DNA of 64,000 nucleotides from Aestuariivivens sediminis (GTDB taxonomy: Bacteria; Bacteroidota; Bacteroidia; Flavobacteriales; Flavobacteriaceae): assembly GCF_022662105.1 (NCBI RefSeq), contig NZ_JAKMCP010000002.1, positions 124,001-188,000 on the forward strand, in the 5' to 3' direction. This document shows, piece after piece, positions 1 to 64,000 of this stretch; within the stretch, counting starts at the first letter, position 1, and each line of letters opens with the position of its first letter. The notes under the pieces were generated by a model. The model ran no database searches and was not told where the DNA came from. It was given only the letters and a program-made list of their open reading frames with translations. The position numbers and the translations under genes are program-made.

Positions 1-88
1 ACTTTAAGGGATGAGCCTTCAATTCTCTGGCTTCCCCAATCCAGGATTCCATATGGTCAATATCATGTATAGAGGTATAATTCTTCAT
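1..88 (-). CDS. argF': N-acetylornithine (or N-succinylornithine) carbamoyltransferase, N-terminal fragment
   Basis: Only the first 29 codons lie in the window; the gene runs off the left edge. The visible N-terminus (MKNYTSIHDIDHMESWIGEA) matches what I know of the Bacteroidota transcarbamylase that carbamoylates an acylated ornithine rather than free ornithine. It is the last gene seen of the minus-strand arginine/proline operon, 78 bp downstream of proB. The position in an arginine operon supports the call. Choosing between acetyl- and succinyl-ornithine needs the missing specificity loop. Confidence 0.75.
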   Translation of the reverse strand, partial: MKNYTSIHDIDHMESWIGEARELKAHPLK

Positions 89-166
89 GCTGTTTATTTT
101 TACTCAAGGGTTCTATAATGCATTGTTCTAGGGGTAAAATCATTTTTTTTCAGACCTGAACGGTTA

Positions 167-955
167 TTACTTTATTTTGGTAAAGGGTATCTTATTTTCA
201 AAGGCATTTAACATAAAATGATCTTCCATACCATTTACAATCCAGGTTTCAATATTCGCTTTTTTAGCTAACCTTGCTGCTTCTATTTTGGACTGCATCC
301 CACCACTTCCATGTGAAGACTTAGAATCTACAACCTGCTTTTCCAAGGCTTTAAAATCCTCAACAACACTTATGGTCTCCGGGTCATGATTTTCTAAGGA
401 ATCCTTAGTGTAAATCCCATAGGTATTGGTGGCAATAATAAATAAATCCACCTCCAAAAGGGAGGCGGTTAAGGCTCCTAACTTATCGTTGTCTCCAAAT
501 TTAATTTCATCTGTAGCCACCGTATCGTTTTCATTAATAATGGGAATGTAATTATTATTGACCAAAACATTAATGGTGTTCACGATATTTGTTTTACTGT
601 CATCTTTCTTAAAATCGGAATAAGATAATAAACACTGCGATGTTAATAAGCCATATTCCCTAAAAATCTCCTGATAAATCCGAATCAAATGGGGTTGACC
701 AATAGACGCCAATGCTTGTTTTACAAAGACATCCTCTTGTTTACTTTCCAGCTTTACAAACTGTTTGGCCACTGCGATAGCCCCGGAACTAACAATAATA
801 AATTCACAAGTGTTTTTGAGCATTGCAATTTGATTTGCAATGTCCTCAATCTTACCTCTGGAAATGTTATTGGTTTCTTTTGTTAAGGTATTGGATCCTA
901 TTTTTAGTAATATGCGTTTCTTTTTATGCACTTTATCGTATCTGTCCGTTGCCAT
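167..955 (-). CDS. proB: Glutamate 5-kinase, short form
   Basis: Phosphorylates glutamate in the first step of proline synthesis (cytosolic amino-acid kinase fold). The N-terminal nucleotide-binding LLKIGSNTLT, the SSGAIAVA segment, the GDNDKLGAL substrate loop and the GSGGMQSKIEAA motif are all present. At 262 aa it lacks the C-terminal PUA domain of the roughly 367-aa E. coli enzyme. Its start overlaps the proA stop by 23 bp, so the two are translationally linked. Feedback inhibition by proline may differ from PUA-containing enzymes; that is inference. Confidence 0.93.
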   Translation of the reverse strand: MATDRYDKVHKKKRILLKIGSNTLTKETNNISRGKIEDIANQIAMLKNTCEFIIVSSGAIAVAKQFVKLESKQEDVFVKQALASIGQPHLIRIYQEIFREYGLLTSQCLLSYSDFKKDDSKTNIVNTINVLVNNNYIPIINENDTVATDEIKFGDNDKLGALTASLLEVDLFIIATNTYGIYTKDSLENHDPETISVVEDFKALEKQVVDSKSSHGSGGMQSKIEAARLAKKANIETWIVNGMEDHFMLNAFENKIPFTKIK

Positions 956-2129
956 GAACGTACCATTTATTGGTTACTAAATGTTGAAGGCCTATGGGCC
1001 CGCGTTGGTGTAATTTATCCGTACTAATAGCCAACTCCCCTCCCAAGCCTAACTGTCCTCCATCGGTAAAACGTGTGGAAGCATTATGGTAGACTGCAGC
1101 AGTATCTACATTTTCCATAAATAACTGCGCTTCTGCTGCATTTGCTGTTATTATTGAGGCCGAATGACCTCCGGAATAGGTATTAATTTTAACTATAGCC
1201 TCCTGATTCGATGCAATCTCACCAATCACAATTTTATAATCCAGAAATTCTTCGTACCACACGTCTTCTGAAGTAATCAAATTAATGTCATGGTTCTTTG
1301 ATAGAGCCTCATCCCCTAATATTTCCACATCAAATTCCTTTAATTTTGAAATCAGATTATGGACAAATTCTTCTTTATTGAACAGGTGTTTATCAATCAA
1401 CACCTTATCCAAGGCATTACATGCCGAAATTTTGGCCGTTTTGGCATTTACAATAATACGTAAGGCCATGTCCAAATCGGCTTCTTTATGCACATATACG
1501 AAATTATTACCACGTCCACTAACAATGACGGGGCACACCGCATGTTGTTTTACAAAAGCAATTAATCGTTCTCCACCACGTGGAACAATTAAATCGACCT
1601 GTTGCGTTGGCTTTTCCAAAAAAGCCCGGGTTTCGGATCGATTAAATTGCAAATATTCCACCCAATCCTGAGATGCTCCTTGCTCCTTTAATGCTTTGTG
1701 CCATAATTCCACAATTTTTAAATTGGAGTTCAAAGATTCCTTTCCTCCTTTTAATAATATTTTATTACCCGACTTAAAGGCTATACCAGCTGCCTCCACG
1801 GTGACATCGGGTCGCGATTCATAAATGATTAATACCGTTCCGAACGATGCTGTTTTATTGTACACTTGCATACCATTGTCATGTGTAAATCGAAATCGTT
1901 CTACACCAACGGGGTCTTCTTGTGATGCTAAATGTGTTACCGATTTTATCATGTCATCCACCTTGGCATCGTCAACCTTTAATCGGTCATACATGGAAAT
2001 GTCATCACCATCATATGCTTGTAAATCGTTCTTGTTGATGGTTATTATGGCTTTCCTTTCTTCTTGTAAAAGTGATGCCATTTTTAATAAAACAGCATTG
2101 CGCTTTTCAATAGACAGTAAAGTGTTCAT
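933..2129 (-). CDS. proA: Gamma-glutamyl phosphate reductase
   Basis: Reduces gamma-glutamyl phosphate to glutamate semialdehyde with NADPH, following ProB. It is an aldehyde-dehydrogenase fold protein of 398 aa, close to the usual 415. The catalytic cysteine is C237 in AKISACNALD; YESRPDVTVEAAG and PRGGERLI are family motifs. It overlaps proB by 23 bp and follows argD by 87 bp. Its product cyclises to pyrroline-5-carboxylate, the ProC substrate encoded two genes upstream. Confidence 0.95.
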   Translation of the reverse strand: MNTLLSIEKRNAVLLKMASLLQEERKAIITINKNDLQAYDGDDISMYDRLKVDDAKVDDMIKSVTHLASQEDPVGVERFRFTHDNGMQVYNKTASFGTVLIIYESRPDVTVEAAGIAFKSGNKILLKGGKESLNSNLKIVELWHKALKEQGASQDWVEYLQFNRSETRAFLEKPTQQVDLIVPRGGERLIAFVKQHAVCPVIVSGRGNNFVYVHKEADLDMALRIIVNAKTAKISACNALDKVLIDKHLFNKEEFVHNLISKLKEFDVEILGDEALSKNHDINLITSEDVWYEEFLDYKIVIGEIASNQEAIVKINTYSGGHSASIITANAAEAQLFMENVDTAAVYHNASTRFTDGGQLGLGGELAISTDKLHQRGPIGLQHLVTNKWYVHGNGQIR

Positions 2130-2216
2130 TTTTATTTTTATTTTTTTGGTTAGCCGATAGTCTACTATTTTTAATAAGGACTTGCGACTTTAGTGATATA
2201 ATGTTTTGTTAAAATT

Positions 2217-3341
2217 TCACAGCTCCTCTTTTAAGGCTTCAAAAAAGGCATCTACATGCGATTTTTGAAGTGATAATGGTGGGAGAATACGCAAAATATT
2301 CGGGTATTTAGCGCTTCCTGTGAAAATGTTATGTTTATAGATTAATTGTTTCCTGAGATCTGCTATTGGAAATTCAAACGCCAACCCCAGCATTAAACCA
2401 CGTCCTTTTATTTGTTTGATTTGTGGAATGGCTTGGGCCTTTTGAATAAAATATTCTGAAACATCCTTCACATTTTGCATAAGGTTTTCGACCTCCATTA
2501 CTTCCAATACCGACAAAGCAGCAGCACAGGCCAAATGGTTCCCTCCAAAGGTTGTTCCCAATAAACCGTACGACGCTTCAATTTTGGGATGTATTAAAAT
2601 GCCGCCAATTGGAAAACCATTACCCATCCCCTTGGCCATGGAAATTATGTCCGGGGTTATCCCATGCTTTTGAAAAGCAAAAAAATCACCCGTACGACCA
2701 TATCCACATTGAATTTCATCTGCGATATACAGGGCACCATATTGATTGCATAAAGCATTTAATTTTTTATAAAAATCGGTAGGAGCTTCGTCCAGACCGC
2801 CAATACCTTGAATCCCCTCTATAATAATGGCACAGACATCGCCTCCTTTTAAGGCAGTTTCAACGGCATCAATATCCCCTAAATTAGCAAAAATAACATC
2901 TTGCTGGGCATTGATTGGAGCTATGATTTTAGGATTATCCGTTGCAGCAACTGCTGCCGAAGTGCGTCCATGAAACCCATTTTTAAAGGCAATTACCTTT
3001 TTCTTTCCCGTATGGAAGGAAGCTAATTTTAGGGCATTTTCATTGGCCTCTGCGCCAGAATTACATAAAAACAACTGATACTCCTCGCAACCTGAAAGTT
3101 TTCCTAATGCATTCGCTAAAGTGATCTGCAGCGGGTTTTGAATGGAATTGCTGTAAAACCCCAAACGTTCCAACTGACTCCCTACTTTGTCAACATAAGT
3201 AGGGTGGGCATGACCAATGGAAATTACCGCATGACCGCCATACAAATCTAAATATCGCTTCCCCTGGTCATCATAGACCCAAACACCATTTGCCTTTACA
3301 GGGGTAACATCGTATAATGGATAAACGTCAAATAATGGCAT
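2217..3341 (-). CDS. argD: Acetylornithine aminotransferase (class III, PLP)
   Basis: Transaminates N-acylglutamate semialdehyde to N-acylornithine. The NSGAEANE motif (about residues 94-101), the ADEIQCGYGRTG segment and the PLP lysine K237 in SMAKGMGNGFPIGG are clear. I chose the ATG at 3341 (374 aa, MPLFDVYPLY) because it begins at the family N-terminus and lies 1 bp after the proC stop. An upstream in-frame ATG at 3386 would overlap proC and add 15 unlikely residues. It could also act on succinylated substrates. Confidence 0.93.
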   Translation of the reverse strand: MPLFDVYPLYDVTPVKANGVWVYDDQGKRYLDLYGGHAVISIGHAHPTYVDKVGSQLERLGFYSNSIQNPLQITLANALGKLSGCEEYQLFLCNSGAEANENALKLASFHTGKKKVIAFKNGFHGRTSAAVAATDNPKIIAPINAQQDVIFANLGDIDAVETALKGGDVCAIIIEGIQGIGGLDEAPTDFYKKLNALCNQYGALYIADEIQCGYGRTGDFFAFQKHGITPDIISMAKGMGNGFPIGGILIHPKIEASYGLLGTTFGGNHLACAAALSVLEVMEVENLMQNVKDVSEYFIQKAQAIPQIKQIKGRGLMLGLAFEFPIADLRKQLIYKHNIFTGSAKYPNILRILPPLSLQKSHVDAFFEALKEEL

Positions 3342-3342
3342 T

Positions 3343-4137
3343 TTAACTCTTTTTAATTTGATTAATCTTTTCGAATGAGGCCACAATTCCTTGAATCAGA
3401 GCCGAACTTAATCCTTGGTGTTCCATGGCATTAAGGCCTTCAATGGTACATCCGCTTGGAGTAGTTACCCGATCTATTTCCTGCTCGGGATGTCTTCCTG
3501 ATTCTATCAACAAACTGGCAGCTCCATAACAGGTTTGAATGGCTAACTCATGCGCTTGCTCTGCCTCAAAACCCAATTGAATGGCTCCCTGGGTTGTGGC
3601 ACGCACCAAACGCATCCAAAACGCGATACCACTGGCACAAATGACTGTTGCGGCCTGAACCAATTCTTCAGGAATGACCATCGTAACCCCTAATTGGTTA
3701 AAAATCTCTTGTGCCAAAGCCACCTTATCCTGGGCTTTTTGATTGGCTGAGATGCAGGTCATGGACTTACCGATGGAAATAGCTGTATTTGGCATTACTC
3801 GAATGATATTTTTATCGGCTCCAATTAGGCCTTCAATTCGAGCTATATCAACCCCTGCAGCAACGGAGATAACCACATGATTATTCGTAATCAAAGAGGC
3901 TACACTTTCCATTACACCATTAATATGCTTTGGTTGTAAGGCAAAAATGACCATTTCTGATGCCTTAACCGCCAATAGATTATCGCTGGTGACCGTAACA
4001 TTTTCAAGGTTTTTATAAGCATCGACATGCGCTGTATTCTTGTCACTTAAGTACAACGATGTGAAATTGTTGTTTTTAATGAGTCCCTTTGCAACTGAAC
4101 TTCCCAAATTTCCGGTTCCTATGATGGCTATTTTCAT
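3343..4137 (-). CDS. proC: Pyrroline-5-carboxylate reductase
   Basis: Reduces pyrroline-5-carboxylate to proline with NAD(P)H. The N-terminal Rossmann motif IGTGNLGSSVAKGL, the VISVAAG strand, RVMPNTAISIGKSM and the C-terminal dimerisation part (VTTPSGCTIEGLNAME) are intact. Length is 264 aa, typical. It sits between argC and argD, so arginine and proline genes are truly interleaved in one transcription unit. Confidence 0.95.
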   Translation of the reverse strand: MKIAIIGTGNLGSSVAKGLIKNNNFTSLYLSDKNTAHVDAYKNLENVTVTSDNLLAVKASEMVIFALQPKHINGVMESVASLITNNHVVISVAAGVDIARIEGLIGADKNIIRVMPNTAISIGKSMTCISANQKAQDKVALAQEIFNQLGVTMVIPEELVQAATVICASGIAFWMRLVRATTQGAIQLGFEAEQAHELAIQTCYGAASLLIESGRHPEQEIDRVTTPSGCTIEGLNAMEHQGLSSALIQGIVASFEKINQIKKS

Positions 4138-4234
4138 AATATTTTCTTTATTAACAGGAATTCTATTGTCATGTCATATCCACATAATCATTGACCACGA
4201 CCAGGTTCAATGACCGACAGGAATCCATTATTGG

Positions 4235-5218
4235 TTAAAAGTAATTGGCCTTTAAGTTTAAACCTGTAGTTTCTTCAAAACCAAACATTAAATTCATATT
4301 TTGTAAGGCTTGTCCTGAAGCCCCTTTCAATAAATTATCAATAATACTCGTAATTAACAGTTTGTTATTGTGCTTGTGCAAATGTAGTAGACATTTGTTC
4401 GTATTTACGACCTGCTTTAAATGTAAAACATCTTCCGACACGGATGTAAATTTAGCCGTTTTATAAAATGTTTGGTAAATGGAAGTTGCTTCTTCAATCG
4501 ATCCTTCAAAATGAGTATAAACTGTTGCAAAAATCCCTCTTGAAAAATTACCCCTATTGGGCATAAACAAGATCTCTGAAGTAAAATCATTTTGTAATTG
4601 CCTTACAGACTGATAGATCTCCCCAAGGTGCTGATGTGTAAAGGGTTTGTAATAGGAAAAATTATTATCGCGCCACGGAAAATGTGACGTGGCCGTTAGC
4701 GAAGTCCCTGCCCCAGTGGCCCCTGTAACGGCATTAACATGTACATCTTTGTCCAACAAACCCAAATTGGCTAATGGCAATAATGCCAACTGAATAGCCG
4801 TGGCAAAGCATCCTGGATTAGCAATTTGATGAGCCCTTTTTATGGTTTCCCTTTGTAATTCGGGTAATCCGTAAACAAATTCCATGCCCATCGACTTCTC
4901 ATCGTTTTCTAACCTAAAATCATTGCCCAAATCTATAATCTTTGTCCGTTTAGAAAAGGGATTGGCTTCCAAAAATTTAATTGAATTACCATGACCCAGA
5001 CACAGAAACAACACCTCTACGTCGGGGTTAACGGTATCGGTAAACTTTATATCCAAACTTCCAACTAAATCTTGATGCACCTTGCTAATAGGATTTCCTG
5101 CATTACTGGTGCTATACACAAAATCCAGATGCACCTCAGGATGGTTAATAAGCAAACGTATCAATTCTCCCGCGGTGTAACCGGCCCCACCAATAATGCC
5201 AACTTTAATATTTTTCAT
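4235..5218 (-). CDS. argC: N-acetyl-gamma-glutamyl-phosphate reductase
   Basis: Third step of arginine synthesis: NADPH reduction of N-acyl-glutamyl phosphate. The GIIGGAGYTAGELIRLL dinucleotide motif is at the N-terminus and the catalytic cysteine is C137 in IANPGCFATA; HFPWRDNNFSYY and the C-terminal GASGQALQNMN segment fit the family. Length is 327 aa. It lies 63 bp downstream of argG and 97 bp upstream of proC; neither gap holds an obvious terminator. Confidence 0.95.
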   Translation of the reverse strand: MKNIKVGIIGGAGYTAGELIRLLINHPEVHLDFVYSTSNAGNPISKVHQDLVGSLDIKFTDTVNPDVEVLFLCLGHGNSIKFLEANPFSKRTKIIDLGNDFRLENDEKSMGMEFVYGLPELQRETIKRAHQIANPGCFATAIQLALLPLANLGLLDKDVHVNAVTGATGAGTSLTATSHFPWRDNNFSYYKPFTHQHLGEIYQSVRQLQNDFTSEILFMPNRGNFSRGIFATVYTHFEGSIEEATSIYQTFYKTAKFTSVSEDVLHLKQVVNTNKCLLHLHKHNNKLLITSIIDNLLKGASGQALQNMNLMFGFEETTGLNLKANYF

Positions 5219-5281
5219 TTGTCATGTTTTAGTTGTGATTCATCTCCCGATACATCAAGGTCTGAATGACATGTTACCTTA

Positions 5282-6457
5282 TTAAGAGTTTACCTGTTGA
5301 TATATCTTGTTTTGATTTCCAAATATTTTAATAAAACCCTTGGCCTCATCGGCTGTCCATCCCTTATTTTCCTCGCCATAACTTCCAAATTTTGCACTCA
5401 TTAGGTCATGTTTAGAGCTAATGCCATCCAATGTAAAATGATAGGGTTTTAAGGTTACAGTAACATCGCCACTTACCTTATCCTGACTGCTTTCTAAAAA
5501 AGCTTCCATATCCCGCATTACGGGATCTAAATATTGACCTTCATGCAAATGCATACCATAAAAACTGGCTATATATTCTTTATGTTGAAGCTGCCATTTG
5601 GTTAAAGTATGCTTTTCCAATAAATGGTGGGCTTTTATCGTGATTAATGCTGCCGCAGCTTCAAAACCTACACGCCCTTTTATGCCAACTATGGTATCCC
5701 CTACGTGGATATCTCTACCAATGGCATAAGCCGATGCGATAGTATTGAGTGTTTCAATATTTATCTCCGGATCGTTTTCAACACCATTTACGGCCACTAA
5801 TTCACCCTTTTTAAAACGTAATTTTACCTTTTCATCTTCGGCATGTTTAATCTGAGAGGGATAGGCTTCTTCAGGTAATGGTTTGTTGGAGGTCAAGGTT
5901 TCTGAACCACCAACACTTGTTCCCCACAATCCCTTGTTAATAGAATATTTGGCTTTTTCCCAAGACGTGTCAATACCATTGGCCTTTAAATAGTCTATTT
6001 CCTGCTGTCTGGTTAATTTCTCGTCCCTAATGGGTGTGATAATTTGAATGTTTGGCGCAAGGGTTTGAAAAATCATGTCGAAACGAACTTGGTCATTTCC
6101 GGCACCCGTACTTCCATGCGCTATATAGTCGGCATCTATACTTTTGGCGTATTCAACAATTTCTATGGCCTGGATTATACGTTCAGCACTAACCGATAAT
6201 GGATAGGTATTATTTTTTAATACATTCCCAAAAATTAAATACTTGACTACTTTTTGATAGAAGGTAGCGACAGCATCTATGTTTTTGTAGGTAGCGACGC
6301 CCATTTTATAAGCATTGCTTTCAATATGTTCTATTTCCTTTTTTGTAAAACCCCCGGTGTTTACACTTACGGCATGTACCTCAAATTTCTTTGACAAACT
6401 CACTGCACAATACGAAGTGTCCAATCCGCCACTATAGGCGATTACTAATTTTTTCAT
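5282..6457 (-). CDS. argG: Argininosuccinate synthase
   Basis: Joins citrulline and aspartate using ATP. The PP-loop YSGGLDTSY (residues 8-16), AHGSTGAGNDQVRFD and SINKGLWGTSVGG are diagnostic. At 391 aa it is the normal size. It starts 4 bp after the stop of the upstream GNAT gene, so those two are co-translated. Its place near the head of the operon is the usual Bacteroidota order (argG, argC, argD, then argF'). Confidence 0.95.
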   Translation of the reverse strand: MKKLVIAYSGGLDTSYCAVSLSKKFEVHAVSVNTGGFTKKEIEHIESNAYKMGVATYKNIDAVATFYQKVVKYLIFGNVLKNNTYPLSVSAERIIQAIEIVEYAKSIDADYIAHGSTGAGNDQVRFDMIFQTLAPNIQIITPIRDEKLTRQQEIDYLKANGIDTSWEKAKYSINKGLWGTSVGGSETLTSNKPLPEEAYPSQIKHAEDEKVKLRFKKGELVAVNGVENDPEINIETLNTIASAYAIGRDIHVGDTIVGIKGRVGFEAAAALITIKAHHLLEKHTLTKWQLQHKEYIASFYGMHLHEGQYLDPVMRDMEAFLESSQDKVSGDVTVTLKPYHFTLDGISSKHDLMSAKFGSYGEENKGWTADEAKGFIKIFGNQNKIYQQVNS

Positions 6458-6461
6458 GATA

Positions 6462-7082
6462 TTATTGTTTCTTATCCTTTTTTAAAAACATGGTTTCCTT
6501 AATATGCTTGAGCCTATTGAAAACCTTTTCCTTAACCAACTTTCTTTTATTTTTATCTTTTGCTTTAGGATCGTAGAGCATGCCCGTACACAAACACATT
6601 TTTCTATTAGTGCGTGTTAGTACGTCATAGTTTTTACATGTCTGACATCCATCCCAAAACGTTGGATCGTCTGTTAATTCAGAAAATGGAACTGGCTTAT
6701 AACCCAAATCACTATTCATTTTCATTACGGCCAATCCTGTGGTTATACTGAATACTTTGGCATCAGGAAATTTGTTTCTCGAATGCTCAAATATTTTATG
6801 CTTTATTTTTTTTGCAAGGCCTTCTCCTCTATAATCGGGATGTACAATCAAACCTGAATTCGCAACAAATTTTCCATGACCCCACTTCTCTATATAACAA
6901 AATCCAGCAAATTTATCACCATCCAAAGCAATTACGGCATTACCATTTTCCATTTTAGTGGCAATGTATTCTGGGGTACGTCTAGCTATACCAGTACCTC
7001 TTACCATAGCGGATTCTGCAATGGTATCGCAAATAGTTTGTGCATATTTAATATGTGATGTATCGGCTATTACTACCTTCAT
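6462..7082 (-). CDS. GNAT N-acetyltransferase, first gene of arginine/proline operon; possible N-acylglutamate synthase
   Basis: A 206-aa GNAT-fold protein. The acetyl-CoA loop is visible as YRGEGLAKK (about residues 84-92), preceded by the strand SGLIVHPD. A C-terminal extension has two close cysteine pairs (C146/C149 and C163/C165), a possible metal knuckle, followed by a Lys-rich tail. It opens the operon and is tightly linked to argG. No other N-acetylglutamate synthase is visible here, so it may supply the acyl group to glutamate; that is inference. ATG at 7082 chosen over a TTG at 7088. Confidence 0.75.
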   Translation of the reverse strand: MKVVIADTSHIKYAQTICDTIAESAMVRGTGIARRTPEYIATKMENGNAVIALDGDKFAGFCYIEKWGHGKFVANSGLIVHPDYRGEGLAKKIKHKIFEHSRNKFPDAKVFSITTGLAVMKMNSDLGYKPVPFSELTDDPTFWDGCQTCKNYDVLTRTNRKMCLCTGMLYDPKAKDKNKRKLVKEKVFNRLKHIKETMFLKKDKKQ

Positions 7083-7307
7083 TTCCAAGTCTGTATTAAT
7101 GTCAATTATGATCTCATTTTTTTAATTCTGAACTGGACTCACCTTGTTCAATAAACGATTATACACCCTTACGGGCGACGAGGAAAATTGTGGCGCATAG
7201 GATTATTGTTAATGACTCTATTAACTGTATTTTGAAATGCTATGATGAAGTTTTTGGACAATTTGAAAAAAATTAAAATTACGTTTGGTTTTGGTCAATT
7301 CGGAGTG

Positions 7308-7379
7308 TTAGAAACAGCGGCGACGACGCACCGGTAAACAGGGTATAGACCTACGTATTTTATTTTTTAAATTTTTCAT
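7308..7379 (-). CDS. Arg-rich leader peptide of the arginine/proline operon (candidate)
   Basis: A 23-codon ORF with an ATG start 226 bp upstream of the GNAT start codon on the same strand. It begins MKNLKNKIRRSIP and ends PVRRRRCF followed by TAA. Six of 23 codons are Arg, including a run of four (CGT CGT CGC CGC) just before the end, as expected of a leader peptide that senses charged tRNA-Arg. A -7-like box (TATATTCG, plus-strand 7410-7417) lies about 30 bp upstream. I see no intrinsic terminator between it and the GNAT gene, so the mechanism is open (Rho, RNA stability or translation coupling). Confidence 0.55.
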   Translation of the reverse strand: MKNLKNKIRRSIPCLPVRRRRCF

Positions 7380-7587
7380 GATGTAAAACTATTAATTTAT
7401 TTAACATTACGAATATAAAGTCATTACTTTTTGATGAAAATTACCAATATTGAACAAAAAATACACATTTGTTAAAAATAACGAAAGTTTTTGGGTTACA
7501 ATTTTGATTTTAAAAAAGACCCCAACTGTTGAAGCTCAGCTTTCAGATCCAATTTTAATGGGTAATGTTTTATATTAGCTTTATAAA

Positions 7588-10224
7588 ATGAAGTTTCGCC
7601 ATTCCATAGTAATACGTCTTGCTCTGTTTTTTACAGCCTTAATTATATTTTCTATTTTATTGTCCGGATATTTGGTTTTCGAAAAGTCTTCAAAAGTCAT
7701 TACCGAATATGCCAGGAATCGTATTATTCATGAGTCTGAATTAGCGGAACAGGCATTTTATGCCTTGCTGAATGAAGTCTCAAATGATATTGCTGTAATC
7801 GCCTCAAGCCCAACATTAAACAATTATGTAAGTAACCCGTCAACAAAAGCTGCTATAGATGTTAATACTCTATTTAAAAGCCTATTACATAATAAAGCAT
7901 CTTATTTTCAAATACGCTATATAGGAATTGAAAATAATGGTGAGGAAATTATTCGTTTTGATAAGAAAAATGGACATGTCTTTAAATCGGATGACCTTCA
8001 ACAAAAAGGAAATCGGGATTATTTCAAGGAAGCCATTGCGATTGAGAAAGGTGAACTTTATTTTTCAAAGATTAACTTAAACGAAGAGTATGGCATAGTT
8101 AGTGAACCTTATATTCCTACTCTAAGGGCCGCTAGCCCCATTTATAACAAGGCTGACCAAATTACTGGTCTTGTCATTATTAATGTAGACTTAAGTGATC
8201 TGTACCAAACCCTGGATAAAATTTCAAAAGAAGAATCTCAATTATACATAATAAACAAACAGGGTGAGTATTTATATGCCTTAGAAAAAGACAAACTTTT
8301 TGCGTCCCAAACAGGTAAAACAACTAATTTTTATTTGGATTTTGAAATTGATGCGACATCCTCCCTGGACCCAAATAGCATCGAAACCGGGTTTCCAATA
8401 CGTTTAAACCCTAATGTTCTCAGCTATGTCATCCCCCTGAATTATTTTAAGAACAAGCGCAACCTCTATTTAATAGCCTTGGCAAAAAAGAATGTTTTAT
8501 TACAAAGTGCACATGAGGTTAGAGACAACAGCCTCCAAACACTGCTTCTGGTTTGTCTGGCCTGCATGCTGTTAACATGGGTTTTTGTAAGTCTGATTTC
8601 CAAAAAAATCAACCAAATCACAAAGGCCATTAAAAACTATGATGAAGGCTTGACCAGCGACATTCCGTTACCTGTAAATAGAAAAGATGAGATTGGGGTA
8701 TTGGCTAGAACATTTAAAAAAATGAAAGCTAAAATCGACCAAAATGTTAAGGAGCTTAATATTGCACTTGCAAAAGAAAAATTGGCCAAACAGCAACGCG
8801 ATGATTTTTTACAAAATATGAGCCATGAATTACGGACGCCTCTTAATGCCATTTTGGGATTCAGCCAATTACTCAAAAAGAATAATCCATCGTCATCACA
8901 GACCCCAATTATAGAATCTTTAAACAGAAGTGCTCATAATTTAGCCGGATTGGTGTATGACGTTCTGGAGCATAAAAAATTAGTGGAGGGTACATTACAT
9001 ATGGAATACCAACCTACTAATATAGCACAACTATTAAAAGATATATACGCCAGTTATCAGTACGATGCCATTACAAAAGGGTTAGATTTTAACATTGAAT
9101 TAAACCAGGAACTTGAAGAAAACATGTTCCAAACAGATCCATTAAGATTATCTCAAATGATTACTAATTTGGTGGTGAATGCCTTAAAGTTTACCTCAGA
9201 AGGAGAAGTTAAACTATGGGCGAAAATAAATCATACTACACCAAAAGAACTAGAAATAAAAGTTATAGATACGGGTATTGGTATTCTTCCAGAAAATATG
9301 GACAAGATTAACAACCGTTATTTTCAAGAGAACCAGGATCTATCCGGTCGTTACGGAGGGTATGGCCTGGGTCTATCGATTGTAAAACAATTAGCCACTT
9401 TATTTGGTGGATACTTAAGGGTTGATTCCAAAAAAGGCACAGGATCGATATTTCGAGTGACCCTCCCCATTGTACCTGCCGAATCCGTTAAGGTCACAGA
9501 AGAACCCTTGGTAAAAACAGATGAAGTTCCCTTATTGCATAAGGTCTACAAAATACTTCATATTGAGGACGACATGCCAACCAGAGAACTTATAAAGCAT
9601 GTTTTCCCCTACCAATTTATCGAATTAAAACAGGTCAGTAAGTTACATGACGCAGCAAGGTATTTAGATAAAACGAAGCCAGATCTTGTTTTGAGTGATC
9701 TATTACTTAATGATGTTAATTTAAAACCCGAGTTAGAGGAATGGAAGCGTTCTAAAAAAATGACCTGTCCTGTTATTCTGATTTCTGCTTTAGAACCAGA
9801 AGTGATGCAACACATAACCCCTAATTATTTTCAAAAACCATTTCAAGTAGATGAGTTAAAGGATTATACCTTTAAAATTTTAGGAGCAAATGAATTTTCA
9901 ATACCGAATTTTTCCAATGTTTATAGTAATTATGATAATAACAAAGAAAAAATAGTTCGAGTTATTAATTTGCTGATTGTTGAATTTGAAACCTACAAAA
10001 ATCGTATTGAAAAGGCGGTCTCAAACAAAGACCAGGAGGAATGGGATGCCATTTTACATAAATTAATCACTCATATAAATAATTTGGAATTGCGTTCTCT
10101 TTCAGCACTATTGCCGGCAAAAATTGAAGCCCTGACCCTAAATGAGCTATCGGCTATCCAAAATGCCTTCGCCTATTACTTGTGCTGTTTTAGGGTAGAA
10201 AAAAGAATTAATTTAAAAGACTAA
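7588..10224 (+). CDS. Hybrid sensor histidine kinase (sensor, HAMP, HisKA, HATPase, REC, Hpt-like)
   Basis: An 878-aa inner-membrane phosphorelay kinase. Domains in order: TM1 (about 10-30), a large periplasmic sensor resembling a Cache domain (35-310), TM2 (316-337), HAMP, HisKA with phospho-His H413 in NMSHELRTP, HATPase with DTGIGI and GGYGLGLSIVK, and a receiver with acidic pair D661/D662, phospho-Asp D704 and K750. A C-terminal helical part carries ILHKLITHINNLE (H824), which resembles an Hpt histidine but lacks the usual KGS. It converges with the LytTR regulator gene (17-bp tail overlap), a likely partner. The signal is unknown. Confidence 0.9.
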   Translation: MKFRHSIVIRLALFFTALIIFSILLSGYLVFEKSSKVITEYARNRIIHESELAEQAFYALLNEVSNDIAVIASSPTLNNYVSNPSTKAAIDVNTLFKSLLHNKASYFQIRYIGIENNGEEIIRFDKKNGHVFKSDDLQQKGNRDYFKEAIAIEKGELYFSKINLNEEYGIVSEPYIPTLRAASPIYNKADQITGLVIINVDLSDLYQTLDKISKEESQLYIINKQGEYLYALEKDKLFASQTGKTTNFYLDFEIDATSSLDPNSIETGFPIRLNPNVLSYVIPLNYFKNKRNLYLIALAKKNVLLQSAHEVRDNSLQTLLLVCLACMLLTWVFVSLISKKINQITKAIKNYDEGLTSDIPLPVNRKDEIGVLARTFKKMKAKIDQNVKELNIALAKEKLAKQQRDDFLQNMSHELRTPLNAILGFSQLLKKNNPSSSQTPIIESLNRSAHNLAGLVYDVLEHKKLVEGTLHMEYQPTNIAQLLKDIYASYQYDAITKGLDFNIELNQELEENMFQTDPLRLSQMITNLVVNALKFTSEGEVKLWAKINHTTPKELEIKVIDTGIGILPENMDKINNRYFQENQDLSGRYGGYGLGLSIVKQLATLFGGYLRVDSKKGTGSIFRVTLPIVPAESVKVTEEPLVKTDEVPLLHKVYKILHIEDDMPTRELIKHVFPYQFIELKQVSKLHDAARYLDKTKPDLVLSDLLLNDVNLKPELEEWKRSKKMTCPVILISALEPEVMQHITPNYFQKPFQVDELKDYTFKILGANEFSIPNFSNVYSNYDNNKEKIVRVINLLIVEFETYKNRIEKAVSNKDQEEWDAILHKLITHINNLELRSLSALLPAKIEALTLNELSAIQNAFAYYLCCFRVEKRINLKD

Positions 10225-10888
10225 TTTTTTGATACAATATTTTTTCGTAGCTCTGACTTAATGGAATATGGTCTTTACCTATTTCGATAAGGTTATTACC
10301 AATCGTGGTTATCCTGTTTAGATTAACGATAAATGAACGATGGACACGCTGAAAGAAATCAGGCAGTTTAACTTCAAGGTCTTTTAAGGTCATTAAAGTC
10401 AGTATTTTCTTTTTTTCCATGACTACCGAAATATAGTTTGCTTCTGATTTAAAATAATACACATCCTCTAAATTTATCTTTACCAACTTATTCCCATCTT
10501 TAATGAAAAGTCTATGGCCCTGACTTTGGTTTCTGGAATGAAATGCCTGCGCTTTTTGAAACGCTTTAAAAAAGCGTGAAAAATTAATGGGTTTCACTAA
10601 AAAATCAACAATCTGGTCGTAATTATACGAATCTGGTGCAAAATTTCTATTGGCTGTTATCATGATCACAGCCGTATGGGGTGAGGCTATTTTTAAAATA
10701 TCCTCTCCGGTAATATCGGGCAAGTTATAATCCAAAAGGATAAGGTCAAAAGTCGAGCTATTAATAAGATTTATGGATTCGAATCCCGATGTTGTGGTTA
10801 CAACACTTGATATATCGTCAATTTTACTACAAAAATGTTCGAGTAAATCGCACATCAACGGATCGTCATCAACAATAAGGCTTTTCAT
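10208..10888 (-). CDS. LytTR-family response regulator
   Basis: A 226-aa two-domain regulator. The N-terminal receiver has the acidic cluster SLIVDDDP, phospho-Asp in LILLDYNLPD, and the conserved Lys in FLVKPINF. The C-terminal LytTR DNA-binding domain shows EDVYYFKSEANYISVV and FFQRVHRSFIVNLNRI. The ATG at 10888 (MKSLIVDDDP) is preferred over one at 10933, which would add 15 residues not expected in a receiver. It is tail-to-tail with the hybrid kinase, overlapping 17 bp. Targets are unknown. Confidence 0.92.
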   Translation of the reverse strand: MKSLIVDDDPLMCDLLEHFCSKIDDISSVVTTTSGFESINLINSSTFDLILLDYNLPDITGEDILKIASPHTAVIMITANRNFAPDSYNYDQIVDFLVKPINFSRFFKAFQKAQAFHSRNQSQGHRLFIKDGNKLVKINLEDVYYFKSEANYISVVMEKKKILTLMTLKDLEVKLPDFFQRVHRSFIVNLNRITTIGNNLIEIGKDHIPLSQSYEKILYQKISLLN

Positions 10889-10997
10889 AGTTTCATCAAA
10901 TAATAAGAGTATTTCATAAAGCAATATAGCCAATCTATATAATATTAATTAAATATGTGATGCAAAATATTAATATTGTCTACTTAAACTGATATAC

Positions 10998-12494
10998 ATG
11001 AAATTAAAGTTACAGCAGGCCATACTTATTTTGTCTTTGTTTGTATGTATTACCAACTGCAAAAATGAAAAGAAAGAGACCATGGCCAACAGCATGGTTA
11101 AAACAGAAGAGCCTAAAGGAAAGGATAATGTTGCTTTTCAATGGGCATTTATGGCACTTGAAGGTACAGCCAACGATACCGATAAATTTAAACCGAGACC
11201 AACGGTTACTTCAAGATTTTTAGGCCTTATTTTTACTTCGATGTTCGATGCCTGGACACGATTTGACGCTAAAGCAGTCCCCCTTTATTTAAAAGATGTA
11301 AAACGTCAACCAGAAAACAAGCACACTTTAAAAAATAAGGAAATCGCAGTAAGCTATGCGGCTTATCGTGCGCTATGCGAATATTACTATTCCGATAGTA
11401 CCCTATTTAAAAATAAAATGTTAGCCTTAGGTTTAGATCCCGATAACACATCATTGGACCCTACTACTCCTGAAGGGATTGGAAACCTTGCGGCTAAAAG
11501 TGTTATTGATGCACGCAGACATGACGGATCCAATCAATATGGCGATGTAGAGGGCTCTATGGGAAAACCCTATTTTGATTACACCGGATATACGCCTGTT
11601 AATGATGCCGACAACATGGTAGACATCAATAGGTGGCAACCCAAATATTTTTCAGATGGCCAAGGGGGTAAATTTGCCCCGGGATGCTTAACACCCTACT
11701 GGCAAAAAGTGAAACCTCTCCTATTAGAAACAGCCGATCAATTCCGTCCGGGACCACCTCCAATGATTGGCTCGGAGCAATTAAAACAAGAAGTAAAAGA
11801 AGTCATTGAATTACAAGCCAATCTTACACCTGAGAACAAAGCTTTAGTAGAGTTTATGCGTGATGGCCCCAAATCGGTACAGCAAGCCGGACACTGGTTA
11901 AAGTTTGCTCAAGATGTATCCCTAAGGGATAATCACACGCTTGATGAAGATGTAAAAATGTATTTCCTTATTGAATCGGTAGCCATGGACGGGTTTATTG
12001 CCTGTTGGGATTCCAAGATGCATTATGATTTCGCCAGGCCATATGCCTTGGTTCACAAATATTATCAAGATCAGGTTATCGAAGCCTGGGGAGGACCGGA
12101 CAAAGGGATGATGAAAATGAAAGGACAAGAATGGCGCCCATATTCCCCAGACACCTTTTTATGCCCCCCTTTCCCAAGCTATGTATCCGGCCACAGTACG
12201 ATTAGTGGTGGCTGTGCTGAAGCTTTAAAACTTTTTACCGGTGATGATACCTTTGGTGTATCGGTCGAATTGGTGCCCGGGGCACTTACAGAACCCAATA
12301 ATGTAGATGATCCTGTAGTTCTGGAATTCCCAACATTTACCAAAACCGGAGAAATGGCGGGTATATCAAGAGTTATGGGAGGCTACCATATACAAGCTGA
12401 TAATATTGAAGGGCTTAATTTAGGACGTCATGTGGCACGTTATAACTATAAAAAATATTTAGAATTAATAGGTGAATCTGATGAGAATATGTAA
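10998..12494 (+). CDS. Vanadium-dependent haloperoxidase-like (PAP2 superfamily) lipoprotein
   Basis: A 498-aa exported protein with a lipoprotein-like signal (cysteine at 21, although the -1 residue is an unusual Asn). The vanadate-binding pattern is complete: K340 and R347 (K-x6-R-P in SKMHYDFARP), S397-G-H399 in PSYVSGHST, and R458/H464 (R-x5-H in SRVMGGYHIQAD). This is the active-site set of vanadium haloperoxidases, which share the fold with acid phosphatases. Whether it oxidises halides or hydrolyses phosphate cannot be read from sequence. It starts 109 bp from the divergently oriented LytTR gene. Confidence 0.85.
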   Translation: MKLKLQQAILILSLFVCITNCKNEKKETMANSMVKTEEPKGKDNVAFQWAFMALEGTANDTDKFKPRPTVTSRFLGLIFTSMFDAWTRFDAKAVPLYLKDVKRQPENKHTLKNKEIAVSYAAYRALCEYYYSDSTLFKNKMLALGLDPDNTSLDPTTPEGIGNLAAKSVIDARRHDGSNQYGDVEGSMGKPYFDYTGYTPVNDADNMVDINRWQPKYFSDGQGGKFAPGCLTPYWQKVKPLLLETADQFRPGPPPMIGSEQLKQEVKEVIELQANLTPENKALVEFMRDGPKSVQQAGHWLKFAQDVSLRDNHTLDEDVKMYFLIESVAMDGFIACWDSKMHYDFARPYALVHKYYQDQVIEAWGGPDKGMMKMKGQEWRPYSPDTFLCPPFPSYVSGHSTISGGCAEALKLFTGDDTFGVSVELVPGALTEPNNVDDPVVLEFPTFTKTGEMAGISRVMGGYHIQADNIEGLNLGRHVARYNYKKYLELIGESDENM

Positions 12495-12579
12495 TTCATA
12501 AGAAGCATTTCAATGCGATTCTCTTTCGCCATATACCTTTGAGACGATATTTGAGCAAATAATTAATTATACCCGATTT

Positions 12580-13011
12580 ATGACCCGTTTTATTTCCAGC
12601 ATTAATAAATACAGATTACTTTGCATCAGCATTGGAATCATATACCTTTGGTTTGGAACACTTAAATTTTTTCCGCAACTAAGTCCAGCAGATGCTTTAG
12701 CCAAGCAAACGATAACATTCTTGACTGTTGGGCTGATTCCTGAGACCATAAGTATTTTGATATTGGCTATTGTTGAAGTGACCATAGGTTTGTTCTTAAT
12801 TTGTAATTACCAAATTAAAACAGTGGTTGTTGTGGCGATATTGCATTTAATACTCACGTTTATCCCAGTATTGTTCTTTCCTGAAATATCGTTTGCCAAA
12901 GCGCCTTTTGTTTTAACCCTGGTGGGACAGTATATCATTAAAAACATCGTTATTATAAGTGCCTTGTTGTATGTTTATCCATTAGATGATTTTAAGATTG
13001 GAGACGCTTAA
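12580..13011 (+). CDS. DoxX-like small membrane protein
   Basis: A 143-aa integral membrane protein with four predicted helices (about 14-34, 45-72, 80-105, 112-135). The first-helix pattern IYLWFGTLKFFP and ALAKQTI resemble DoxX-like proteins. Biochemical role is not known; related proteins are often tied to redox or thiol stress. It lies 85 bp after the haloperoxidase-like gene and 47 bp before an outer-membrane barrel gene, consistent with one transcription unit. Confidence 0.7.
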   Translation: MTRFISSINKYRLLCISIGIIYLWFGTLKFFPQLSPADALAKQTITFLTVGLIPETISILILAIVEVTIGLFLICNYQIKTVVVVAILHLILTFIPVLFFPEISFAKAPFVLTLVGQYIIKNIVIISALLYVYPLDDFKIGDA

Positions 13012-13058
13012 ATTTTGCATAATAATGAACCCATCCACCTGTCCCAAAACTTCAAAAA

Positions 13059-14240
13059 ATGTATAGTTCAAAACTAGTTATAACCAATAATTACTTTAAA
13101 TTTTTAATCTTCATCCTTTTCCTATATGTGGGAATGGAAAATTTGAGTGCTCAGGGGTGTGTCGCCATTCGCGGGTACTCCTCATGCAGCATGGGTTACA
13201 TGGACAATGGGATAAATTTAAAAAAGGGAGAGTTTACAGTAGGTTCCAATTTTAGATATTTCGAATCCTTTAGACATTTTAGGGGGACAGAGGAAGAGAC
13301 CAATAGAATAGAAGATGGAACTCAGGTAATTAATGACTCCTATTTTTCAGATATTACATTCAATTATGGAATCTCAGAACGTTTGTATGCCAACCTGTTA
13401 ATTCCCTTTGTTTCCCATGTAAGATCATCCATGTATGAACATGGAGGCAATAGCCTTTCGGATAGGCATAACACTAGGTCCAGTGGTCTATCGGACATAC
13501 GCTTAGGCGCGGGGTATTGGCTAGTTAAACCCAATAGTAAACCATTTAATTTAGCAATGGGAGTCGGAATAAAATTACCTACTGGTGATTATAGATATAC
13601 AGACACCTTTTATAATCAGGGGGATAATAAAGATTTGATGATTGATACTGTTGTTGATCAGTCCATTCAGCCAGGTGATGGAGGCGTAGGATTTAACTTA
13701 GACTTACAAGGGTATCATACCCTTTCCCATCATTTTATGTTAACCACCACCTTATACTATTTGCTCAATCCGAGAGAGACTAATGGCGTATTAACACGCA
13801 ATGGTTCCAGTGAATTTTCAGTGCCCGATCAATACGCTGCACAACTGGGTGTTTTCTATTTTTCAAATTTAAAAGGTCTAAACGTCTATTTAGGAGGAAG
13901 ACTCGAGGGTGTTCCCTCTTCTGATATAATCGGTGGAAGCGCAGGTTATAGACGACCCGGTTACGTTATCTCTATCGATCCGGGAGTTAATTACAGCGTC
14001 AATAACCTCATCATGAGTCTGAATGTCCCCGTTGCGCTGGAACGCAACAGAACACGAAGTTATCTCGATAAACAAAGAACTGCTGAAACAGGGGTGTACA
14101 GACACGGTGATGCGGCTTTTGCGGATTACCTTGTAAGTTTTAATCTAACGTATAAATTTTCTAAAAAACAAGACGCCCTAAAACACCCCGATATACCAGA
14201 TTATAATATCGAAAACGCCTATTCAAGCAACTCCCTTTAG
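13059..14240 (+). CDS. Outer-membrane beta-barrel protein of unknown function
   Basis: A 393-aa protein with a signal peptide ending near LSAQ (about residue 32), then alternating amphipathic strands typical of a transporter-like barrel (ITFNYGISERLYANLLIPFV, GLSDIRLGAGYWL, LNLAMGVGIKLPTGDY-like segments). It resembles barrels grouped with phenol-degradation channel proteins, but I do not recognise a substrate. The mature N-terminus has two close cysteines (GCVAIRGYSSC). It faces the DUF1080 gene at 14252 with only 11 bp between stop codons. Confidence 0.7.
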   Translation: MYSSKLVITNNYFKFLIFILFLYVGMENLSAQGCVAIRGYSSCSMGYMDNGINLKKGEFTVGSNFRYFESFRHFRGTEEETNRIEDGTQVINDSYFSDITFNYGISERLYANLLIPFVSHVRSSMYEHGGNSLSDRHNTRSSGLSDIRLGAGYWLVKPNSKPFNLAMGVGIKLPTGDYRYTDTFYNQGDNKDLMIDTVVDQSIQPGDGGVGFNLDLQGYHTLSHHFMLTTTLYYLLNPRETNGVLTRNGSSEFSVPDQYAAQLGVFYFSNLKGLNVYLGGRLEGVPSSDIIGGSAGYRRPGYVISIDPGVNYSVNNLIMSLNVPVALERNRTRSYLDKQRTAETGVYRHGDAAFADYLVSFNLTYKFSKKQDALKHPDIPDYNIENAYSSNSL

Positions 14241-14251
14241 AGTTGTAGGGG

Positions 14252-14989
14252 TTATAAGATTTTTAGCTTAATATTTCTATACCAAACCTTATCACTATGA
14301 TCTTGCAGGCCTATATGACCCGTTGGATATTTGCCGAAACCTTCCCAGCCTTTGAATTTTGAATTTTCGACCAGAGCATCCCATTGCTCACCATGAAGTG
14401 GAAACGTAACAATCTCTGTTCCATTTAAAGTAACCGATCCTTTATTGATGTCGTGGTTAACTTCTATAACACATAAATTCCACTGCCCAGCTGGTTTACA
14501 AACATCGTATTTGGGTTGAACCAGGTCATACAACGCACCCGCTTGATGAAATTTTGGGTTTTTAAAGGCATCTTCATGCCGTTCATTATCCAACACTTGA
14601 ATTTCTAGACCCGTTTGGTAAGGTACGTCAAACTTTTCATCTTCAAACACACCTAAAAAGATACCACTGTTCCCGCCTTCAGAAATTTTCCACTCCAAGG
14701 ATAAAATAAAATTCGTATACTTTTCTTTTGTAATTATGTTTTTATTGCCTTCTTCACTTGGTGTAAATACCATGGTGCCATTCTCAATGGACCATTCTGG
14801 AGGCATGCTGTCACTTAAATACCCACGCCAGTGATCAAACGAGGTTCCATCGAAAAGGGCAATCCAATCCGAACTTTGATTTTCCGCTTCCTGTTCCATA
14901 ATTTCCATTGAAACTTCATCTGTCTTAACAACCTTTTTGCAGGCTACAAAAACTAAAATACCTAAAAGTAAAATCGTTATTTTTTTCAT
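14252..14989 (-). CDS. DUF1080 / 3-keto-disaccharide hydrolase-family lipoprotein
   Basis: A 245-aa lipoprotein (lipobox LVFVAC, Cys 17). The concanavalin-like DUF1080 fold shows WIALFDGTSFDHWRGY, the FILSLEWKISEGGNSGIFLGV core, YQTGLEIQVLDN and the C-terminal GHIGLQDHSDKVWYRNIKL signature. Members of this family have been shown to cleave 3-keto-glycosides. It is the last gene of the five-gene minus-strand operon starting at 19399, whose promoter has the locus-wide palindrome. It is one of four DUF1080 proteins in 30 kb. Confidence 0.88.
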   Translation of the reverse strand: MKKITILLLGILVFVACKKVVKTDEVSMEIMEQEAENQSSDWIALFDGTSFDHWRGYLSDSMPPEWSIENGTMVFTPSEEGNKNIITKEKYTNFILSLEWKISEGGNSGIFLGVFEDEKFDVPYQTGLEIQVLDNERHEDAFKNPKFHQAGALYDLVQPKYDVCKPAGQWNLCVIEVNHDINKGSVTLNGTEIVTFPLHGEQWDALVENSKFKGWEGFGKYPTGHIGLQDHSDKVWYRNIKLKIL

Positions 14990-15013
14990 TTGTAAGTTAT
15001 TAGTTTAAGGGAT

Positions 15014-16066
15014 TTAAATACCCAATATGTTTTTAAGGGTTTCCTGATCTGTTTCCCCTCCGGCAAAATCATCAAAGCTACGTTCTGCGGCTTCAATAAT
15101 ATGTTTTTTAATAAAAGGTGCCCCTTCCTCTGCACCTTGTTTTGAGGATTTGATGCAACATTCCCATTCCATAACGGCCCAAACATCACATCCGTATTGG
15201 GTGAGTTTAGAAAAAATACCTTTAAAATCGGTCTGTCCGTCCCCTAAAGAACGAAAACGTCCTGCACGATCCTTCCAATCGGCATAACCCCCATAAACAC
15301 CTTGTTTACCTGAAGGATTAAATTCAGCATCCTTGACATGAAATGCTTTTATTCTATCGTGATAATAATCAATAAAAGTAAGATAATCTAATTGTTGGAG
15401 CACAAAATGACTGGGATCGTATAAGATATTTACACGATTGTGGTTTCCTGTTGCCTCTAAAAAGCGCTCAAAGGAAATACCGTCATGCAAATCCTCACCC
15501 GGATGAAGTTCATAACATATATCCACACCTTGTTCATCAAAATGATTTAAAATAGGCATCCATCGATCGGCCAATTCTTTAAAGCCAACTGCCACCAAAC
15601 CCGCAGGCCGCTGCGGCCATGGGTAAATTGTAGGCCACAACAATGCGCCTGAAAATGTGGCATGCGACTTTAAGCCCAATCTTTTACTTACCGTTCCAGA
15701 TTTCATAACAACATCTATAGCCCAGGCTGTTCTTGCCTTAGGATTATTCCTAACGGCTTTTGGTGCAAAACTATCGAATAGGACATTGTAAGCGGGGTGA
15801 ACGGCAACTAATTGCCCTTGTAAATGCGTAGAAAGTTCTGTTATTTCTAAACCATAAGAATGGACTTTGCCCATAAGTTCATCACAATAGGTTTGACTCT
15901 CTGATGCCTTGTCAATATCGATTAAATGGGATTCCCATGTGGGTATTTGAATTCCCTTGTAGCCTAAACCAGCTGCCCATTGACACAGCCCATCCAGGCT
16001 GTCAAAAGGTGGCTCGTTATCAATAAATTGTGCTAAAAATATCGCTGGTCCTTTTAATGTTTTCAT
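15014..16066 (-). CDS. Sugar phosphate isomerase/epimerase (xylose-isomerase-like TIM barrel), cytosolic
   Basis: A 350-aa AP-endonuclease-2 type TIM barrel without signal peptide. Metal-ligand strands are visible: CYELHPGED, ILYDPSHFVLQQLDY, AFHVKDAEF and VMEWECC. I chose the ATG at 16066 because a GGAGG Shine-Dalgarno-like stretch lies 8 bp upstream of it; an ATG at 16081 is just before that stretch. It sits between a Gfo/Idh gene and a DUF1080 gene, a common pairing in oxidative sugar pathways, and probably epimerises or isomerises a keto-sugar. Confidence 0.85.
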   Translation of the reverse strand: MKTLKGPAIFLAQFIDNEPPFDSLDGLCQWAAGLGYKGIQIPTWESHLIDIDKASESQTYCDELMGKVHSYGLEITELSTHLQGQLVAVHPAYNVLFDSFAPKAVRNNPKARTAWAIDVVMKSGTVSKRLGLKSHATFSGALLWPTIYPWPQRPAGLVAVGFKELADRWMPILNHFDEQGVDICYELHPGEDLHDGISFERFLEATGNHNRVNILYDPSHFVLQQLDYLTFIDYYHDRIKAFHVKDAEFNPSGKQGVYGGYADWKDRAGRFRSLGDGQTDFKGIFSKLTQYGCDVWAVMEWECCIKSSKQGAEEGAPFIKKHIIEAAERSFDDFAGGETDQETLKNILGI

Positions 16067-16086
16067 TGGCGTATCCTCCATAAATT

Positions 16087-17238
16087 TTAACTTAATTTAG
16101 TCCAACTGGCATTAGCTTTATCGCTTTCCACCGAAGCATAAATAAATTGCATACCTCGCAAGCCGTCGTCAACAGTAGGATAATCAAATTTACTATCGTG
16201 TTCATCATTTAAAACGGCTAATACATGTGATGCAAAATTTTTATAAATGGTTGCAAATGCTTCCAAATACCCTTCGGGATGACCCGCAGGTATTCTGCAA
16301 CTCTCCAGAGCTTCAGGATACAAATCATTTCCATTGGGTGTATAAATTTTAACAGGTTTATCCAACCAATGTGTTACCAGTTTATTCGGATTTTCCTGGT
16401 GCCATTCCAAACTTCCCCTATCCCCGTAAACCTTTATGGCTAAATTATTTTCTTCTCCAAGGGCTATTTGTGAAATAGACATGGTTCCTTTTGCTCCGTT
16501 ATGCATTCGCAACAATACATTACCATCATCATCTAAAATTCTTCCTTTCCCAAATCGACCAAGGTCCGCTGCCAATTCAACAATTTTCAACCCGGTTATA
16601 TACTCTACCAAATTTTCCGCATGGGTCCCAATATCTCCAAGTGCTCCACCAATGCCAGATTTTTTTGGATCTACCCGCCAGGACGCTTGTTTATTTTCCG
16701 TTTTTTCAACAGCAGTGGACATCCATCCCTGTAGGTATTGCACCTGTATTTTTCTTATGTTACCGAGATCACCTCTGGCCACTAATGCTCGTGCTTGTTT
16801 AACCATAGGGTACCCCGTATAATTATGTGTCAATGCAAATAATTTACCACTGTCTTTTACAATGTCTACTAACTGATAGGCTTCATCTAAGGTTAATGTC
16901 ATGGGCTTATCGCATAGCACATGAAATCCATGCTCCAATGCCATTTTTGCCGGAGGGAAATGCATATGGTTAGGGGTTACAATCGCCACAAAATCCATTT
17001 TCTCATCATCTGGAAGTTCGTTTTCCCTGTAAATCATTTCTTCAAAACTCCCATAGCAGCGTTCTTCAGGTAGAAAAAGTGCTTTTCCCGATGCCTTCGA
17101 CTTTTCTGCACTGCTACTAAAAGCACCACACACCAATTCAATCATCCCATCTATGGATGCAGCCTTCCTATGGACATCGCCAATAAACGAGCCGAAGCCT
17201 CCACCAATCATTCCCATTCTTAATTTTCTTATCGCCAT
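16087..17238 (-). CDS. Gfo/Idh/MocA oxidoreductase, cytosolic
   Basis: A 383-aa NAD(P)-dependent sugar dehydrogenase-type protein. The Rossmann start MGMIGGGFGSFIGDVH is present, and the EKP catalytic motif appears as DKP (residues 110-112 in VLCDKPMTLT), with GGALGDIGTHAENLVEYITG following. There is no signal peptide, unlike the other three Gfo/Idh proteins of the locus. It is 6 bp downstream of the MFS permease gene, so it likely acts on the imported sugar in the cytosol, perhaps reducing or oxidising C3. Confidence 0.9.
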   Translation of the reverse strand: MAIRKLRMGMIGGGFGSFIGDVHRKAASIDGMIELVCGAFSSSAEKSKASGKALFLPEERCYGSFEEMIYRENELPDDEKMDFVAIVTPNHMHFPPAKMALEHGFHVLCDKPMTLTLDEAYQLVDIVKDSGKLFALTHNYTGYPMVKQARALVARGDLGNIRKIQVQYLQGWMSTAVEKTENKQASWRVDPKKSGIGGALGDIGTHAENLVEYITGLKIVELAADLGRFGKGRILDDDGNVLLRMHNGAKGTMSISQIALGEENNLAIKVYGDRGSLEWHQENPNKLVTHWLDKPVKIYTPNGNDLYPEALESCRIPAGHPEGYLEAFATIYKNFASHVLAVLNDEHDSKFDYPTVDDGLRGMQFIYASVESDKANASWTKLS

Positions 17239-17244
17239 AAATGC

Positions 17245-18420
17245 TTAACTTTCTACTTGTACCGTGTTTCTCTTTTTCATGTAAATATTAAGCCCTAAAA
17301 AGGCCACAATTAAAATAGCCGGTAGAATTGACATAATTCGCAAAACTTCATCCGGGCTGGCATTATCCAACATATTACCCATGATTGGCAGTATTATCGA
17401 CACCGAGAACATCCCGGCACCACCCATGATTGATAATCCCAAAGCTCCGGTTTCCGGTAAATATTCAGCGACAAAGCCCAACATGGTCGGCCAAAAAAAT
17501 GTTACTCCTATGGCAAAAATCGCTGCAGCAAAAATAACCATTGCGCCTGTAGAAGCACTTAATAACCATAATCCTAAAAATGTAAAAATGGCCGAAAACA
17601 ATAACATCCCTGCCGGTTTCAATTTATGAATGACCTGCCCGGCAAAGGCCCGACCAAAAGCCATTATACCATTAATAAATGCCAGAACCAATAATGGTTT
17701 CGCTATGGATTTACTCAGCAAGGACTCAATTCTTTGGGTATTCGCCAATTCTGAGCCTGCGGTCAAAAACATGCAAATAACCATGAAGATAAACAAGGGC
17801 TTTAAAACACTTTTAAACATGTCGCCATAGCTTACACCCATTTGCACACGTTCGGTAACAGGAAACTTTTGCCCAAAAAACATAACCCCATATATGACTA
17901 AAGGGATAAACAGGGTGGCTACCATAGTTTGCCAGCTTAGATCCATGACATCCATGACCAAATACCCGACCAGAGCACCAATAACAATGCCTCCGGGAAA
18001 CCAAACATGAAATCGATTAAGCATTTTGGTTTTTTTGTCAGGATACATTGATGCAATCATTGGGTTTAGCGCAGCCTCTACCATACCATTGCCAATACCA
18101 ACAAAAAGTGTCGCGATAAACAATGAGGTCATAGTTGTTGCCATCAAGGTTAGAACAATGCCAATAGCATGGGTAATAAAGGCGATCCAGGTAATTTTTT
18201 TTATTCCTAAGGAATCTACCAAAGGGCCTCCTATAATCATAGCCAATGTAAATCCCCAAAATGCCGGTGTAAAAGCGTAACCAATCTGTTCTAAAGTTAA
18301 GCCAACGCCCTCGGGACCAAAAACGGTTTCAAGTCGCGCCCTAATGGCAAAAGTCATAGCTGTTACAATTAGAGCTATACAACTAGCTATAAAAAGTCTA
18401 TTCTTATTAATGTGGTCCAT
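17245..18420 (-). CDS. MFS permease, probably sugar or keto-sugar importer
   Basis: A 391-aa major facilitator protein with about 12 hydrophobic helices. The first loop has GFTLAMIIGGPLVDSLGIKKI, a family A-like motif, and the middle has a typical cytosolic loop. It follows the isomerase lipoprotein gene by 31 bp and precedes the cytosolic Gfo/Idh gene by 6 bp. In context it would carry the product of periplasmic oxidation into the cell; the substrate cannot be read from the sequence. Confidence 0.87.
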   Translation of the reverse strand: MDHINKNRLFIASCIALIVTAMTFAIRARLETVFGPEGVGLTLEQIGYAFTPAFWGFTLAMIIGGPLVDSLGIKKITWIAFITHAIGIVLTLMATTMTSLFIATLFVGIGNGMVEAALNPMIASMYPDKKTKMLNRFHVWFPGGIVIGALVGYLVMDVMDLSWQTMVATLFIPLVIYGVMFFGQKFPVTERVQMGVSYGDMFKSVLKPLFIFMVICMFLTAGSELANTQRIESLLSKSIAKPLLVLAFINGIMAFGRAFAGQVIHKLKPAGMLLFSAIFTFLGLWLLSASTGAMVIFAAAIFAIGVTFFWPTMLGFVAEYLPETGALGLSIMGGAGMFSVSIILPIMGNMLDNASPDEVLRIMSILPAILIVAFLGLNIYMKKRNTVQVES

Positions 18421-18451
18421 AATTATGATAGTTTAGTTAGATATCTTAGTA

Positions 18452-19399
18452 CTATTGCAACTTTTCCAGCAATTTTTTGGTGGCGAGAATACCATCCTTT
18501 TCACTTAAATTACTCCCCTCATATTCTACACCAATATAACCCGAATATCCGGCATTTTTAACAACGGTCAACATTCGATTATAATCTATGTTTATTTCAT
18601 TTCCAGATTCATCAAAGTCGTATGACTTTGCACTAACAGCCTTCGCATAAGGCATCAATTCTTCCACGCCCTTATATTTATCGTACCACTCTTCGCAATC
18701 GTGGACGCTTCCCTTAACGCAAAAATTACCAAAATCCGGAAGTGTCCCGCAATTGGACATGTTTACCTCTCTAATTACAGAAGACAACCATTGTGCGTTG
18801 GACGTGTAGCCTCCATGATTCTCAACAATAATATTAATATTTCTTGTTTTGGCATATTCTGATAATTTACTTAATCCAATAACAGCCTGAGCCATTAATT
18901 CATCGTAACTGCCATCTCCATCTGCATTGACCCGTATCGAGTGACATCCTAATCCATGCGCTGCATCTACCCATTTCTTATGGTTCTCAACAGCCTGAAT
19001 TTGTTCCTCCTCATTACTGGAAGCCAAATCACCTTCCTCATCCACCATAATTAAAAGATTTCTTATGCCATAGACTTCACTTTCGGTTTTCATTTTTTCT
19101 ACTACCTTCTCCATACCCATTGATTCAACCTCTTCTTTATAGAGACTACTGACGTATTCTATCGCTTCAAATCCAAGAGCATGGGCCTCCTTAGCAAAAT
19201 CGAAAGGACTAATTTCCCCACTTTTGATCTTCTTGTGTAAAGACCATTGAGCTAACGATATTTTAAATTGAGGATGTTCAACGCGTTCCATTTCTATCTC
19301 ATTATTGGCTTCTTTTTTTTTGTTTTTAACACATGAAACAATTGTAAGAAGGACCAGGACAATTGTTGATGCTTTAATAATTGCGTTTTTTAAAATCAT
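18452..19399 (-). CDS. Sugar phosphate isomerase/epimerase-like TIM barrel, lipoprotein
   Basis: A 315-aa xylose-isomerase-like barrel with a lipoprotein signal (TIVSC, Cys 23), so it acts outside the cytoplasm on a free sugar rather than a phosphate. Barrel strands include ISLAQWSLH, NIIVENHGGYTS, GTLPDFGNFC, AVSAKSYDFDESG and IGVEYEGS, which carry the probable metal ligands. It is the first gene of the operon running to 14252. The palindrome promoter lies about 100-145 bp upstream. Confidence 0.85.
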   Translation of the reverse strand: MILKNAIIKASTIVLVLLTIVSCVKNKKKEANNEIEMERVEHPQFKISLAQWSLHKKIKSGEISPFDFAKEAHALGFEAIEYVSSLYKEEVESMGMEKVVEKMKTESEVYGIRNLLIMVDEEGDLASSNEEEQIQAVENHKKWVDAAHGLGCHSIRVNADGDGSYDELMAQAVIGLSKLSEYAKTRNINIIVENHGGYTSNAQWLSSVIREVNMSNCGTLPDFGNFCVKGSVHDCEEWYDKYKGVEELMPYAKAVSAKSYDFDESGNEINIDYNRMLTVVKNAGYSGYIGVEYEGSNLSEKDGILATKKLLEKLQ

Positions 19400-19497
19400 T
19401 TGTTCTAGAATAAAATTATCCGGTTAACCTTTCAAACTCGGCAAATATCCATTGGGCTGATTGAATGAATTACATGATTAAAAGGATAATTATTGTG

Positions 19498-19544
19498 AAA
19501 ATATAAAATCAATTGCCAATTCCTGTTTATTTTTATTCAGTGAA
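19498..19544 (-). promoter_or_regulatory. Predicted promoter with TTCAGTGAA palindrome (site 4)
   Basis: The palindrome TTCAGTGAA is at 19536-19544. Reading toward the isomerase gene on the minus strand, a TATATTTT box (plus-strand 19498-19505), one base off TAnnTTTG, lies 30 bp downstream. This is nearly the spacing seen at the three exact 16-mer sites of the locus. It would drive the five-gene operon 19399 to 14252. Confidence 0.5.
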
Positions 19545-19572
19545 AGGATTTATACAAAAAACCAAACAAAAT

Positions 19573-20619
19573 TTAGTACCCGGAAGCATCTTCTATCGAT
19601 ACGGCCTCCAGTAAAAATTTGTCACGATATTCAATAGGCGTGCTTTTTTCATGCTTTTTAAACACCGTAGAGAAGTATTGGCTTGTTGAGAAACCACAAC
19701 TAAAGGCAATTTCAGAAATGCTTAAATTTGGTGCTTCCACCAATAATTTCTTTGACATTTCTAGACGTTTAATCATCAAATATCGCATGGGGGTCAAATT
19801 AGTTAATCGTTTGCAATGATGCGTAAACCTGGTCAAACCCACACCTGCCGATTTTGCCATTTTTCCAATAGTCCAATCATCAGAAAGGTTCTTATCCAAC
19901 TCACTCAAAAACAATTGAACGCTTCTAGAACTATCAATGAGATCCTCATTAAGTTCCATATCCTCAGTATTCAACAAATCCAAAATCAAAATCAATAAAT
20001 AATTCACCAGTAATCTAATTCTTGAAGCATTACTTCCTTCAATATCTGTATTCACCACCTGGCTAATCCGTTGAAAACAATCACGAATTCTACTGCCGGC
20101 TTTCCAATGCATTTTTTCGTTTTGCCTTAAAATCGTGGTCAATCTTTCCAGGTCATTTTGTGCCAGCATGATCCAATCCGGCCAAACCCATTTTTGATGA
20201 GGTCTTCTTACCCCTAAATCCAAAATGACCCAGTAAAACTTACCCATTCCAATTTTTGGATTACCAACTTTATGGGCTTCCCAAGGTCTTGTAATTGTCA
20301 AACTATTAGGAGACAACATCATATCCTTACCTTCCTGGGAATAGGGCATGGAACCCGATTCCAAAAAATGGATTTCTATGCCTTCATTTCTGTGCCAGTC
20401 CAATCCCCAATCTTGAGGTTCATTGGCATCCCAGTACCCGACACTATTTAAACCCATGGTGTCATTGGTTAAGCGGTCTCCCGGATAGGTATATCTGGCC
20501 AGTGCCTTAAATTTTAACTTTTTACGCTTTACAGCATCAATAAGAGGCAAACACGTATCGGCATGATACACCACCCCCTCAGCCTCAAATGGTGCTATTT
20601 GTTGTATATTTACTTTCAC
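19573..20619 (-). CDS. AraC-family transcriptional regulator
   Basis: A regulator with an N-terminal cupin-like sensing region (EGIEIHFLESGSMPYS, LTITRPWEAHKVG) and a C-terminal double helix-turn-helix (WTIGKMAKSAGVGLTRFTHHCKRL and LSISEIAFSCGFSTSQYFSTVFKKH). Domain order and size fit an AraC sugar sensor. I prefer the GTG start at 20619 (348 aa), because an ATG at 20682 leaves only 29 bp to the divergent GMC gene and places the conserved 16-mer deep inside coding sequence. It lies at the centre of the sugar locus and is the obvious candidate to bind the 16-mer. The start choice is uncertain. Confidence 0.9.
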   Translation of the reverse strand: MKVNIQQIAPFEAEGVVYHADTCLPLIDAVKRKKLKFKALARYTYPGDRLTNDTMGLNSVGYWDANEPQDWGLDWHRNEGIEIHFLESGSMPYSQEGKDMMLSPNSLTITRPWEAHKVGNPKIGMGKFYWVILDLGVRRPHQKWVWPDWIMLAQNDLERLTTILRQNEKMHWKAGSRIRDCFQRISQVVNTDIEGSNASRIRLLVNYLLILILDLLNTEDMELNEDLIDSSRSVQLFLSELDKNLSDDWTIGKMAKSAGVGLTRFTHHCKRLTNLTPMRYLMIKRLEMSKKLLVEAPNLSISEIAFSCGFSTSQYFSTVFKKHEKSTPIEYRDKFLLEAVSIEDASGY

Positions 20620-20662
20620 TGAAAAAAATTGAACATTAATTCTATGCAAAATAGCTAATTTG
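20615..20662 (+). promoter_or_regulatory. 16-mer operator and promoter of the GMC operon (site 1)
   Basis: TTCACTGAAAAAAATT at 20615-20630 is identical to two other sites near 39.2 and 39.9 kb. A -7-like box (TAATTTG, 20656-20662) lies 32 bp after the palindromic core, about 50 bp before the GMC start codon at 20712. The site also overlaps the probable GTG start of the divergent AraC gene, so autoregulation is possible. Confidence 0.6.
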
Positions 20663-20711
20663 CCTCTAAATAAAAATTTCATTGATAAAATTTCCGTTTA
20701 AATCCTTTTAA

Positions 20712-22436
20712 ATGAATTCATCCTGTTTAGACCCATCTAAAGAATCTTTTGACGCAATCGTTGTAGGAACTGGTATTTCAGGTGGTTGGGCTGCCAAAGA
20801 ACTTTGTGAAAAAGGGTTAAAGACTCTTGTTCTTGACCGTGGCCGAATGATAAAGCACATTGAAGATTACCCTACCGCTCACCTGGATCCATGGGATATG
20901 CCCAATGGTGGAGAGCCCACAAGAGAGACCAAAAAAAGAATGTATAAACAGCATAGAACAGGTTATGTGACTAAGGAATATCGCAAGCATTTTTTTGTTG
21001 ATGATTTAAAACATCCGTACAATGAGGACCGCCGTTTCGACTGGATTAGAGGCTATCATGTAGGAGGGCGTTCCCTGATGTGGGGAAGACAGAGTTATCG
21101 TTTAAGTGATTTTGATTTTAATGCCAACAAGGAAGATGGTATTGGTATAGATTGGCCCATTCGATATAAAGACATTGCGCCATGGTATGACTATGTTGAA
21201 GAATTTATTGGGGTTAGTGGTGAAAACCTGGGATTAAAACAGTTGCCAGATGGAAAATTTTTAAAACCCATGAACCTCAACTGTGTTGAAAAACATTTAA
21301 AATCCAAAATCTCCGAACATTTTGAAGATGGAAGACTCCTTACTATTGGTCGTGTGGCCCATATTACGGAAGGTACAAAACCGGGTTTAGGCAGAAGTAC
21401 GTGTCAATATCGCAATAGGTGTATGCGTGGTTGCCCTTATGGTGCCTATTTTAGCAGTAACTCCTCCACCCTTCCCACAGCAGAAGCTACAGGTAATATG
21501 ACCTTACGACCCAATGCCATTGTGTATGAAGTCGTTTATGACGACACCAAAAAACAAGCTACCGGTGTTAGGATAATCGATGCAGAAACGAAAGAAAAAA
21601 CGGAATATAAAGCGAAAATCATATTTTTATGCGCTTCGGCTATTGCCTCAACTTCAATTTTGTTACAATCTAAATCGGATCGGTTTCCCAATGGGTTAGG
21701 TAATGACAGTGGCGAACTGGGGCATAATATTATGGACCATCATTTTCATGTTGGTGCAAAGGCAAAAACCAATCTTTTTAATGATAAATATGTTAAAGGA
21801 CGACGGGCGAATGGTATATACATTCCCAGATTTAGGAATTTAGGAGGGAAAACTAATGTTAAGGAATTTAAAAGAGGTTACGGCTATCAGGGAGGTGCAA
21901 CCAGGTTGAAAGCATCTGAATTAGTTGCCGAATTGAAGTATGGTCCAGAGCTCAAAGAAGCCATTTTAAAACCCGGAGAATGGAATGTTATCTTGTCGGC
22001 TTTTGGAGAAACCTTGCCTGACCATAATAACAGAATGTATTTAGATTACGACAAGCTGGATGACTGGGGCCTGCCAACCGTAACTTTTGATGCCGATTTT
22101 GGTGAAAACGAGCTTGCTATGCGTAAGGATATGCAGGAACAGGCCATAAAAATGTTAGAATCAGCAGGATTTCAGGATGTTGAAGGCTTTGATGATGTAG
22201 AAAGTAGAGCAATGGGCTTAGGCATTCATGAAATGGGTACAGCTAGAATGGGTCGAGACCCCAAATCATCTGTATTAAATGAAAATAACCAAATACATGC
22301 CTGTACTAATGTTTATGTTACCGACGGATCTTTTATGACCTCCGCAGGATGCCAAAATCCTTCATTAACTTATATGGCATTTACGGCAAGAGCAGCAAAT
22401 CATGCTGCAGAACAGCTTAAAAAAAATAACGCTTAA
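20712..22436 (+). CDS. GMC-family FAD sugar dehydrogenase, catalytic subunit (glucoside 3-dehydrogenase type)
   Basis: A 574-aa GMC oxidoreductase. FAD motif GTGISGG is at 19-25; the catalytic pair is probably H506 (GIHEMGTARMG) and N549 (GCQNPSLTYM). Three cysteines C231, C237 and C241 (C-x5-C-x3-CP) resemble the iron-sulfur ligand region of FAD glucose dehydrogenases. It has no signal peptide of its own; the next gene encodes the Tat-bearing small subunit. Known relatives with this partner oxidise C3 of glucosides. It is the first gene of a plus-strand operon reaching 35257. The exact substrate is unknown. Confidence 0.9.
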   Translation: MNSSCLDPSKESFDAIVVGTGISGGWAAKELCEKGLKTLVLDRGRMIKHIEDYPTAHLDPWDMPNGGEPTRETKKRMYKQHRTGYVTKEYRKHFFVDDLKHPYNEDRRFDWIRGYHVGGRSLMWGRQSYRLSDFDFNANKEDGIGIDWPIRYKDIAPWYDYVEEFIGVSGENLGLKQLPDGKFLKPMNLNCVEKHLKSKISEHFEDGRLLTIGRVAHITEGTKPGLGRSTCQYRNRCMRGCPYGAYFSSNSSTLPTAEATGNMTLRPNAIVYEVVYDDTKKQATGVRIIDAETKEKTEYKAKIIFLCASAIASTSILLQSKSDRFPNGLGNDSGELGHNIMDHHFHVGAKAKTNLFNDKYVKGRRANGIYIPRFRNLGGKTNVKEFKRGYGYQGGATRLKASELVAELKYGPELKEAILKPGEWNVILSAFGETLPDHNNRMYLDYDKLDDWGLPTVTFDADFGENELAMRKDMQEQAIKMLESAGFQDVEGFDDVESRAMGLGIHEMGTARMGRDPKSSVLNENNQIHACTNVYVTDGSFMTSAGCQNPSLTYMAFTARAANHAAEQLKKNNA

Positions 22437-22446
22437 TTGTTTTCAA

Positions 22447-23046
22447 ATGAAACGGAGAGAAGCTTTAAAAAACATGGGCATATCAACCGCCTTTTTTCTT
22501 GCAACACCTGCTGTAATTAATTTAATGCAAAGTTGTACAAGTGATACCAATTCTTGGATTCCAGAGTTCTTGACGGAAGAGGAGGGCGTTATCTTAAGTA
22601 ACTTAGTTGATGTTATTTTGCCTAAAACGGAGGATTTACCATCGGCTTTAGAACTCAATGTACCACAATTCATTGATAAATACATGAATGAAGTTTTTGA
22701 TGATGAAAGTCAAGTGCATTGTAAATCAGGCATGGCTAAAATATTAGACCTTTTAAAACCAGACCAGGAATACCCAGTCAATAAGTTAACACCACATGAT
22801 TACAGAAACCTTCTGGATAATTACATGCTCATTAATGGCGAAAAGGATCAGGAAAGAGAATCAGTTCCGGAATCGTTGGCACCTACCACCTCAGAATTTT
22901 TGAACAGTATCAAATGGATGACCATTAATGCTTACAAGACCACCGAGTACATTAGTGAACACGTATTGGCATACGACCCTATACCCGGTGCTTACTATTG
23001 TGGTGATTTAAACGAGTTAACGGGAGGAAAATCATGGTCTTTGTAA
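22447..23046 (+). CDS. Gluconate 2-dehydrogenase subunit 3-family protein (dehydrogenase small subunit)
   Basis: A 199-aa protein with an N-terminal twin-arginine sequence (MKRREALKNMG, then a hydrophobic stretch to about 26). The rest fits the small subunit of GMC dehydrogenases (ILSNLVDVILPKTEDLPSA, VPQFIDKYMNEVF). In this family the small subunit carries the folded flavoprotein through Tat. The ATG at 22447 was chosen because it gives the Tat motif; an upstream in-frame start at 22402 overlaps the GMC gene. It begins 10 bp after the GMC stop. Confidence 0.88.
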   Translation: MKRREALKNMGISTAFFLATPAVINLMQSCTSDTNSWIPEFLTEEEGVILSNLVDVILPKTEDLPSALELNVPQFIDKYMNEVFDDESQVHCKSGMAKILDLLKPDQEYPVNKLTPHDYRNLLDNYMLINGEKDQERESVPESLAPTTSEFLNSIKWMTINAYKTTEYISEHVLAYDPIPGAYYCGDLNELTGGKSWSL

Positions 23047-23061
23047 TCACTTTAACGGCTT

Positions 23062-23856
23062 ATGCATCATAAATTACAAACCACTTCGCCCCTAATTTTA
23101 TTATTTTGTTTAGCGGTATTTATAAGTTGCCAGAACAAGTCGAAGCAACACACTGAAAACTGGAAATCATTATTTAACGGTAAGGATCTAAACGATTGGG
23201 TGGTAAAAATTAAAGGCCATCCATTAGGTGACAATTACAACAACACTTTTGTGGTTGAAGAGGGCGTTTTGAAGGTAAATTACAAAGCATATGACTCTTT
23301 CAACAACTCCTTTGGACACATTTATTATAAAACCCCCTTTAGTAATTACAAATTTAGAATGCAATACAGGTTTACCGGAGACCAAGTTGCAGGTGGTGCT
23401 GGTTGGGCAAGAAGGAATAGTGGCATTATGATTCATTGTGAAGACCCAAAAAACATCGGACTGGACCAGGATTTTCCGGTTTCGATTGAAGTACAACTTT
23501 TAGGAGGTTTAGATTCTGGTGAGCGCCCAACTGGAAATTTGTGTACCCCGGGTACCCATGTGGTCATAAACAATGAATTGTACACGTCCCATTGTATTAA
23601 TTCTTCATCAAAAACATATCATGGAGACCAATGGGTAAAGGTGGAAGTCGAAGTACGAAACGATTCCATAATCAAACATTTTATAAATGGTGAAAACGTT
23701 CTACAGTATTCAAAACCCCAAATTGGAGGCCCTGTGGATTATAACGTTGAGTTTTGGAAAAGCCAGGAAGGGACTCCCTTAAAAAAAGGGTTCATTTCCT
23801 TACAAAGTGAAAGCCATCCTGTTGAATTTAAAAATATAGAGATTTTAGAACTTTAA
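23062..23856 (+). CDS. DUF1080 / 3-keto-disaccharide hydrolase-family lipoprotein
   Basis: A 264-aa protein with a lipoprotein signal (VFISC, Cys 23). The DUF1080 fold is seen in WKSLFNGKDLNDWVVKIKGHPLGDN, the ARRNSGIMIHCED core and SIEVQLLGG. The C-terminus ends in GFISLQSESHPVEFKNIEIL rather than the LQDH form of its paralogs, so it belongs to a different subgroup. It lies 15 bp after the dehydrogenase small-subunit gene, placing keto-glycoside cleavage next to keto-glycoside formation. Confidence 0.86.
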   Translation: MHHKLQTTSPLILLFCLAVFISCQNKSKQHTENWKSLFNGKDLNDWVVKIKGHPLGDNYNNTFVVEEGVLKVNYKAYDSFNNSFGHIYYKTPFSNYKFRMQYRFTGDQVAGGAGWARRNSGIMIHCEDPKNIGLDQDFPVSIEVQLLGGLDSGERPTGNLCTPGTHVVINNELYTSHCINSSSKTYHGDQWVKVEVEVRNDSIIKHFINGENVLQYSKPQIGGPVDYNVEFWKSQEGTPLKKGFISLQSESHPVEFKNIEILEL

Positions 23857-23860
23857 CCGA

Positions 23861-24817
23861 ATGAAGCTTATATATTATTTTAAACTTGGTGTTATTTTAT
23901 TGTTTGGTTTAAAAACAAATAGTGTTTATCCACAAAGCTTTAAAGCCTATTCTCAATTGGTCGATGGAGCATCTATTTCCATTGATATGGTGCCCATAAC
24001 GGGAGGGCATTTTACTATGGGAAATGATGCGGGAAACGCGGATGAGCAGCCTGGTCATGATGTCGTGGTTGACGATTTTTACATAGGCAAATACGAAATT
24101 ACCTGGGAACAATATGATGCTTTTGTTTATGCCAACTTTGATTCTTCACAATTTCAGGACCGCTCCAAACTGGAGACTTTGGGCATTGATGCCGTTTCTG
24201 GTGCTACACCGCCTTATGTCGATATGAGCTTTAATATGGGAAAAGGACATGCTCCTGCAGTCAATATGACCCAGTATGCCGCTCTAATGTACTGTAAATG
24301 GTTAACCTCAAAGACGGGTATATTTTATCGTTTACCAACTGAGGCAGAATGGGAATATGTATGTAAAACAGGTAACACCGATAAAAAAGGGGATAGTCTA
24401 ACGGCGGTTGCCTGGTATAAGGAAAACAGTCAAGGGAAGTATGAAAAAACAGGTCAAAAAAAGGCTAATGATTTAGGAGTTTTTGATTTATTGGGTAACG
24501 TCTCAGAATGGGTTTTGGATCAGTATGATCCGAATTATTATCAAGTTTCCAAAGAAAATAATCCGTGGAATATCCCTACCAAACTATACCCACGGGTATT
24601 ACGAGGAGGGTCTTGGAAAGACACCGCCGATAAAGTCTGTTGCACCTCAAGACAACAATCAAACCCCAAATGGAAACGAAGAGACCCCCAAATACCCAAA
24701 AGTTATTGGTGGCATACCGATGCCCCCTTTATTGGATTTAGGGTGGTTAGACCAAGGGAACAGCCATCAAAACAAGACATTAAAACCTATTGGCTTGAGG
24801 CCATGGTAGACTTTTAA
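23861..24817 (+). CDS. SUMF1 / formylglycine-generating-enzyme-like secreted protein
   Basis: A 318-aa exported protein with a signal peptide to about residue 25. The SUMF fold is clear: VPITGGHFTMGNDAGNADE, KYEITWEQYDAF, YRLPTEAEWEYVCKTG, DLLGNVSEWVLDQYD, RVLRGGSWKD and FIGFRVVR. The GGSW is followed by CCTSR, not obviously the paired catalytic cysteines of true formylglycine enzymes. No sulfatase gene is seen in the window, so a non-FGE role is more likely. It starts 4 bp after the DUF1080 stop. Confidence 0.85.
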   Translation: MKLIYYFKLGVILLFGLKTNSVYPQSFKAYSQLVDGASISIDMVPITGGHFTMGNDAGNADEQPGHDVVVDDFYIGKYEITWEQYDAFVYANFDSSQFQDRSKLETLGIDAVSGATPPYVDMSFNMGKGHAPAVNMTQYAALMYCKWLTSKTGIFYRLPTEAEWEYVCKTGNTDKKGDSLTAVAWYKENSQGKYEKTGQKKANDLGVFDLLGNVSEWVLDQYDPNYYQVSKENNPWNIPTKLYPRVLRGGSWKDTADKVCCTSRQQSNPKWKRRDPQIPKSYWWHTDAPFIGFRVVRPREQPSKQDIKTYWLEAMVDF

Positions 24818-24861
24818 CCTTAATTTAGCACCTTATATAAAACAATGGATTTAACTTTACT

Positions 24862-24896
24862 TAAATTTGATCGGCATCACTGAATTTTAATCAGTG
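24862..24896 (+). promoter_or_regulatory. Possible internal promoter with CACTGA/TCAGTG inverted repeat
   Basis: A perfect TAnnTTTG box (TAAATTTG, 24862-24869) is followed by the inverted repeat CACTGA-ATTTTAA-TCAGTG (24878-24896), close to the expected start site. The half-sites resemble the TTCACTGAA core of the locus operators, but here they lie downstream of the box. The 139-bp gap before the Tat-exported Gfo/Idh gene has no other notable content. Confidence 0.35.
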
Positions 24897-24956
24897 AATC
24901 TAAAACGAACAAACAACTAAACCAACCCATACAAAAAAGGCATTAAAACAATTATT

Positions 24957-26285
24957 ATGGAACACAAAAAAATATCAAGACGTCATTTTGTAAAAGAGTC
25001 TTCCCTGGTGACCGGCAGCATTCTACTTGGGCCTTCTCTTTTTGCTTCTCCCCCTTCTTCAATTAAAAATGAAAAAATGCTAAAATTAGCTGTTATTGGT
25101 TGTGGAGGACGAGGTACTGGTGCCGTTGTTCAAGCTCTTAAAGCAGATGACCATGTAAAATTAGTAGCCATGGCGGATGCCTTTGAAGATCAAATTGAAG
25201 CCTCCTACACCAATCTGTCCCAGTTATTTGATAGTAGTCGTATCCCTTTAAAACCCAAACATAAGTTTGTTGGTTTTGGATCTTACAAAAAAGCTATTGA
25301 CGAGGCAGACGTTGTTATTTTAGCAACGCCTCCGGGGTTCAGGCCACAACATTTCGAATACGCCATAGAACAAGGCAAGCACGTGTTCATGGAAAAACCG
25401 GTGGCCACAGACGTTACAGGCATTAAAAAAGTGCTGGATACCGCCAAAAAAGCAAAAGAGAAAAAGCTAAATGTAGTAGTTGGGTTGCAGAGACGTTATC
25501 AAGCGGAGTATTTAGAAATGCATAAACGGATCAAAAATGGCGATTTGGGTCAAATAATATCTGGCCAGGTGTATTGGAACAGCGCCGGTGTATGGGTACG
25601 TCAAAGAACGGAAACCATGACGGAAATGGAGTACCAAATGCGTAATTGGTACTATTTTAATTGGCTATGTGGCGATCATATATTGGAACAACATATTCAT
25701 AACATTGATGTGGCCAATTGGTTTATAGGTGAACATCCTGTTAAGGCTCAAGGTATGGGTGGAAGGGAAGTGAGAAATGGCAAGGATCACGGTCAAATAT
25801 TTGATCATCATTTTGTGGAATTCACCTATCCCAGTGGTGCGGTGATTTCCAGTCAGTGCAGGCACCAACCCGGTTGTTTTAGCCAGGTATCAGAAAGGTT
25901 TCAAGGCACATTAGGAACCTCATACAATGGCGGAGGCAATTCGGCCCTATTAAAATCCCATTCAGGCAATACCCTGTACCAACATGATGGTGAGCATGAT
26001 GAAAATCCCTATCAGGTGGAGCACAATCGTCTTTTTGCAGCTATTAGAAATAAATCGGAAGTCATTAACGATGCCAATTATGCTGCCGAAAGCACCATGA
26101 CGGCCATAATTGGACGTATGGCCACCTATTCTGGAAAAGAAATATTCTGGGATGCCGCCATGAATTCCAATTTGGAATTGGTCCCCAACGAGGATCTACT
26201 CGATTTTAAGGCGATACCCCCCGTTGTTCCTGATGAACAGGGAGCATATCCTATTCCGATTCCGGGTCAAACTACATTTTATTAA
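24957..26285 (+). CDS. Gfo/Idh/MocA family protein, Tat-exported
   Basis: A 442-aa protein with a Tat signal (SRRHFVKE at 7-14, hydrophobic to about 30). Rossmann motif GCGGRGTG is at 48-55 and the intact EKP motif is E146-K147-P148. The C-terminal half has NWYYFNWLCGDHILEQHIHNIDVANWF, which resembles exported family members with tightly bound NAD, such as GH109-type glycosidases. Export implies the cofactor is bound before transport and recycled in each turnover. The substrate is probably a keto-sugar or glycoside. Confidence 0.88.
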   Translation: MEHKKISRRHFVKESSLVTGSILLGPSLFASPPSSIKNEKMLKLAVIGCGGRGTGAVVQALKADDHVKLVAMADAFEDQIEASYTNLSQLFDSSRIPLKPKHKFVGFGSYKKAIDEADVVILATPPGFRPQHFEYAIEQGKHVFMEKPVATDVTGIKKVLDTAKKAKEKKLNVVVGLQRRYQAEYLEMHKRIKNGDLGQIISGQVYWNSAGVWVRQRTETMTEMEYQMRNWYYFNWLCGDHILEQHIHNIDVANWFIGEHPVKAQGMGGREVRNGKDHGQIFDHHFVEFTYPSGAVISSQCRHQPGCFSQVSERFQGTLGTSYNGGGNSALLKSHSGNTLYQHDGEHDENPYQVEHNRLFAAIRNKSEVINDANYAAESTMTAIIGRMATYSGKEIFWDAAMNSNLELVPNEDLLDFKAIPPVVPDEQGAYPIPIPGQTTFY

Positions 26286-26297
26286 AAATCAACTATT

Positions 26298-27218
26298 TTG
26301 GAAAGAAGAGCATTCATAAAAAAAACAACAGCAGCAACATCGGCATTAGGCCTGTCATTTTCCAGTTTGCAGGCCCTGGATTTTATTAAAAGTACGACAG
26401 GGCACACCTTTAATTTAAAATATGCCCCTCATTTGGACATGTTTAAACATCTTGCCGGCAATGACCCGATAGATCAATTAAATTTTATGGCAGATCAAGG
26501 GTTTACGGCATTCGAGGATAATAACATGAAAAGTCGTTCATTGGAACTCCAGGAAAGTATGGCCAAAACCATGGTCAACAGAAACATGACCATGGGGGTA
26601 TTTGTAGCCCATAAAATTTACTGGAAAGAACCCAATCTAGCCAGTGGGGACCTCTCCATGCGCGAAGCGTTTTTAAAGGAGATTAAATCTTCGGTAGAAG
26701 TGGCCAAACGGGTTAATGCAAAATGGATGACCGTGGTTCCGGGACATGTCGATTTGAGACAGAACATGAACTACCAAACCCAGCATGTTATTGAATCCCT
26801 GAAACAAGCCTCAGCTATTTTGGAACCCCATAACCTTACCATGGTTCTGGAACCATTAAATTTCAGAAACCATCCGGGACTCTTTTTAAGTCAATCCCCA
26901 CAAGCCTACCAAATCTGCAAAGCAGTTAACTCCCCTGCGTGTAAAATACTATTCGATATTTACCATCAACAAATTCAAGAAGGCAATTTAATTCCAAATA
27001 TAGAGCAATGTTGGGACGAAATTGCTTATTTTCAAATTGGTGATAATCCGGGACGTCATGAACCTACCACAGGAGAAATAAATTATAAAAACGTGTTTAA
27101 ATTTATTCACTCCAAAGGATATAATGGTATTTTAGGTATGGAACACGGGAATTCCGTAGAAGGTAGAGCAGGTGAACTTAAGGTGATTGAAGCCTATAAG
27201 GATACAGATAATTTTTAG
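26298..27218 (+). CDS. Hydroxypyruvate-isomerase-like TIM barrel, Tat-exported, TTG start
   Basis: A 306-aa xylose-isomerase-like barrel. Strands with probable metal ligands are MVLEPLNFRNHPG, ILFDIYHQQIQEGN, AYFQIGDNPGRHEP and GILGMEHGNS. The N-terminus ERRAFIKKTTAATSALG is a Tat signal that requires the TTG at 26298; the frame has a stop at 26283, so no upstream ATG exists. It is 12 bp after the Gfo/Idh stop. Being exported, it likely isomerises an unphosphorylated keto-sugar. Confidence 0.87.
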   Translation: MERRAFIKKTTAATSALGLSFSSLQALDFIKSTTGHTFNLKYAPHLDMFKHLAGNDPIDQLNFMADQGFTAFEDNNMKSRSLELQESMAKTMVNRNMTMGVFVAHKIYWKEPNLASGDLSMREAFLKEIKSSVEVAKRVNAKWMTVVPGHVDLRQNMNYQTQHVIESLKQASAILEPHNLTMVLEPLNFRNHPGLFLSQSPQAYQICKAVNSPACKILFDIYHQQIQEGNLIPNIEQCWDEIAYFQIGDNPGRHEPTTGEINYKNVFKFIHSKGYNGILGMEHGNSVEGRAGELKVIEAYKDTDNF

Positions 27219-27231
27219 AAAGGTTTAAACA

Positions 27232-28671
27232 ATGAAAACAAATCATATTCCTAATAGCAGAAGAAAATTCATAAAAGCAACGACCTTGACTGGTTTGGGA
27301 ATTTCAATTATCCCCAGACATGTTATGGGTAAAGGTTTTGTCCCTCCCAGTGATAAATTAAATATTGCAATTGTTGGTGGTGGTGGTAAAGGCTATTCAG
27401 ATGCAATGAATGTCTGGAATAATAATGCTTCGAACATTGTTGCCATTTGTGATGTTGATTGGAACCAATCCAAAAAATTGATGGATCAATTTCCTAAGGC
27501 TGCCAAATACAAGGATTTTAGAAAATTATTTGATACGCAAAAAGACATCGATGCCGTAACCGTGTCCACGCCAGACCATACCCATGCCGTAATTGCAATG
27601 GCCGCCATCCAATCTGGCAAACATGTGTATGTTCAAAAACCACTTACCCATAGTATTTATGAGGCCAGAAAACTTACAGAAGCGGCGAATGTGCATAAGG
27701 TGGTTACTCAAATGGGTAATCAGGGGGCTTCAGGAAAAGGCGTTCAACAAATGATTCAATGGTTTGACGATGGCCTTATTGGTTCCGTTCATCAAGTTCA
27801 TGTATGGACTAACAGACCCGTTTGGCCTCAAGGTATAGCCACACCCACGGAAAAATTAAGCCTACTGGAAGGATTGGACTGGAATACCTGGGTTGGTCCT
27901 GCACAATGGGTAGATTACCATCCGCTATATCATCCCTTTAAATGGCGCGGCTGGTGGAATTTTGGTACCGGTGCTTTGGGCGATATGGGCTGTCATTTAA
28001 TGGATCCTCCTTATAGGGTATTAGGACTGGGTTACCCCACTGAAGTTGAAAGTAGTGTAGGTGCCATTTTCAAAAAAGATTGGACCCCGGAGTATTTGCC
28101 GGAATCTTGCCCGCCCTCATCCAGAACACAATTAAAGTTTTCTGCTACAAATAAAAATAACTCTGAGGTCTTACTCACCTGGTCCGACGGTGGTATCCGT
28201 CCGTTCCATCCGGACCTGATTCCCCCAGATCATCCTATAGGTGATAACGACAGCAATAACGGCGTTATTATGATAGGTGAAAAAGGCATCATGACCTGCG
28301 GTGTCTATGGTAGGGTACCTAAAGTGTATTTAAACAATGGTGATCGATTAACCTTTGATGATTCAGAAGAAAACACCTTGCCCGAAAACGGGCATCATAT
28401 GGCATGGGTGGAAGCCTGTAAAGCAGGTTATGGAACCTCCAAACATGACGCATTGACCTCTTCATTTAGTTATGCCGGACCCTTAACGGAAAGTGTTTTA
28501 ATGGGTAATCTGGCTATACGGAGTTATAATTTGAGACAACCTAAAGGTAAAGGATTTGAATACCCCGGTAGAAAAAAATTGCTTTGGGATGGTGAGAACA
28601 TGAAAATTACCAATTTTGAGGAAGCCAATCAATTTGTAAAACGGGACTATAGAGAGGGCTGGTCATTGTAA
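27232..28671 (+). CDS. Gfo/Idh/MocA family protein, Tat-exported, QKP motif
   Basis: A 479-aa protein with a Tat signal (SRRKFIKATT from residue 9). Nucleotide-binding segment is IAIVGGGGKGYSDA. The usual EKP is replaced by QKP (135-137, HVYVQKPLTH), and the pattern TPDHTHAV precedes it. Long insert with GWWNFGTGALGDMGCHLMD fits a large subgroup of exported Bacteroidota members. Thirteen bp separate it from the TIM-barrel gene. It is paralogous to the protein at 42609. Confidence 0.88.
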   Translation: MKTNHIPNSRRKFIKATTLTGLGISIIPRHVMGKGFVPPSDKLNIAIVGGGGKGYSDAMNVWNNNASNIVAICDVDWNQSKKLMDQFPKAAKYKDFRKLFDTQKDIDAVTVSTPDHTHAVIAMAAIQSGKHVYVQKPLTHSIYEARKLTEAANVHKVVTQMGNQGASGKGVQQMIQWFDDGLIGSVHQVHVWTNRPVWPQGIATPTEKLSLLEGLDWNTWVGPAQWVDYHPLYHPFKWRGWWNFGTGALGDMGCHLMDPPYRVLGLGYPTEVESSVGAIFKKDWTPEYLPESCPPSSRTQLKFSATNKNNSEVLLTWSDGGIRPFHPDLIPPDHPIGDNDSNNGVIMIGEKGIMTCGVYGRVPKVYLNNGDRLTFDDSEENTLPENGHHMAWVEACKAGYGTSKHDALTSSFSYAGPLTESVLMGNLAIRSYNLRQPKGKGFEYPGRKKLLWDGENMKITNFEEANQFVKRDYREGWSL

Positions 28672-28685
28672 ATTTCCTGATACCT

Positions 28686-29045
28686 ATGTTAAAGATTGTC
28701 AATTATACCCTATTTGTGATATTTGTCTGTTTTGCACTACTGCAGTTAAATGATCCTGATGGTTGGATTTGGTTTTTTATTTATTTCCTTGTTGCAGCGA
28801 TATGTTTATTACAAAATTTCATATCCATTCCCAGATTTGTTTTGGTGATCGTTGGTATGGGATTGCTGGCTTATGCGGCTTTTCATATTTCTTTATTCCT
28901 TGACTATTTAAAAACAGAACATAAGAAGGAAATTTTTGGAGCTATGGTTTATGAAAAACCCTATTTGGAAGGAACCAGAGAATTTATTGGACTTCTCATC
29001 GCTGCAGCTGCTATTTTGTATCAAACAAAATCCAGTAAAAGTTAA
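28686..29045 (+). CDS. TMEM220-family small membrane protein
   Basis: A 119-aa protein with about four membrane helices. The first helix ends in LLQLNDPDGWIWFFIYF, the NDPD-W signature I associate with the TMEM220 family. Function is unknown. It lies 14 bp after the Gfo/Idh gene and is followed within 40 bp by the TonB receptor, clearly inside the operon. Confidence 0.75.
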   Translation: MLKIVNYTLFVIFVCFALLQLNDPDGWIWFFIYFLVAAICLLQNFISIPRFVLVIVGMGLLAYAAFHISLFLDYLKTEHKKEIFGAMVYEKPYLEGTREFIGLLIAAAAILYQTKSSKS

Positions 29046-29072
29046 AAATTGTGTAAACCCATCCGTTCACTT

Positions 29073-31889
29073 ATGTTTAAAATGACAAAGCTTTTCATAT
29101 TTATTATACTCTTTTCTTATTGTAATATCATATATTCCCAATACACTATTAGCGGAACCGTAAAAGACCTTGACGGGAATTATTTGGATAAAGTTAATGT
29201 GAGATTAACACCCATGGATTTGAATACAATCACTAATTCCAATGGCACTTTCACCTTGACAGATATTCCTTCAGGCGAATACTTCATATCCTTTTCCCAC
29301 CTTGGTTTTAAAACCGCTAATCAAAGCATAAAACTGATGCAGGACGAGTTAAATCTTTCTGTTGTGCTGGAGAATGATTTATTAAACCTAAAAACCATTG
29401 TTGTAACGGGTACTTTCGATCCCAGAACTCCGTTCGACTCCAATACGTCTACAAGTCAGCTTCAAAGTGAAGCACTTCAGCAATTTTATCCACAAGGCAC
29501 GGCCAGTCTGCTACAAAACATTCCTGGAACCTTTACCGATGCTTCCGCTGGTGAAGTATATACCAAAGTGTATACCAGAGGGGTTTCGGCTTCAGCAGAA
29601 GATGATATGGGTTGGTATTATGTTTCCCTTCAAGAAGATGGCCTACCGGTAAGTCTCGTACAGCATTCGTATTATAGTCCGGACCTTTTTCATCGTATGG
29701 ATTTAACCGTAAAAAAGGTAGAGGCCATTAGAGGCGGCAGTTCTTCAATAACAGCTTTAAATGCTCCGGGAGGTATCTATAATTTTATGTCGCATGATGT
29801 TAGAAATAGCTTTGGCGGAGACATTCAATTTTCTGGTGGCGCTCAAGGCAATGATAACTTCCTATATAGAGTTGACGGGAACATTGGTAGTCCTCTGGGT
29901 AACCATTGGTTTATGAATGCTGGTGGGCATTACCGTAAGGATGATGGTGCCAGGAATATAGATTTTACATTCAGCAAAGGCGGACAATTTAAATTCAATG
30001 TTGTAAAAAAATATGAAAGAGGTCATCTTAAGTTCTATGGAAAATGGCTTGATGACTACACCAACAGATGGACGGGAGTTGCAGCCACAAATTGGGACAA
30101 TCCAACACCTGCATTCGGTCAAAACTTTAGTTCAACTTCACTTTTAATGCCCGGTTACGAGGCTTCTATTCCCGATGCCAGACATCTTGATAAAAGTAAA
30201 TCAAATGTCTTCGATCCCTCAAAAGGTGTTCATGCCAGAGATTTGGCATTTGGTGTCGACTTTTTACAAGATTTCGGTGATAATTTAACAGTGACTAACC
30301 GATTTAAATTTTCCTCTAAAAATGCCAACTGGCAGACCTCCATAAGCAATGCCTATGTGTCATTAAGTGATCCAACAGCCTATTTCGTTAGCGGTGCAGA
30401 TTTTCCCATTGGACAGGTCGTTTTTAAAGATGCCCGAACCGGAATGGAACTTGCCCGGGTTGACAACAGTGGTATATTAGCCGGACAATCTGCTCAATAT
30501 TTAGGAAACGGCACTTTGCCGAATGATGCCATTATGGGAACCTCGGCATGGTATAAAGACATGGCGGCAGATGAATGGATGAACCAATTAACCGTGAGAA
30601 AGCAATTCACAAGTCATGATATGACCACAGGCCTGACTTTAGGATTTTCAAATCCATCATTATTTACACAAGGCAGTTTTGCCTATGTAACCTATGAACC
30701 TAATCCAAAAATGCTTCAAGTCTCTCTTGAAAACCCGGGAGCTCCCGAAATTCAATTATCCGATTCAAATGGTGTCAGTAACTATGGGGGATTATTTTTT
30801 GTAAATGCCAATGCCAAGGTTAGTCAATTTGCAACTTTTCTGAATGACAGGTGGACCTTATCAAAGACCATCCGCCTGGATTTAGGGCTACGCTATGAAA
30901 CCATCAAGCACAACGGGGATAAGGACCGATACAGTCCCTATTCTCAAGATGGTGGACTGGACGGGAATCGTAATACAGCTTACGACAATAGTATCTTAGT
31001 ACCAACCGGTGAAAAAGATAAATTCGACTATACTTATAAGTACCTCGCCTTTTCTGGTGGCATTAATTATAGATTACACGAAAACGCTGCACTGTTTGGA
31101 CGGTTTTCAAAAGGACATAAAGCCCCCGAGCTCAATTATTACTTCAATAATTTCGACAATATCCCCATTAATGAAAAAGGTCAAATCCAAAACATTTCTC
31201 AATTAGAAATAGGGGTAAAATTTAGTAATAAGGCCGTTTCATTTACAAGCACCTTATTCTGGAGTGAACTTAAAAACATCGGGATTTCTAATTTTGAATA
31301 TGATCAGGATAATAACACCATTTTTTACACCCCCATACTTTTTAATACCTCGAGAACCTTTGGGTTAGAATGGGAAAGTGCTTATCAACCAGCACCACAT
31401 TTTTCCTTTCTTTTCAATGGGATTATTCAAAACCCAAAGGCCTCAACATGGAACATTTATGACGCCGCCGGAACCACAGAAACCGATGATGATACCACTA
31501 TCAACTACTCTGGAAATGTATTGCCTTTTAATCCAAAAATTATGTTTAATCTTAGTGGTAATTATACATCCCATACCCTTTCGGCCTTTTTAAAATGGCA
31601 ATTCATGGGGAACCGCTATGGTAATGTTTCCAATGGTTTTAAGCTTTCTTCCTATAGCGTTTTTAATGCTGGAACCGGATATAAAATAAGTAACCATATC
31701 TCGGCAAGCCTCATTGTAAATAACCTGTTTAACTCTAAAGGGCTGGCCAATTTTTTTGGAGCTAATGCGTTTGGTGCCAACGCCAATGGTGCCACTCCAG
31801 AATTTATTGCGGCCAACCCAGAGACCAGTTTTGTGGTTTTTCCTGTTTTACAAAGAAGCGCCTTGCTAAAAATAAATTATAAGATTTAA
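29073..31889 (+). CDS. TonB-dependent outer-membrane receptor
   Basis: About 938 aa. A signal peptide ends near YSQ, followed by a carboxypeptidase-D regulatory-like domain (ISGTVKDLDGNYLDKVNVRL), a plug (GTASLLQNIPGTFTDASAGE, AIRGGSSSITALNAPGGIYNF) and a large beta barrel ending in aromatic-poor but typical strands. No SusD gene follows, so it is not a SusC/SusD pair. Start chosen at ATG 29073; ATG 29082 is equally possible, and a TTG at 29049 is unlikely. It probably imports the glycoside or another small ligand of the pathway. Confidence 0.9.
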   Translation: MFKMTKLFIFIILFSYCNIIYSQYTISGTVKDLDGNYLDKVNVRLTPMDLNTITNSNGTFTLTDIPSGEYFISFSHLGFKTANQSIKLMQDELNLSVVLENDLLNLKTIVVTGTFDPRTPFDSNTSTSQLQSEALQQFYPQGTASLLQNIPGTFTDASAGEVYTKVYTRGVSASAEDDMGWYYVSLQEDGLPVSLVQHSYYSPDLFHRMDLTVKKVEAIRGGSSSITALNAPGGIYNFMSHDVRNSFGGDIQFSGGAQGNDNFLYRVDGNIGSPLGNHWFMNAGGHYRKDDGARNIDFTFSKGGQFKFNVVKKYERGHLKFYGKWLDDYTNRWTGVAATNWDNPTPAFGQNFSSTSLLMPGYEASIPDARHLDKSKSNVFDPSKGVHARDLAFGVDFLQDFGDNLTVTNRFKFSSKNANWQTSISNAYVSLSDPTAYFVSGADFPIGQVVFKDARTGMELARVDNSGILAGQSAQYLGNGTLPNDAIMGTSAWYKDMAADEWMNQLTVRKQFTSHDMTTGLTLGFSNPSLFTQGSFAYVTYEPNPKMLQVSLENPGAPEIQLSDSNGVSNYGGLFFVNANAKVSQFATFLNDRWTLSKTIRLDLGLRYETIKHNGDKDRYSPYSQDGGLDGNRNTAYDNSILVPTGEKDKFDYTYKYLAFSGGINYRLHENAALFGRFSKGHKAPELNYYFNNFDNIPINEKGQIQNISQLEIGVKFSNKAVSFTSTLFWSELKNIGISNFEYDQDNNTIFYTPILFNTSRTFGLEWESAYQPAPHFSFLFNGIIQNPKASTWNIYDAAGTTETDDDTTINYSGNVLPFNPKIMFNLSGNYTSHTLSAFLKWQFMGNRYGNVSNGFKLSSYSVFNAGTGYKISNHISASLIVNNLFNSKGLANFFGANAFGANANGATPEFIAANPETSFVVFPVLQRSALLKINYKI

Positions 31890-31894
31890 ATAAA

Positions 31895-34800
31895 ATGCCT
31901 AATCCAAAGTTTATACAATCCTTATTAATTTACGTGTTACTCATAACATTGACATCATGCAGTATTAAGGAGAAAAAAATACTGGTCTTTAGTAAAACCG
32001 TTGAACACAGACACAGTTCTATCGAAACAGGTATAGAGGCTTTGAAACAATTAGGGGAGGCAAATGATTTTAAAGTGATTACTACAGAGGATGACGCCTA
32101 CTTTGTGGAAGATTCATTAAAACAATATTCGGCTATTGTGTTCTTGAATACAACAGGGGATATTTTAAATGCCGTCCAGCAAGCCGATTTTGAACGATAT
32201 ATGCAAGCGGGAGGAGGATTTGTTGGTGTGCATTCTGCCACCGATACGGAATATGACTGGCCCTGGTATGGCAAACTAGTAGGGGCCTACTTTGTAGACC
32301 ACCCCGCTGTCCAGGAGGCCACTTTAAAAATCATGGATAAAAACCACCCATCTACCTTCTTTCTAGATGATACCTGGGACAAAGAAGAAGAATGGTATAA
32401 TTATAAAAATATCAATCCGGATATAAATGTTCTTATAGAAATAGACGAAAACAGCTATGAAGGTGGTGTCCATGGTGATCATCATCCCATTTCATGGTAC
32501 CATGAGTATGATGGTGGTCGCGCATTCTATACCGAATTGGGGCATAGGGAGGTAACTTTTGAGGACCCTGTTTTTTTAAAGCATCTGCTTGGAGGTATTA
32601 CATATGCCATTGGAAAAAACAATTTGGATTATAGTAAGGTGACCACTGAAAGGGTTCCTCCTGAAAATCGATTTGTAAAACACGTATTGGATTTTAACCT
32701 CAACGAACCTATGGAACTGGATGAGTTACCGGGGGAAGGCATCTTATTCATTGAGCGACGTGGCGCTTTAAAAATGTATGATTTTAAGACCCTTCAAACG
32801 AAAACAGTCGCCCAAATTGACTTGTTTTATGGTAACGAAGATGGCTTGCTCGGTTTGGCTGTCGACCCCAATTACGACAAAAACCATTGGATTTATCTTT
32901 TTTATTCCGCCCCTGGCGATGATCCTATGCAAATTATATCCAGATTCGATTTAAAAGATGGGATACTAGATATGAATTCTGAAAAAATTCTTCTTAAAGT
33001 ACCTACTATCAGGGAATGCTGTCACAGTGGCGGTGCACTTGAATTTGGTCCTGATGGAAATTTATTCATTACCCTGGGAGATAATACCAATCCCTTTGAA
33101 TCTTCCGGATTTGCCCCGATTGACGAACGCGAAGGAAGAGCCTTATGGGATTCTCAAAAGTCGGCAGCAAATACCAACGATTTAAGGGGTAAAATTTTAA
33201 GGATAACACCGGAAGACGACGGGTCTTATTCCATCCCTGAAGGAAATCTTTTCCCCATAGGAATGCCAAACACCAGACCGGAAATTTATGCAATGGGTTG
33301 CCGAAACCCCTTTAGACCATCGGTAGACAGTAAAACAGGATATCTGTATTGGGGAGATGTTGGACCGGATGCCGGGATAGGAGATCCCAATCGGGGGCCT
33401 AAGGGTATGGGCGAAATTGATCAGGCCAAAACGGCAGGGTTTTGGGGGTGGCCTTATACCCGAGGTAATAATCAAGTGTATAACGATTACAATTTTGAAA
33501 CCCGTGAATCCGGACCTAAGTTCAATCCCGAGCAGCTAGTGAATGACTCTCCCAACAATACCGGATTAAGAGAACTTCCCCCTGCCCAAGAATCATTAAT
33601 TTGGTATTCCTATGACAGATCAGAAGAATTTCCATGGCTTGGTGTAGGTGGTGTAAACCCCATGGCCGGCCCTATATTTCATGCCGCGGACTACCCTCAT
33701 GCCGAAGTTCTTTTTCCTTCCTATTTTGAAAATAAACTCATAGTCTACGAATGGATGAGAGATTGGATCCATGTGGTGACCTTGGACGATAACTATAACT
33801 ACAAAAAGGCTGACCCCTTTATGCCCTCAACCGAGTTTTCACATCCTATGGATATGATTTTCGGATCTGACGGTAAGCTATATCTTTTAGAGTACGGACA
33901 AAAATGGAATACCCGGAATTTAGATGCCCGATTGAGTAGTATAACCTATGTGAAAGGAAACCGTAAGCCCATAGCCAAAATAAATACCGACAGAACCGTA
34001 GGATCGGCACCATTAACCGTTAATTTTTCCGGATCTGAATCTGTGGATTACGATAATGATAAACTTACGTATGCGTGGACGTTTGATTCTGATACCGTAC
34101 AATCCACAGAGGTCAATCCCTTATTCACTTTTAACCACCCCGGAATGTATACAGCCAGATTAAACGTAACGGATATCGAAGGCCAAACTGCGACGACTGA
34201 AACTAAAATATGGGTCGGTAATGATCCGCCTCAAATAAAAATTGACATCGAACCAAATACCAGGACGTATTGGGATGGCAAAACTGTGAATTACAGGGTA
34301 TCGGTTATGGACCAACAAGACGGAAATACTAATGATGGAACCTTAGATCGGGAAAAGGTAAAAGTAACCTTGGATTACATTCCTGAAGGTAACGATATCA
34401 TTAAAGCGACCATAGGACACCAACAAAATATAGTCCCGGAAGGCAGAAAATTAATTGATGAAAGCGATTGTAAAGCGTGCCATGCCACTAATATAAAGGT
34501 CAATGGCCCGAGCTATATAGACATATCAAAAAAATATAATGAAGACGATATTGGGTATCTTGTGAGCAAAATCATAAAGGGGGGTACAGGAGTATGGGGT
34601 GAATCCATGATGGCAGCACATCCACAACTCACGCCTGAGAACACCAGAAATATGGTAAAATATATTCTGTCTCTTAAACCGGAATACCCCAAGCCTCAGG
34701 AAACACTTCCATTACAGGGTACTATTGAATTTAAGGACCATCTTGGGAAAGATAACCCAGGCAGGTATGTATTTATAGCGTCTTATCAAGATAATGGTAG

Positions 34801-35257
34801 TGATGCCATTCCAGATTCGAGACTATCTGCCCAAGAACAACTTATTTTTAATCCTCCTAAAATCCAGGCAGAGGAGGCTATTGAAAAAAGTGAAGGTCTC
34901 GGTAATTGGGATACCGATGGTGAGAACCTTGTCGGTTCTATAGTACATGGTTCCTACTTAAAATTTGATACCATCGAATTAAACCGACTTAAACGTATTA
35001 AACTATCGGTATTTTTTGGCAGCAAATATAACTATGAAGGCGATGTGGAGATCCGGGAAGGCACCATTGACGGAAAGCTAATTGGTAAAACGCACATAAA
35101 CTATTTTAACAATGAAAAAAGTGCGATGAAATACTACGATATCAACATTGCATCCCATGCGGAACAAAACAACCTGGTGGTGCTTTTCAAAAACGAAAAG
35201 GATAAAGAACAAAACATAGCAAACGTCAATTGGATTTTATTGGATTATAAGGACTAA
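31895..35257 (+). CDS. Multidomain lipoprotein: ThuA, glucose/sorbosone dehydrogenase-like propeller, PKD, cytochrome c, CBM6-like
   Basis: An 1120-aa lipoprotein (LTSC, Cys 22). Order: ThuA domain (about 28-250: KILVFSKTVEHRHSS, GGGFVGVHSATDTEYDWPWY); PQQ-dependent sugar-dehydrogenase-like propeller (about 265-690: NEDGLLGLAVDPNY, CCHSGGALEFGPDGNLFITLGD); PKD domain (about 695-785); cytochrome c with CKACH at 859-863; C-terminal CBM6-like beta sandwich (about 1000-1120). It could couple sugar binding, oxidation and electron transfer at the cell surface. It ends the plus operon, overlapping the stop of the convergent gene by 4 bp. Confidence 0.85.
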   Translation: MPNPKFIQSLLIYVLLITLTSCSIKEKKILVFSKTVEHRHSSIETGIEALKQLGEANDFKVITTEDDAYFVEDSLKQYSAIVFLNTTGDILNAVQQADFERYMQAGGGFVGVHSATDTEYDWPWYGKLVGAYFVDHPAVQEATLKIMDKNHPSTFFLDDTWDKEEEWYNYKNINPDINVLIEIDENSYEGGVHGDHHPISWYHEYDGGRAFYTELGHREVTFEDPVFLKHLLGGITYAIGKNNLDYSKVTTERVPPENRFVKHVLDFNLNEPMELDELPGEGILFIERRGALKMYDFKTLQTKTVAQIDLFYGNEDGLLGLAVDPNYDKNHWIYLFYSAPGDDPMQIISRFDLKDGILDMNSEKILLKVPTIRECCHSGGALEFGPDGNLFITLGDNTNPFESSGFAPIDEREGRALWDSQKSAANTNDLRGKILRITPEDDGSYSIPEGNLFPIGMPNTRPEIYAMGCRNPFRPSVDSKTGYLYWGDVGPDAGIGDPNRGPKGMGEIDQAKTAGFWGWPYTRGNNQVYNDYNFETRESGPKFNPEQLVNDSPNNTGLRELPPAQESLIWYSYDRSEEFPWLGVGGVNPMAGPIFHAADYPHAEVLFPSYFENKLIVYEWMRDWIHVVTLDDNYNYKKADPFMPSTEFSHPMDMIFGSDGKLYLLEYGQKWNTRNLDARLSSITYVKGNRKPIAKINTDRTVGSAPLTVNFSGSESVDYDNDKLTYAWTFDSDTVQSTEVNPLFTFNHPGMYTARLNVTDIEGQTATTETKIWVGNDPPQIKIDIEPNTRTYWDGKTVNYRVSVMDQQDGNTNDGTLDREKVKVTLDYIPEGNDIIKATIGHQQNIVPEGRKLIDESDCKACHATNIKVNGPSYIDISKKYNEDDIGYLVSKIIKGGTGVWGESMMAAHPQLTPENTRNMVKYILSLKPEYPKPQETLPLQGTIEFKDHLGKDNPGRYVFIASYQDNGSDAIPDSRLSAQEQLIFNPPKIQAEEAIEKSEGLGNWDTDGENLVGSIVHGSYLKFDTIELNRLKRIKLSVFFGSKYNYEGDVEIREGTIDGKLIGKTHINYFNNEKSAMKYYDINIASHAEQNNLVVLFKNEKDKEQNIANVNWILLDYKD

Positions 35258-37182
35258 TCCAAGGCATTAATCCAAGCCGCTATTTTCAACGCCTCCTCTT
35301 TTGGGACCTGGGGCATAGGTGCCATAGGAGTAGCATATTCCGGCCAGTTTTTGGGTTGAGGATTATATATAAGCTCAACAATTCTTTCGTTGCTATATTG
35401 TCGTTTTGAAATGGATTTAAATGATGGCCCCACAATGCGCTTGTCCTTGCTATGGCATGCCACACAGGTATTGTTCGTTAACAGCGGTTGAATCTCCTCA
35501 TCAGTTAGCACAACTTCATTTTTGTCCTTTTTCTTTGGTTTTGCTGGTGACTTTTTGACGACTTTCTTATTCGAACTGGATCTTTTGGTTGACAACGCTG
35601 TTAAAGGTAATCCATCCCCGTCAGGGATGTGATTTAAGGTATAATAAAATGTTGGATGCAATGTAAGGTGATTTCCCGCTTTAATTTTGACACCATTTAA
35701 GGTAATTTCGTGTACATAGTACGGCCTTAAATTATCAATTACAACACGAACTTTTAGCCCATCGTCACTAACCTTAACGCCTTTAATGTGAAGCTCTTGA
35801 AGATTTGTTTGCGGACTACCATAAACCGGATGATACTTATAGATATAGCTCTTCCCGATATACGAATCTAAGTCCTCGGCACTGTCTTTATCTACGGGCT
35901 GGGTAAACGCGATTTCAAAACCATCCGGCATCGCTTTGACCGTTTTCATTTCAAAAGGCATACGTCCGGTCCAGGTCACAAATTCCAGCCCTGAATTGGT
36001 CGTTCCTGCCGACCCCCAGCCTCTATTTGTCTCACCGATAAAAAGATTTCCACTATGGTCAAAATCCATTCGTAACACCCCGGACTGAAATCCAGACCTG
36101 AAATCGAAGGCAACACCCTGGTATTCCCCTTTTATCTTTTCCAGCATGACCCGCATGATTTTACTTTGCCCCATATCCCCAACCAGTACCTGGCCCTGAA
36201 AAGGACCAAACTTACCCTGAGTATCATCGACTTTGATTTCGGAATTTGAGATCCCTAAAATACCATGAGGTAATATTACTGCCGGCAATTGCAGTTCGGG
36301 GAAAGTGGCCTGTGCTTCGTACAGGAAATCCGGATCTTCTTCATTTTGAATATTTTCCGGCTTTATATAGCGTCCGTTCTCCTTTACCTGTCTTTTATCA
36401 ATTTTACTGTAAAACTGGGGCTCCGTAAGTTTGACAGGAGATTTTTCAAGTGAGGTCCATTTCAATCCTGCAGGATGCCCTGTAAAGACTCCTTTGGACA
36501 GGTGCCACAAACCTCCGGAACCAATCCAGTCACCCTGATTATCGGTATAGAACAATTCACCATCTATCAGTCCATATCCTGCAGGGGAACGCATTCCTGT
36601 TGCCCAGGGTTCCATTTGTCCGTCTTCCGTAATTCTCATAGTCCAACCCCGCCAAGGAACACGACTTTCTCCACGCCACCACTCTTCATTTCCAAAGGCT
36701 ACATTAGCCGTCACGAAAAAGGACTGATCCGGCGCTAAAACAGGACCGAACGAATATTCGTGATAATGAGTAGACAATGGCCACGCAAATACGGTTTCAT
36801 ACACATCCGCTATCCTATCGCCATTGGTATCCACTAATTTTGTAAGTTCTCCTCTTTGTGCCGTATATAGAGCTCCCGCTTTGTAAGCCAATCCCAGAGG
36901 TTCATGCAGTCCTGATGCAAATTTTATAAAAGTCGGTGAGTATCCATTGGACATGGTTGGGTTTTCTATCAACCACACATCACCCCGTCTCGTACAAACG
37001 GCCAAGCTGCCATTTGGAAGCGATAGTACTCCGCCTCCCTCAATAAGAACACCTTCTGGTGTTGGTATGGTCGTGATTCTATAATAATCCTCTTCTTTTG
37101 GAATATTTTGAGAAAAGGCATTTTGCAAAATCCCAACACTTAATAAGACTCCCAATATTTTAAAATGTATTATATTCTTCAT
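35254..37182 (-). CDS. Secreted beta-propeller protein with C-terminal cytochrome c
   Basis: About 642 aa. A signal peptide ends near AFSQ, then a propeller (GGGVLSLPNGSLAVCTRRGDVWLI, DGQMEPWATGMRSPAGYG, GNLFIGETNRGWGSAG), a beta domain, a Lys-rich linker (about 545-565) and a cytochrome c domain with CVACH near residue 571 and a probable Met ligand in ATPMAPMP. It should carry electrons in the periplasm or at the outer membrane. ATG 37182 gives the best signal peptide; ATG 37194 overlaps the upstream stop. It forms a two-gene operon with the 39074 gene. Confidence 0.85.
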   Translation of the reverse strand: MKNIIHFKILGVLLSVGILQNAFSQNIPKEEDYYRITTIPTPEGVLIEGGGVLSLPNGSLAVCTRRGDVWLIENPTMSNGYSPTFIKFASGLHEPLGLAYKAGALYTAQRGELTKLVDTNGDRIADVYETVFAWPLSTHYHEYSFGPVLAPDQSFFVTANVAFGNEEWWRGESRVPWRGWTMRITEDGQMEPWATGMRSPAGYGLIDGELFYTDNQGDWIGSGGLWHLSKGVFTGHPAGLKWTSLEKSPVKLTEPQFYSKIDKRQVKENGRYIKPENIQNEEDPDFLYEAQATFPELQLPAVILPHGILGISNSEIKVDDTQGKFGPFQGQVLVGDMGQSKIMRVMLEKIKGEYQGVAFDFRSGFQSGVLRMDFDHSGNLFIGETNRGWGSAGTTNSGLEFVTWTGRMPFEMKTVKAMPDGFEIAFTQPVDKDSAEDLDSYIGKSYIYKYHPVYGSPQTNLQELHIKGVKVSDDGLKVRVVIDNLRPYYVHEITLNGVKIKAGNHLTLHPTFYYTLNHIPDGDGLPLTALSTKRSSSNKKVVKKSPAKPKKKDKNEVVLTDEEIQPLLTNNTCVACHSKDKRIVGPSFKSISKRQYSNERIVELIYNPQPKNWPEYATPMAPMPQVPKEEALKIAAWINALD

Positions 37183-37187
37183 GACCC

Positions 37188-39074
37188 TTACCATATTAAT
37201 TCATATTTAACTAAACTCCCATCAACGGCAATCACCAATTCTGTTTCCCCGTCCACTTCCCTCATAACAGGAACCTGATCGGTAAGTAATTTAATGTAAT
37301 ATTCCCCATTTATGGCATAAGACCCATCAGGTCGTTGCTGTATGATTCCAGAGGCCAGTTTAAAATACCAATTTTGTAAGCCCGTATCAGAAAATCGAAC
37401 TTCGCGAACCACATGCGTATTGGTACTATTGGGTTCAATTCTGTTTTCAATGTCTACCCCCCTGTATACCTGTTTAAAGACAGGAAGCCGAGTGGTTTCA
37501 TCAATGACATACCCTTTGGAAATAAATTCCGGAGCATGACCCGTTTCAGGAAACAATGTTTTAGCATCCGAAAGTTGGGCGATGGGTTGATTCAAAAAGG
37601 TCCACTGTACAGCGCCCCTTGGTTTAAATGAACCGTCACCCCGCTCATGCCACATGGGTGTGGCATCTACAAAATCACCACGCCACAGGCCAACGAGGTT
37701 TCCTGATCCTAAATCATAGATGTAATTTACGCCTTCGGGAGTTCCAACGCCAATGGTATGCGACAGACGTTTCCCATCTCCCCCAAAACTCACAAATGCT
37801 CTTAAACATCTTGGTTCGGTATTAGGTTGGACAAAAATTGGCGAAACTGTATTGATCGCCGGTGGATATGAATCATAAGTATGAAACGTGCTCGGGTAAG
37901 TCGATGCTGTTCCCACCGTTAACCCCAACCTCGGTGCTCTCCACCCGGCCGATTTAATATTGTTCAGAACAAAATCGTGTTCCCCCTGTGACAATGTTAA
38001 AGTGGTGTCCAGCATTTCTTGTCTGTCTGCAGCATTTTTTTGCAAAACAGATACACTATCCATATAAAAGGCAACTCCACCGGTATAACCCAAAGACAGA
38101 TGATAAAGCCCTTCTTCAGGAATATTTAAGGTGCCGGAAAAGCTAATTCCATAATTATCTTCCTCCCCGGTTAAGTTCACATCAATGAATTGGGTTTGGC
38201 CTTCGGTTACAACATCGGCGTCCTGGAGCTCCTCCAATCCTTTAAATTCACCTTTATAAGTCTTATAGGATATTGCAGACATAGATACATCCGATGGCTC
38301 TAATAATTGATACTTTATGTTTCTAAAAGCAACCGGGCCATGATCGCCCTGAATGACAAGTGGTCCTTCAGAAACTTCATTCTTCTCGATTGGACTACCG
38401 GTATATTGAGGAACCTCGACATTAGTATGTATGACCACTCCATTTAGCACCACTGAAACAAATCTGGCATTGGCCATTTTTTCTCCCTTATCGTTAAATT
38501 TTGGAGCCTGAAAATGAATGTTTAGCTTTTGCCACAAACCCGGAGCTTTACATGCATTATGTAATGGTGGAATTCCCCTAAAGATTTTATCTGGATCCGT
38601 TTCCCAATTATTATGTATGCCTCCCATATCCGACACTTTGGGATGGATCACGCCCCAACTGTCCTTTAATTGCAGTTCATATCGGCCTTGTAAATAAATT
38701 CCCGAATTGGATCCCTTGGGTATCATGACTTCCATGTCCAATTTGATATCTCCATGTTTCCAACGGGTTTCTAATCTGTCTTTTTTTTCTGAATCGTTCA
38801 TGTTTAGAAGAATTCCAGTACCCGATTTATAGGCAACCGCTTTTGGCCTTTCCTCTACTTCTTTACGCCTTCTTCTTCTTTTTTTGGATTTAGTTTCCTG
38901 TTCATGATTTTGCATATCATGAACATCAATAGCTGGGTTTACCAGAACTTCTCCAACCACCTTCCAATTCCCGATCTGCGGTTTAAAATCGTTCAAATTA
39001 TTAAGTTCCAATAGGTTCTGAGCAAACCCTTGCGCTCCAAAAAAGAATAGGAGCGATAATAGTTGTATTTTCAT
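37188..39074 (-). CDS. Secreted DUF1080 fusion protein with PA14-like middle domain
   Basis: A 628-aa protein with a signal peptide (to about AQ at 19). The DUF1080 domain (about 25-255) shows MIPKGSNSGIYLQGRYELQL and GPVAFRNIKYQLL, with a Lys/Arg-rich insert at 62-71. The middle (about 270-400) resembles a PA14-type sugar-binding module (GYTGGVAFYMDSVSV). The last 230 residues form a domain I do not recognise (VSFGGDGKRLSHTIGVG, DLGSGNLVGLWRGDFVDATPM). It is co-transcribed with the cytochrome/propeller protein and has a 16-mer promoter. Confidence 0.8.
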   Translation of the reverse strand: MKIQLLSLLFFFGAQGFAQNLLELNNLNDFKPQIGNWKVVGEVLVNPAIDVHDMQNHEQETKSKKRRRRRKEVEERPKAVAYKSGTGILLNMNDSEKKDRLETRWKHGDIKLDMEVMIPKGSNSGIYLQGRYELQLKDSWGVIHPKVSDMGGIHNNWETDPDKIFRGIPPLHNACKAPGLWQKLNIHFQAPKFNDKGEKMANARFVSVVLNGVVIHTNVEVPQYTGSPIEKNEVSEGPLVIQGDHGPVAFRNIKYQLLEPSDVSMSAISYKTYKGEFKGLEELQDADVVTEGQTQFIDVNLTGEEDNYGISFSGTLNIPEEGLYHLSLGYTGGVAFYMDSVSVLQKNAADRQEMLDTTLTLSQGEHDFVLNNIKSAGWRAPRLGLTVGTASTYPSTFHTYDSYPPAINTVSPIFVQPNTEPRCLRAFVSFGGDGKRLSHTIGVGTPEGVNYIYDLGSGNLVGLWRGDFVDATPMWHERGDGSFKPRGAVQWTFLNQPIAQLSDAKTLFPETGHAPEFISKGYVIDETTRLPVFKQVYRGVDIENRIEPNSTNTHVVREVRFSDTGLQNWYFKLASGIIQQRPDGSYAINGEYYIKLLTDQVPVMREVDGETELVIAVDGSLVKYELIW

Positions 39075-39133
39075 AAGCGAGAATTTAGCTTGATTTCCAA
39101 TGGGATACCAATCTCATTTATAGACTGTTTAAC

Positions 39134-39189
39134 CAAATATATATATAACTGAAGACTTTACTGTACAGTTTCATTCACTGAAAAAAATT
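39134..39189 (-). promoter_or_regulatory. 16-mer operator and promoter of the DUF1080-fusion operon (site 2)
   Basis: TTCACTGAAAAAAATT at 39174-39189, the same 16 bases as sites 1 and 3. On the minus strand a perfect TAnnTTTG box (TATATTTG, plus-strand 39134-39141) lies 32 bp downstream of the palindromic core. The start codon is 60 bp beyond the box. This is the cleanest example of the shared promoter design. Confidence 0.65.
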
Positions 39190-39206
39190 AAACATCGCAA
39201 TGGAGT

Positions 39207-39233
39207 AAAAAAAACCAGGGTAACATCCCTGGC
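39207..39233 (-). terminator. Intrinsic terminator of the azurin gene
   Basis: On the minus strand GCCAGGG-ATGTTA-CCCTGG is followed by eight U. It lies 27 bp after the azurin stop and separates that gene from the next operon, which has its own promoter. Confidence 0.85.
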
Positions 39234-39259
39234 TTTACATGTTATAAGCATTACCTTAA

Positions 39260-39775
39260 TTACTCCACAATAAACTTTCCTTTCATCAGGGCATAATGAC
39301 CGGGAAAACTACATAGGAACTCGTATTCACCCGGTTCCGGTGCGTCAAATTCAATAGAGGTTGTCTCACCTCCCCCAATTAATTTGGTATGGGCTATGAT
39401 ATCGTTTGTGGCATCTTCAGGGATATAATCAGTATCCCTGGCACTTGACGCTTTAATTCCAAAAGCCATTAAATCAACGCCCTTTTGAAGCAATACAAAA
39501 TTATGACCCATAACATTTTTATCCAACTTTCCAATATGCCTCAAGGTTAATTTGACTTTTTTACCAGCCTTAACGCGAAGTTCCGTCTTATCAAACTTCA
39601 TTTGATCATTTCCTGAAATCACAAGATTAGTCATGTTATCTTCTACTTGCTCTTTTGGTTCATCCTGCTTTTTCTCATAAGTGAACCCTTCCTTTTTCTT
39701 TTCTTCCTTATTACCGCACCCTATTACGAATAGGCCTAAGAAAATGGCTAAGGCTATGTGTTTAATTGCATTCAT
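39260..39775 (-). CDS. Azurin-like blue-copper lipoprotein
   Basis: A 171-aa lipoprotein (FVIGC, Cys 20) with a charged linker (about 21-47) and a cupredoxin domain. Type 1 copper ligands are H91 (MGHNFVL), C155 and H160 (FLCSFPGHYALMKG) and M164. It is a small membrane-tethered electron carrier. It has its own 16-mer promoter and terminator, so it is probably co-regulated with the dehydrogenase and could accept electrons from the cytochrome c proteins or the GMC complex. Confidence 0.92.
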   Translation of the reverse strand: MNAIKHIALAIFLGLFVIGCGNKEEKKKEGFTYEKKQDEPKEQVEDNMTNLVISGNDQMKFDKTELRVKAGKKVKLTLRHIGKLDKNVMGHNFVLLQKGVDLMAFGIKASSARDTDYIPEDATNDIIAHTKLIGGGETTSIEFDAPEPGEYEFLCSFPGHYALMKGKFIVE

Positions 39776-39825
39776 TTTTAATGTTTTTTGATTTAATAAC
39801 TGATTATCTTAAAAATTTATCCGGA

Positions 39826-39884
39826 CTAATATAATAATAATATAGACTCAAATGATTATTCCGTTTTATTCACTGAAAAAAATT
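39826..39884 (-). promoter_or_regulatory. 16-mer operator and promoter of the azurin gene (site 3)
   Basis: TTCACTGAAAAAAATT at 39869-39884, identical to sites 1 and 2. On the minus strand a TATATTAG box (plus-strand 39826-39833), a weaker TAnnTTTG match, lies 35 bp downstream of the palindromic core and about 50 bp before the azurin start codon. Confidence 0.6.
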
Positions 39885-39907
39885 ATAAATGCATAATTCA
39901 AGTCGTA

Positions 39908-41500
39908 TTACAAAATATAATCTGTACTTATAAAATTAGATGTTTTTCGCTTTAGTAATTCATTTAAAATGCCATTATTATAGTCATTATCCTTGGAGGC
40001 TACAAAAGTACGTATGGAAAAAGACCTTAGGGCGTCATGAACACTCAAGGTTCCAAAGGCAGAATCCTTTCGCCCTGTAAACGGATAGACATCGGGCCCT
40101 CGTTGACATGAGCTATTTAAATTAACCCTACAAACCAGGTTTACCAAGGTATCAATTAATGGAGATAAGGTGTGTATATCCTTACCAAACAGACTTACCT
40201 GCTGTCCATAATCTGATGCTGCCATATCGTCCAATGGTTCATCAATATCAGAAAAAGATATCACAGGTATTACCGGTCCAAATTGTTCTTCCTTATACAC
40301 ACGCATGGCTTTGGTTACAGGATATAAAACCGCTGGGAAAATAAAATTCTCACTAGTTTCACCTCCTTTTTTATTCAAAATTCTTGCCCCTTTATGAGAG
40401 GCGTCCTCAATTAACGCTTTAATGTAGTCCGGTTTTTCTGTTTCCGGCAAGGGTGTTAGTTTCACTCCAGGCTCCCATGGATTTCCGAACTTAAGACGAT
40501 CCACTTGTTGGGCAAACCTTCGGTTAAATTCTTCGACCACAGATTCGTGAACATACAATACCTTGAGGGCTGTACAGCGTTGTCCGTTAAAAGACAAGGT
40601 TCCGGTAATGCACTCTTCAACAGCAAGATCCAAATCGGCATCCGGCAATACGATAGCAGGATTCTTGGCTTCAAGACCTAATACCATGCGGAGCCTGTTC
40701 CCTTTAGGATGTTCAGCTTGCAGTGCATTGGCAGACTTACTATTACCAATTAAGGCCAAAACATCAATTTTTCCAGACTGCATTATTGGTGTTGCCAATA
40801 CGCGTCCGCGGCCATAAACAATATTAACAACCCCCCTGGGAAAGCTACTTTGAAAAGCCTCCATTAAGGGTGAAATCAGCAGAACTCCCAATTTTGCAGG
40901 TTTAAAAATAACGGTATTTCCCATAATCAAGGCCGGAATAAGCAAAGTAAACGTTTCGTTTAATGGGTAATTGTATGGCCCCAGGCAAAGTACTACACCC
41001 AAGGGTCCACGGCGTATGTGCGCATAAACACCTGAGTTTTTTTCAAATTTTGCCGAATCTCGGTCTATTTGTTTATAGGCCTCAATAGTATCATAGATGT
41101 AGTCCACGGTTCTGTCAAACTCCTTCTCCGAATCCGGTAAATTTTTACCGATTTCCCACATTAAAAGTTTGACGACTTCTTCCCGTTTTGTCTTCATTTG
41201 CTCAACAAATTTTTCCATACAGGCTATTCTATCCACTACTTTCATGGTAGGCCACAATCCCTGACCCTTATTATAGGCCAAAGTTGCAGCATTTAATGCT
41301 TCCAAGGCCTCTTTTTCCCCAAGTTGTGGAATGGTTCCCAATAGTGTAGGCTTATAGTCTTGTGTCGATGAAATGGTTGAAAATACTTCGGCTGTATTTC
41401 CCTTCCATTGTTTCAGCTCACCCCCTACCAAATAAGAGGTTTGGTGCAATAGTGATTTAATTTTATATGGATCTGGAATGTCTGTAAAAGGCGTATTCAT
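39908..41500 (-). CDS. Aldehyde dehydrogenase, GapN-like (NADP-dependent glyceraldehyde-3-phosphate dehydrogenase type)
   Basis: A 530-aa cytosolic aldehyde dehydrogenase. The catalytic cysteine lies in [14 protein letters not shown] and the general base in [29 protein letters not shown] and [12 protein letters not shown] point to the GapN branch. GapN makes 3-phosphoglycerate and NADPH without ATP. It has no recognised 16-mer of its own; its stop is 24 bp from site 3. It may belong to central metabolism of the same sugar, or oxidise another aldehyde. Confidence 0.82.
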
Positions 41501-41796
41501 CTTTATAAATAGTTTTAATGAGCACTAATATATCTATATTTTAGCTTTAATCCCTATAAAAAAGGACTTTGCCCAATAGAAATATCATTTTCTTAAGCGT
41601 TTAATTCCTTAGGAATAAAAAATGTATATCTCAAACGTTTTCGCCTGCTAATTTTATTCTAATAGCTTTATATGATGGTTCACCTCATTCTATAGCGAAC
41701 CAAACTGTACTTTTGGACCCGGACATAAAACCCAGGAATACATATCTTATAAACCAATCAATTTCTTATATTTAAATCCTTAATTTATTTTAAACC
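41501..41796 (+). other. Divergent intergenic region, no locus operator found
   Basis: This 296-bp AT-rich region separates the GapN-like gene from the plus-strand DUF1080 gene. It must hold two promoters. I found a TATATTTA stretch near 41768 that could be a -7 box, but no copy of the TTCACTGAA palindrome and no small ORF or hairpin worth naming. Confidence 0.4.
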
Positions 41797-42594
41797 ATGA
41801 AGCACATTATTTTCGCGCTATCCATTGCATCCCTATTACTCTCGTGTAAAGGAGAACAAAAAACAGAACACCCTCTCGACCATACCATCCCTAAAAATGA
41901 CCCTACTGGAGAAGAATGGATTTCCCTTTTTGACGGGACCAGTACTGAAGGGTGGCGGGCCTATAACGGAGATACCTTGCCTCCCGGCTGGGTCATAGAG
42001 GATGGTGTGCTCACATTCAACACCGAATTGGGTCTGGAACAGGATTATACGGGCGGAATAGATATTATTTATGCTGCGGAGGAATTTGATAATTTTGAAC
42101 TCTATTTGGAGTGGAAACTTCCGGAAGGGGGCAACAGTGGTATTTTTTATCACGTAAAGGAAGGCTACAACAGTATACCCGAAGTTTCACCGGAATATCA
42201 GTTAATTGATGATTTGGGCTATACGAAAATTCATGATATCACCGATTATAACTTAAGTTTAGGCTATACCGAAAACCCGGAAGAGTTAAAGCCCTTACAG
42301 AAAACAGGTTCAGATTATGCCATGCATCCTGCTGATCCTTCACAAAAAGTATTGCACCCCATAGGCGAATGGAATTCATCAAAAATTGTATTTACGCCGC
42401 AAAAAGTGGAGCACTGGCTTAATGGTAAAAAGCTATTGTCATTTGTCCCCTGGGATGACGCCTGGTTTGAAAAAAAGAACTCCGATAAGTGGAAAACCAG
42501 TCCCGATTATGGAAAATTCAAAACCGGGTACATTGGGCTTCAAGATCATTCCAGTTCCATTTGGTTTAGAAATATTAAAATAAAAAAACTGTAG
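41797..42594 (+). CDS. DUF1080 / 3-keto-disaccharide hydrolase-family lipoprotein
   Basis: A 265-aa lipoprotein (LLLSC, Cys 17). DUF1080 features: WISLFDGTSTEGWRAYNGD, LYLEWKLPEGGNSGIFYHV, PEYQLIDDLGY and GYIGLQDHSSSIWFRNIKIK. It is most like the protein at 14252 (same GNSGIF and LQDHS motifs). It is paired with the Gfo/Idh gene 14 bp downstream, a two-gene operon on the right flank of the sugar locus. Confidence 0.88.
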   Translation: MKHIIFALSIASLLLSCKGEQKTEHPLDHTIPKNDPTGEEWISLFDGTSTEGWRAYNGDTLPPGWVIEDGVLTFNTELGLEQDYTGGIDIIYAAEEFDNFELYLEWKLPEGGNSGIFYHVKEGYNSIPEVSPEYQLIDDLGYTKIHDITDYNLSLGYTENPEELKPLQKTGSDYAMHPADPSQKVLHPIGEWNSSKIVFTPQKVEHWLNGKKLLSFVPWDDAWFEKKNSDKWKTSPDYGKFKTGYIGLQDHSSSIWFRNIKIKKL

Positions 42595-42608
42595 CTAAAA
42601 TATAAATC

Positions 42609-44048
42609 ATGAACAAAAGAGAATTTTTAAAAAGAGGTAGTCTGGGAGTTACAGGATTGGTTTTGGCGCCATCAATAATTATGTGTAAACCTGACCCCAA
42701 AAATAACCGTTTAAGGACGGCTCATATTGGAGTGGGAAACATGGGCCGTGAAGACCTGAAAGCCATAGCCTCCCATCCCATGGTTGATGTGGTGGCACTG
42801 TGTGATGTAGATAGCAATTATCTTTCGGCAGCGAAACTACAACATCCTAATGCAAGATCGTTTTCAGATTACAGGGTCATGCTCAAAGAAATGAAAAACG
42901 ACATTGATGCCGTTATTATATCCACTCCAGACCATACCCATGCACCGGCCGCCATGCTGGCCATGGATTTGGAGAAAAATGTGTACTGCCAAAAACCCCT
43001 AACCCATTATGTATCTGAAGCCAGAGCTATGAATAATTTGGCACAAAAAAAACAACTCATTACTCAAATGGGTATTCAGGTCCATTCCTTTTATGATTAT
43101 AAATTAGCCACCTTATTGATACAGTCCGGTATTATTGGAAAGGTACATACCGTACACGCCTGGTCCCCTAAAAACTGGGGGTACAGTGGTGATACCCCTC
43201 AAGGCAGTGACCCTGTACCAGATTCTTTAGACTGGAACTTATGGTTGGGAACATCCAAAGAACGCCCTTATAAAGACGGGTTTTACCATCCCGCTAATTG
43301 GCGCAAAGTAATGGATTATGGCTGTGGCACTTTGGGGGATATGGGCGTCCACATTTTCGATACCCCTTACAATGCCTTAGCTCTGGATGTCCCGTTAACC
43401 ATAAAAAATGAATGTGAAGCATCCAATGGTTTCGGATACCCGGAACAAAACATCGTCACTTACGAATTCCCTCAAACCAAGTACACATCAGAAACCCTAA
43501 CCTGGATTTGGTATGATGGCCCCGGGGCTCCTCGTGATCATGAAGATCTGAAATTGCCCGGTGTTGAACCTTTAGAAAGTCACACGTCCTCTAACGCAGA
43601 GGATGTTGACTTGGAAGACAAAACATCCTTAGATGCTAAAATTGCCCAAGCCGGTCAATTACCTGAACAAGGGGCCATGTTTGTAGGCGAAAAAGGCCGT
43701 TTACTTTTACCGCATTTCATGCAATTACCTCAAAAAATAGTAGATGGGGCCTATGTAGACATCTCTTCTGAAATTGCCAGTATTACAGAGGCTAATGGCA
43801 TGGGTGAACCCATACGCAACTACGAATCTGAAGGTCCAAAGCACTACCACGAATTTGTAGATGCCTGTCTGGGGAAAGCCACCTGTAGTGCCCCGTTTTC
43901 GTATGCTTCCAAATTAACGGAAACCATTCTATTAGGCGTGATTGCAGGGCGTTTTCCTAACCAAACCCTTCATTGGGACAGAACCCTGGCCAAATTTAAA
44001 GAAGTGGAAGCCAACCCCTATTTGGAAGGGATCTATCGGAAGTTTTAA
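42609..44048 (+). CDS. Gfo/Idh/MocA family protein, exported, QKP motif
   Basis: A 479-aa protein with a Tat-like leader (MNKREFLKRGSLGVTG, hydrophobic to 25; the twin Arg is KR here). Rossmann segment is AHIGVGNMGRED; QKP at 128-130 replaces EKP (VYCQKPLTHY), preceded by STPDHTHAPA as in the paralog at 27232. CGTLGDMGVHIFDTPYNAL marks the C-terminal domain. It follows a DUF1080 gene, suggesting the two act in sequence on an exported keto-glycoside. Confidence 0.86.
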   Translation: MNKREFLKRGSLGVTGLVLAPSIIMCKPDPKNNRLRTAHIGVGNMGREDLKAIASHPMVDVVALCDVDSNYLSAAKLQHPNARSFSDYRVMLKEMKNDIDAVIISTPDHTHAPAAMLAMDLEKNVYCQKPLTHYVSEARAMNNLAQKKQLITQMGIQVHSFYDYKLATLLIQSGIIGKVHTVHAWSPKNWGYSGDTPQGSDPVPDSLDWNLWLGTSKERPYKDGFYHPANWRKVMDYGCGTLGDMGVHIFDTPYNALALDVPLTIKNECEASNGFGYPEQNIVTYEFPQTKYTSETLTWIWYDGPGAPRDHEDLKLPGVEPLESHTSSNAEDVDLEDKTSLDAKIAQAGQLPEQGAMFVGEKGRLLLPHFMQLPQKIVDGAYVDISSEIASITEANGMGEPIRNYESEGPKHYHEFVDACLGKATCSAPFSYASKLTETILLGVIAGRFPNQTLHWDRTLAKFKEVEANPYLEGIYRKF

Positions 44049-44067
44049 AATGTCATTCTAAATCGTA

Positions 44068-45333
44068 TTACACCAAAAATTGAAATAAATCGGGCTTGTT
44101 GTTTAAATAATCGCCATAAAAATTACGGTGTTTCATTTTCGTAATTAAAGGCTCTAAATCCTTAGGAGATTTTAATTGGATCCCCACAACCGCCGATCCG
44201 TTTTCACGGTTGGTCTTTTTGGCGTATTGAAAATAGGTGATATCGTCATCGGGTCCTAAAATATCAACCACAAATTCCCTTAAGGCACCGGCACGCTGTG
44301 GAAATTTTACGATAAAATAATGTTTTAAATTGGCGTATAATAAAGCACGTTCCTTAATTTCAGGGGTCCGCGTAATGTCGTTATTACTTCCGGTCACCAC
44401 ACACACCACCTGTTTCCCTTTAATCTTATCAGCATAAAAATCCAAGGCAGCAATACTCAAGGCCCCAGCTGGTTCTACAACAATGGCATCTTTATTGTAC
44501 AATTCCAGAATGGTCTCGCATACTTTACCTTCAGGAACGGTTATCACATCATGCAGATTGGCTTTACATATCTCAAAAGTCAGGTCCCCGACGCGTTTTA
44601 CTGCCGCACCGTCAATAAATTTATCGATATGGTCTAATTCCGTATTTCGGTTGTTTTTAATGGAGGTCAACATAGAAGGTGCCCCTTCGGGCTCAACACC
44701 AATAATCCTGGTTTGTGGTGATAGGGCCTTAAATACGGAAGACAATCCTGCCGACAGGCCACCGCCGCCTACCGGAACAAAGATATAATCTATGTCTTCC
44801 TTGCTTTGCTCAAATATTTCAAGTCCCACAGTGGCCTGGCCTTCAATAACCTTTTGATCGTCAAACGGATGTATAAAGGTTTTTTGCAAGGCCTCACATT
44901 CCTGAATTGCGGCATGGTAAGCATCATCAAAAGTATCTCCTACCAATTTGATATCAATAAAATTTTCTCCAAACATCTTCACCTGCTCCAGCTTCTGTTT
45001 CGGTGTCGGTGTAGGCATATAAATGGTTCCATGAATTTTTAGGAGCTTACAGGATAACGCGACACCCTGAGCATGATTGCCGGCACTGGCACAAACCACA
45101 CCATGTGCAGATTGCTCTGGGTTAAGTGAACTCAATTTATTATATGCTCCTCTAATTTTATAGGATCGTACTTGCTGAAGATCCTCCCGCTTAAACAGAA
45201 TATGGGCCTCAAACTGTTTTGAGTATCTTAAGCTAGGGCTTAAAGGCGTTACTGCCGATACGTTTTTAATCGTATCGGCAGCTTGCTTAATATCACTAAG
45301 ATTAGGAAAATATGTTGTTTTTTCCTGGTTCAT
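44068..45333 (-). CDS. ilvA: Threonine dehydratase (threonine ammonia-lyase)
   Basis: Deaminates threonine to 2-oxobutanoate, the first committed step to isoleucine. PLP lysine lies in VRSYKIRGAYNKLS; SAGNHAQGVAL and PVGGGGLSAGLSS are the phosphate-binding loops. At 421 aa it carries a single C-terminal ACT-like domain (HYFIVKFPQRAGALREFV), shorter than the 514-aa E. coli enzyme. Last gene of the ilv operon, 52 bp after ilvC; it converges with the Gfo/Idh gene, 19 bp apart. Confidence 0.94.
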   Translation of the reverse strand: MNQEKTTYFPNLSDIKQAADTIKNVSAVTPLSPSLRYSKQFEAHILFKREDLQQVRSYKIRGAYNKLSSLNPEQSAHGVVCASAGNHAQGVALSCKLLKIHGTIYMPTPTPKQKLEQVKMFGENFIDIKLVGDTFDDAYHAAIQECEALQKTFIHPFDDQKVIEGQATVGLEIFEQSKEDIDYIFVPVGGGGLSAGLSSVFKALSPQTRIIGVEPEGAPSMLTSIKNNRNTELDHIDKFIDGAAVKRVGDLTFEICKANLHDVITVPEGKVCETILELYNKDAIVVEPAGALSIAALDFYADKIKGKQVVCVVTGSNNDITRTPEIKERALLYANLKHYFIVKFPQRAGALREFVVDILGPDDDITYFQYAKKTNRENGSAVVGIQLKSPKDLEPLITKMKHRNFYGDYLNNKPDLFQFLV

Positions 45334-45385
45334 GATAAACTAGTTTTAGACCCGACAGGCCTTTTAACCCCGGCAGGTCTTAACA

Positions 45386-46861
45386 TTATACTATCGGTTT
45401 CATGGCCGTCATGGAAGCTCTTAAAAATGCTCCTATCTTTTCAACAGGGTGAGATCGTAGCGCCTTGTTCACTGCAATCAACTTCGCATTATCAACAGAC
45501 TTACCATTATCCTTTGCAAAAGCCTTGCCGATAACATTGGTATCGATCGACTTCATAAAATCGGCTAATAAGGGTTTGCAGGCATGGTCAAATAAATAAC
45601 AGCCGTATTCTGCTGTATCGGAAATGACCCGGTTCATTTCATATAATTTCTTTCTGGCAATGGTATTGGCAATAAGTGGGGTTTCATGTAACGATTCGTA
45701 ATACGCTGACGCGTCTATAATACCCGATTCGGTCATGGATTCAAAGGCCAGTTCAACCCCTGCTCTAACAAAGGCTACCATAAGCACCCCATTATCGTAG
45801 TATTCCTGTTCCGAAATTTGAACATCCCCGGCAGGAGTTTTTTCAAAAGCTGTTTCGCCCGTTGCTGCCCTCCAATCCAATAAATTTTTATCGTCGTTGG
45901 CCCAATCTTCCATCATGCCTTTGGAAAAATTACCTTCCATGATATCGTCCATATGCTTTTGGAATAAGGGACGCATGATATCCTTTAAGGCTTCGGACAA
46001 GTCAAATGCTTTTATTTTCGCGGGATTGGACAAACGGTCCATCATATTGGTTACACCACCGTATTTAAGGCCTTCGGTAATGGTCTCCCAGCCGTATTGG
46101 ATCAATTTGGAAGCATAGCCCGGATCGATACCTTGTTCAACCATTTTATCAAAACAAAGAATAGAACCGGTTTGCAAGAGTCCGCATAAAATGGTTTGTT
46201 CCCCCATTAAATCACTCTTAACCTCAGCAACAAAGGAGGATTCCAAAACACCTGCTCTATCTCCTCCGGTCGCAACGGCATAGGCCTTGGCCTGAGCCCA
46301 TCCTTTACCTTCAGGATCGTTTTCAGGATGAACAGCAATAAGTGTTGGCACTCCAAAACCTCGCTTATATTCTTCTCTTACTTCCGATCCAGGACATTTG
46401 GGGGCCACCATTATTACGGTTAAATCCTTTCGGATTTGCATACCTTCTTCCACAATATTAAACCCATGTGAATAGGACAAGGTGGCTCCTTTTTTCATTA
46501 AAGGCATTATGGCATTAATGACATTGGTGTGTTGCTTATCTGGAGTTAAGTTAAGTACTAAATCTGCAGTAGGAATTAATTCCTCATAGGTTCCAACTTT
46601 AAACCCATTTTCGGTGGCATTAACATAAGAGGCTCTTTTCTCTGCAATGGCCGCACTACGAAGGGTATAAGAGATATCCAATCCTGAATCCCTCATGTTC
46701 AATCCCTGATTAAGTCCTTGGGCACCACAGCCTACGATAACAATTTTTTTTCCCTTTAGAGCATTTACACCATCTTCAAACTCTGAAGCTTCCATAAATC
46801 TACACTTTGATAATTGCTCTAATTTGTCCCTTAATGATAAGGTGTTAAAATAATTTCCCAT
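45386..46861 (-). CDS. ilvC: Ketol-acid reductoisomerase, class II
   Basis: Isomerises and reduces acetolactate or acetohydroxybutyrate with NADPH and Mg. It is 491 aa, the long class II form as in E. coli (N-terminus [40 protein letters not shown]). [22 protein letters not shown] and the duplicated C-terminal knotted domain are present. It is 15 bp downstream of ilvN. Confidence 0.96.
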
Positions 46862-46876
46862 TTTTAATTTTAATTA

Positions 46877-47410
46877 CTATTGGTTATTGAATGCTAAAAG
46901 CATTTCGGTTATTTTCATTTCTTGCTTGGTTACTGCGATTCGTCCTGAACGCACAAATTGCATGATACCGAACGTACTCAAAGCTTTCCGTAATTCTTCT
47001 ATTTCGTGACGCCGACCCGATTTCTCCAGTACAAAAAACTCCTTATTAACGGTCACTATTCGAGTATCGCTGTCTTTAATGATATTTTGAATTTGAGGTT
47101 CTTCAAACAGTAAATCGGATTTAATCTTAAACATACAAGACTCCGTAAAAATAGTTTCTTCATCTGTATGATAATAGGCTTTTATGGTCTCAACTTGTTT
47201 TTCAATCTGACCAATAATTTTTTTAGCTTGTGATTCAGAAATATTGACTACAATGACAAAACGGTTAACCCCCTCGATCTCTGATTGTGATGTGGTTAAA
47301 CTTTCTATATTGACGTGTCTACGCTGAAAAATTGCTGAAATACGATTAAGCAAACCGATATTGTTTTCGGTATATATTGAAATCGTAAAGGTTTTTATCT
47401 CTTCGTTCAT
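46877..47410 (-). CDS. ilvN: Acetolactate synthase small (regulatory) subunit
   Basis: A 177-aa ACT-domain protein. The first ACT domain shows FTISIYTENNIGLLNRISAIFQRRHVNIESLT, the usual valine-binding site region; the second half follows SCMFKIKSDLLFEEPQIQNI. It regulates IlvB by valine feedback in known systems. The gene starts 11 bp after ilvB. Confidence 0.95.
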   Translation of the reverse strand: MNEEIKTFTISIYTENNIGLLNRISAIFQRRHVNIESLTTSQSEIEGVNRFVIVVNISESQAKKIIGQIEKQVETIKAYYHTDEETIFTESCMFKIKSDLLFEEPQIQNIIKDSDTRIVTVNKEFFVLEKSGRRHEIEELRKALSTFGIMQFVRSGRIAVTKQEMKITEMLLAFNNQ

Positions 47411-47421
47411 GTTTTTATAAT

Positions 47422-49158
47422 TTAGCTTAATCGAATATCCGAAACCGATGCCCCGGAAGGTATCATGGGAAATACGTTATCTTCCTTTTCTACACATACC
47501 TCTAAGAAGTAAGCCTTATCCGACGCCATCATAGCTTTAACGGCATCGGCTAATTCCTCTCTTTTGGTCACTTTTTGCGCTTCTAAATGATATCCCTTGG
47601 CAATGGTTACAAAATCCGGATTGGTCATTTCCGTCGAGGCATATCGCTTATCGAAAAACAACTGTTGCCATTGGCGCACCATTCCTAAAAATTCATTGTT
47701 TAACACCACAATTTTAACCGGAATTTGAGTTTGGAAAATAGTTCCCAATTCCTGTATATTCATCTGGAAACCACCGTCTCCAATAATGGCGACAACATCG
47801 CGTTCAGGCTCTGCCATCTTAGCACCCATAGCTGCTGGAAGTGCAAATCCCATGGTTCCTAAACCTCCGGAAGTAATATTACTTTTGGTTTTATTAAACT
47901 CAGAATATCGGCACGCAATCATTTGGTGTTGTCCCACATCAGAAACTATGGCGGCATCCCCTTTACTATGTCTGTTGATTTCTTTAAGGACCTCTCCCAT
48001 AGTCAACCCTTCCTTGGACGGTGAAATATCATGCTTAATGACTTTTTCAAACTCAATATCATACAGCTTTTTAAACTCTTGAAGCCAGTTATCGTGTGTG
48101 TTTTTCTTTAGTAAAGGCAGTAAGGCTTTTAAACTGGCCTTGGCATCACCCAAAACAGCCACATCCGTTTTTACATTTTTATCCACCTCGGCAGGATCTA
48201 TTTCAAAATGTATGATTTTAGCCTGCTTCGCATAGGTTTTTAAATCCCCTGTAACACGATCGTCAAAACGCATACCTATGGCGATGAGAACATCGCACTG
48301 GTTGGTTAACACATTGGGAGCATAGTTACCGTGCATGCCTACCATCCCCACATTTAATGGATGTGCTGTTGGAATGGCTGAAGCTCCCATAATGGTCCAC
48401 GCAGAAGGAATACCTGCTTTTTCAATAACGGCTTTCAATTCCTCCTCAGCTTCACTTAAAATAATCCCCTGCCCCCAGACAATCATTGGTTTTTTTGCTC
48501 CATTAATGATATCAGCCGCTGCCTTTAAGGTCTCAGGATTGGTTTTAGGTACGGGAATATAACTTCTTACTCCTGTACATTTTTCGTATTTAAAGTCCAA
48601 TTCCCCGAACTGTGCATTTTTGGTAATATCAATCAATACGGGGCCCGGACGTCCACTCTTGGCAATATAAAAAGCCTTAGCGATGACTTCAGGAATTTCC
48701 GAAGCATCGGTAACCTGGTGATTCCATTTGGTTACCGGTGTTGAAATACCAACAATATCCGTCTCTTGAAAAGCATCGCTCCCTAACAGGTGGGAAGGCA
48801 CTTGTCCCGTTATACATACTAAGGGAGTAGAGTCTATTTGTGCATCGGCTATTCCGGTAATTAAATTGGTAGCCCCCGGTCCTGAGGTTGCCATGGCCAC
48901 ACCCACCCGTCCTGAGATTCTGGCATAACCCTGTGCAGCATGCGCCGCTCCTTGCTCATGACGCGTTAGGACATGGTGAATTCGATCCTGATACTTGAAC
49001 AGCTCATCATAAACCGGCATGATGGCTCCTCCAGGATAACCGTAAAGGACATCAACGCCCTCGGCGATTAAACATTTTATAATGGCCTCACTTCCGCTGA
49101 TGCGCTCAGTCACCATTGCTGAGGACTTGATAGTTTCTAAAGTTTGTGTATCTTTCAT
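47422..49158 (-). CDS. ilvB: Acetolactate synthase large (catalytic) subunit
   Basis: A 578-aa TPP enzyme condensing two pyruvates, or pyruvate with 2-oxobutanoate. The N-terminal GVDVLYGYPGGAIMPVYDEL, the HEQGAAHAAQGYAR segment with catalytic region, and the TPP motif GDGGFQMNIQELGTI...VVLNN are all intact. It follows ilvD by 39 bp and precedes ilvN by 11 bp. Confidence 0.96.
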   Translation of the reverse strand: MKDTQTLETIKSSAMVTERISGSEAIIKCLIAEGVDVLYGYPGGAIMPVYDELFKYQDRIHHVLTRHEQGAAHAAQGYARISGRVGVAMATSGPGATNLITGIADAQIDSTPLVCITGQVPSHLLGSDAFQETDIVGISTPVTKWNHQVTDASEIPEVIAKAFYIAKSGRPGPVLIDITKNAQFGELDFKYEKCTGVRSYIPVPKTNPETLKAAADIINGAKKPMIVWGQGIILSEAEEELKAVIEKAGIPSAWTIMGASAIPTAHPLNVGMVGMHGNYAPNVLTNQCDVLIAIGMRFDDRVTGDLKTYAKQAKIIHFEIDPAEVDKNVKTDVAVLGDAKASLKALLPLLKKNTHDNWLQEFKKLYDIEFEKVIKHDISPSKEGLTMGEVLKEINRHSKGDAAIVSDVGQHQMIACRYSEFNKTKSNITSGGLGTMGFALPAAMGAKMAEPERDVVAIIGDGGFQMNIQELGTIFQTQIPVKIVVLNNEFLGMVRQWQQLFFDKRYASTEMTNPDFVTIAKGYHLEAQKVTKREELADAVKAMMASDKAYFLEVCVEKEDNVFPMIPSGASVSDIRLS

Positions 49159-49197
49159 AATCCATAATTATTTGAAAGCTTCCTGCCTGGCAGAAAA

Positions 49198-50883
49198 TTA
49201 AAATGCATCCGTAACACAACCTTTTGACGCTGATGCTACCGATTTTGCGTATTTGTATAATATTCCTTTTTTATGTTTTAATTCCGGAGCATTCCATTGC
49301 GCTTTACGTTCGGCTAATTCATCATCAGAAAGCAGTACGTTAATGGAATTATCTTCGGCACTAATTCTAATGGTGTCCCCTGTTTTTATCAAACCAATCG
49401 CTCCACCTGTTTGTGCTTCAGGGGTTATATGTCCTACCACAAAACCGTGAGTTCCTCCCGAGAATCGTCCATCGGTGATTAAGGCTACCGACTTTCCTAA
49501 ACCCGCACCCATGATCAAGGACGTCGGCTTTAACATTTCTGGCATACCCGGTCCTCCCTTAGGCCCAACATAGCGAATCACCACCACATCTCCTTTTTCT
49601 ACTTCACCATTCGAAATGCCTGTGTTGGCAGATTGCTCACCATCATAGACCACGGCTTTACCTTCAAACACCAATCCCTCCTTTCCGGATATTTTGGCCA
49701 CCGCTCCTTCCGTAGCCAAGTTTCCATAGAGGATCTGCAAATTACCCGATGATTTTAAGGCTTTATCTGTTGGATAAATCACATCCTGATCATTTTCAAA
49801 CTTCAAGGGTTCAACGTCCTTCAAGTTTTCAGCCAAGGTCTTTCCTGTAACGGTTAAACAATCCCCATGTAAATAGCCCTGGTCCAATAAATATTTCATC
49901 ACAGCAGGTGTTCCTCCAATACCATGAACATCTTCCATCAAATATTTACCGGAAGGTTTTAAATCGGCAATTAAAGGTGTTCTATCACTAACACGCTGAA
50001 AATCGGCTAAGGTAAACTCTATATCGGCGGCATGTGCTATGGCCAAAAAATGCAATACCGCATTGGTAGACCCCCCAAGAGCATTGACCAGAGCAATAGC
50101 ATTCTCAATGGATTTTTTAGAAATAATATCCAAAGGTTTTAAATCCAATTCCAACAGATTTTTTATCGCCCTCGCCGTGCGTTCGGCTTCCGATAACTTA
50201 TTCGGATTTTCGGCTGGAATAGAGGAGTTATATGGCAATGCAAAGCCCATGCACTCAATAGCTGACGCCATGGTATTGGCCGTGTACATCCCGCCACAAG
50301 CCCCAGCTCCCGGAATGGCCCGTTTAATAATTTCTCTATATTCATCATCATCGATTTCACCCGCCACTTTTTGACCTAATGCTTCAAAAGCCGATACGAT
50401 ATTTAATTTTCTCCCTTTATAGTTTCCCGATGCAATTGTCCCCCCGTACATCATAATAGAAGGCCTGTTTAATCGTAACATGGCGATAACGGCCCCGGGC
50501 ATATTTTTGTCACAGCCCACAACTGAAACTAAAGCGTCATAACTTTGAGCATGCATTACCGTTTCAATGGAATCCGCAATAATATCCCTTGAAACAAGAG
50601 AATAATTCATCCCCGAGGTTCCCATGGAAATACCATCGCTAACCCCAATGGTGTTAAAACCTAAACCAACCATATTGGCCATATTGCATTCCATCTTGAC
50701 CTCAGCCGCCAAACCATTTAAATGCATATTGCAAGGATTGCCATCATAGCCAGTACTGGCAATTCCAATTTGAGGCTTTTGCATATCTTCATCGGTGAGA
50801 CCTACCGCATATAACATGGCTTGAGAAGCGGGTTGGGATTCATCCTGGGTTAACCTTCTACTATATTTATTAAGCGCCTTCAT
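49198..50883 (-). CDS. ilvD: Dihydroxy-acid dehydratase
   Basis: A 561-aa iron-sulfur enzyme making the 2-oxo acids of valine and isoleucine. Cluster cysteines lie in [22 protein letters not shown] and [35 protein letters not shown] is the C-terminal signature. It is the first structural gene of the ilv operon. Its 5' leader of about 370 bp contains the attenuator described separately. Confidence 0.96.
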
Positions 50884-51126
50884 ATATTTTGCAAAAAATT
50901 TTGCTTAACTTCTTAATTATTAAAAATATTCTTGTTATTTAAGAATTTACTTGAAAAATCAATAATGCTTTAAAATTGCTACGAAATTAAATGTTTACTT
51001 ATTTAATTCTATATTTTAAGGGTTTTTCGCGTTTAAATCCAGCACCTCCATTATTCTTTTAAAGTATTGGTTTACAACATTTTAAAACATTATTTTTATG
51101 ATGTCCAAAAAATTAAAAATATACCA

Positions 51127-51155
51127 CAAAAAAACCTTCCGATACAGGAAGGCTT
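51127..51155 (-). terminator. ilv operon attenuator terminator
   Basis: On the minus strand AAGCCTTCC-TGTATC-GGAAGGTTTTTTT forms a GC-rich hairpin with a U tract, placed between the leader peptide and ilvD (about 245 bp before the ilvD start). The UAGGGAG at the leader stop codon (51184-51190) can pair instead with CUUCCUG of the 5' arm (51145-51151), which would disrupt the terminator. Confidence 0.8.
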
Positions 51156-51187
51156 TATAAAGTTTATATTTCTTTCATATCATCTCC

Positions 51188-51250
51188 CTAATGCCGTGAC
51201 CTCACCACAAGGACTATTAAAGAAATAATATGTAAACGTTGTCTGTTCAT
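51188..51250 (-). CDS. Ile/Leu/Val-rich ilv leader peptide
   Basis: A 20-codon ORF ending in TAG, too short for usual gene calls. The centre reads HIISLIVLVV, encoded by ATT ATT TCT TTA ATA GTC CTT GTG GTG. Eight of ten consecutive codons are Ile, Leu or Val, which are products of the operon downstream. It ends 34 bp before the terminator hairpin, ideal for classical attenuation: fast translation to the stop codon covers the antiterminator strand, stalling frees it. Confidence 0.85.
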   Translation of the reverse strand: MNRQRLHIISLIVLVVRSRH

Positions 51251-51260
51251 CTTTACCGTG

Positions 51261-51291
51261 CAAATATTTATAAATTAATCTTATCCGCCAA
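51261..51291 (-). promoter_or_regulatory. Predicted ilv operon promoter
   Basis: On the minus strand TTGG (plus-strand 51288-51291), a 19-bp spacer and AATATTTG (51261-51268) match the Bacteroidota TTTG-N19-TAnnTTTG promoter with two mismatches. The start site would be only a few bases before the leader-peptide ATG at 51250, so the leader mRNA may be almost leaderless. An upstream alternative (TAACTTTT, 51304-51311) is weaker. Confidence 0.45.
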
Positions 51292-51319
51292 TTTATTTTT
51301 GAAAAAAGTTAAAATCAAC

Positions 51320-51348
51320 TTGCATTTCTTTTTATTTTTTTAATTTTG
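51320..51348 (+). promoter_or_regulatory. Predicted metK promoter
   Basis: TTG at 51320-51322, an 18-bp spacer and a perfect TAnnTTTG box (TAATTTTG, 51341-51348). Transcription would begin near 51355, just before the SAM-II-like element, giving a leader of about 155 nt before metK. It is divergent from the ilv promoter. Confidence 0.6.
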
Positions 51349-51363
51349 CCAACACAAAACAAC

Positions 51364-51490
51364 AGAGGATAGATTTGACTGATTGCAACCTCTTTCTGAA
51401 TCGATAAAATCGAGGATGAGATGCCGTAACAAGTGCGGCATGAAAAATGCTAAAGGCAGTGTAAACTTCCTTTGACGCCCTCGTCAAATC
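51364..51490 (+). ncRNA. SAM-II-like riboswitch (long-loop form) with competing hairpin, metK leader
   Basis: AGAGG (51364-51368) pairs with CCTCT (51389-51393). The enclosed loop GATTTGACTGATTGCAA resembles the conserved SAM-II loop, and GCTAAAGG (51449-51456) matches the 3' conserved segment; ACTG (51378-51381) can pair with CAGT (51457-51460) as the pseudoknot. Two extra hairpins (TCGAT/ATCGA and ATGCCG/CGGCAT) fill the long third loop. GTCAAATC (51483-51490) can pair either with GATTTGAC in the loop or locally as TTTGACG-CCCT-CGTCAAA, a plausible switch 20 bp before the metK start. Confidence 0.72.
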
Positions 51491-51509
51491 TTCCGTTAAA
51501 TGATACTAT

Positions 51510-52763
51510 ATGTCTTATTTATTTACTTCGGAAAGTGTTTCTGAAGGACATCCCGATAAGGTCGCAGACCAGATTAGTGATGCATTGATCGATAATTTTT
51601 TAGCCTTTGACGTCGATTCTAAAGTGGCTTGTGAAACACTGGTTACAACAGGTCAGGTGGTACTTGCCGGTGAAGTCAAATCCCATACCTATTTGGATGT
51701 ACAAAAAATTGCTCGGGATACCATCAATAAAATTGGTTATACCAAAGGCGAATACATGTTTGATGGTAATTCCTGCGGCGTGTTTTCGGCGATTCATGAG
51801 CAATCGGACGATATTAATCGTGGGGTAGACCGAGCTCGTAAAGAGGAGCAAGGTGCCGGCGACCAGGGAATGATGTTTGGTTATGCCACAAATGAAACCG
51901 AAAACTACATGCCCCTGGGTTTGGATTTATCCCATCGCATGTTAAAGGAACTTGCCGCATTGCGAAGAGAACATAAAGACATCACCTATTTAAGACCCGA
52001 TTCTAAAGCACAAATTACAATTGAATACAGCGATGATAACCTCCCGCTGCGAATAGATACCATTGTACTCTCCACTCAGCATGACGAATTTGCCGATGAG
52101 GACACCATGCTTACCAAAATAAGGAAAGATATTATAGGCATCTTAATCCCAAGGGTTATGGCTTCCTTGCCTGAAAAAACCCAAACCTTGTTCAATAGTG
52201 ATATTAAATACCATATAAACCCTACAGGTAAATTTGTTATTGGTGGACCCCACGGTGATACCGGACTAACAGGGCGTAAAATTGTCGTGGACACCTATGG
52301 CGGTAAAGGCGCTCACGGGGGAGGTGCCTTTTCGGGTAAGGATCCGAGTAAAGTAGATCGAAGTGCGGCATACGCCACACGCCATATCGCTAAAAATCTA
52401 GTAGCTGCCGGAGTTGCCGAAGAAGTACTTGTGCAGGTGAGTTATGCCATTGGTGTAGTAGAACCTATGGGCATTTTTATTAATACCTATGGTACCTGTC
52501 CGTTTAACATGACCGATGGTGAAATTGCTGAAAAAGTATCGGAAATATTTGATATGCGACCATACGCAATTGAAGAACGCCTGAAACTACGTGCACCCAT
52601 TTACAGTGAAACAGCAGCCTATGGCCATATGGGACGGACTAACGAAACCGTTACCAAAACCTTTTCGCAACCCAATGGGGAAAGCGTTACCTTAGAGGTG
52701 GAATTGTTTACCTGGGAAAAATTGGATTATGTGGATAGGGTAAAAAAGGCCTTTGGGTTATAA
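51510..52763 (+). CDS. metK: S-adenosylmethionine synthetase
   Basis: Makes SAM from methionine and [24 protein letters not shown] opens the protein; [10 protein letters not shown], the glycine-rich [25 protein letters not shown] loop region and [14 protein letters not shown] are diagnostic. Length is 417 aa. It is monocistronic, behind a SAM-II-like leader and followed by a strong terminator, consistent with product feedback. Confidence 0.96.
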
Positions 52764-52787
52764 ATAAATGAAATAAAACGATTCATA

Positions 52788-52814
52788 AGACCGCTATTAA
52801 GCGGTCTTTTTTTG
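52788..52814 (+). terminator. Intrinsic terminator of metK
   Basis: AGACCGC-TATTAA-GCGGTCT followed by seven T, 25 bp after the metK stop. Confidence 0.9.
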
Positions 52815-53003
52815 TTGTAAAACAGGATCTTTACTCATCTTAAAAGTATGGATTTCAAAATGCCAGGGATAGACTCCTGATATGGCCATTGGAACACCAC
52901 AGGCCCAAACCTCTCAAGGCATCTCGTCCTTTTAGGCGTCGCTTAAGCCAACATTCATTAATCCCCAGGCTCTTATCGATAAAGGTCCTGGCAGCAATAT
53001 CAC
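52815..53003. other. Intergenic stretch without recognisable genes
   Basis: Part of the 415-bp gap between metK and the convergent outer-membrane barrel gene. No ORF with coding character, RNA gene or promoter is apparent here. Its somewhat higher GC than the other spacers could mean a decayed gene remnant, but I could not identify one. Confidence 0.35.
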
Positions 53004-53063
53004 AAAAACTCCTGTGAATTTCTGAAAAACTCCTGTGAATTTTAAAAATTCACAGGAGTTTTT
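53004..53063 (-). terminator. Long hairpin terminator with duplicated arm
   Basis: AAAAACTCCTGTGAATTT occurs twice in direct orientation (53004-53021 and 53025-53042) and is followed by its inverse AAATTCACAGGAGTTTTT (ending 53063). The second copy forms a nearly perfect 18-bp hairpin with it. On the minus strand the hairpin ends in a U run, so it should terminate the operon ending at 53179, and probably works both ways. The first copy allows an alternative longer-loop pairing. Confidence 0.7.
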
Positions 53064-53178
53064 AAAGGATCCCTAACTATAAAAAGTAAAACGTTTAGGC
53101 ATGCGGTTCACCATTTGTACGCATAACTTTCAGAATGCAATACCACGCGATTTTTATCTGCGATTCTGGTCCTGTGTG

Positions 53179-55890
53179 TCACAACTCATACCGCAATCTA
53201 AACGTGATAAAACGGGGTTGAATAAAATACTCGGTGGCGCTTACTGAAATATTACCGGATCGACTGGTATTTTGGGACTGGGTGTCTAACAGGTTAGTGG
53301 CCTTTATGACGTACTCCCATTTGCTATCCGTATTTTTTCGGTAGGATAAGGAGGCATCCCAAAACTCAAAATCGTTAATTTTCTTATCCTCGTCACTAAA
53401 ACTATTATAGGAATATTCGGTTTTAAAGGTAACCGATTTAAAAATAAGGGCATCAAACTCTATGGATGGTGCTTTAGTAAAAAATTTAGTTCGTCTATTC
53501 CCTTGATCGTTATCTTGGATACTATAACGGTAACCCAGTTCAAAATTGGGGGCCTCCCTAAAATTAGTCCGTAACTCCCCGCGATAACTGTGTGAATAAT
53601 TTTCGTTAACAGAGCGTATACCATTAACAATTTGGTTGAATTTACTGTAATTAAAGTTTCCGCTTAGGGTTCCCCTGAATTTTCCTAAAGTTTTTTGAAA
53701 GCGCCCACTGGCACTGGCATTTTCATCGGCTAAATCCGAATTAAAGGGTGTACTCACGCGTACCACGCTCCCAGGCTGAAACTGAGAGGTTGTTCTAATT
53801 CTATCAACGGTCTTGCTGTAGCTTAAACGCCCATTGACATTAGTATAATTAAACATATTAAAACTAAAGTAGGACAAGTTCACCTGGTGTGATAAGGCAC
53901 TTTCCAATTCCGGATTTCCCGAAAATATAGAACGATAACTATTTAACACCAATCCACTTGCAAACTGGTTTATATCGGTAAACTGGGTACGCATACCATA
54001 GTTAAAGATAATCTGTTCGCTCTTTTTCAATTGGATTCTCGTATTAAAATCGGGTAAAAGCCTGAAAAAATTATCGGTAAATCGCTCTCCAAACTGCTTG
54101 TTCTTAGCGCTGTAGGCATGGGCTGAAAATCCGGGGGTGAAGGTAAAAATTCCCGATTTTAAGCGGTAATGCACTCCTAAATACACATCGGAAAACCGAT
54201 ATCCAATAGCATTGACATCCAACCCATCGTTTATGGTGGGTTCATTGTTAAAGGTTGACCCATTATCAAGGAATTGGAAAATATCCGAATTAAAATCCTG
54301 TTTGCTGTAAATGGTTCCCCATGTGAAATTAATATCACTTTTCGTATTTAAAATGTTCCAATAATCCAATTTGGCATCCAATTGATTAGATTTTACACGT
54401 TTTTCTTGCGCAACATCATAAAAAGTCTGCATGTCATCAAAACCTAAAACAGCGGCTGTATTGGCATAGCTGTCTTTATCCTCCAGTACGGCATTATAAA
54501 ACGGGTCTTCATCTTGCAGCAAGTGTTGTACCTCCAGTGCAAAAATATTGGCCTCATCCAAAGTATAATAATAATTCAGATTTTGATGGATACTGTATGG
54601 CTTGGCATTTTCGAATTCGTTTATGTTGCCATTAACCGAAGAGAAAAATAGCTGATCCTGAGATTCTTTTGAAGTTCTTGCCAAAACGTCGTAATCCAAT
54701 TGATTATCCGTATTGGGTTTATATTTGGCGCTCAACTTAGCCATAGCCAAATCGCTTCGCTGTGCGGTATGACTTTCGGTAGTTTCGTCAGGAATATTTA
54801 AATCTGGGTTGGTGTAAATTACAGAACTATTCTCTTGCAATTCTGTTCGACTGCTTAAAAAAATGGCAAAACCACTGAGATCCAGGGTCTTTTTGGGCGA
54901 ATAGCTAAAATTGGCCGCACCAAATTTGGTATTTATGTCCTTGGCCCTATTATTTTGCAGGGTTAAAAAGCCCAAATTATTGCTCCCCAGATTAATGTTG
55001 GTTCCACTACTCCTACTGGGATTCCTAAACCCTCCGGTAAAATTGAAATAATCGCGTCGGGTAAAGGCTATTTCACCAATATTATTTAAATCTCCAATAA
55101 AATTTAAGCTGTGCTCCGGACTGTAGTGGAACAGTTTTGGTTGTGCCAAATACAAGGGTTTATCATCAGCACCACCAGCCCCTGCAGTGACATTACCAAA
55201 CCAAAAATTCTTTTTGCCTGCTTTCAATTTAATATTTATGGCAATATTATCCTGATTGTTGGTGACACCGCTTAATTGCCCCACTTCGGCATAATTTTTA
55301 AGAACCTCAACCTTATCGACGGCATTTGCCGGTATGTTTTGGGTAGCCAATTTCGAATCCCCATCAAAAAAATCCTTGCCTTCAACCATTACCTTACTTA
55401 CCGCCTTCCCTTCCACTTCAATCTGACCGTCATCATTAACTTCCACTCCCGGTAATTTGTTGAGTACATCCCCCAGTTTTCGCTCGGTCCCCGAAGTAAA
55501 GGAATCGGCATTATACACAATAGTATCGCCCTTAATGGTTACGGGCATTTCGTAAACCAATTCAATTTCATCCAGGGTGGTATCGCTTTGGAGTGTGACA
55601 TTTTGGGTTAAATCTATCTCTTCCGTTTGTACATCGACCTGGGTCGTTTTCATCCCGATGTAACTCACCTGTATTTTATAATTGGTATTTTTTTCTAAAG
55701 ATAACCTATAATAGCCATCGTCATTCGTTATACCATAGGAGTCCAATTTTTGGGTTCCCTGATTAATGGCAATAACATTGGCCAACTCCAAGGGACTGCC
55801 AATACTATCCTTTACTACGCCTTCAAGTTTTATTTGGGCAAAAGATAAACTTGCTAAACATAGAAAAATAACAATAGTAAATCTCTTCAT
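53179..55890 (-). CDS. TonB-receptor-like outer-membrane beta-barrel protein
   Basis: About 903 aa. A signal peptide (MKRFTIVIFLCLASLSFAQ) precedes a carboxypeptidase-D regulatory-like domain (KLEGVVKDSIGSPLELANVIAI), a plug-like segment (LGDVLNKLPGVEVNDDGQIEV, KVEVLKNYAEVGQL) and a large barrel. It matches the outer-membrane beta-barrel family that accompanies GLPGLI proteins. The ATG at 55890 is chosen for the signal peptide; an ATG at 55947 would overlap the upstream gene. It is the third gene of a minus operon with two GLPGLI genes. Confidence 0.88.
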   Translation of the reverse strand: MKRFTIVIFLCLASLSFAQIKLEGVVKDSIGSPLELANVIAINQGTQKLDSYGITNDDGYYRLSLEKNTNYKIQVSYIGMKTTQVDVQTEEIDLTQNVTLQSDTTLDEIELVYEMPVTIKGDTIVYNADSFTSGTERKLGDVLNKLPGVEVNDDGQIEVEGKAVSKVMVEGKDFFDGDSKLATQNIPANAVDKVEVLKNYAEVGQLSGVTNNQDNIAINIKLKAGKKNFWFGNVTAGAGGADDKPLYLAQPKLFHYSPEHSLNFIGDLNNIGEIAFTRRDYFNFTGGFRNPSRSSGTNINLGSNNLGFLTLQNNRAKDINTKFGAANFSYSPKKTLDLSGFAIFLSSRTELQENSSVIYTNPDLNIPDETTESHTAQRSDLAMAKLSAKYKPNTDNQLDYDVLARTSKESQDQLFFSSVNGNINEFENAKPYSIHQNLNYYYTLDEANIFALEVQHLLQDEDPFYNAVLEDKDSYANTAAVLGFDDMQTFYDVAQEKRVKSNQLDAKLDYWNILNTKSDINFTWGTIYSKQDFNSDIFQFLDNGSTFNNEPTINDGLDVNAIGYRFSDVYLGVHYRLKSGIFTFTPGFSAHAYSAKNKQFGERFTDNFFRLLPDFNTRIQLKKSEQIIFNYGMRTQFTDINQFASGLVLNSYRSIFSGNPELESALSHQVNLSYFSFNMFNYTNVNGRLSYSKTVDRIRTTSQFQPGSVVRVSTPFNSDLADENASASGRFQKTLGKFRGTLSGNFNYSKFNQIVNGIRSVNENYSHSYRGELRTNFREAPNFELGYRYSIQDNDQGNRRTKFFTKAPSIEFDALIFKSVTFKTEYSYNSFSDEDKKINDFEFWDASLSYRKNTDSKWEYVIKATNLLDTQSQNTSRSGNISVSATEYFIQPRFITFRLRYEL

Positions 55891-55924
55891 TAATTGTTGT
55901 TCTTTAGGTTGGTTATTGATAAAT

Positions 55925-56797
55925 TTAAGGTCTTCTGCCACCGCCACGACCTCCTCTGCCTCTAAACATCTCCCGCATTTCTTCTGTTTTTTCCTTCATG
56001 ATTTGATCATACTCGGACTGGGACACTTCTTTCCCTTTTGAGGGGACCTTTATGGTTTCTTTATCGGAGGGGTTTATAATTATTTTAGAACATAAAATGG
56101 TCGTTCTATCGGCATTGACCTCCAAAATTAACCCCGGTAGTCCCCAATAGGTATCCGGTCCCTGATTAATCGGAATCTGTGGTGTATACCAAACGGTAAC
56201 CACCACTTCACGGGATGGTTCGGGATCTTCCTCATTCTTCTTGTCATTTTGGGTATTGGTGGAGTCTTGGGGTTTATCATTTGCAGGCCTGCGCCTAAAA
56301 GGGCTAAAATCGAAATCCGCCTTTTTCGTTGCCGTAGCTTTAAAACAGGTGTATTGTCCTATGGTCTTGGTTTCTGATCCTAACTGCCATTTTATATCCT
56401 GTAAACTGTCTTTCACTAAAAATTGCTTACCCATTAACTCTTGTTCCTGTAAATACTGTTTTAACTTGACATTTTTATACAAGTCACCTCCAGTACTCAT
56501 CATTCCAAACCGAAAACCTCGCCCCTGCCCGGGAGCCTCCAGGCGCTCCTCTTCTCTGTAAAGGGATTCTGTTTGATTGAAGATCAAAACATAGGTTTTT
56601 TCTAAGGCACTTTTCATGCGATCTGCAATTTGTTTTTTACGTTCTTCACTTAACTGTCCCCCCCCGAAGTTGTTCATATCTATAGTCGTTTTCGACTCGT
56701 AATACGCCTGACCCTGAAAATTAGTTTGTCCGAATGACAATAATGATGCCCCCATTAAAATAATGGCGATTCGGCGGTTTAACAAATGGAATAACAT
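55925..56797 (-). CDS. GLPGLI family secreted protein
   Basis: A 290-aa exported protein with the name-giving motif in YWGLPGLILEVNADRT. Other family segments are YVLIFNQTESLYREEERL, KTIGQYTCFKATATKK and VVVTVWYTPQIPINQGPDTYW. The C-terminus is Gly/Arg-rich (GRGGRGGGRRP). Function of GLPGLI proteins is unknown. It lies 34 bp upstream of the barrel gene and 102 bp downstream of its paralog. Confidence 0.9.
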   Translation of the reverse strand: MLFHLLNRRIAIILMGASLLSFGQTNFQGQAYYESKTTIDMNNFGGGQLSEERKKQIADRMKSALEKTYVLIFNQTESLYREEERLEAPGQGRGFRFGMMSTGGDLYKNVKLKQYLQEQELMGKQFLVKDSLQDIKWQLGSETKTIGQYTCFKATATKKADFDFSPFRRRPANDKPQDSTNTQNDKKNEEDPEPSREVVVTVWYTPQIPINQGPDTYWGLPGLILEVNADRTTILCSKIIINPSDKETIKVPSKGKEVSQSEYDQIMKEKTEEMREMFRGRGGRGGGRRP

Positions 56798-56899
56798 GTC
56801 TATTCTGTTTTATTAGCTCATGGCACTAATATACTATTACCGTTAGACCCATGCCAAACCATTTGGTTTAATGCATTTATGCTTAATATATTCTTAAAT

Positions 56900-57739
56900 T
56901 CAGCCTCCTATTCGAATTTCAATACGCTCACCATCATGCCTGCCGCCATTAAACCGCTCTTGTTCTTCCTGCATTTTACGCTCAACAATAGCATCATAGT
57001 CCTCCCGATTGACTTCTTTTCCCTTTTGAGGTTCTTTAATCTCCAGCTCCTTATCCGGATAAAGTACAATTTTACTGCACAGTATGGTTTCTTCGCCATC
57101 ATTCACCTCTAATATCAGGCCTGGTAATCCATAATATCTTGCCGGTCCGTTATTTAATGGTATTTCCGGTGTATACCAGGCGGTGATCTTTACCGCTCTC
57201 ATTTTTGGCTCCATATGGGATTCTGTATTCAAATTTTTTTCTCCATTGACACTTATTCCACCTTGAATCACTTCAACATGTCGTGTCATTGTGGCCTTAT
57301 AACACGTATATTTTCCAATGGTTTTGGTTTCATTCTCAAGAGTCCAATCCCATTTTTCGAGATCATCCTTAACTAAAAATAGTTTTCCAAAAAATTCATT
57401 TTGTGAGGTGTATCGTTTGGTCTTCATATTCTTATATAGAACATCCGAACCCTCGGAAGACACCACCATCATGGTCATATTTCCTGTTTGAGGAGCGCCC
57501 AGTTTTTCATCCTCCTTATATACAGACGCTTCTTTGTTGAATGTTAGGATAAAGGTCTTTTCAAATTGCTTTTTAAGCATCTCTATCATACGTTGGTACA
57601 TCTCGGAATTCATCTGAGTACTGTCCAGAGGAATATGTAATTGGCGTTTGGTCTTATAGGTAGCAATACCTTGAAAGTCCTGTGCCCAATTTCCTGCGGA
57701 AATGGACATGATAAATACTAAAATTAAAAACTGTTTCAT
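56900..57739 (-). CDS. GLPGLI family secreted protein
   Basis: A 279-aa paralog of the neighbouring GLPGLI protein, with signal peptide (to about residue 19), KTFILTFNKEASVYKEDEKL, KTIGKYTCYKATMTRH, ITAWYTPEIPLNNGPARYYGLPGLILEVND. The tandem duplication with an outer-membrane barrel suggests a small envelope system. Its promoter region is shared with a divergent two-component system and holds a phased GTTAAC repeat. Confidence 0.9.
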   Translation of the reverse strand: MKQFLILVFIMSISAGNWAQDFQGIATYKTKRQLHIPLDSTQMNSEMYQRMIEMLKKQFEKTFILTFNKEASVYKEDEKLGAPQTGNMTMMVVSSEGSDVLYKNMKTKRYTSQNEFFGKLFLVKDDLEKWDWTLENETKTIGKYTCYKATMTRHVEVIQGGISVNGEKNLNTESHMEPKMRAVKITAWYTPEIPLNNGPARYYGLPGLILEVNDGEETILCSKIVLYPDKELEIKEPQKGKEVNREDYDAIVERKMQEEQERFNGGRHDGERIEIRIGG

Positions 57740-57794
57740 TTTTTGATTCGATTAAAATTAACTCTACAAAATTGATACATCCTTTTGGGAAAAA

Positions 57795-57824
57795 GCGTTA
57801 ACTAGTGTTAACGAGTGTTAACCC
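57795..57824. promoter_or_regulatory. Three GTTAAC repeats with 10-bp period, candidate response-regulator operator
   Basis: GTTAAC occurs at 57797, 57807 and 57817, each within the larger unit GYGTTAACNA, exactly one helical turn apart. The array lies 38-67 bp before the kinase start and 56-85 bp before the GLPGLI start. OmpR-family regulators typically bind direct repeats spaced one turn apart, and such a regulator is encoded next door. Confidence 0.6.
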
Positions 57825-57861
57825 ATTGGTTTTATAGTAATTTTCCATTTATTTTTGGACT

Positions 57862-59349
57862 ATGAACGCAGTTAGATTCAGATGGATATTATATGTCATT
57901 GTTGTTGTCATATTGGGCACCATATGTGTTCAGGTCTATTGGAATTACAAAAACTACCTGTCCAATAAACAACGCCTTATTAATGATGTTCAATTAAGTT
58001 TAGACCATGCGGTTGAAACCTATTTTGCGCATCTGGCACAAACCAAAACATTGGCCCTGGCCTTTAACTCCCATAAAACGGTCTCGGATAAAGCGCATAT
58101 GGATAGTATTATACATGAGCTAAAAAGGATGACAAAAAACTTCCCTCCCGGGGATTCTCTTAAAATTGCGTTCAATGACAATAGCCATTCAAGATTGGTT
58201 AGCAGGGCATCAGATACCTTTAACCCTAAAACATGGCAGACGAATAAAATTGTTATAAAGGATATCGAAAACACCGTTTCTCCGGATACCTTAGGTATTA
58301 AAGCATTCGGCATGCTTACTTCAAAAGTGATAGTCTCCATGACTTCCGATTCCTTGCAACTCACCCAAATCGATAGCCTACTCAAAAAAGAATTGCAAAG
58401 TAAGCAACTGGAAATTCCATATAATCTGTCCTTTCAAAATGCGACACTTGAAATTCAACATATAAATAACACGCGTTTCAGTGATACACCATTAACGGTC
58501 AATTCCTCCTCAAACTATTTACCTCTCGACAGTTCTTTAAACATTCAATTCTCAAATATTACCCAAATGGTATTAAAGCGCATATTATCCAGTATTTTAA
58601 TTTCTACCTTACTGGTTATTGCCGTTATCAGCTGTTTATTTTATTTATTAAGAATCATAAAACATCAGAAACAATTGGCCGAAGTAAAAAACGATTTAAT
58701 AAGCAATATTACTCATGAATTTAAAACTCCAATTGCCACCATTGGCGTTGCCCTTGAGGGTATTCGTAATTTCAATGTTATTGAAGATAAAGATAAAACC
58801 AAAGCCTATGTAGAGATGTCTTCTGCCCAACTTCACAAATTAAACACCATGGTTGAAAAACTATTGGAAACCGCAACTTTGGACAGTGAATCCCTGGAAC
58901 TCCATAAAGAGCCTTTAGATATCCTTGAATTATTGACCGGATTGTTGGAACACTATAAGGTTCAAAACCCCCAAAAGCAATTTATTTTCAAGACAGGTTC
59001 TACAAAGATCCTGGCACAGGTTGATGCCTTCCATATGGAAAATGCGATTAACAATATATTGGATAACGCCGTTAAATATGGAGGTGACACTATAAATGTT
59101 GAGGTTTCAGCCGATCGCACCACATATGGCATAAACATATCTGATAACGGAACCGCTTTAAAGGAGACCCATAAAGATAAAATATTTGAAAAGTTCTATC
59201 GCGTGCCCAAGGGCAACACCCACGATGTCAAAGGTTTTGGGATAGGGCTCTACTACACGCGAAAGATTATTGAAAAACACAATGGTCATATTGTTGTCCA
59301 TGTGGATCCCAAGGGTACTCAATTTAAAATAACCCTTCCAAATGAATAA
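57862..59349 (+). CDS. Sensor histidine kinase
   Basis: A 495-aa inner-membrane kinase: TM1 (about 8-28), a periplasmic region of about 210 residues without a family I recognise, TM2 (about 247-268), HisKA with H285 in NITHEFKTPIATIG, and HATPase with NAINNILDNAVKYGG, ISDNGTALKE and GFGIGLYYTRKII. Its stop overlaps the regulator start by 8 bp. It is divergent from the GLPGLI/barrel operon, which may be its target. Confidence 0.92.
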   Translation: MNAVRFRWILYVIVVVILGTICVQVYWNYKNYLSNKQRLINDVQLSLDHAVETYFAHLAQTKTLALAFNSHKTVSDKAHMDSIIHELKRMTKNFPPGDSLKIAFNDNSHSRLVSRASDTFNPKTWQTNKIVIKDIENTVSPDTLGIKAFGMLTSKVIVSMTSDSLQLTQIDSLLKKELQSKQLEIPYNLSFQNATLEIQHINNTRFSDTPLTVNSSSNYLPLDSSLNIQFSNITQMVLKRILSSILISTLLVIAVISCLFYLLRIIKHQKQLAEVKNDLISNITHEFKTPIATIGVALEGIRNFNVIEDKDKTKAYVEMSSAQLHKLNTMVEKLLETATLDSESLELHKEPLDILELLTGLLEHYKVQNPQKQFIFKTGSTKILAQVDAFHMENAINNILDNAVKYGGDTINVEVSADRTTYGINISDNGTALKETHKDKIFEKFYRVPKGNTHDVKGFGIGLYYTRKIIEKHNGHIVVHVDPKGTQFKITLPNE

Positions 59350-60025
59350 GATGACGACCATACTTTTAGCAGAGGACGAACCGGCATTGGGACAAATCAT
59401 TAAAGAAAGTCTCGAGACCCGTAACTTTAAAGTATTGTTATGTGAAAATGGAGAGGTGGCTTTTGAGGTTTATCAAAAAGAATCTCCTGAATTGTTGGTA
59501 TTAGATGTTATGATGCCCAAGAAAGATGGATTCACCTTGGCAAAAGACATTAGAACCTTGGATGCCGCCATCCCAATAATTTTTTTAACCGCCAAATCCC
59601 AGACACAAGATGTTGTAAAAGGATTTTCTTTAGGAGGCAATGATTATTTAAAAAAACCCTTTAGCATGGAAGAGCTCATTGTTCGCATCCACAATTTACT
59701 CCATAGAACCAAACTTCAGCAAACCTCTGATATTTTATACTTAGGGCAATATAGCTTTAATTTCACGAAACAACTGCTCCAATTCAAGGATTCAGTCGCC
59801 GTTCAATTAACCCACCGTGAAGCGCATTTATTGTTTCATTTGGTTAAAAACAGAAATCAGGTTTTAGATCGCTCCCTAATTTTAAAGGAACTCTGGGGGA
59901 ACGACGATTTTTTTAGCGCCCGTAGTATGGATGTCTTCATTACTAAACTAAGAAAGAAACTGAGTTCAGATAAAAACATACAAATAATCAATGTACGTGG
60001 ATTTGGCTACAAGTTAATTTGCTGA
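59342..60025 (+). CDS. OmpR/PhoB-family response regulator
   Basis: A 227-aa regulator. Receiver: LLAEDEP acidic cluster, phospho-Asp D55 in LLVLDVMMPKKDG, Lys in DYLKKPFSM. C-terminal winged helix: VQLTHREAHLLFHLVKNRNQVLDRSLILKE and SMDVFITKLRKKLSSD...NVRGFGYKL. The ATG at 59342 overlaps the kinase gene; ATG 59351 is an alternative. Partner of the kinase and the likely binder of the GTTAAC repeats. Confidence 0.93.
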   Translation: MNKMTTILLAEDEPALGQIIKESLETRNFKVLLCENGEVAFEVYQKESPELLVLDVMMPKKDGFTLAKDIRTLDAAIPIIFLTAKSQTQDVVKGFSLGGNDYLKKPFSMEELIVRIHNLLHRTKLQQTSDILYLGQYSFNFTKQLLQFKDSVAVQLTHREAHLLFHLVKNRNQVLDRSLILKELWGNDDFFSARSMDVFITKLRKKLSSDKNIQIINVRGFGYKLIC

Positions 60026-60059
60026 TTGTGATTTGATTTTTGTACTTTTCCTGTCCGAC

Positions 60060-60839
60060 ATGAAGCATTTAGTTTATCTTTTTTTATTTTTTTCGTTATC
60101 GCTGTATTCTCAAGAACGCATAGACCCTGTTTTTATCAATAAAACAAACCTGATGGTAGACACTTTGGTAGGCATAGATAATTTTGAATCGTCCTATTAC
60201 ATTCAAAATAATGTATTTTACAAAAAAAATACCAATACGCTTCTAAGCTATAACAATTTGAATTTAGGAACCTTAACCTGTGCGAACATATTTAACCCGC
60301 TTAAAATAAATTTGTTTTACAAGGACTTCAACACGGTTGTCATTCTGGATAACAGACTGGCTGAAATTTTTAAAATAGATTTTAATGCCCGTGCCAAATA
60401 CAGAAACATTACTCATGTGTCTACCGGGTATGATAACACGCTCTGGATATTTAATATAGATACCCAAGAACTCGAACTTTACGATTATAAAAGTGATACA
60501 ACAAGAGCAAAAACCCTTCCTGTACAAACCGAAGTTTTAGACTTAAAAAGCAACTACAATACCTGTTGGTTGCTTACTAAAAGGTATTTATATGTGTACA
60601 ATTATTTTGGAAGTCTTTTGGGTAAAATGAAAAATGATGGCTTTACCAGGGTCTCGGAAAAAAACGGAGATTTGGTACTTAAGAAAGGAAATGATTTATT
60701 TTATATCAAGCAGAATTCGGGAAATCCCATTCCCATAAAAACTGAAAATTTGTTGATAACTCATTTTTTTGTAACCAACGAAACCTTGTATATTTACGAT
60801 TCAAATTTTCTGTACAAATACCTCTTAAAAATAAATTAA
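60060..60839 (+). CDS. Secreted protein of unknown function
   Basis: About 259 aa with a clear signal peptide (MKHLVYLFLFFSLSLYSQ). The rest has repeated beta-strand units (SYYIQNNVFYKKN, YDNTLWIFNIDTQELELYDY, NTCWLLTKRYLYVYNYFG) suggestive of a propeller-like fold, but I recognise no family. The ATG at 60060 gives the signal peptide; a start at 60033 does not. It lies 4 bp before the deoxynucleoside kinase gene and 34 bp after the regulator gene. Confidence 0.7.
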   Translation: MKHLVYLFLFFSLSLYSQERIDPVFINKTNLMVDTLVGIDNFESSYYIQNNVFYKKNTNTLLSYNNLNLGTLTCANIFNPLKINLFYKDFNTVVILDNRLAEIFKIDFNARAKYRNITHVSTGYDNTLWIFNIDTQELELYDYKSDTTRAKTLPVQTEVLDLKSNYNTCWLLTKRYLYVYNYFGSLLGKMKNDGFTRVSEKNGDLVLKKGNDLFYIKQNSGNPIPIKTENLLITHFFVTNETLYIYDSNFLYKYLLKIN

Positions 60840-60843
60840 AACT

Positions 60844-61458
60844 ATGCACATTGCAATTGCCGGAAACATTGGTGCTGGAAAAACGACACTTACAAAGTTA
60901 CTAGCCAAACACTATAAATGGGAACCCCAATTGGAAGATGTTGTAGACAATCCGTACTTAGACGACTTTTACAATCAAATGGAGCGTTGGAGTTTTAATT
61001 TACAGGTGTACTTTTTGAACAGTCGTTTTCGTCAGGTGTTACAAATAAGGCAAAGCGGGAAAAATATTATACAGGATCGCACGATTTACGAGGATGCCCA
61101 TATTTTCGCTCCAAATTTACATGCTATGGGTTTAATGACCAATAGGGATTATGAGAATTACCGTGCCCTATTCGATTTAATGGAGTCCTTAGTTCAAGGA
61201 CCCGATGTGTTAATTTACCTGCGCAGTTCCATTCCAAATTTGGTTTCTCAGATACACAAACGCGGTCGTGATTACGAAAACTCCATTAGCATCGATTATT
61301 TAAGTCGTTTAAATGAACGCTACGAAGCGTGGGTCCATGATTATACTAAGGGGAAGTTACTTATAATCGATGTCGATAAACTCAATTTTGTTGATAGCCC
61401 GGAAGATTTGGGGCAAGTTATCAATAGAATTGATGCCGAAATACACGGCTTGTTTTAA
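60844..61458 (+). CDS. Deoxynucleoside kinase
   Basis: A 204-aa deoxyribonucleoside kinase of the dNK/dCK/dGK family for nucleoside salvage. P-loop GNIGAGKT (7-14), the ERWSFNLQVYFLNSRF substrate segment, QDRTIYEDAHIFA (DRT-like motif) and the lid KRGRDYENSI are present. Base preference cannot be read. Unrelated in function to its neighbours. Confidence 0.9.
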   Translation: MHIAIAGNIGAGKTTLTKLLAKHYKWEPQLEDVVDNPYLDDFYNQMERWSFNLQVYFLNSRFRQVLQIRQSGKNIIQDRTIYEDAHIFAPNLHAMGLMTNRDYENYRALFDLMESLVQGPDVLIYLRSSIPNLVSQIHKRGRDYENSISIDYLSRLNERYEAWVHDYTKGKLLIIDVDKLNFVDSPEDLGQVINRIDAEIHGLF

Positions 61459-61542
61459 TTCCATTCACCATCATCACGATAATGCCTCAGATGAGATCAC
61501 ACCTAACCGGTGCAATACCCATGTTTCATCATGTTATAAAAA

Positions 61543-61594
61543 AAATACGTTGTTTTTGAACCGCAATAGGATCATAACAACGTATTTCTTTTTT
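61543..61594. terminator. Bidirectional terminator between kinase and pyrophosphatase genes
   Basis: AAATACGTTGTT (61543-61554) and AACAACGTATTT (61576-61587) form a 12-bp stem with a 21-base loop. T-rich sequence follows on the plus strand and an A run precedes it, giving U tracts in both directions for the two convergent genes. Confidence 0.75.
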
Positions 61595-61610
61595 ATTGAT
61601 ATAAACTGGG

Positions 61611-64000
61611 TTACTCCATAACCTCCGCACGTATTTCCTCAGTTACTTTTTTGGATGGCATCCCTTCGGTATCTTCCTTTAAAGATGCAATATGCGCATT
61701 AACTTCAGCTTCAGAACCTTCAAAGGTCTCATAGGCCGTTGATGTTTCTCCGTTTTGAATGGTCACTGTAGTTACAACAGCTTTAACAGTACCGTCATTG
61801 TTCGGGGTCATTTTTACTTTAATTTCCTTGGAGACCTCAACTGGATTGGTATTGCCATTATAGGCAGTTAAGGAGTCGGATGACAAGGCTATACTTGGAG
61901 CAATGACCAAAGCGACAACACTCATCAACTTTAACAATATATTCAATGAAGGTCCTGAGGTATCTTTAAATGGATCTCCAACGGTATCGCCAACGACAGC
62001 CGCTTTATGGGCATCGGTACCTTTTCTACCATCAGCTTCAATCATTTTTTTAGCATTATCCCATGCCCCTCCGGCATTAGATTGGAAAATAGCCATGAGC
62101 ACCCCACAGGTAGTCACTCCTGCCAATAGACCTCCTAACATTTCCGCTCCTCCAATAAAACCAACAGCTACTGGTACCGCAATGGCCAGCAAGCCCGGAA
62201 ATACCATTTCCCTAATGGAGGCTTGAGTAGAAATTTCTACACATTTTTCATATTCAGCATAGCCATCTGCTTCATCAAATATTTTTCTATCGGCTGCCGA
62301 GGCCTTGGACATATCCGAATTATATTTTCTCATAATTTCAAGAGCTGCATGCAATTGGGGAATGTCCCTAAATTGGCGACGCACCTCTTCAATCATGGCC
62401 ATGGCGGCTCGTCCCACAGCCTTCATGGATAAGGCCGAAAACACAAATGGCAACATCCCACCAACCAACAAGCCGGCCATAATTTTGGGTTGCGACACAT
62501 CTATGGCAGTCACTCCCGCCGTTTTCATAAAGGCCACAAATAAGGCCAATGCCGTTAAGGCTGCCGAGGCAATGGCAAAACCTTTACCGATAGCAGCGGT
62601 GGTATTCCCTACTGCATCCAACTTATCAGTACGCTCACGAACTTCTTTTGGTAATTCGGCCATTTCGGCAATACCTCCGGCATTATCCGAAATGGGACCG
62701 TAAGCATCAACGGCCAACTGAATCCCTGTGTTGGCCAGCATACCCACAGCTGCAATGGCGATTCCATACAGACCAGCATAATAATGTGACACCAATATGG
62801 CAACCGCGATTAAAAGGATAGGAATGGCAGTAGACATCATCCCGACGCCCAATCCTGCAATAATATTGGTAGCCGAACCTGTTTCTGATTGCTTAACAAT
62901 TGAGGTTACTGGTTTGGTGTCCGTTCCTGTGTAATACTCAGTAACTTTTCCTACCAAGAATCCCGCAATTAAACCAGCAAGCGTTGCCATAAATACCCCA
63001 AAGGACCCAAAAGGTAATCCCTCAACGCTATCCGGAATCATGATGTCTATGATAAAATAGGAGGCAACAATCATGAGTGAACCTGAACCGAATTCTCCCA
63101 AATTCAATGCTTTATGAGGTGAGCCTCCGTCCTTTACCTTTACAAAAAGAGTCCCTATTATGGACATAACAATACCAATAGCTGCCAAGACCAATGGTAA
63201 ATATACAGCGCCTAACCCCCCGAATTCAGGAGTGAAAATAAACGCTCCCAATACCATAGTCCCAATAATAGACCCCACATAGGATTCGAACAAATCGGCC
63301 CCCATACCGGCAACATCGCCCACATTATCGCCAACGTTATCCGCTATTGTAGCGGGGTTTAACGGATGGTCTTCCGGAATACCGGCCTCAACCTTCCCAA
63401 CCAAATCTGCTCCAACATCGGCCGCTTTGGTATAAATACCACCACCTACACGGGCAAATAGGGCGATGGATGACGCTCCTAGAGAAAACCCAGAAAGCAC
63501 ATTCAGCACCATAGGAATACTTTCTGAACCCGGCCATAGATTTTGATATATAATGAACAAGCTACTTAGCCCTAAAACGCCTAAGCCCACAACACCGAGT
63601 CCCATAACGGAACCACCGGCAAATGCGACTTCCAGGGCCTTTCCTAATGAGGTTCGGGCTGCCTGCGTTGTCCTTACATTAGCCTTTGTTGCCACTCGCA
63701 TGCCTATGAATCCAGCCAACGCCGAACAAATTGCCCCAACAATGAAGGATATGGCCACCATCCAATGCGAAATGGGTTTCCCCGTAACCGGATCTAATTG
63801 CTGAAACTCAGAGTTCCCCTTTAAGAATAATAAAATGGCCACGGTTATTACAAAAATGGCCAAAACTTTATATTCTGCTTTTAAAAATGACATGGCCCCA
63901 TCGGCAATATGTTTGGCTATATTGGTCATTTTTTGAGACCCCGCGTCTTGTTTTTTAATCCAATGGTTTTTCACAATAACAAATAAAAGGCCTAAAACCC
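61611..64000 (-). CDS. hppA: Membrane-bound ion-pumping pyrophosphatase, 5' end outside window
   Basis: Couples pyrophosphate hydrolysis to Na+ or H+ export. The reading frame stays open to the window edge ([12 protein letters not shown]), so the GTG at 63974 is internal, not the start. [35 protein letters not shown] is the substrate region; [10 protein letters not shown] has Ala at the site marking K+-dependent enzymes. After the last helices there is an unusual acidic C-terminal extension of about 80 residues ([17 protein letters not shown] onward). Ion specificity is not decided here. Confidence 0.94.

Follow-up and report, generated by a model that had tools for sequence, protein, structure and literature searches.

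Tandem arginine-codon leaders and a conserved two-hairpin RNA ahead of the arginine operon of Aestuariivivens sediminis: a candidate ribosome-gated arginine sensor

What does a short open reading frame rich in arginine codons do ahead of the arginine/proline operon of Aestuariivivens sediminis, and what else does the leader contain that could let arginine supply bear on the genes downstream? The operon lies on the minus strand of the window, by which we mean the whole 64-kb stretch of NZ_JAKMCP010000002.1 (assembly GCF_022662105.1) that was analysed. Its features are collected in Table 1. Beyond the window, the same strand carries genes for an N-acetylornithine carbamoyltransferase, argB, an ArgE/DapE deacylase and argH (L174); argB and argH score above cut-off, the carbamoyltransferase just under it (284/288 bits) and the deacylase below its NCBIfam cut-off. 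Together these are likely to make an operon of 11 genes. The NCBIfam argG models match the second gene below their curated cut-offs, and its name rests on Pfam. A hybrid histidine kinase gene (7588-10224, plus strand) is divergent from the operon, and the intergenic region is common to the kinase gene and the leader.

Table 1. Features of the arginine/proline operon and its leader, in positions of the window
Feature	Position	Strand	Details
Candidate -7 promoter element	7384..7391	-	TAGTTTTA, 4 nt ahead of the ORF1 ATG
ORF1	7308..7379	-	Peptide MKNLKNKIRRSIPCLPVRRRRCF; ATG start, TAA stop, 23 codons
Small hairpin from ORF1 Arg codons	7318..7333	-	CGGUG-CGUCGU-CGCCG; terminator-like, then CUGUUUCUAA
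ORF2	7169..7261	-	Peptide MSKNFIIAFQNTVNRVINNNPMRHNFPRRP; TTG start, ends FPRRP-stop; stop codon 7171-7169
H0 hairpin	7208..7225	-	GUUAAU-AGAGUC-AUUAAC; ends 30 nt before H1
H1 hairpin	7164..7177	-	CGCCC-GUAA-GGGUG; loop holds the ORF2 stop codon (7171-7169)
H2 hairpin	7128..7151	-	Covarying stem, 5' bulge, tip GG-UGAGU-CC (7143-7135)
R1 match (H1 + H2)	7127..7183	-	E 5.1e-11
GNAT-family acetyltransferase, operon gene 1	6462..7082	-	PF00583 above cut-off; ATG at 7082
argG, argininosuccinate synthase	5282..6457	-	Pfam Arginosuc_synth domains above cut-off
argC	4235..5218	-	TIGR01850 above cut-off
proC	3343..4137	-	TIGR00112 above cut-off
argD-like acetylornithine transaminase	2217..3386	-	Best match TIGR00707, below curated cut-off
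proA	933..2129	-	Above cut-off
proB	167..955	-	Gene run goes on past the window edge (L174)

For comparison, 98 of 149 genomes of the same family proved to contain the GNAT gene, and the stretch upstream of it was read in all 98. A second set of 80 named loci (L235-L314) overlaps these genomes, so counts from the named loci are not independent of the others. The nearest named relatives are Aestuariivivens species, with GNAT identities of 90-94%; ORF1 peptides are identical between the three other genomes of the genus and three named Aestuariivivens loci.

A sequence-only reading of this DNA had picked out ORF1 as an arginine-sensing leader peptide, and the ORF is as it was described: 23 codons from ATG to TAA at 7379-7308 on the minus strand, with six arginine codons, four of them in a row. 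It ends 225 nt from the GNAT ATG (7082). The same reading had suggested comparing the leaders of related flavobacteria, and in that comparison the arginine run proves to be conserved. An Arg-rich ORF 15-45 codons long, with its end 205-300 nt ahead of the GNAT gene, occupies the ORF1 place in 49 of the 98 loci. Five dinucleotide shuffles gave counts of 1, 1, 1, 6 and 3, and the reverse complement of the same sequence gave 1. The 49 include at least four false cases: L019, where the ORF is ORF2, and L033, L057 and L079, where it is apparently the tail of an upstream gene. All four fall away when a promoter-like TANNTTT[GA] is also required just before the start; 38 loci then remain, and no shuffle of the five shows the combination. 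The element in the window, TAGTTTTA, differs in its last base from the family motif TANNTTTG, which does not occur exactly in the window; among the 98 loci the exact motif precedes the start of ORF1 in 12, and in 19 it precedes an ATG in the position of ORF2. In each of the four genomes of the genus, either TAGTTTTA or TAGCTTTA is present. Since the ORF and its arginine run are kept in relatives and a promoter-like -7 element comes shortly before the ORF, the sequence points neither to a lack of conservation nor to transcription starting downstream of ORF1, the two findings that would speak against it, and a conserved arginine-codon leader ahead of the arginine operon is supported.

The named loci add to this picture of ORF1. 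It is found in 75 of 80, with a start that reads ATG in most of them under a script that preferred ATG for ORF1, and in 33 sequences the ratio of observed to expected synonymous changes is 1.78 in its own frame versus 1.19 and 0.69 in the other two. The hairpin formed by its arginine codons has arms that read CGGUA/UACCG in L215, a compensatory change seen by eye, and a hairpin ahead of the ORF1 stop falls within the locus's own top 10% in 16 of 45 loci. An A/U-rich ACGTAATTTTAATTTTTTTCA, conserved in the genus, lies ahead of the ORF2 start in the gap between the two ORFs (7307-7262); ribosomes might land there. By eye, a stretch resembling CUUCUAUUU follows both ORF1 and H1 in some relatives.

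The proposal stands, then, insofar as ORF1 appears to be an arginine leader, but ORF1 is only the clade-restricted part of the system, and the more widely conserved sensor would consist of a second leader ORF, ORF2, together with the hairpins H1 and H2. We regard ORF1 as best read, from its sequence, as an additional sensor placed upstream. ORF2 is the more widely conserved of the two. Its end usually lies about 80-95 nt ahead of the GNAT gene and typically reads RRP-stop (98 loci). Among the named loci, its place holds an ORF of at least 20 codons in 73 of 80, whose start, taken as the most upstream one in frame, is GTG in 40, TTG in 22 and ATG in 11. In the four genomes of the genus ORF2 is open from TTG in every case; an internal ATG at 7198 is an alternative and could be the true start in this clade.

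The case for ORF2 as an arginine sensor lies in its end. The last 12 codons before the stop hold a mean of 4.08 arginines versus 1.17 in shuffles (86 loci), and at least three in 80 of 86; for these counts the frame with the most arginine was chosen in real and shuffled sequences alike, and one of 87 loci, L097, dropped out when the program found no H1 in it. Arginine occupies position -2 in 78, -3 in 66 and -4 in 38 of the 86 loci; some of these positions lie outside H1. Proline immediately precedes the stop in 71 of 86 and phenylalanine stands at -5 in 29 of 86. Over codons 1-24 there is no preference for synonymous changes in the ORF2 frame (0.94; frame 1 gives 1.55), which makes the long, TTG-started form of ORF2 less certain than the Arg-rich end.

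The choice among arginine codons is itself informative. At ORF2 ends 325 of 351 arginine codons are CGC or CGT, and in ORF1 (45 loci, leaving out L019, L033, L057 and L079) 192 of 231 are; in the GNAT genes of the same loci these two codons account for 170 of 762, and the most used codon is AGA (352/762). AGA also supplies 67 of 202 arginine codons in 17 genes of the window. From the bias in the leaders it would follow that a single arginine tRNA is the species sensed, probably the isoacceptor that reads CGC and CGU.

Around and beyond the ORF2 stop the RNA can fold into two hairpins. The 5' arm of H1 is made of the end of the last arginine codons and the proline codon, and H2 begins 17 nt downstream of the stop codon; between the stop codon and the GGTGNG tip there are 27-30 nt in 68 of 86 loci. 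The consensus of the H2 tip is GG-UGNGU-CC. A stem of at least 4 bp underlies it in 87 of 87 loci, versus 64% on average after exchange of arms among loci and 16% after shuffling of the letters, a result that applies to motif-bearing loci, since these 87 were chosen by the tip motif GG[TC]GNG[TC][CT]C, which 11 of the 98 lacked. In an alignment of 32 loci, A2, 94% of the cells are paired, and 18 cells carry double changes compared with 3.9 in shuffles; the double changes fall on five of eight H2 pairs and one of five H1 pairs, and the H1 pairs, at 86% of cells, stay below those of H2. Of 37 loci in which the bulge is two bases long, A2 takes 32; L042, L071 and L083 were omitted by hand, L097 for want of the H1 pattern and L092 after a trial alignment. 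An earlier, badly gapped alignment, A1, gave only four pairs with RNAalifold; it had misaligned the H2 stems, and its result was therefore set aside in favor of A2.

Folding energy is a less discriminating guide in the window. The leader as a whole folds no better than shuffles (z +1.02), and the individual values are -2.99 for H1, -0.40 for the stretch of H1 and H2, -0.86 for H2 alone and -1.11 for H0, so that energy by itself singles out only H1. The third hairpin, H0, lies within ORF2, and its spacing of 30 nt from H1 is about one ribosome footprint. An H0-like hairpin falls in the locus's own top 10% in 42 of 86 loci, where 8.6 would be expected; part of this excess may be background, because a control stretch upstream reaches 15 of 85, above the expected tenth (a stretch after H2 gives 9 of 76). 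A partner-swap scan for pairing at fixed offsets found covariation in H1 and H2 only, with a z of 0.5 for cross pairing of H0 or H1 to H2; the scan missed H0 and did not extend to ORF1, and because it misses H0, helices with variable spacing could escape it too.

A covariance model, R1, built from the 32 loci of A2, with the window not included, allows the specificity of this two-hairpin RNA to be judged. In the source genome the match in the window is the only one that reaches E <= 0.01. Across the family R1 matches 93 of 149 genomes, all 32 building loci included, and 91 of 94 matches sit 40-240 nt upstream of a GNAT gene on the same strand; among GNAT loci outside the training set 59 of 66 match, leaving 7 of the 98 GNAT loci without a match. 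Of the named loci, 77 of 80 match. One genus of the family, g128, has no match at all, and in a sample of the phylum the 13 matching genomes of 296 are all Flavobacteriaceae. Of the three remaining matches, that in G074 (E 0.003) and a second one in G075 (E 0.005) are weak; in G084 a match of E 9.6e-13 stands ahead of an ORF of another kind, after which come ORFs that, by reading, are argG-like and argC-like. That ORF of another kind (L217:2354-2938), between leader and argG, encodes 194 aa without a Pfam match, and no GNAT match was found there.

Rfam models give no hit at gathering score in window positions 6400-7700, where ES036 alone appears (E 0.1; 22.9 bits, with 37.6 required), and nothing at E <= 0.1 in six further loci. 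A T-box or another cis-regulatory RNA known to Rfam was accordingly rejected for this stretch, and H1-H2 would appear to be an RNA element outside the known Rfam families. Two other readings of H2 were considered and rejected. It does not seem to be a general element of many operons: AGGTGNGTCC occurs at seven places in the genome, and only the one at the arginine operon is in context. The resemblance of AGGUGA to a Shine-Dalgarno sequence might suggest a bait for the 3' end of 16S rRNA; this was rejected by reasoning alone, because the third base of UGNGU varies and the G after it is invariant.

Arginine-codon leaders reach across the class, and the structured RNA is distributed within the family. 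Outside Flavobacteriaceae, the analysis covered 56 of 96 matching loci, a selection made for breadth across families and without L123 and L124, where the contig ended; an Arg-rich leader precedes the same gene in 30 of the 56, versus 0-2 in shuffles. These leaders, which lack H2, come from 18 of the 33 other families sampled in the class, and many of the outside loci have a hairpin at the end of the leader (27 were folded, a few from Flavobacteriaceae). In none of the 56 does the H2 motif occur at its expected position; the one loose match, GGTGTGTTC in L147, lies elsewhere, at -193. Because the outside loci have arginine leaders and none has H2 in place, the arginine leader looks older than H2. 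In L128 and L142 (family f16) a further hairpin, whose tip is of the UACG type (TTTCCC-TACGC-GGGAAA in L128), was seen by eye after the arginine leader, and this may be a counterpart of H2.

How, then, could such a leader act? It has what characterizes leader-peptide regulation in the broad sense, namely a conserved short upstream ORF with an excess of codons for the product amino acid. A classical attenuator also has an intrinsic terminator between leader ORF and first gene, and no such terminator was found here: a scan of 7050-7480 called none at H1 or H2 and none between H2 and the gene, its sole terminator-like match (7333-7318; 0.1 expected in shuffles) lying within ORF1. The sequence-only reading had seen no terminator downstream of ORF1, which is correct for H1, H2 and the stretch to the gene, but it had overlooked that this same stretch holds ORF2 and the two-hairpin RNA. 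The hisG leader of the same genome, with a 12-pair intrinsic terminator and a U-rich tail, served as positive control for the scan; a canonical terminator at H1 or H2 in the window was rejected, as the scan calls the his terminator but neither of these hairpins. That leader, MNFILTHHHFQICSQAK (L226 1900-2400, minus strand) followed by the 12-pair terminator, looks like a classical his attenuator, and a His-rich leader ORF stands ahead of hisG in 15 of 15 loci read.

On balance, we think it somewhat probable that the arginine operon leader is a ribosome-gated arginine sensor with tandem leaders, attenuator-like but non-classical. From the arrangement of codons and hairpins we infer that the ORFs are translated and that ribosomes slow on them, and with this the sign of the regulation, a reading factor and the step controlled. 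One promoter would give a transcript carrying ORF1 and then ORF2, two sensor ORFs in series. When charged tRNA-Arg is scarce, the ribosome would slow on the arginine codons of ORF2 and, because these codons form the entry and the 5' arm of H1, a slowed ribosome would keep H1 open, as would one standing at the stop codon; the ribosome itself would thus be the simplest switch. When arginine is plentiful, the ribosome would terminate at the UAA in the H1 loop and depart, and H1 would then fold beside H2, which at its distance from the stop should fold with or without a ribosome present; the size of a ribosome footprint underlies this geometry. We propose that the folded H1 beside H2 is the OFF state, which arginine shortage would lift. 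OFF would probably work by way of a factor recognizing the conserved tip of H2, with less elongation or less mRNA survival into the operon as the result, and H0, upstream of H1, probably paces RNA polymerase or the ribosome. Output could run through termination directly at H1, through decay of the RNA, or through Rho or coupling at the level of translation; a Rho-dependent or translational output was also what the sequence-only reading had put forward.

It is also possible, and we put this more tentatively, that H1-H2 represents a new ribosome-gated class in which the factor reads the tip only beside a folded H1 and the two ORFs sharpen the response. An antiterminator would be unnecessary in such a device, since the arginine codons of the sensor ORF would themselves form one arm of the switch helix. 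The reader of the tip might then be an RNA-binding protein, or perhaps RNA polymerase itself.

A simpler device would be H1 and a U-rich linker acting as a weak intrinsic terminator, occluded by a ribosome on the arginine codons, which would require neither a factor nor the H2 tip. The placement of arginine codons within the 5' arm of H1 would fit this, as would the longer H1 followed by U-runs in L086 and L089 and the GACCC-UCAG-GGGUC-UAAUAUUUUUU of L170, from another family; in actinobacterial ilvB leaders, the control codons are reported to overlap candidate terminators (PMC1262725). We consider it unlikely: in the window H1 has five pairs and is followed by UAUAAUCG, with no U-run, and the scan that calls the his terminator does not call H1. 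Such a terminator would also leave the conserved H2 and its covarying stem unexplained.

The same conserved GG-UGNGU-CC tip and covarying stem, with one strong match per matching genome, at the arginine locus, could instead be taken to mark the site of an autoregulatory protein or an RNA that binds a ligand and senses arginine directly, the ORFs serving just to load ribosomes. This is improbable, as it leaves unexplained the arginine enrichment outside H1, the codon choice and the arginine leaders elsewhere that have no H2. A classical attenuator, with mutually exclusive antiterminator and terminator and the terminator located where it went unrecognized, would be in keeping with leader ORFs built of control codons, an upstream H0, a his attenuator of classical appearance in the same genome and the terminator-like match in ORF1. 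The terminator is lacking at H1 and H2 and from H2 to the gene, however, and no alternative helix covaries in the scanned stretches of a scan that missed H0 and left ORF1 outside, so that we rate it as quite improbable.

Nascent-peptide arrest deserves separate consideration. SpeFL and TnaC are leader peptides that sense their own ligands by arrest of the nascent chain, and the RRP-stop peptide of ORF2 could in principle sense free arginine or ornithine in the exit tunnel. The frequent proline before the stop and phenylalanine at -5, and the conservation of the ORF1 peptide beyond its arginines, would be expected of such a peptide. Against this, the proline codon is part of the H1 arm and, judged by eye, is replaced where H1 shifts, and the first 24 codons of ORF2 bear no sign of selection for particular amino acids; we hold arrest to be very improbable. 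The HIRRT*HIMM core of SpeFL/orf34 (DUF2618) was not seen in the ORF1 or ORF2 peptides when these were read by eye. Finally, that ORF1 is a functionless chance ORF, as its absence from many loci with ORF2 and H1-H2 might suggest, is scarcely credible given the strict count against shuffles, its presence in the named loci and its synonymous ratio.

The proposed ribosome-gated sensor can be set beside known systems, using excerpts of the papers cited. Like classical his and trp attenuators, including the organism's own his leader, the arginine leader has a short promoter-proximal ORF rich in codons for the product. Whereas the his leader has a strong intrinsic terminator, the arginine leader has none of canonical form at H1 or H2, and it differs further in having two ORFs, arginine codons inside a hairpin, a conserved H2 tip and no covarying antiterminator in the scanned stretches. 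In the excerpted account of the Salmonella speF leader, orf34 likewise senses arginine through consecutive arginine codons, and paused and finished ribosomes lead to different folds just past the stop, much as we propose here (PMC6386406). That system differs, according to the same excerpts, in controlling ornithine decarboxylase, in an output through RNase G and Rho, in its HIRRT*HIMM core and in the single leader ORF described (PMC6386406). Actinobacterial ilvB leaders, in the portion cited, resemble the arginine leader in that their leader ORF ends in a hairpin overlapped by the control codons, but they respond to branched-chain amino acids and their hairpins are candidate terminators with U-runs (PMC1262725). 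The ilvB-II motif, as excerpted, is another conserved RNA bearing a uORF ahead of a biosynthetic operon, again for branched-chain amino acids (PMC10272879). The rbfL leader of Staphylococcus aureus also senses arginine limitation through arginine codons of a leader ORF, but there low arginine leads to a block of the ribosome-binding site of a biofilm regulator, and the excerpts mention neither a biosynthetic operon nor a two-hairpin RNA (PMC13009471).

Nearer to our organism, attenuation has been inferred at amino-acid operons of Flavobacterium psychrophilum, of the same family, where pheA and hisG are among the conserved 5' elements; an arginine leader is not mentioned in the excerpts from that transcriptome (PMC9723704). 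In Bacteroides thetaiotaomicron, short ORFs in long 5' UTRs resemble leader peptides, and the excerpts make no mention of arginine (PMC7366714). An analysis of premature terminators contains, in the portion cited, no word beginning Bacteroid or Flavobacter (PMC2965389). Ribosome profiling in F. johnsoniae describes, in the cited part, mRNAs without Shine-Dalgarno sequences (PMC6847099). Among the matches listed in our search of the literature on attenuation and structured RNA, the scope of which excluded subscription papers, preprints and supplements, no arginine leader is described in Bacteroidota.

Taken together, the comparison across genomes argues for a real, conserved leader system, a variation on leader-peptide regulation with an unassigned RNA element at its core. 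Because there is one strong site per matching genome, the arginine leader is directly testable, and the conserved H2 tip offers a bait for the candidate reading factor. If our proposal is true, these bacteria would sense an amino acid without a terminator, and would do so with mRNAs that lack Shine-Dalgarno sequences. Should H1-H2 prove to be a ribosome-gated class, arginine supply would control an 11-gene operon of Flavobacteriaceae without an intrinsic terminator.
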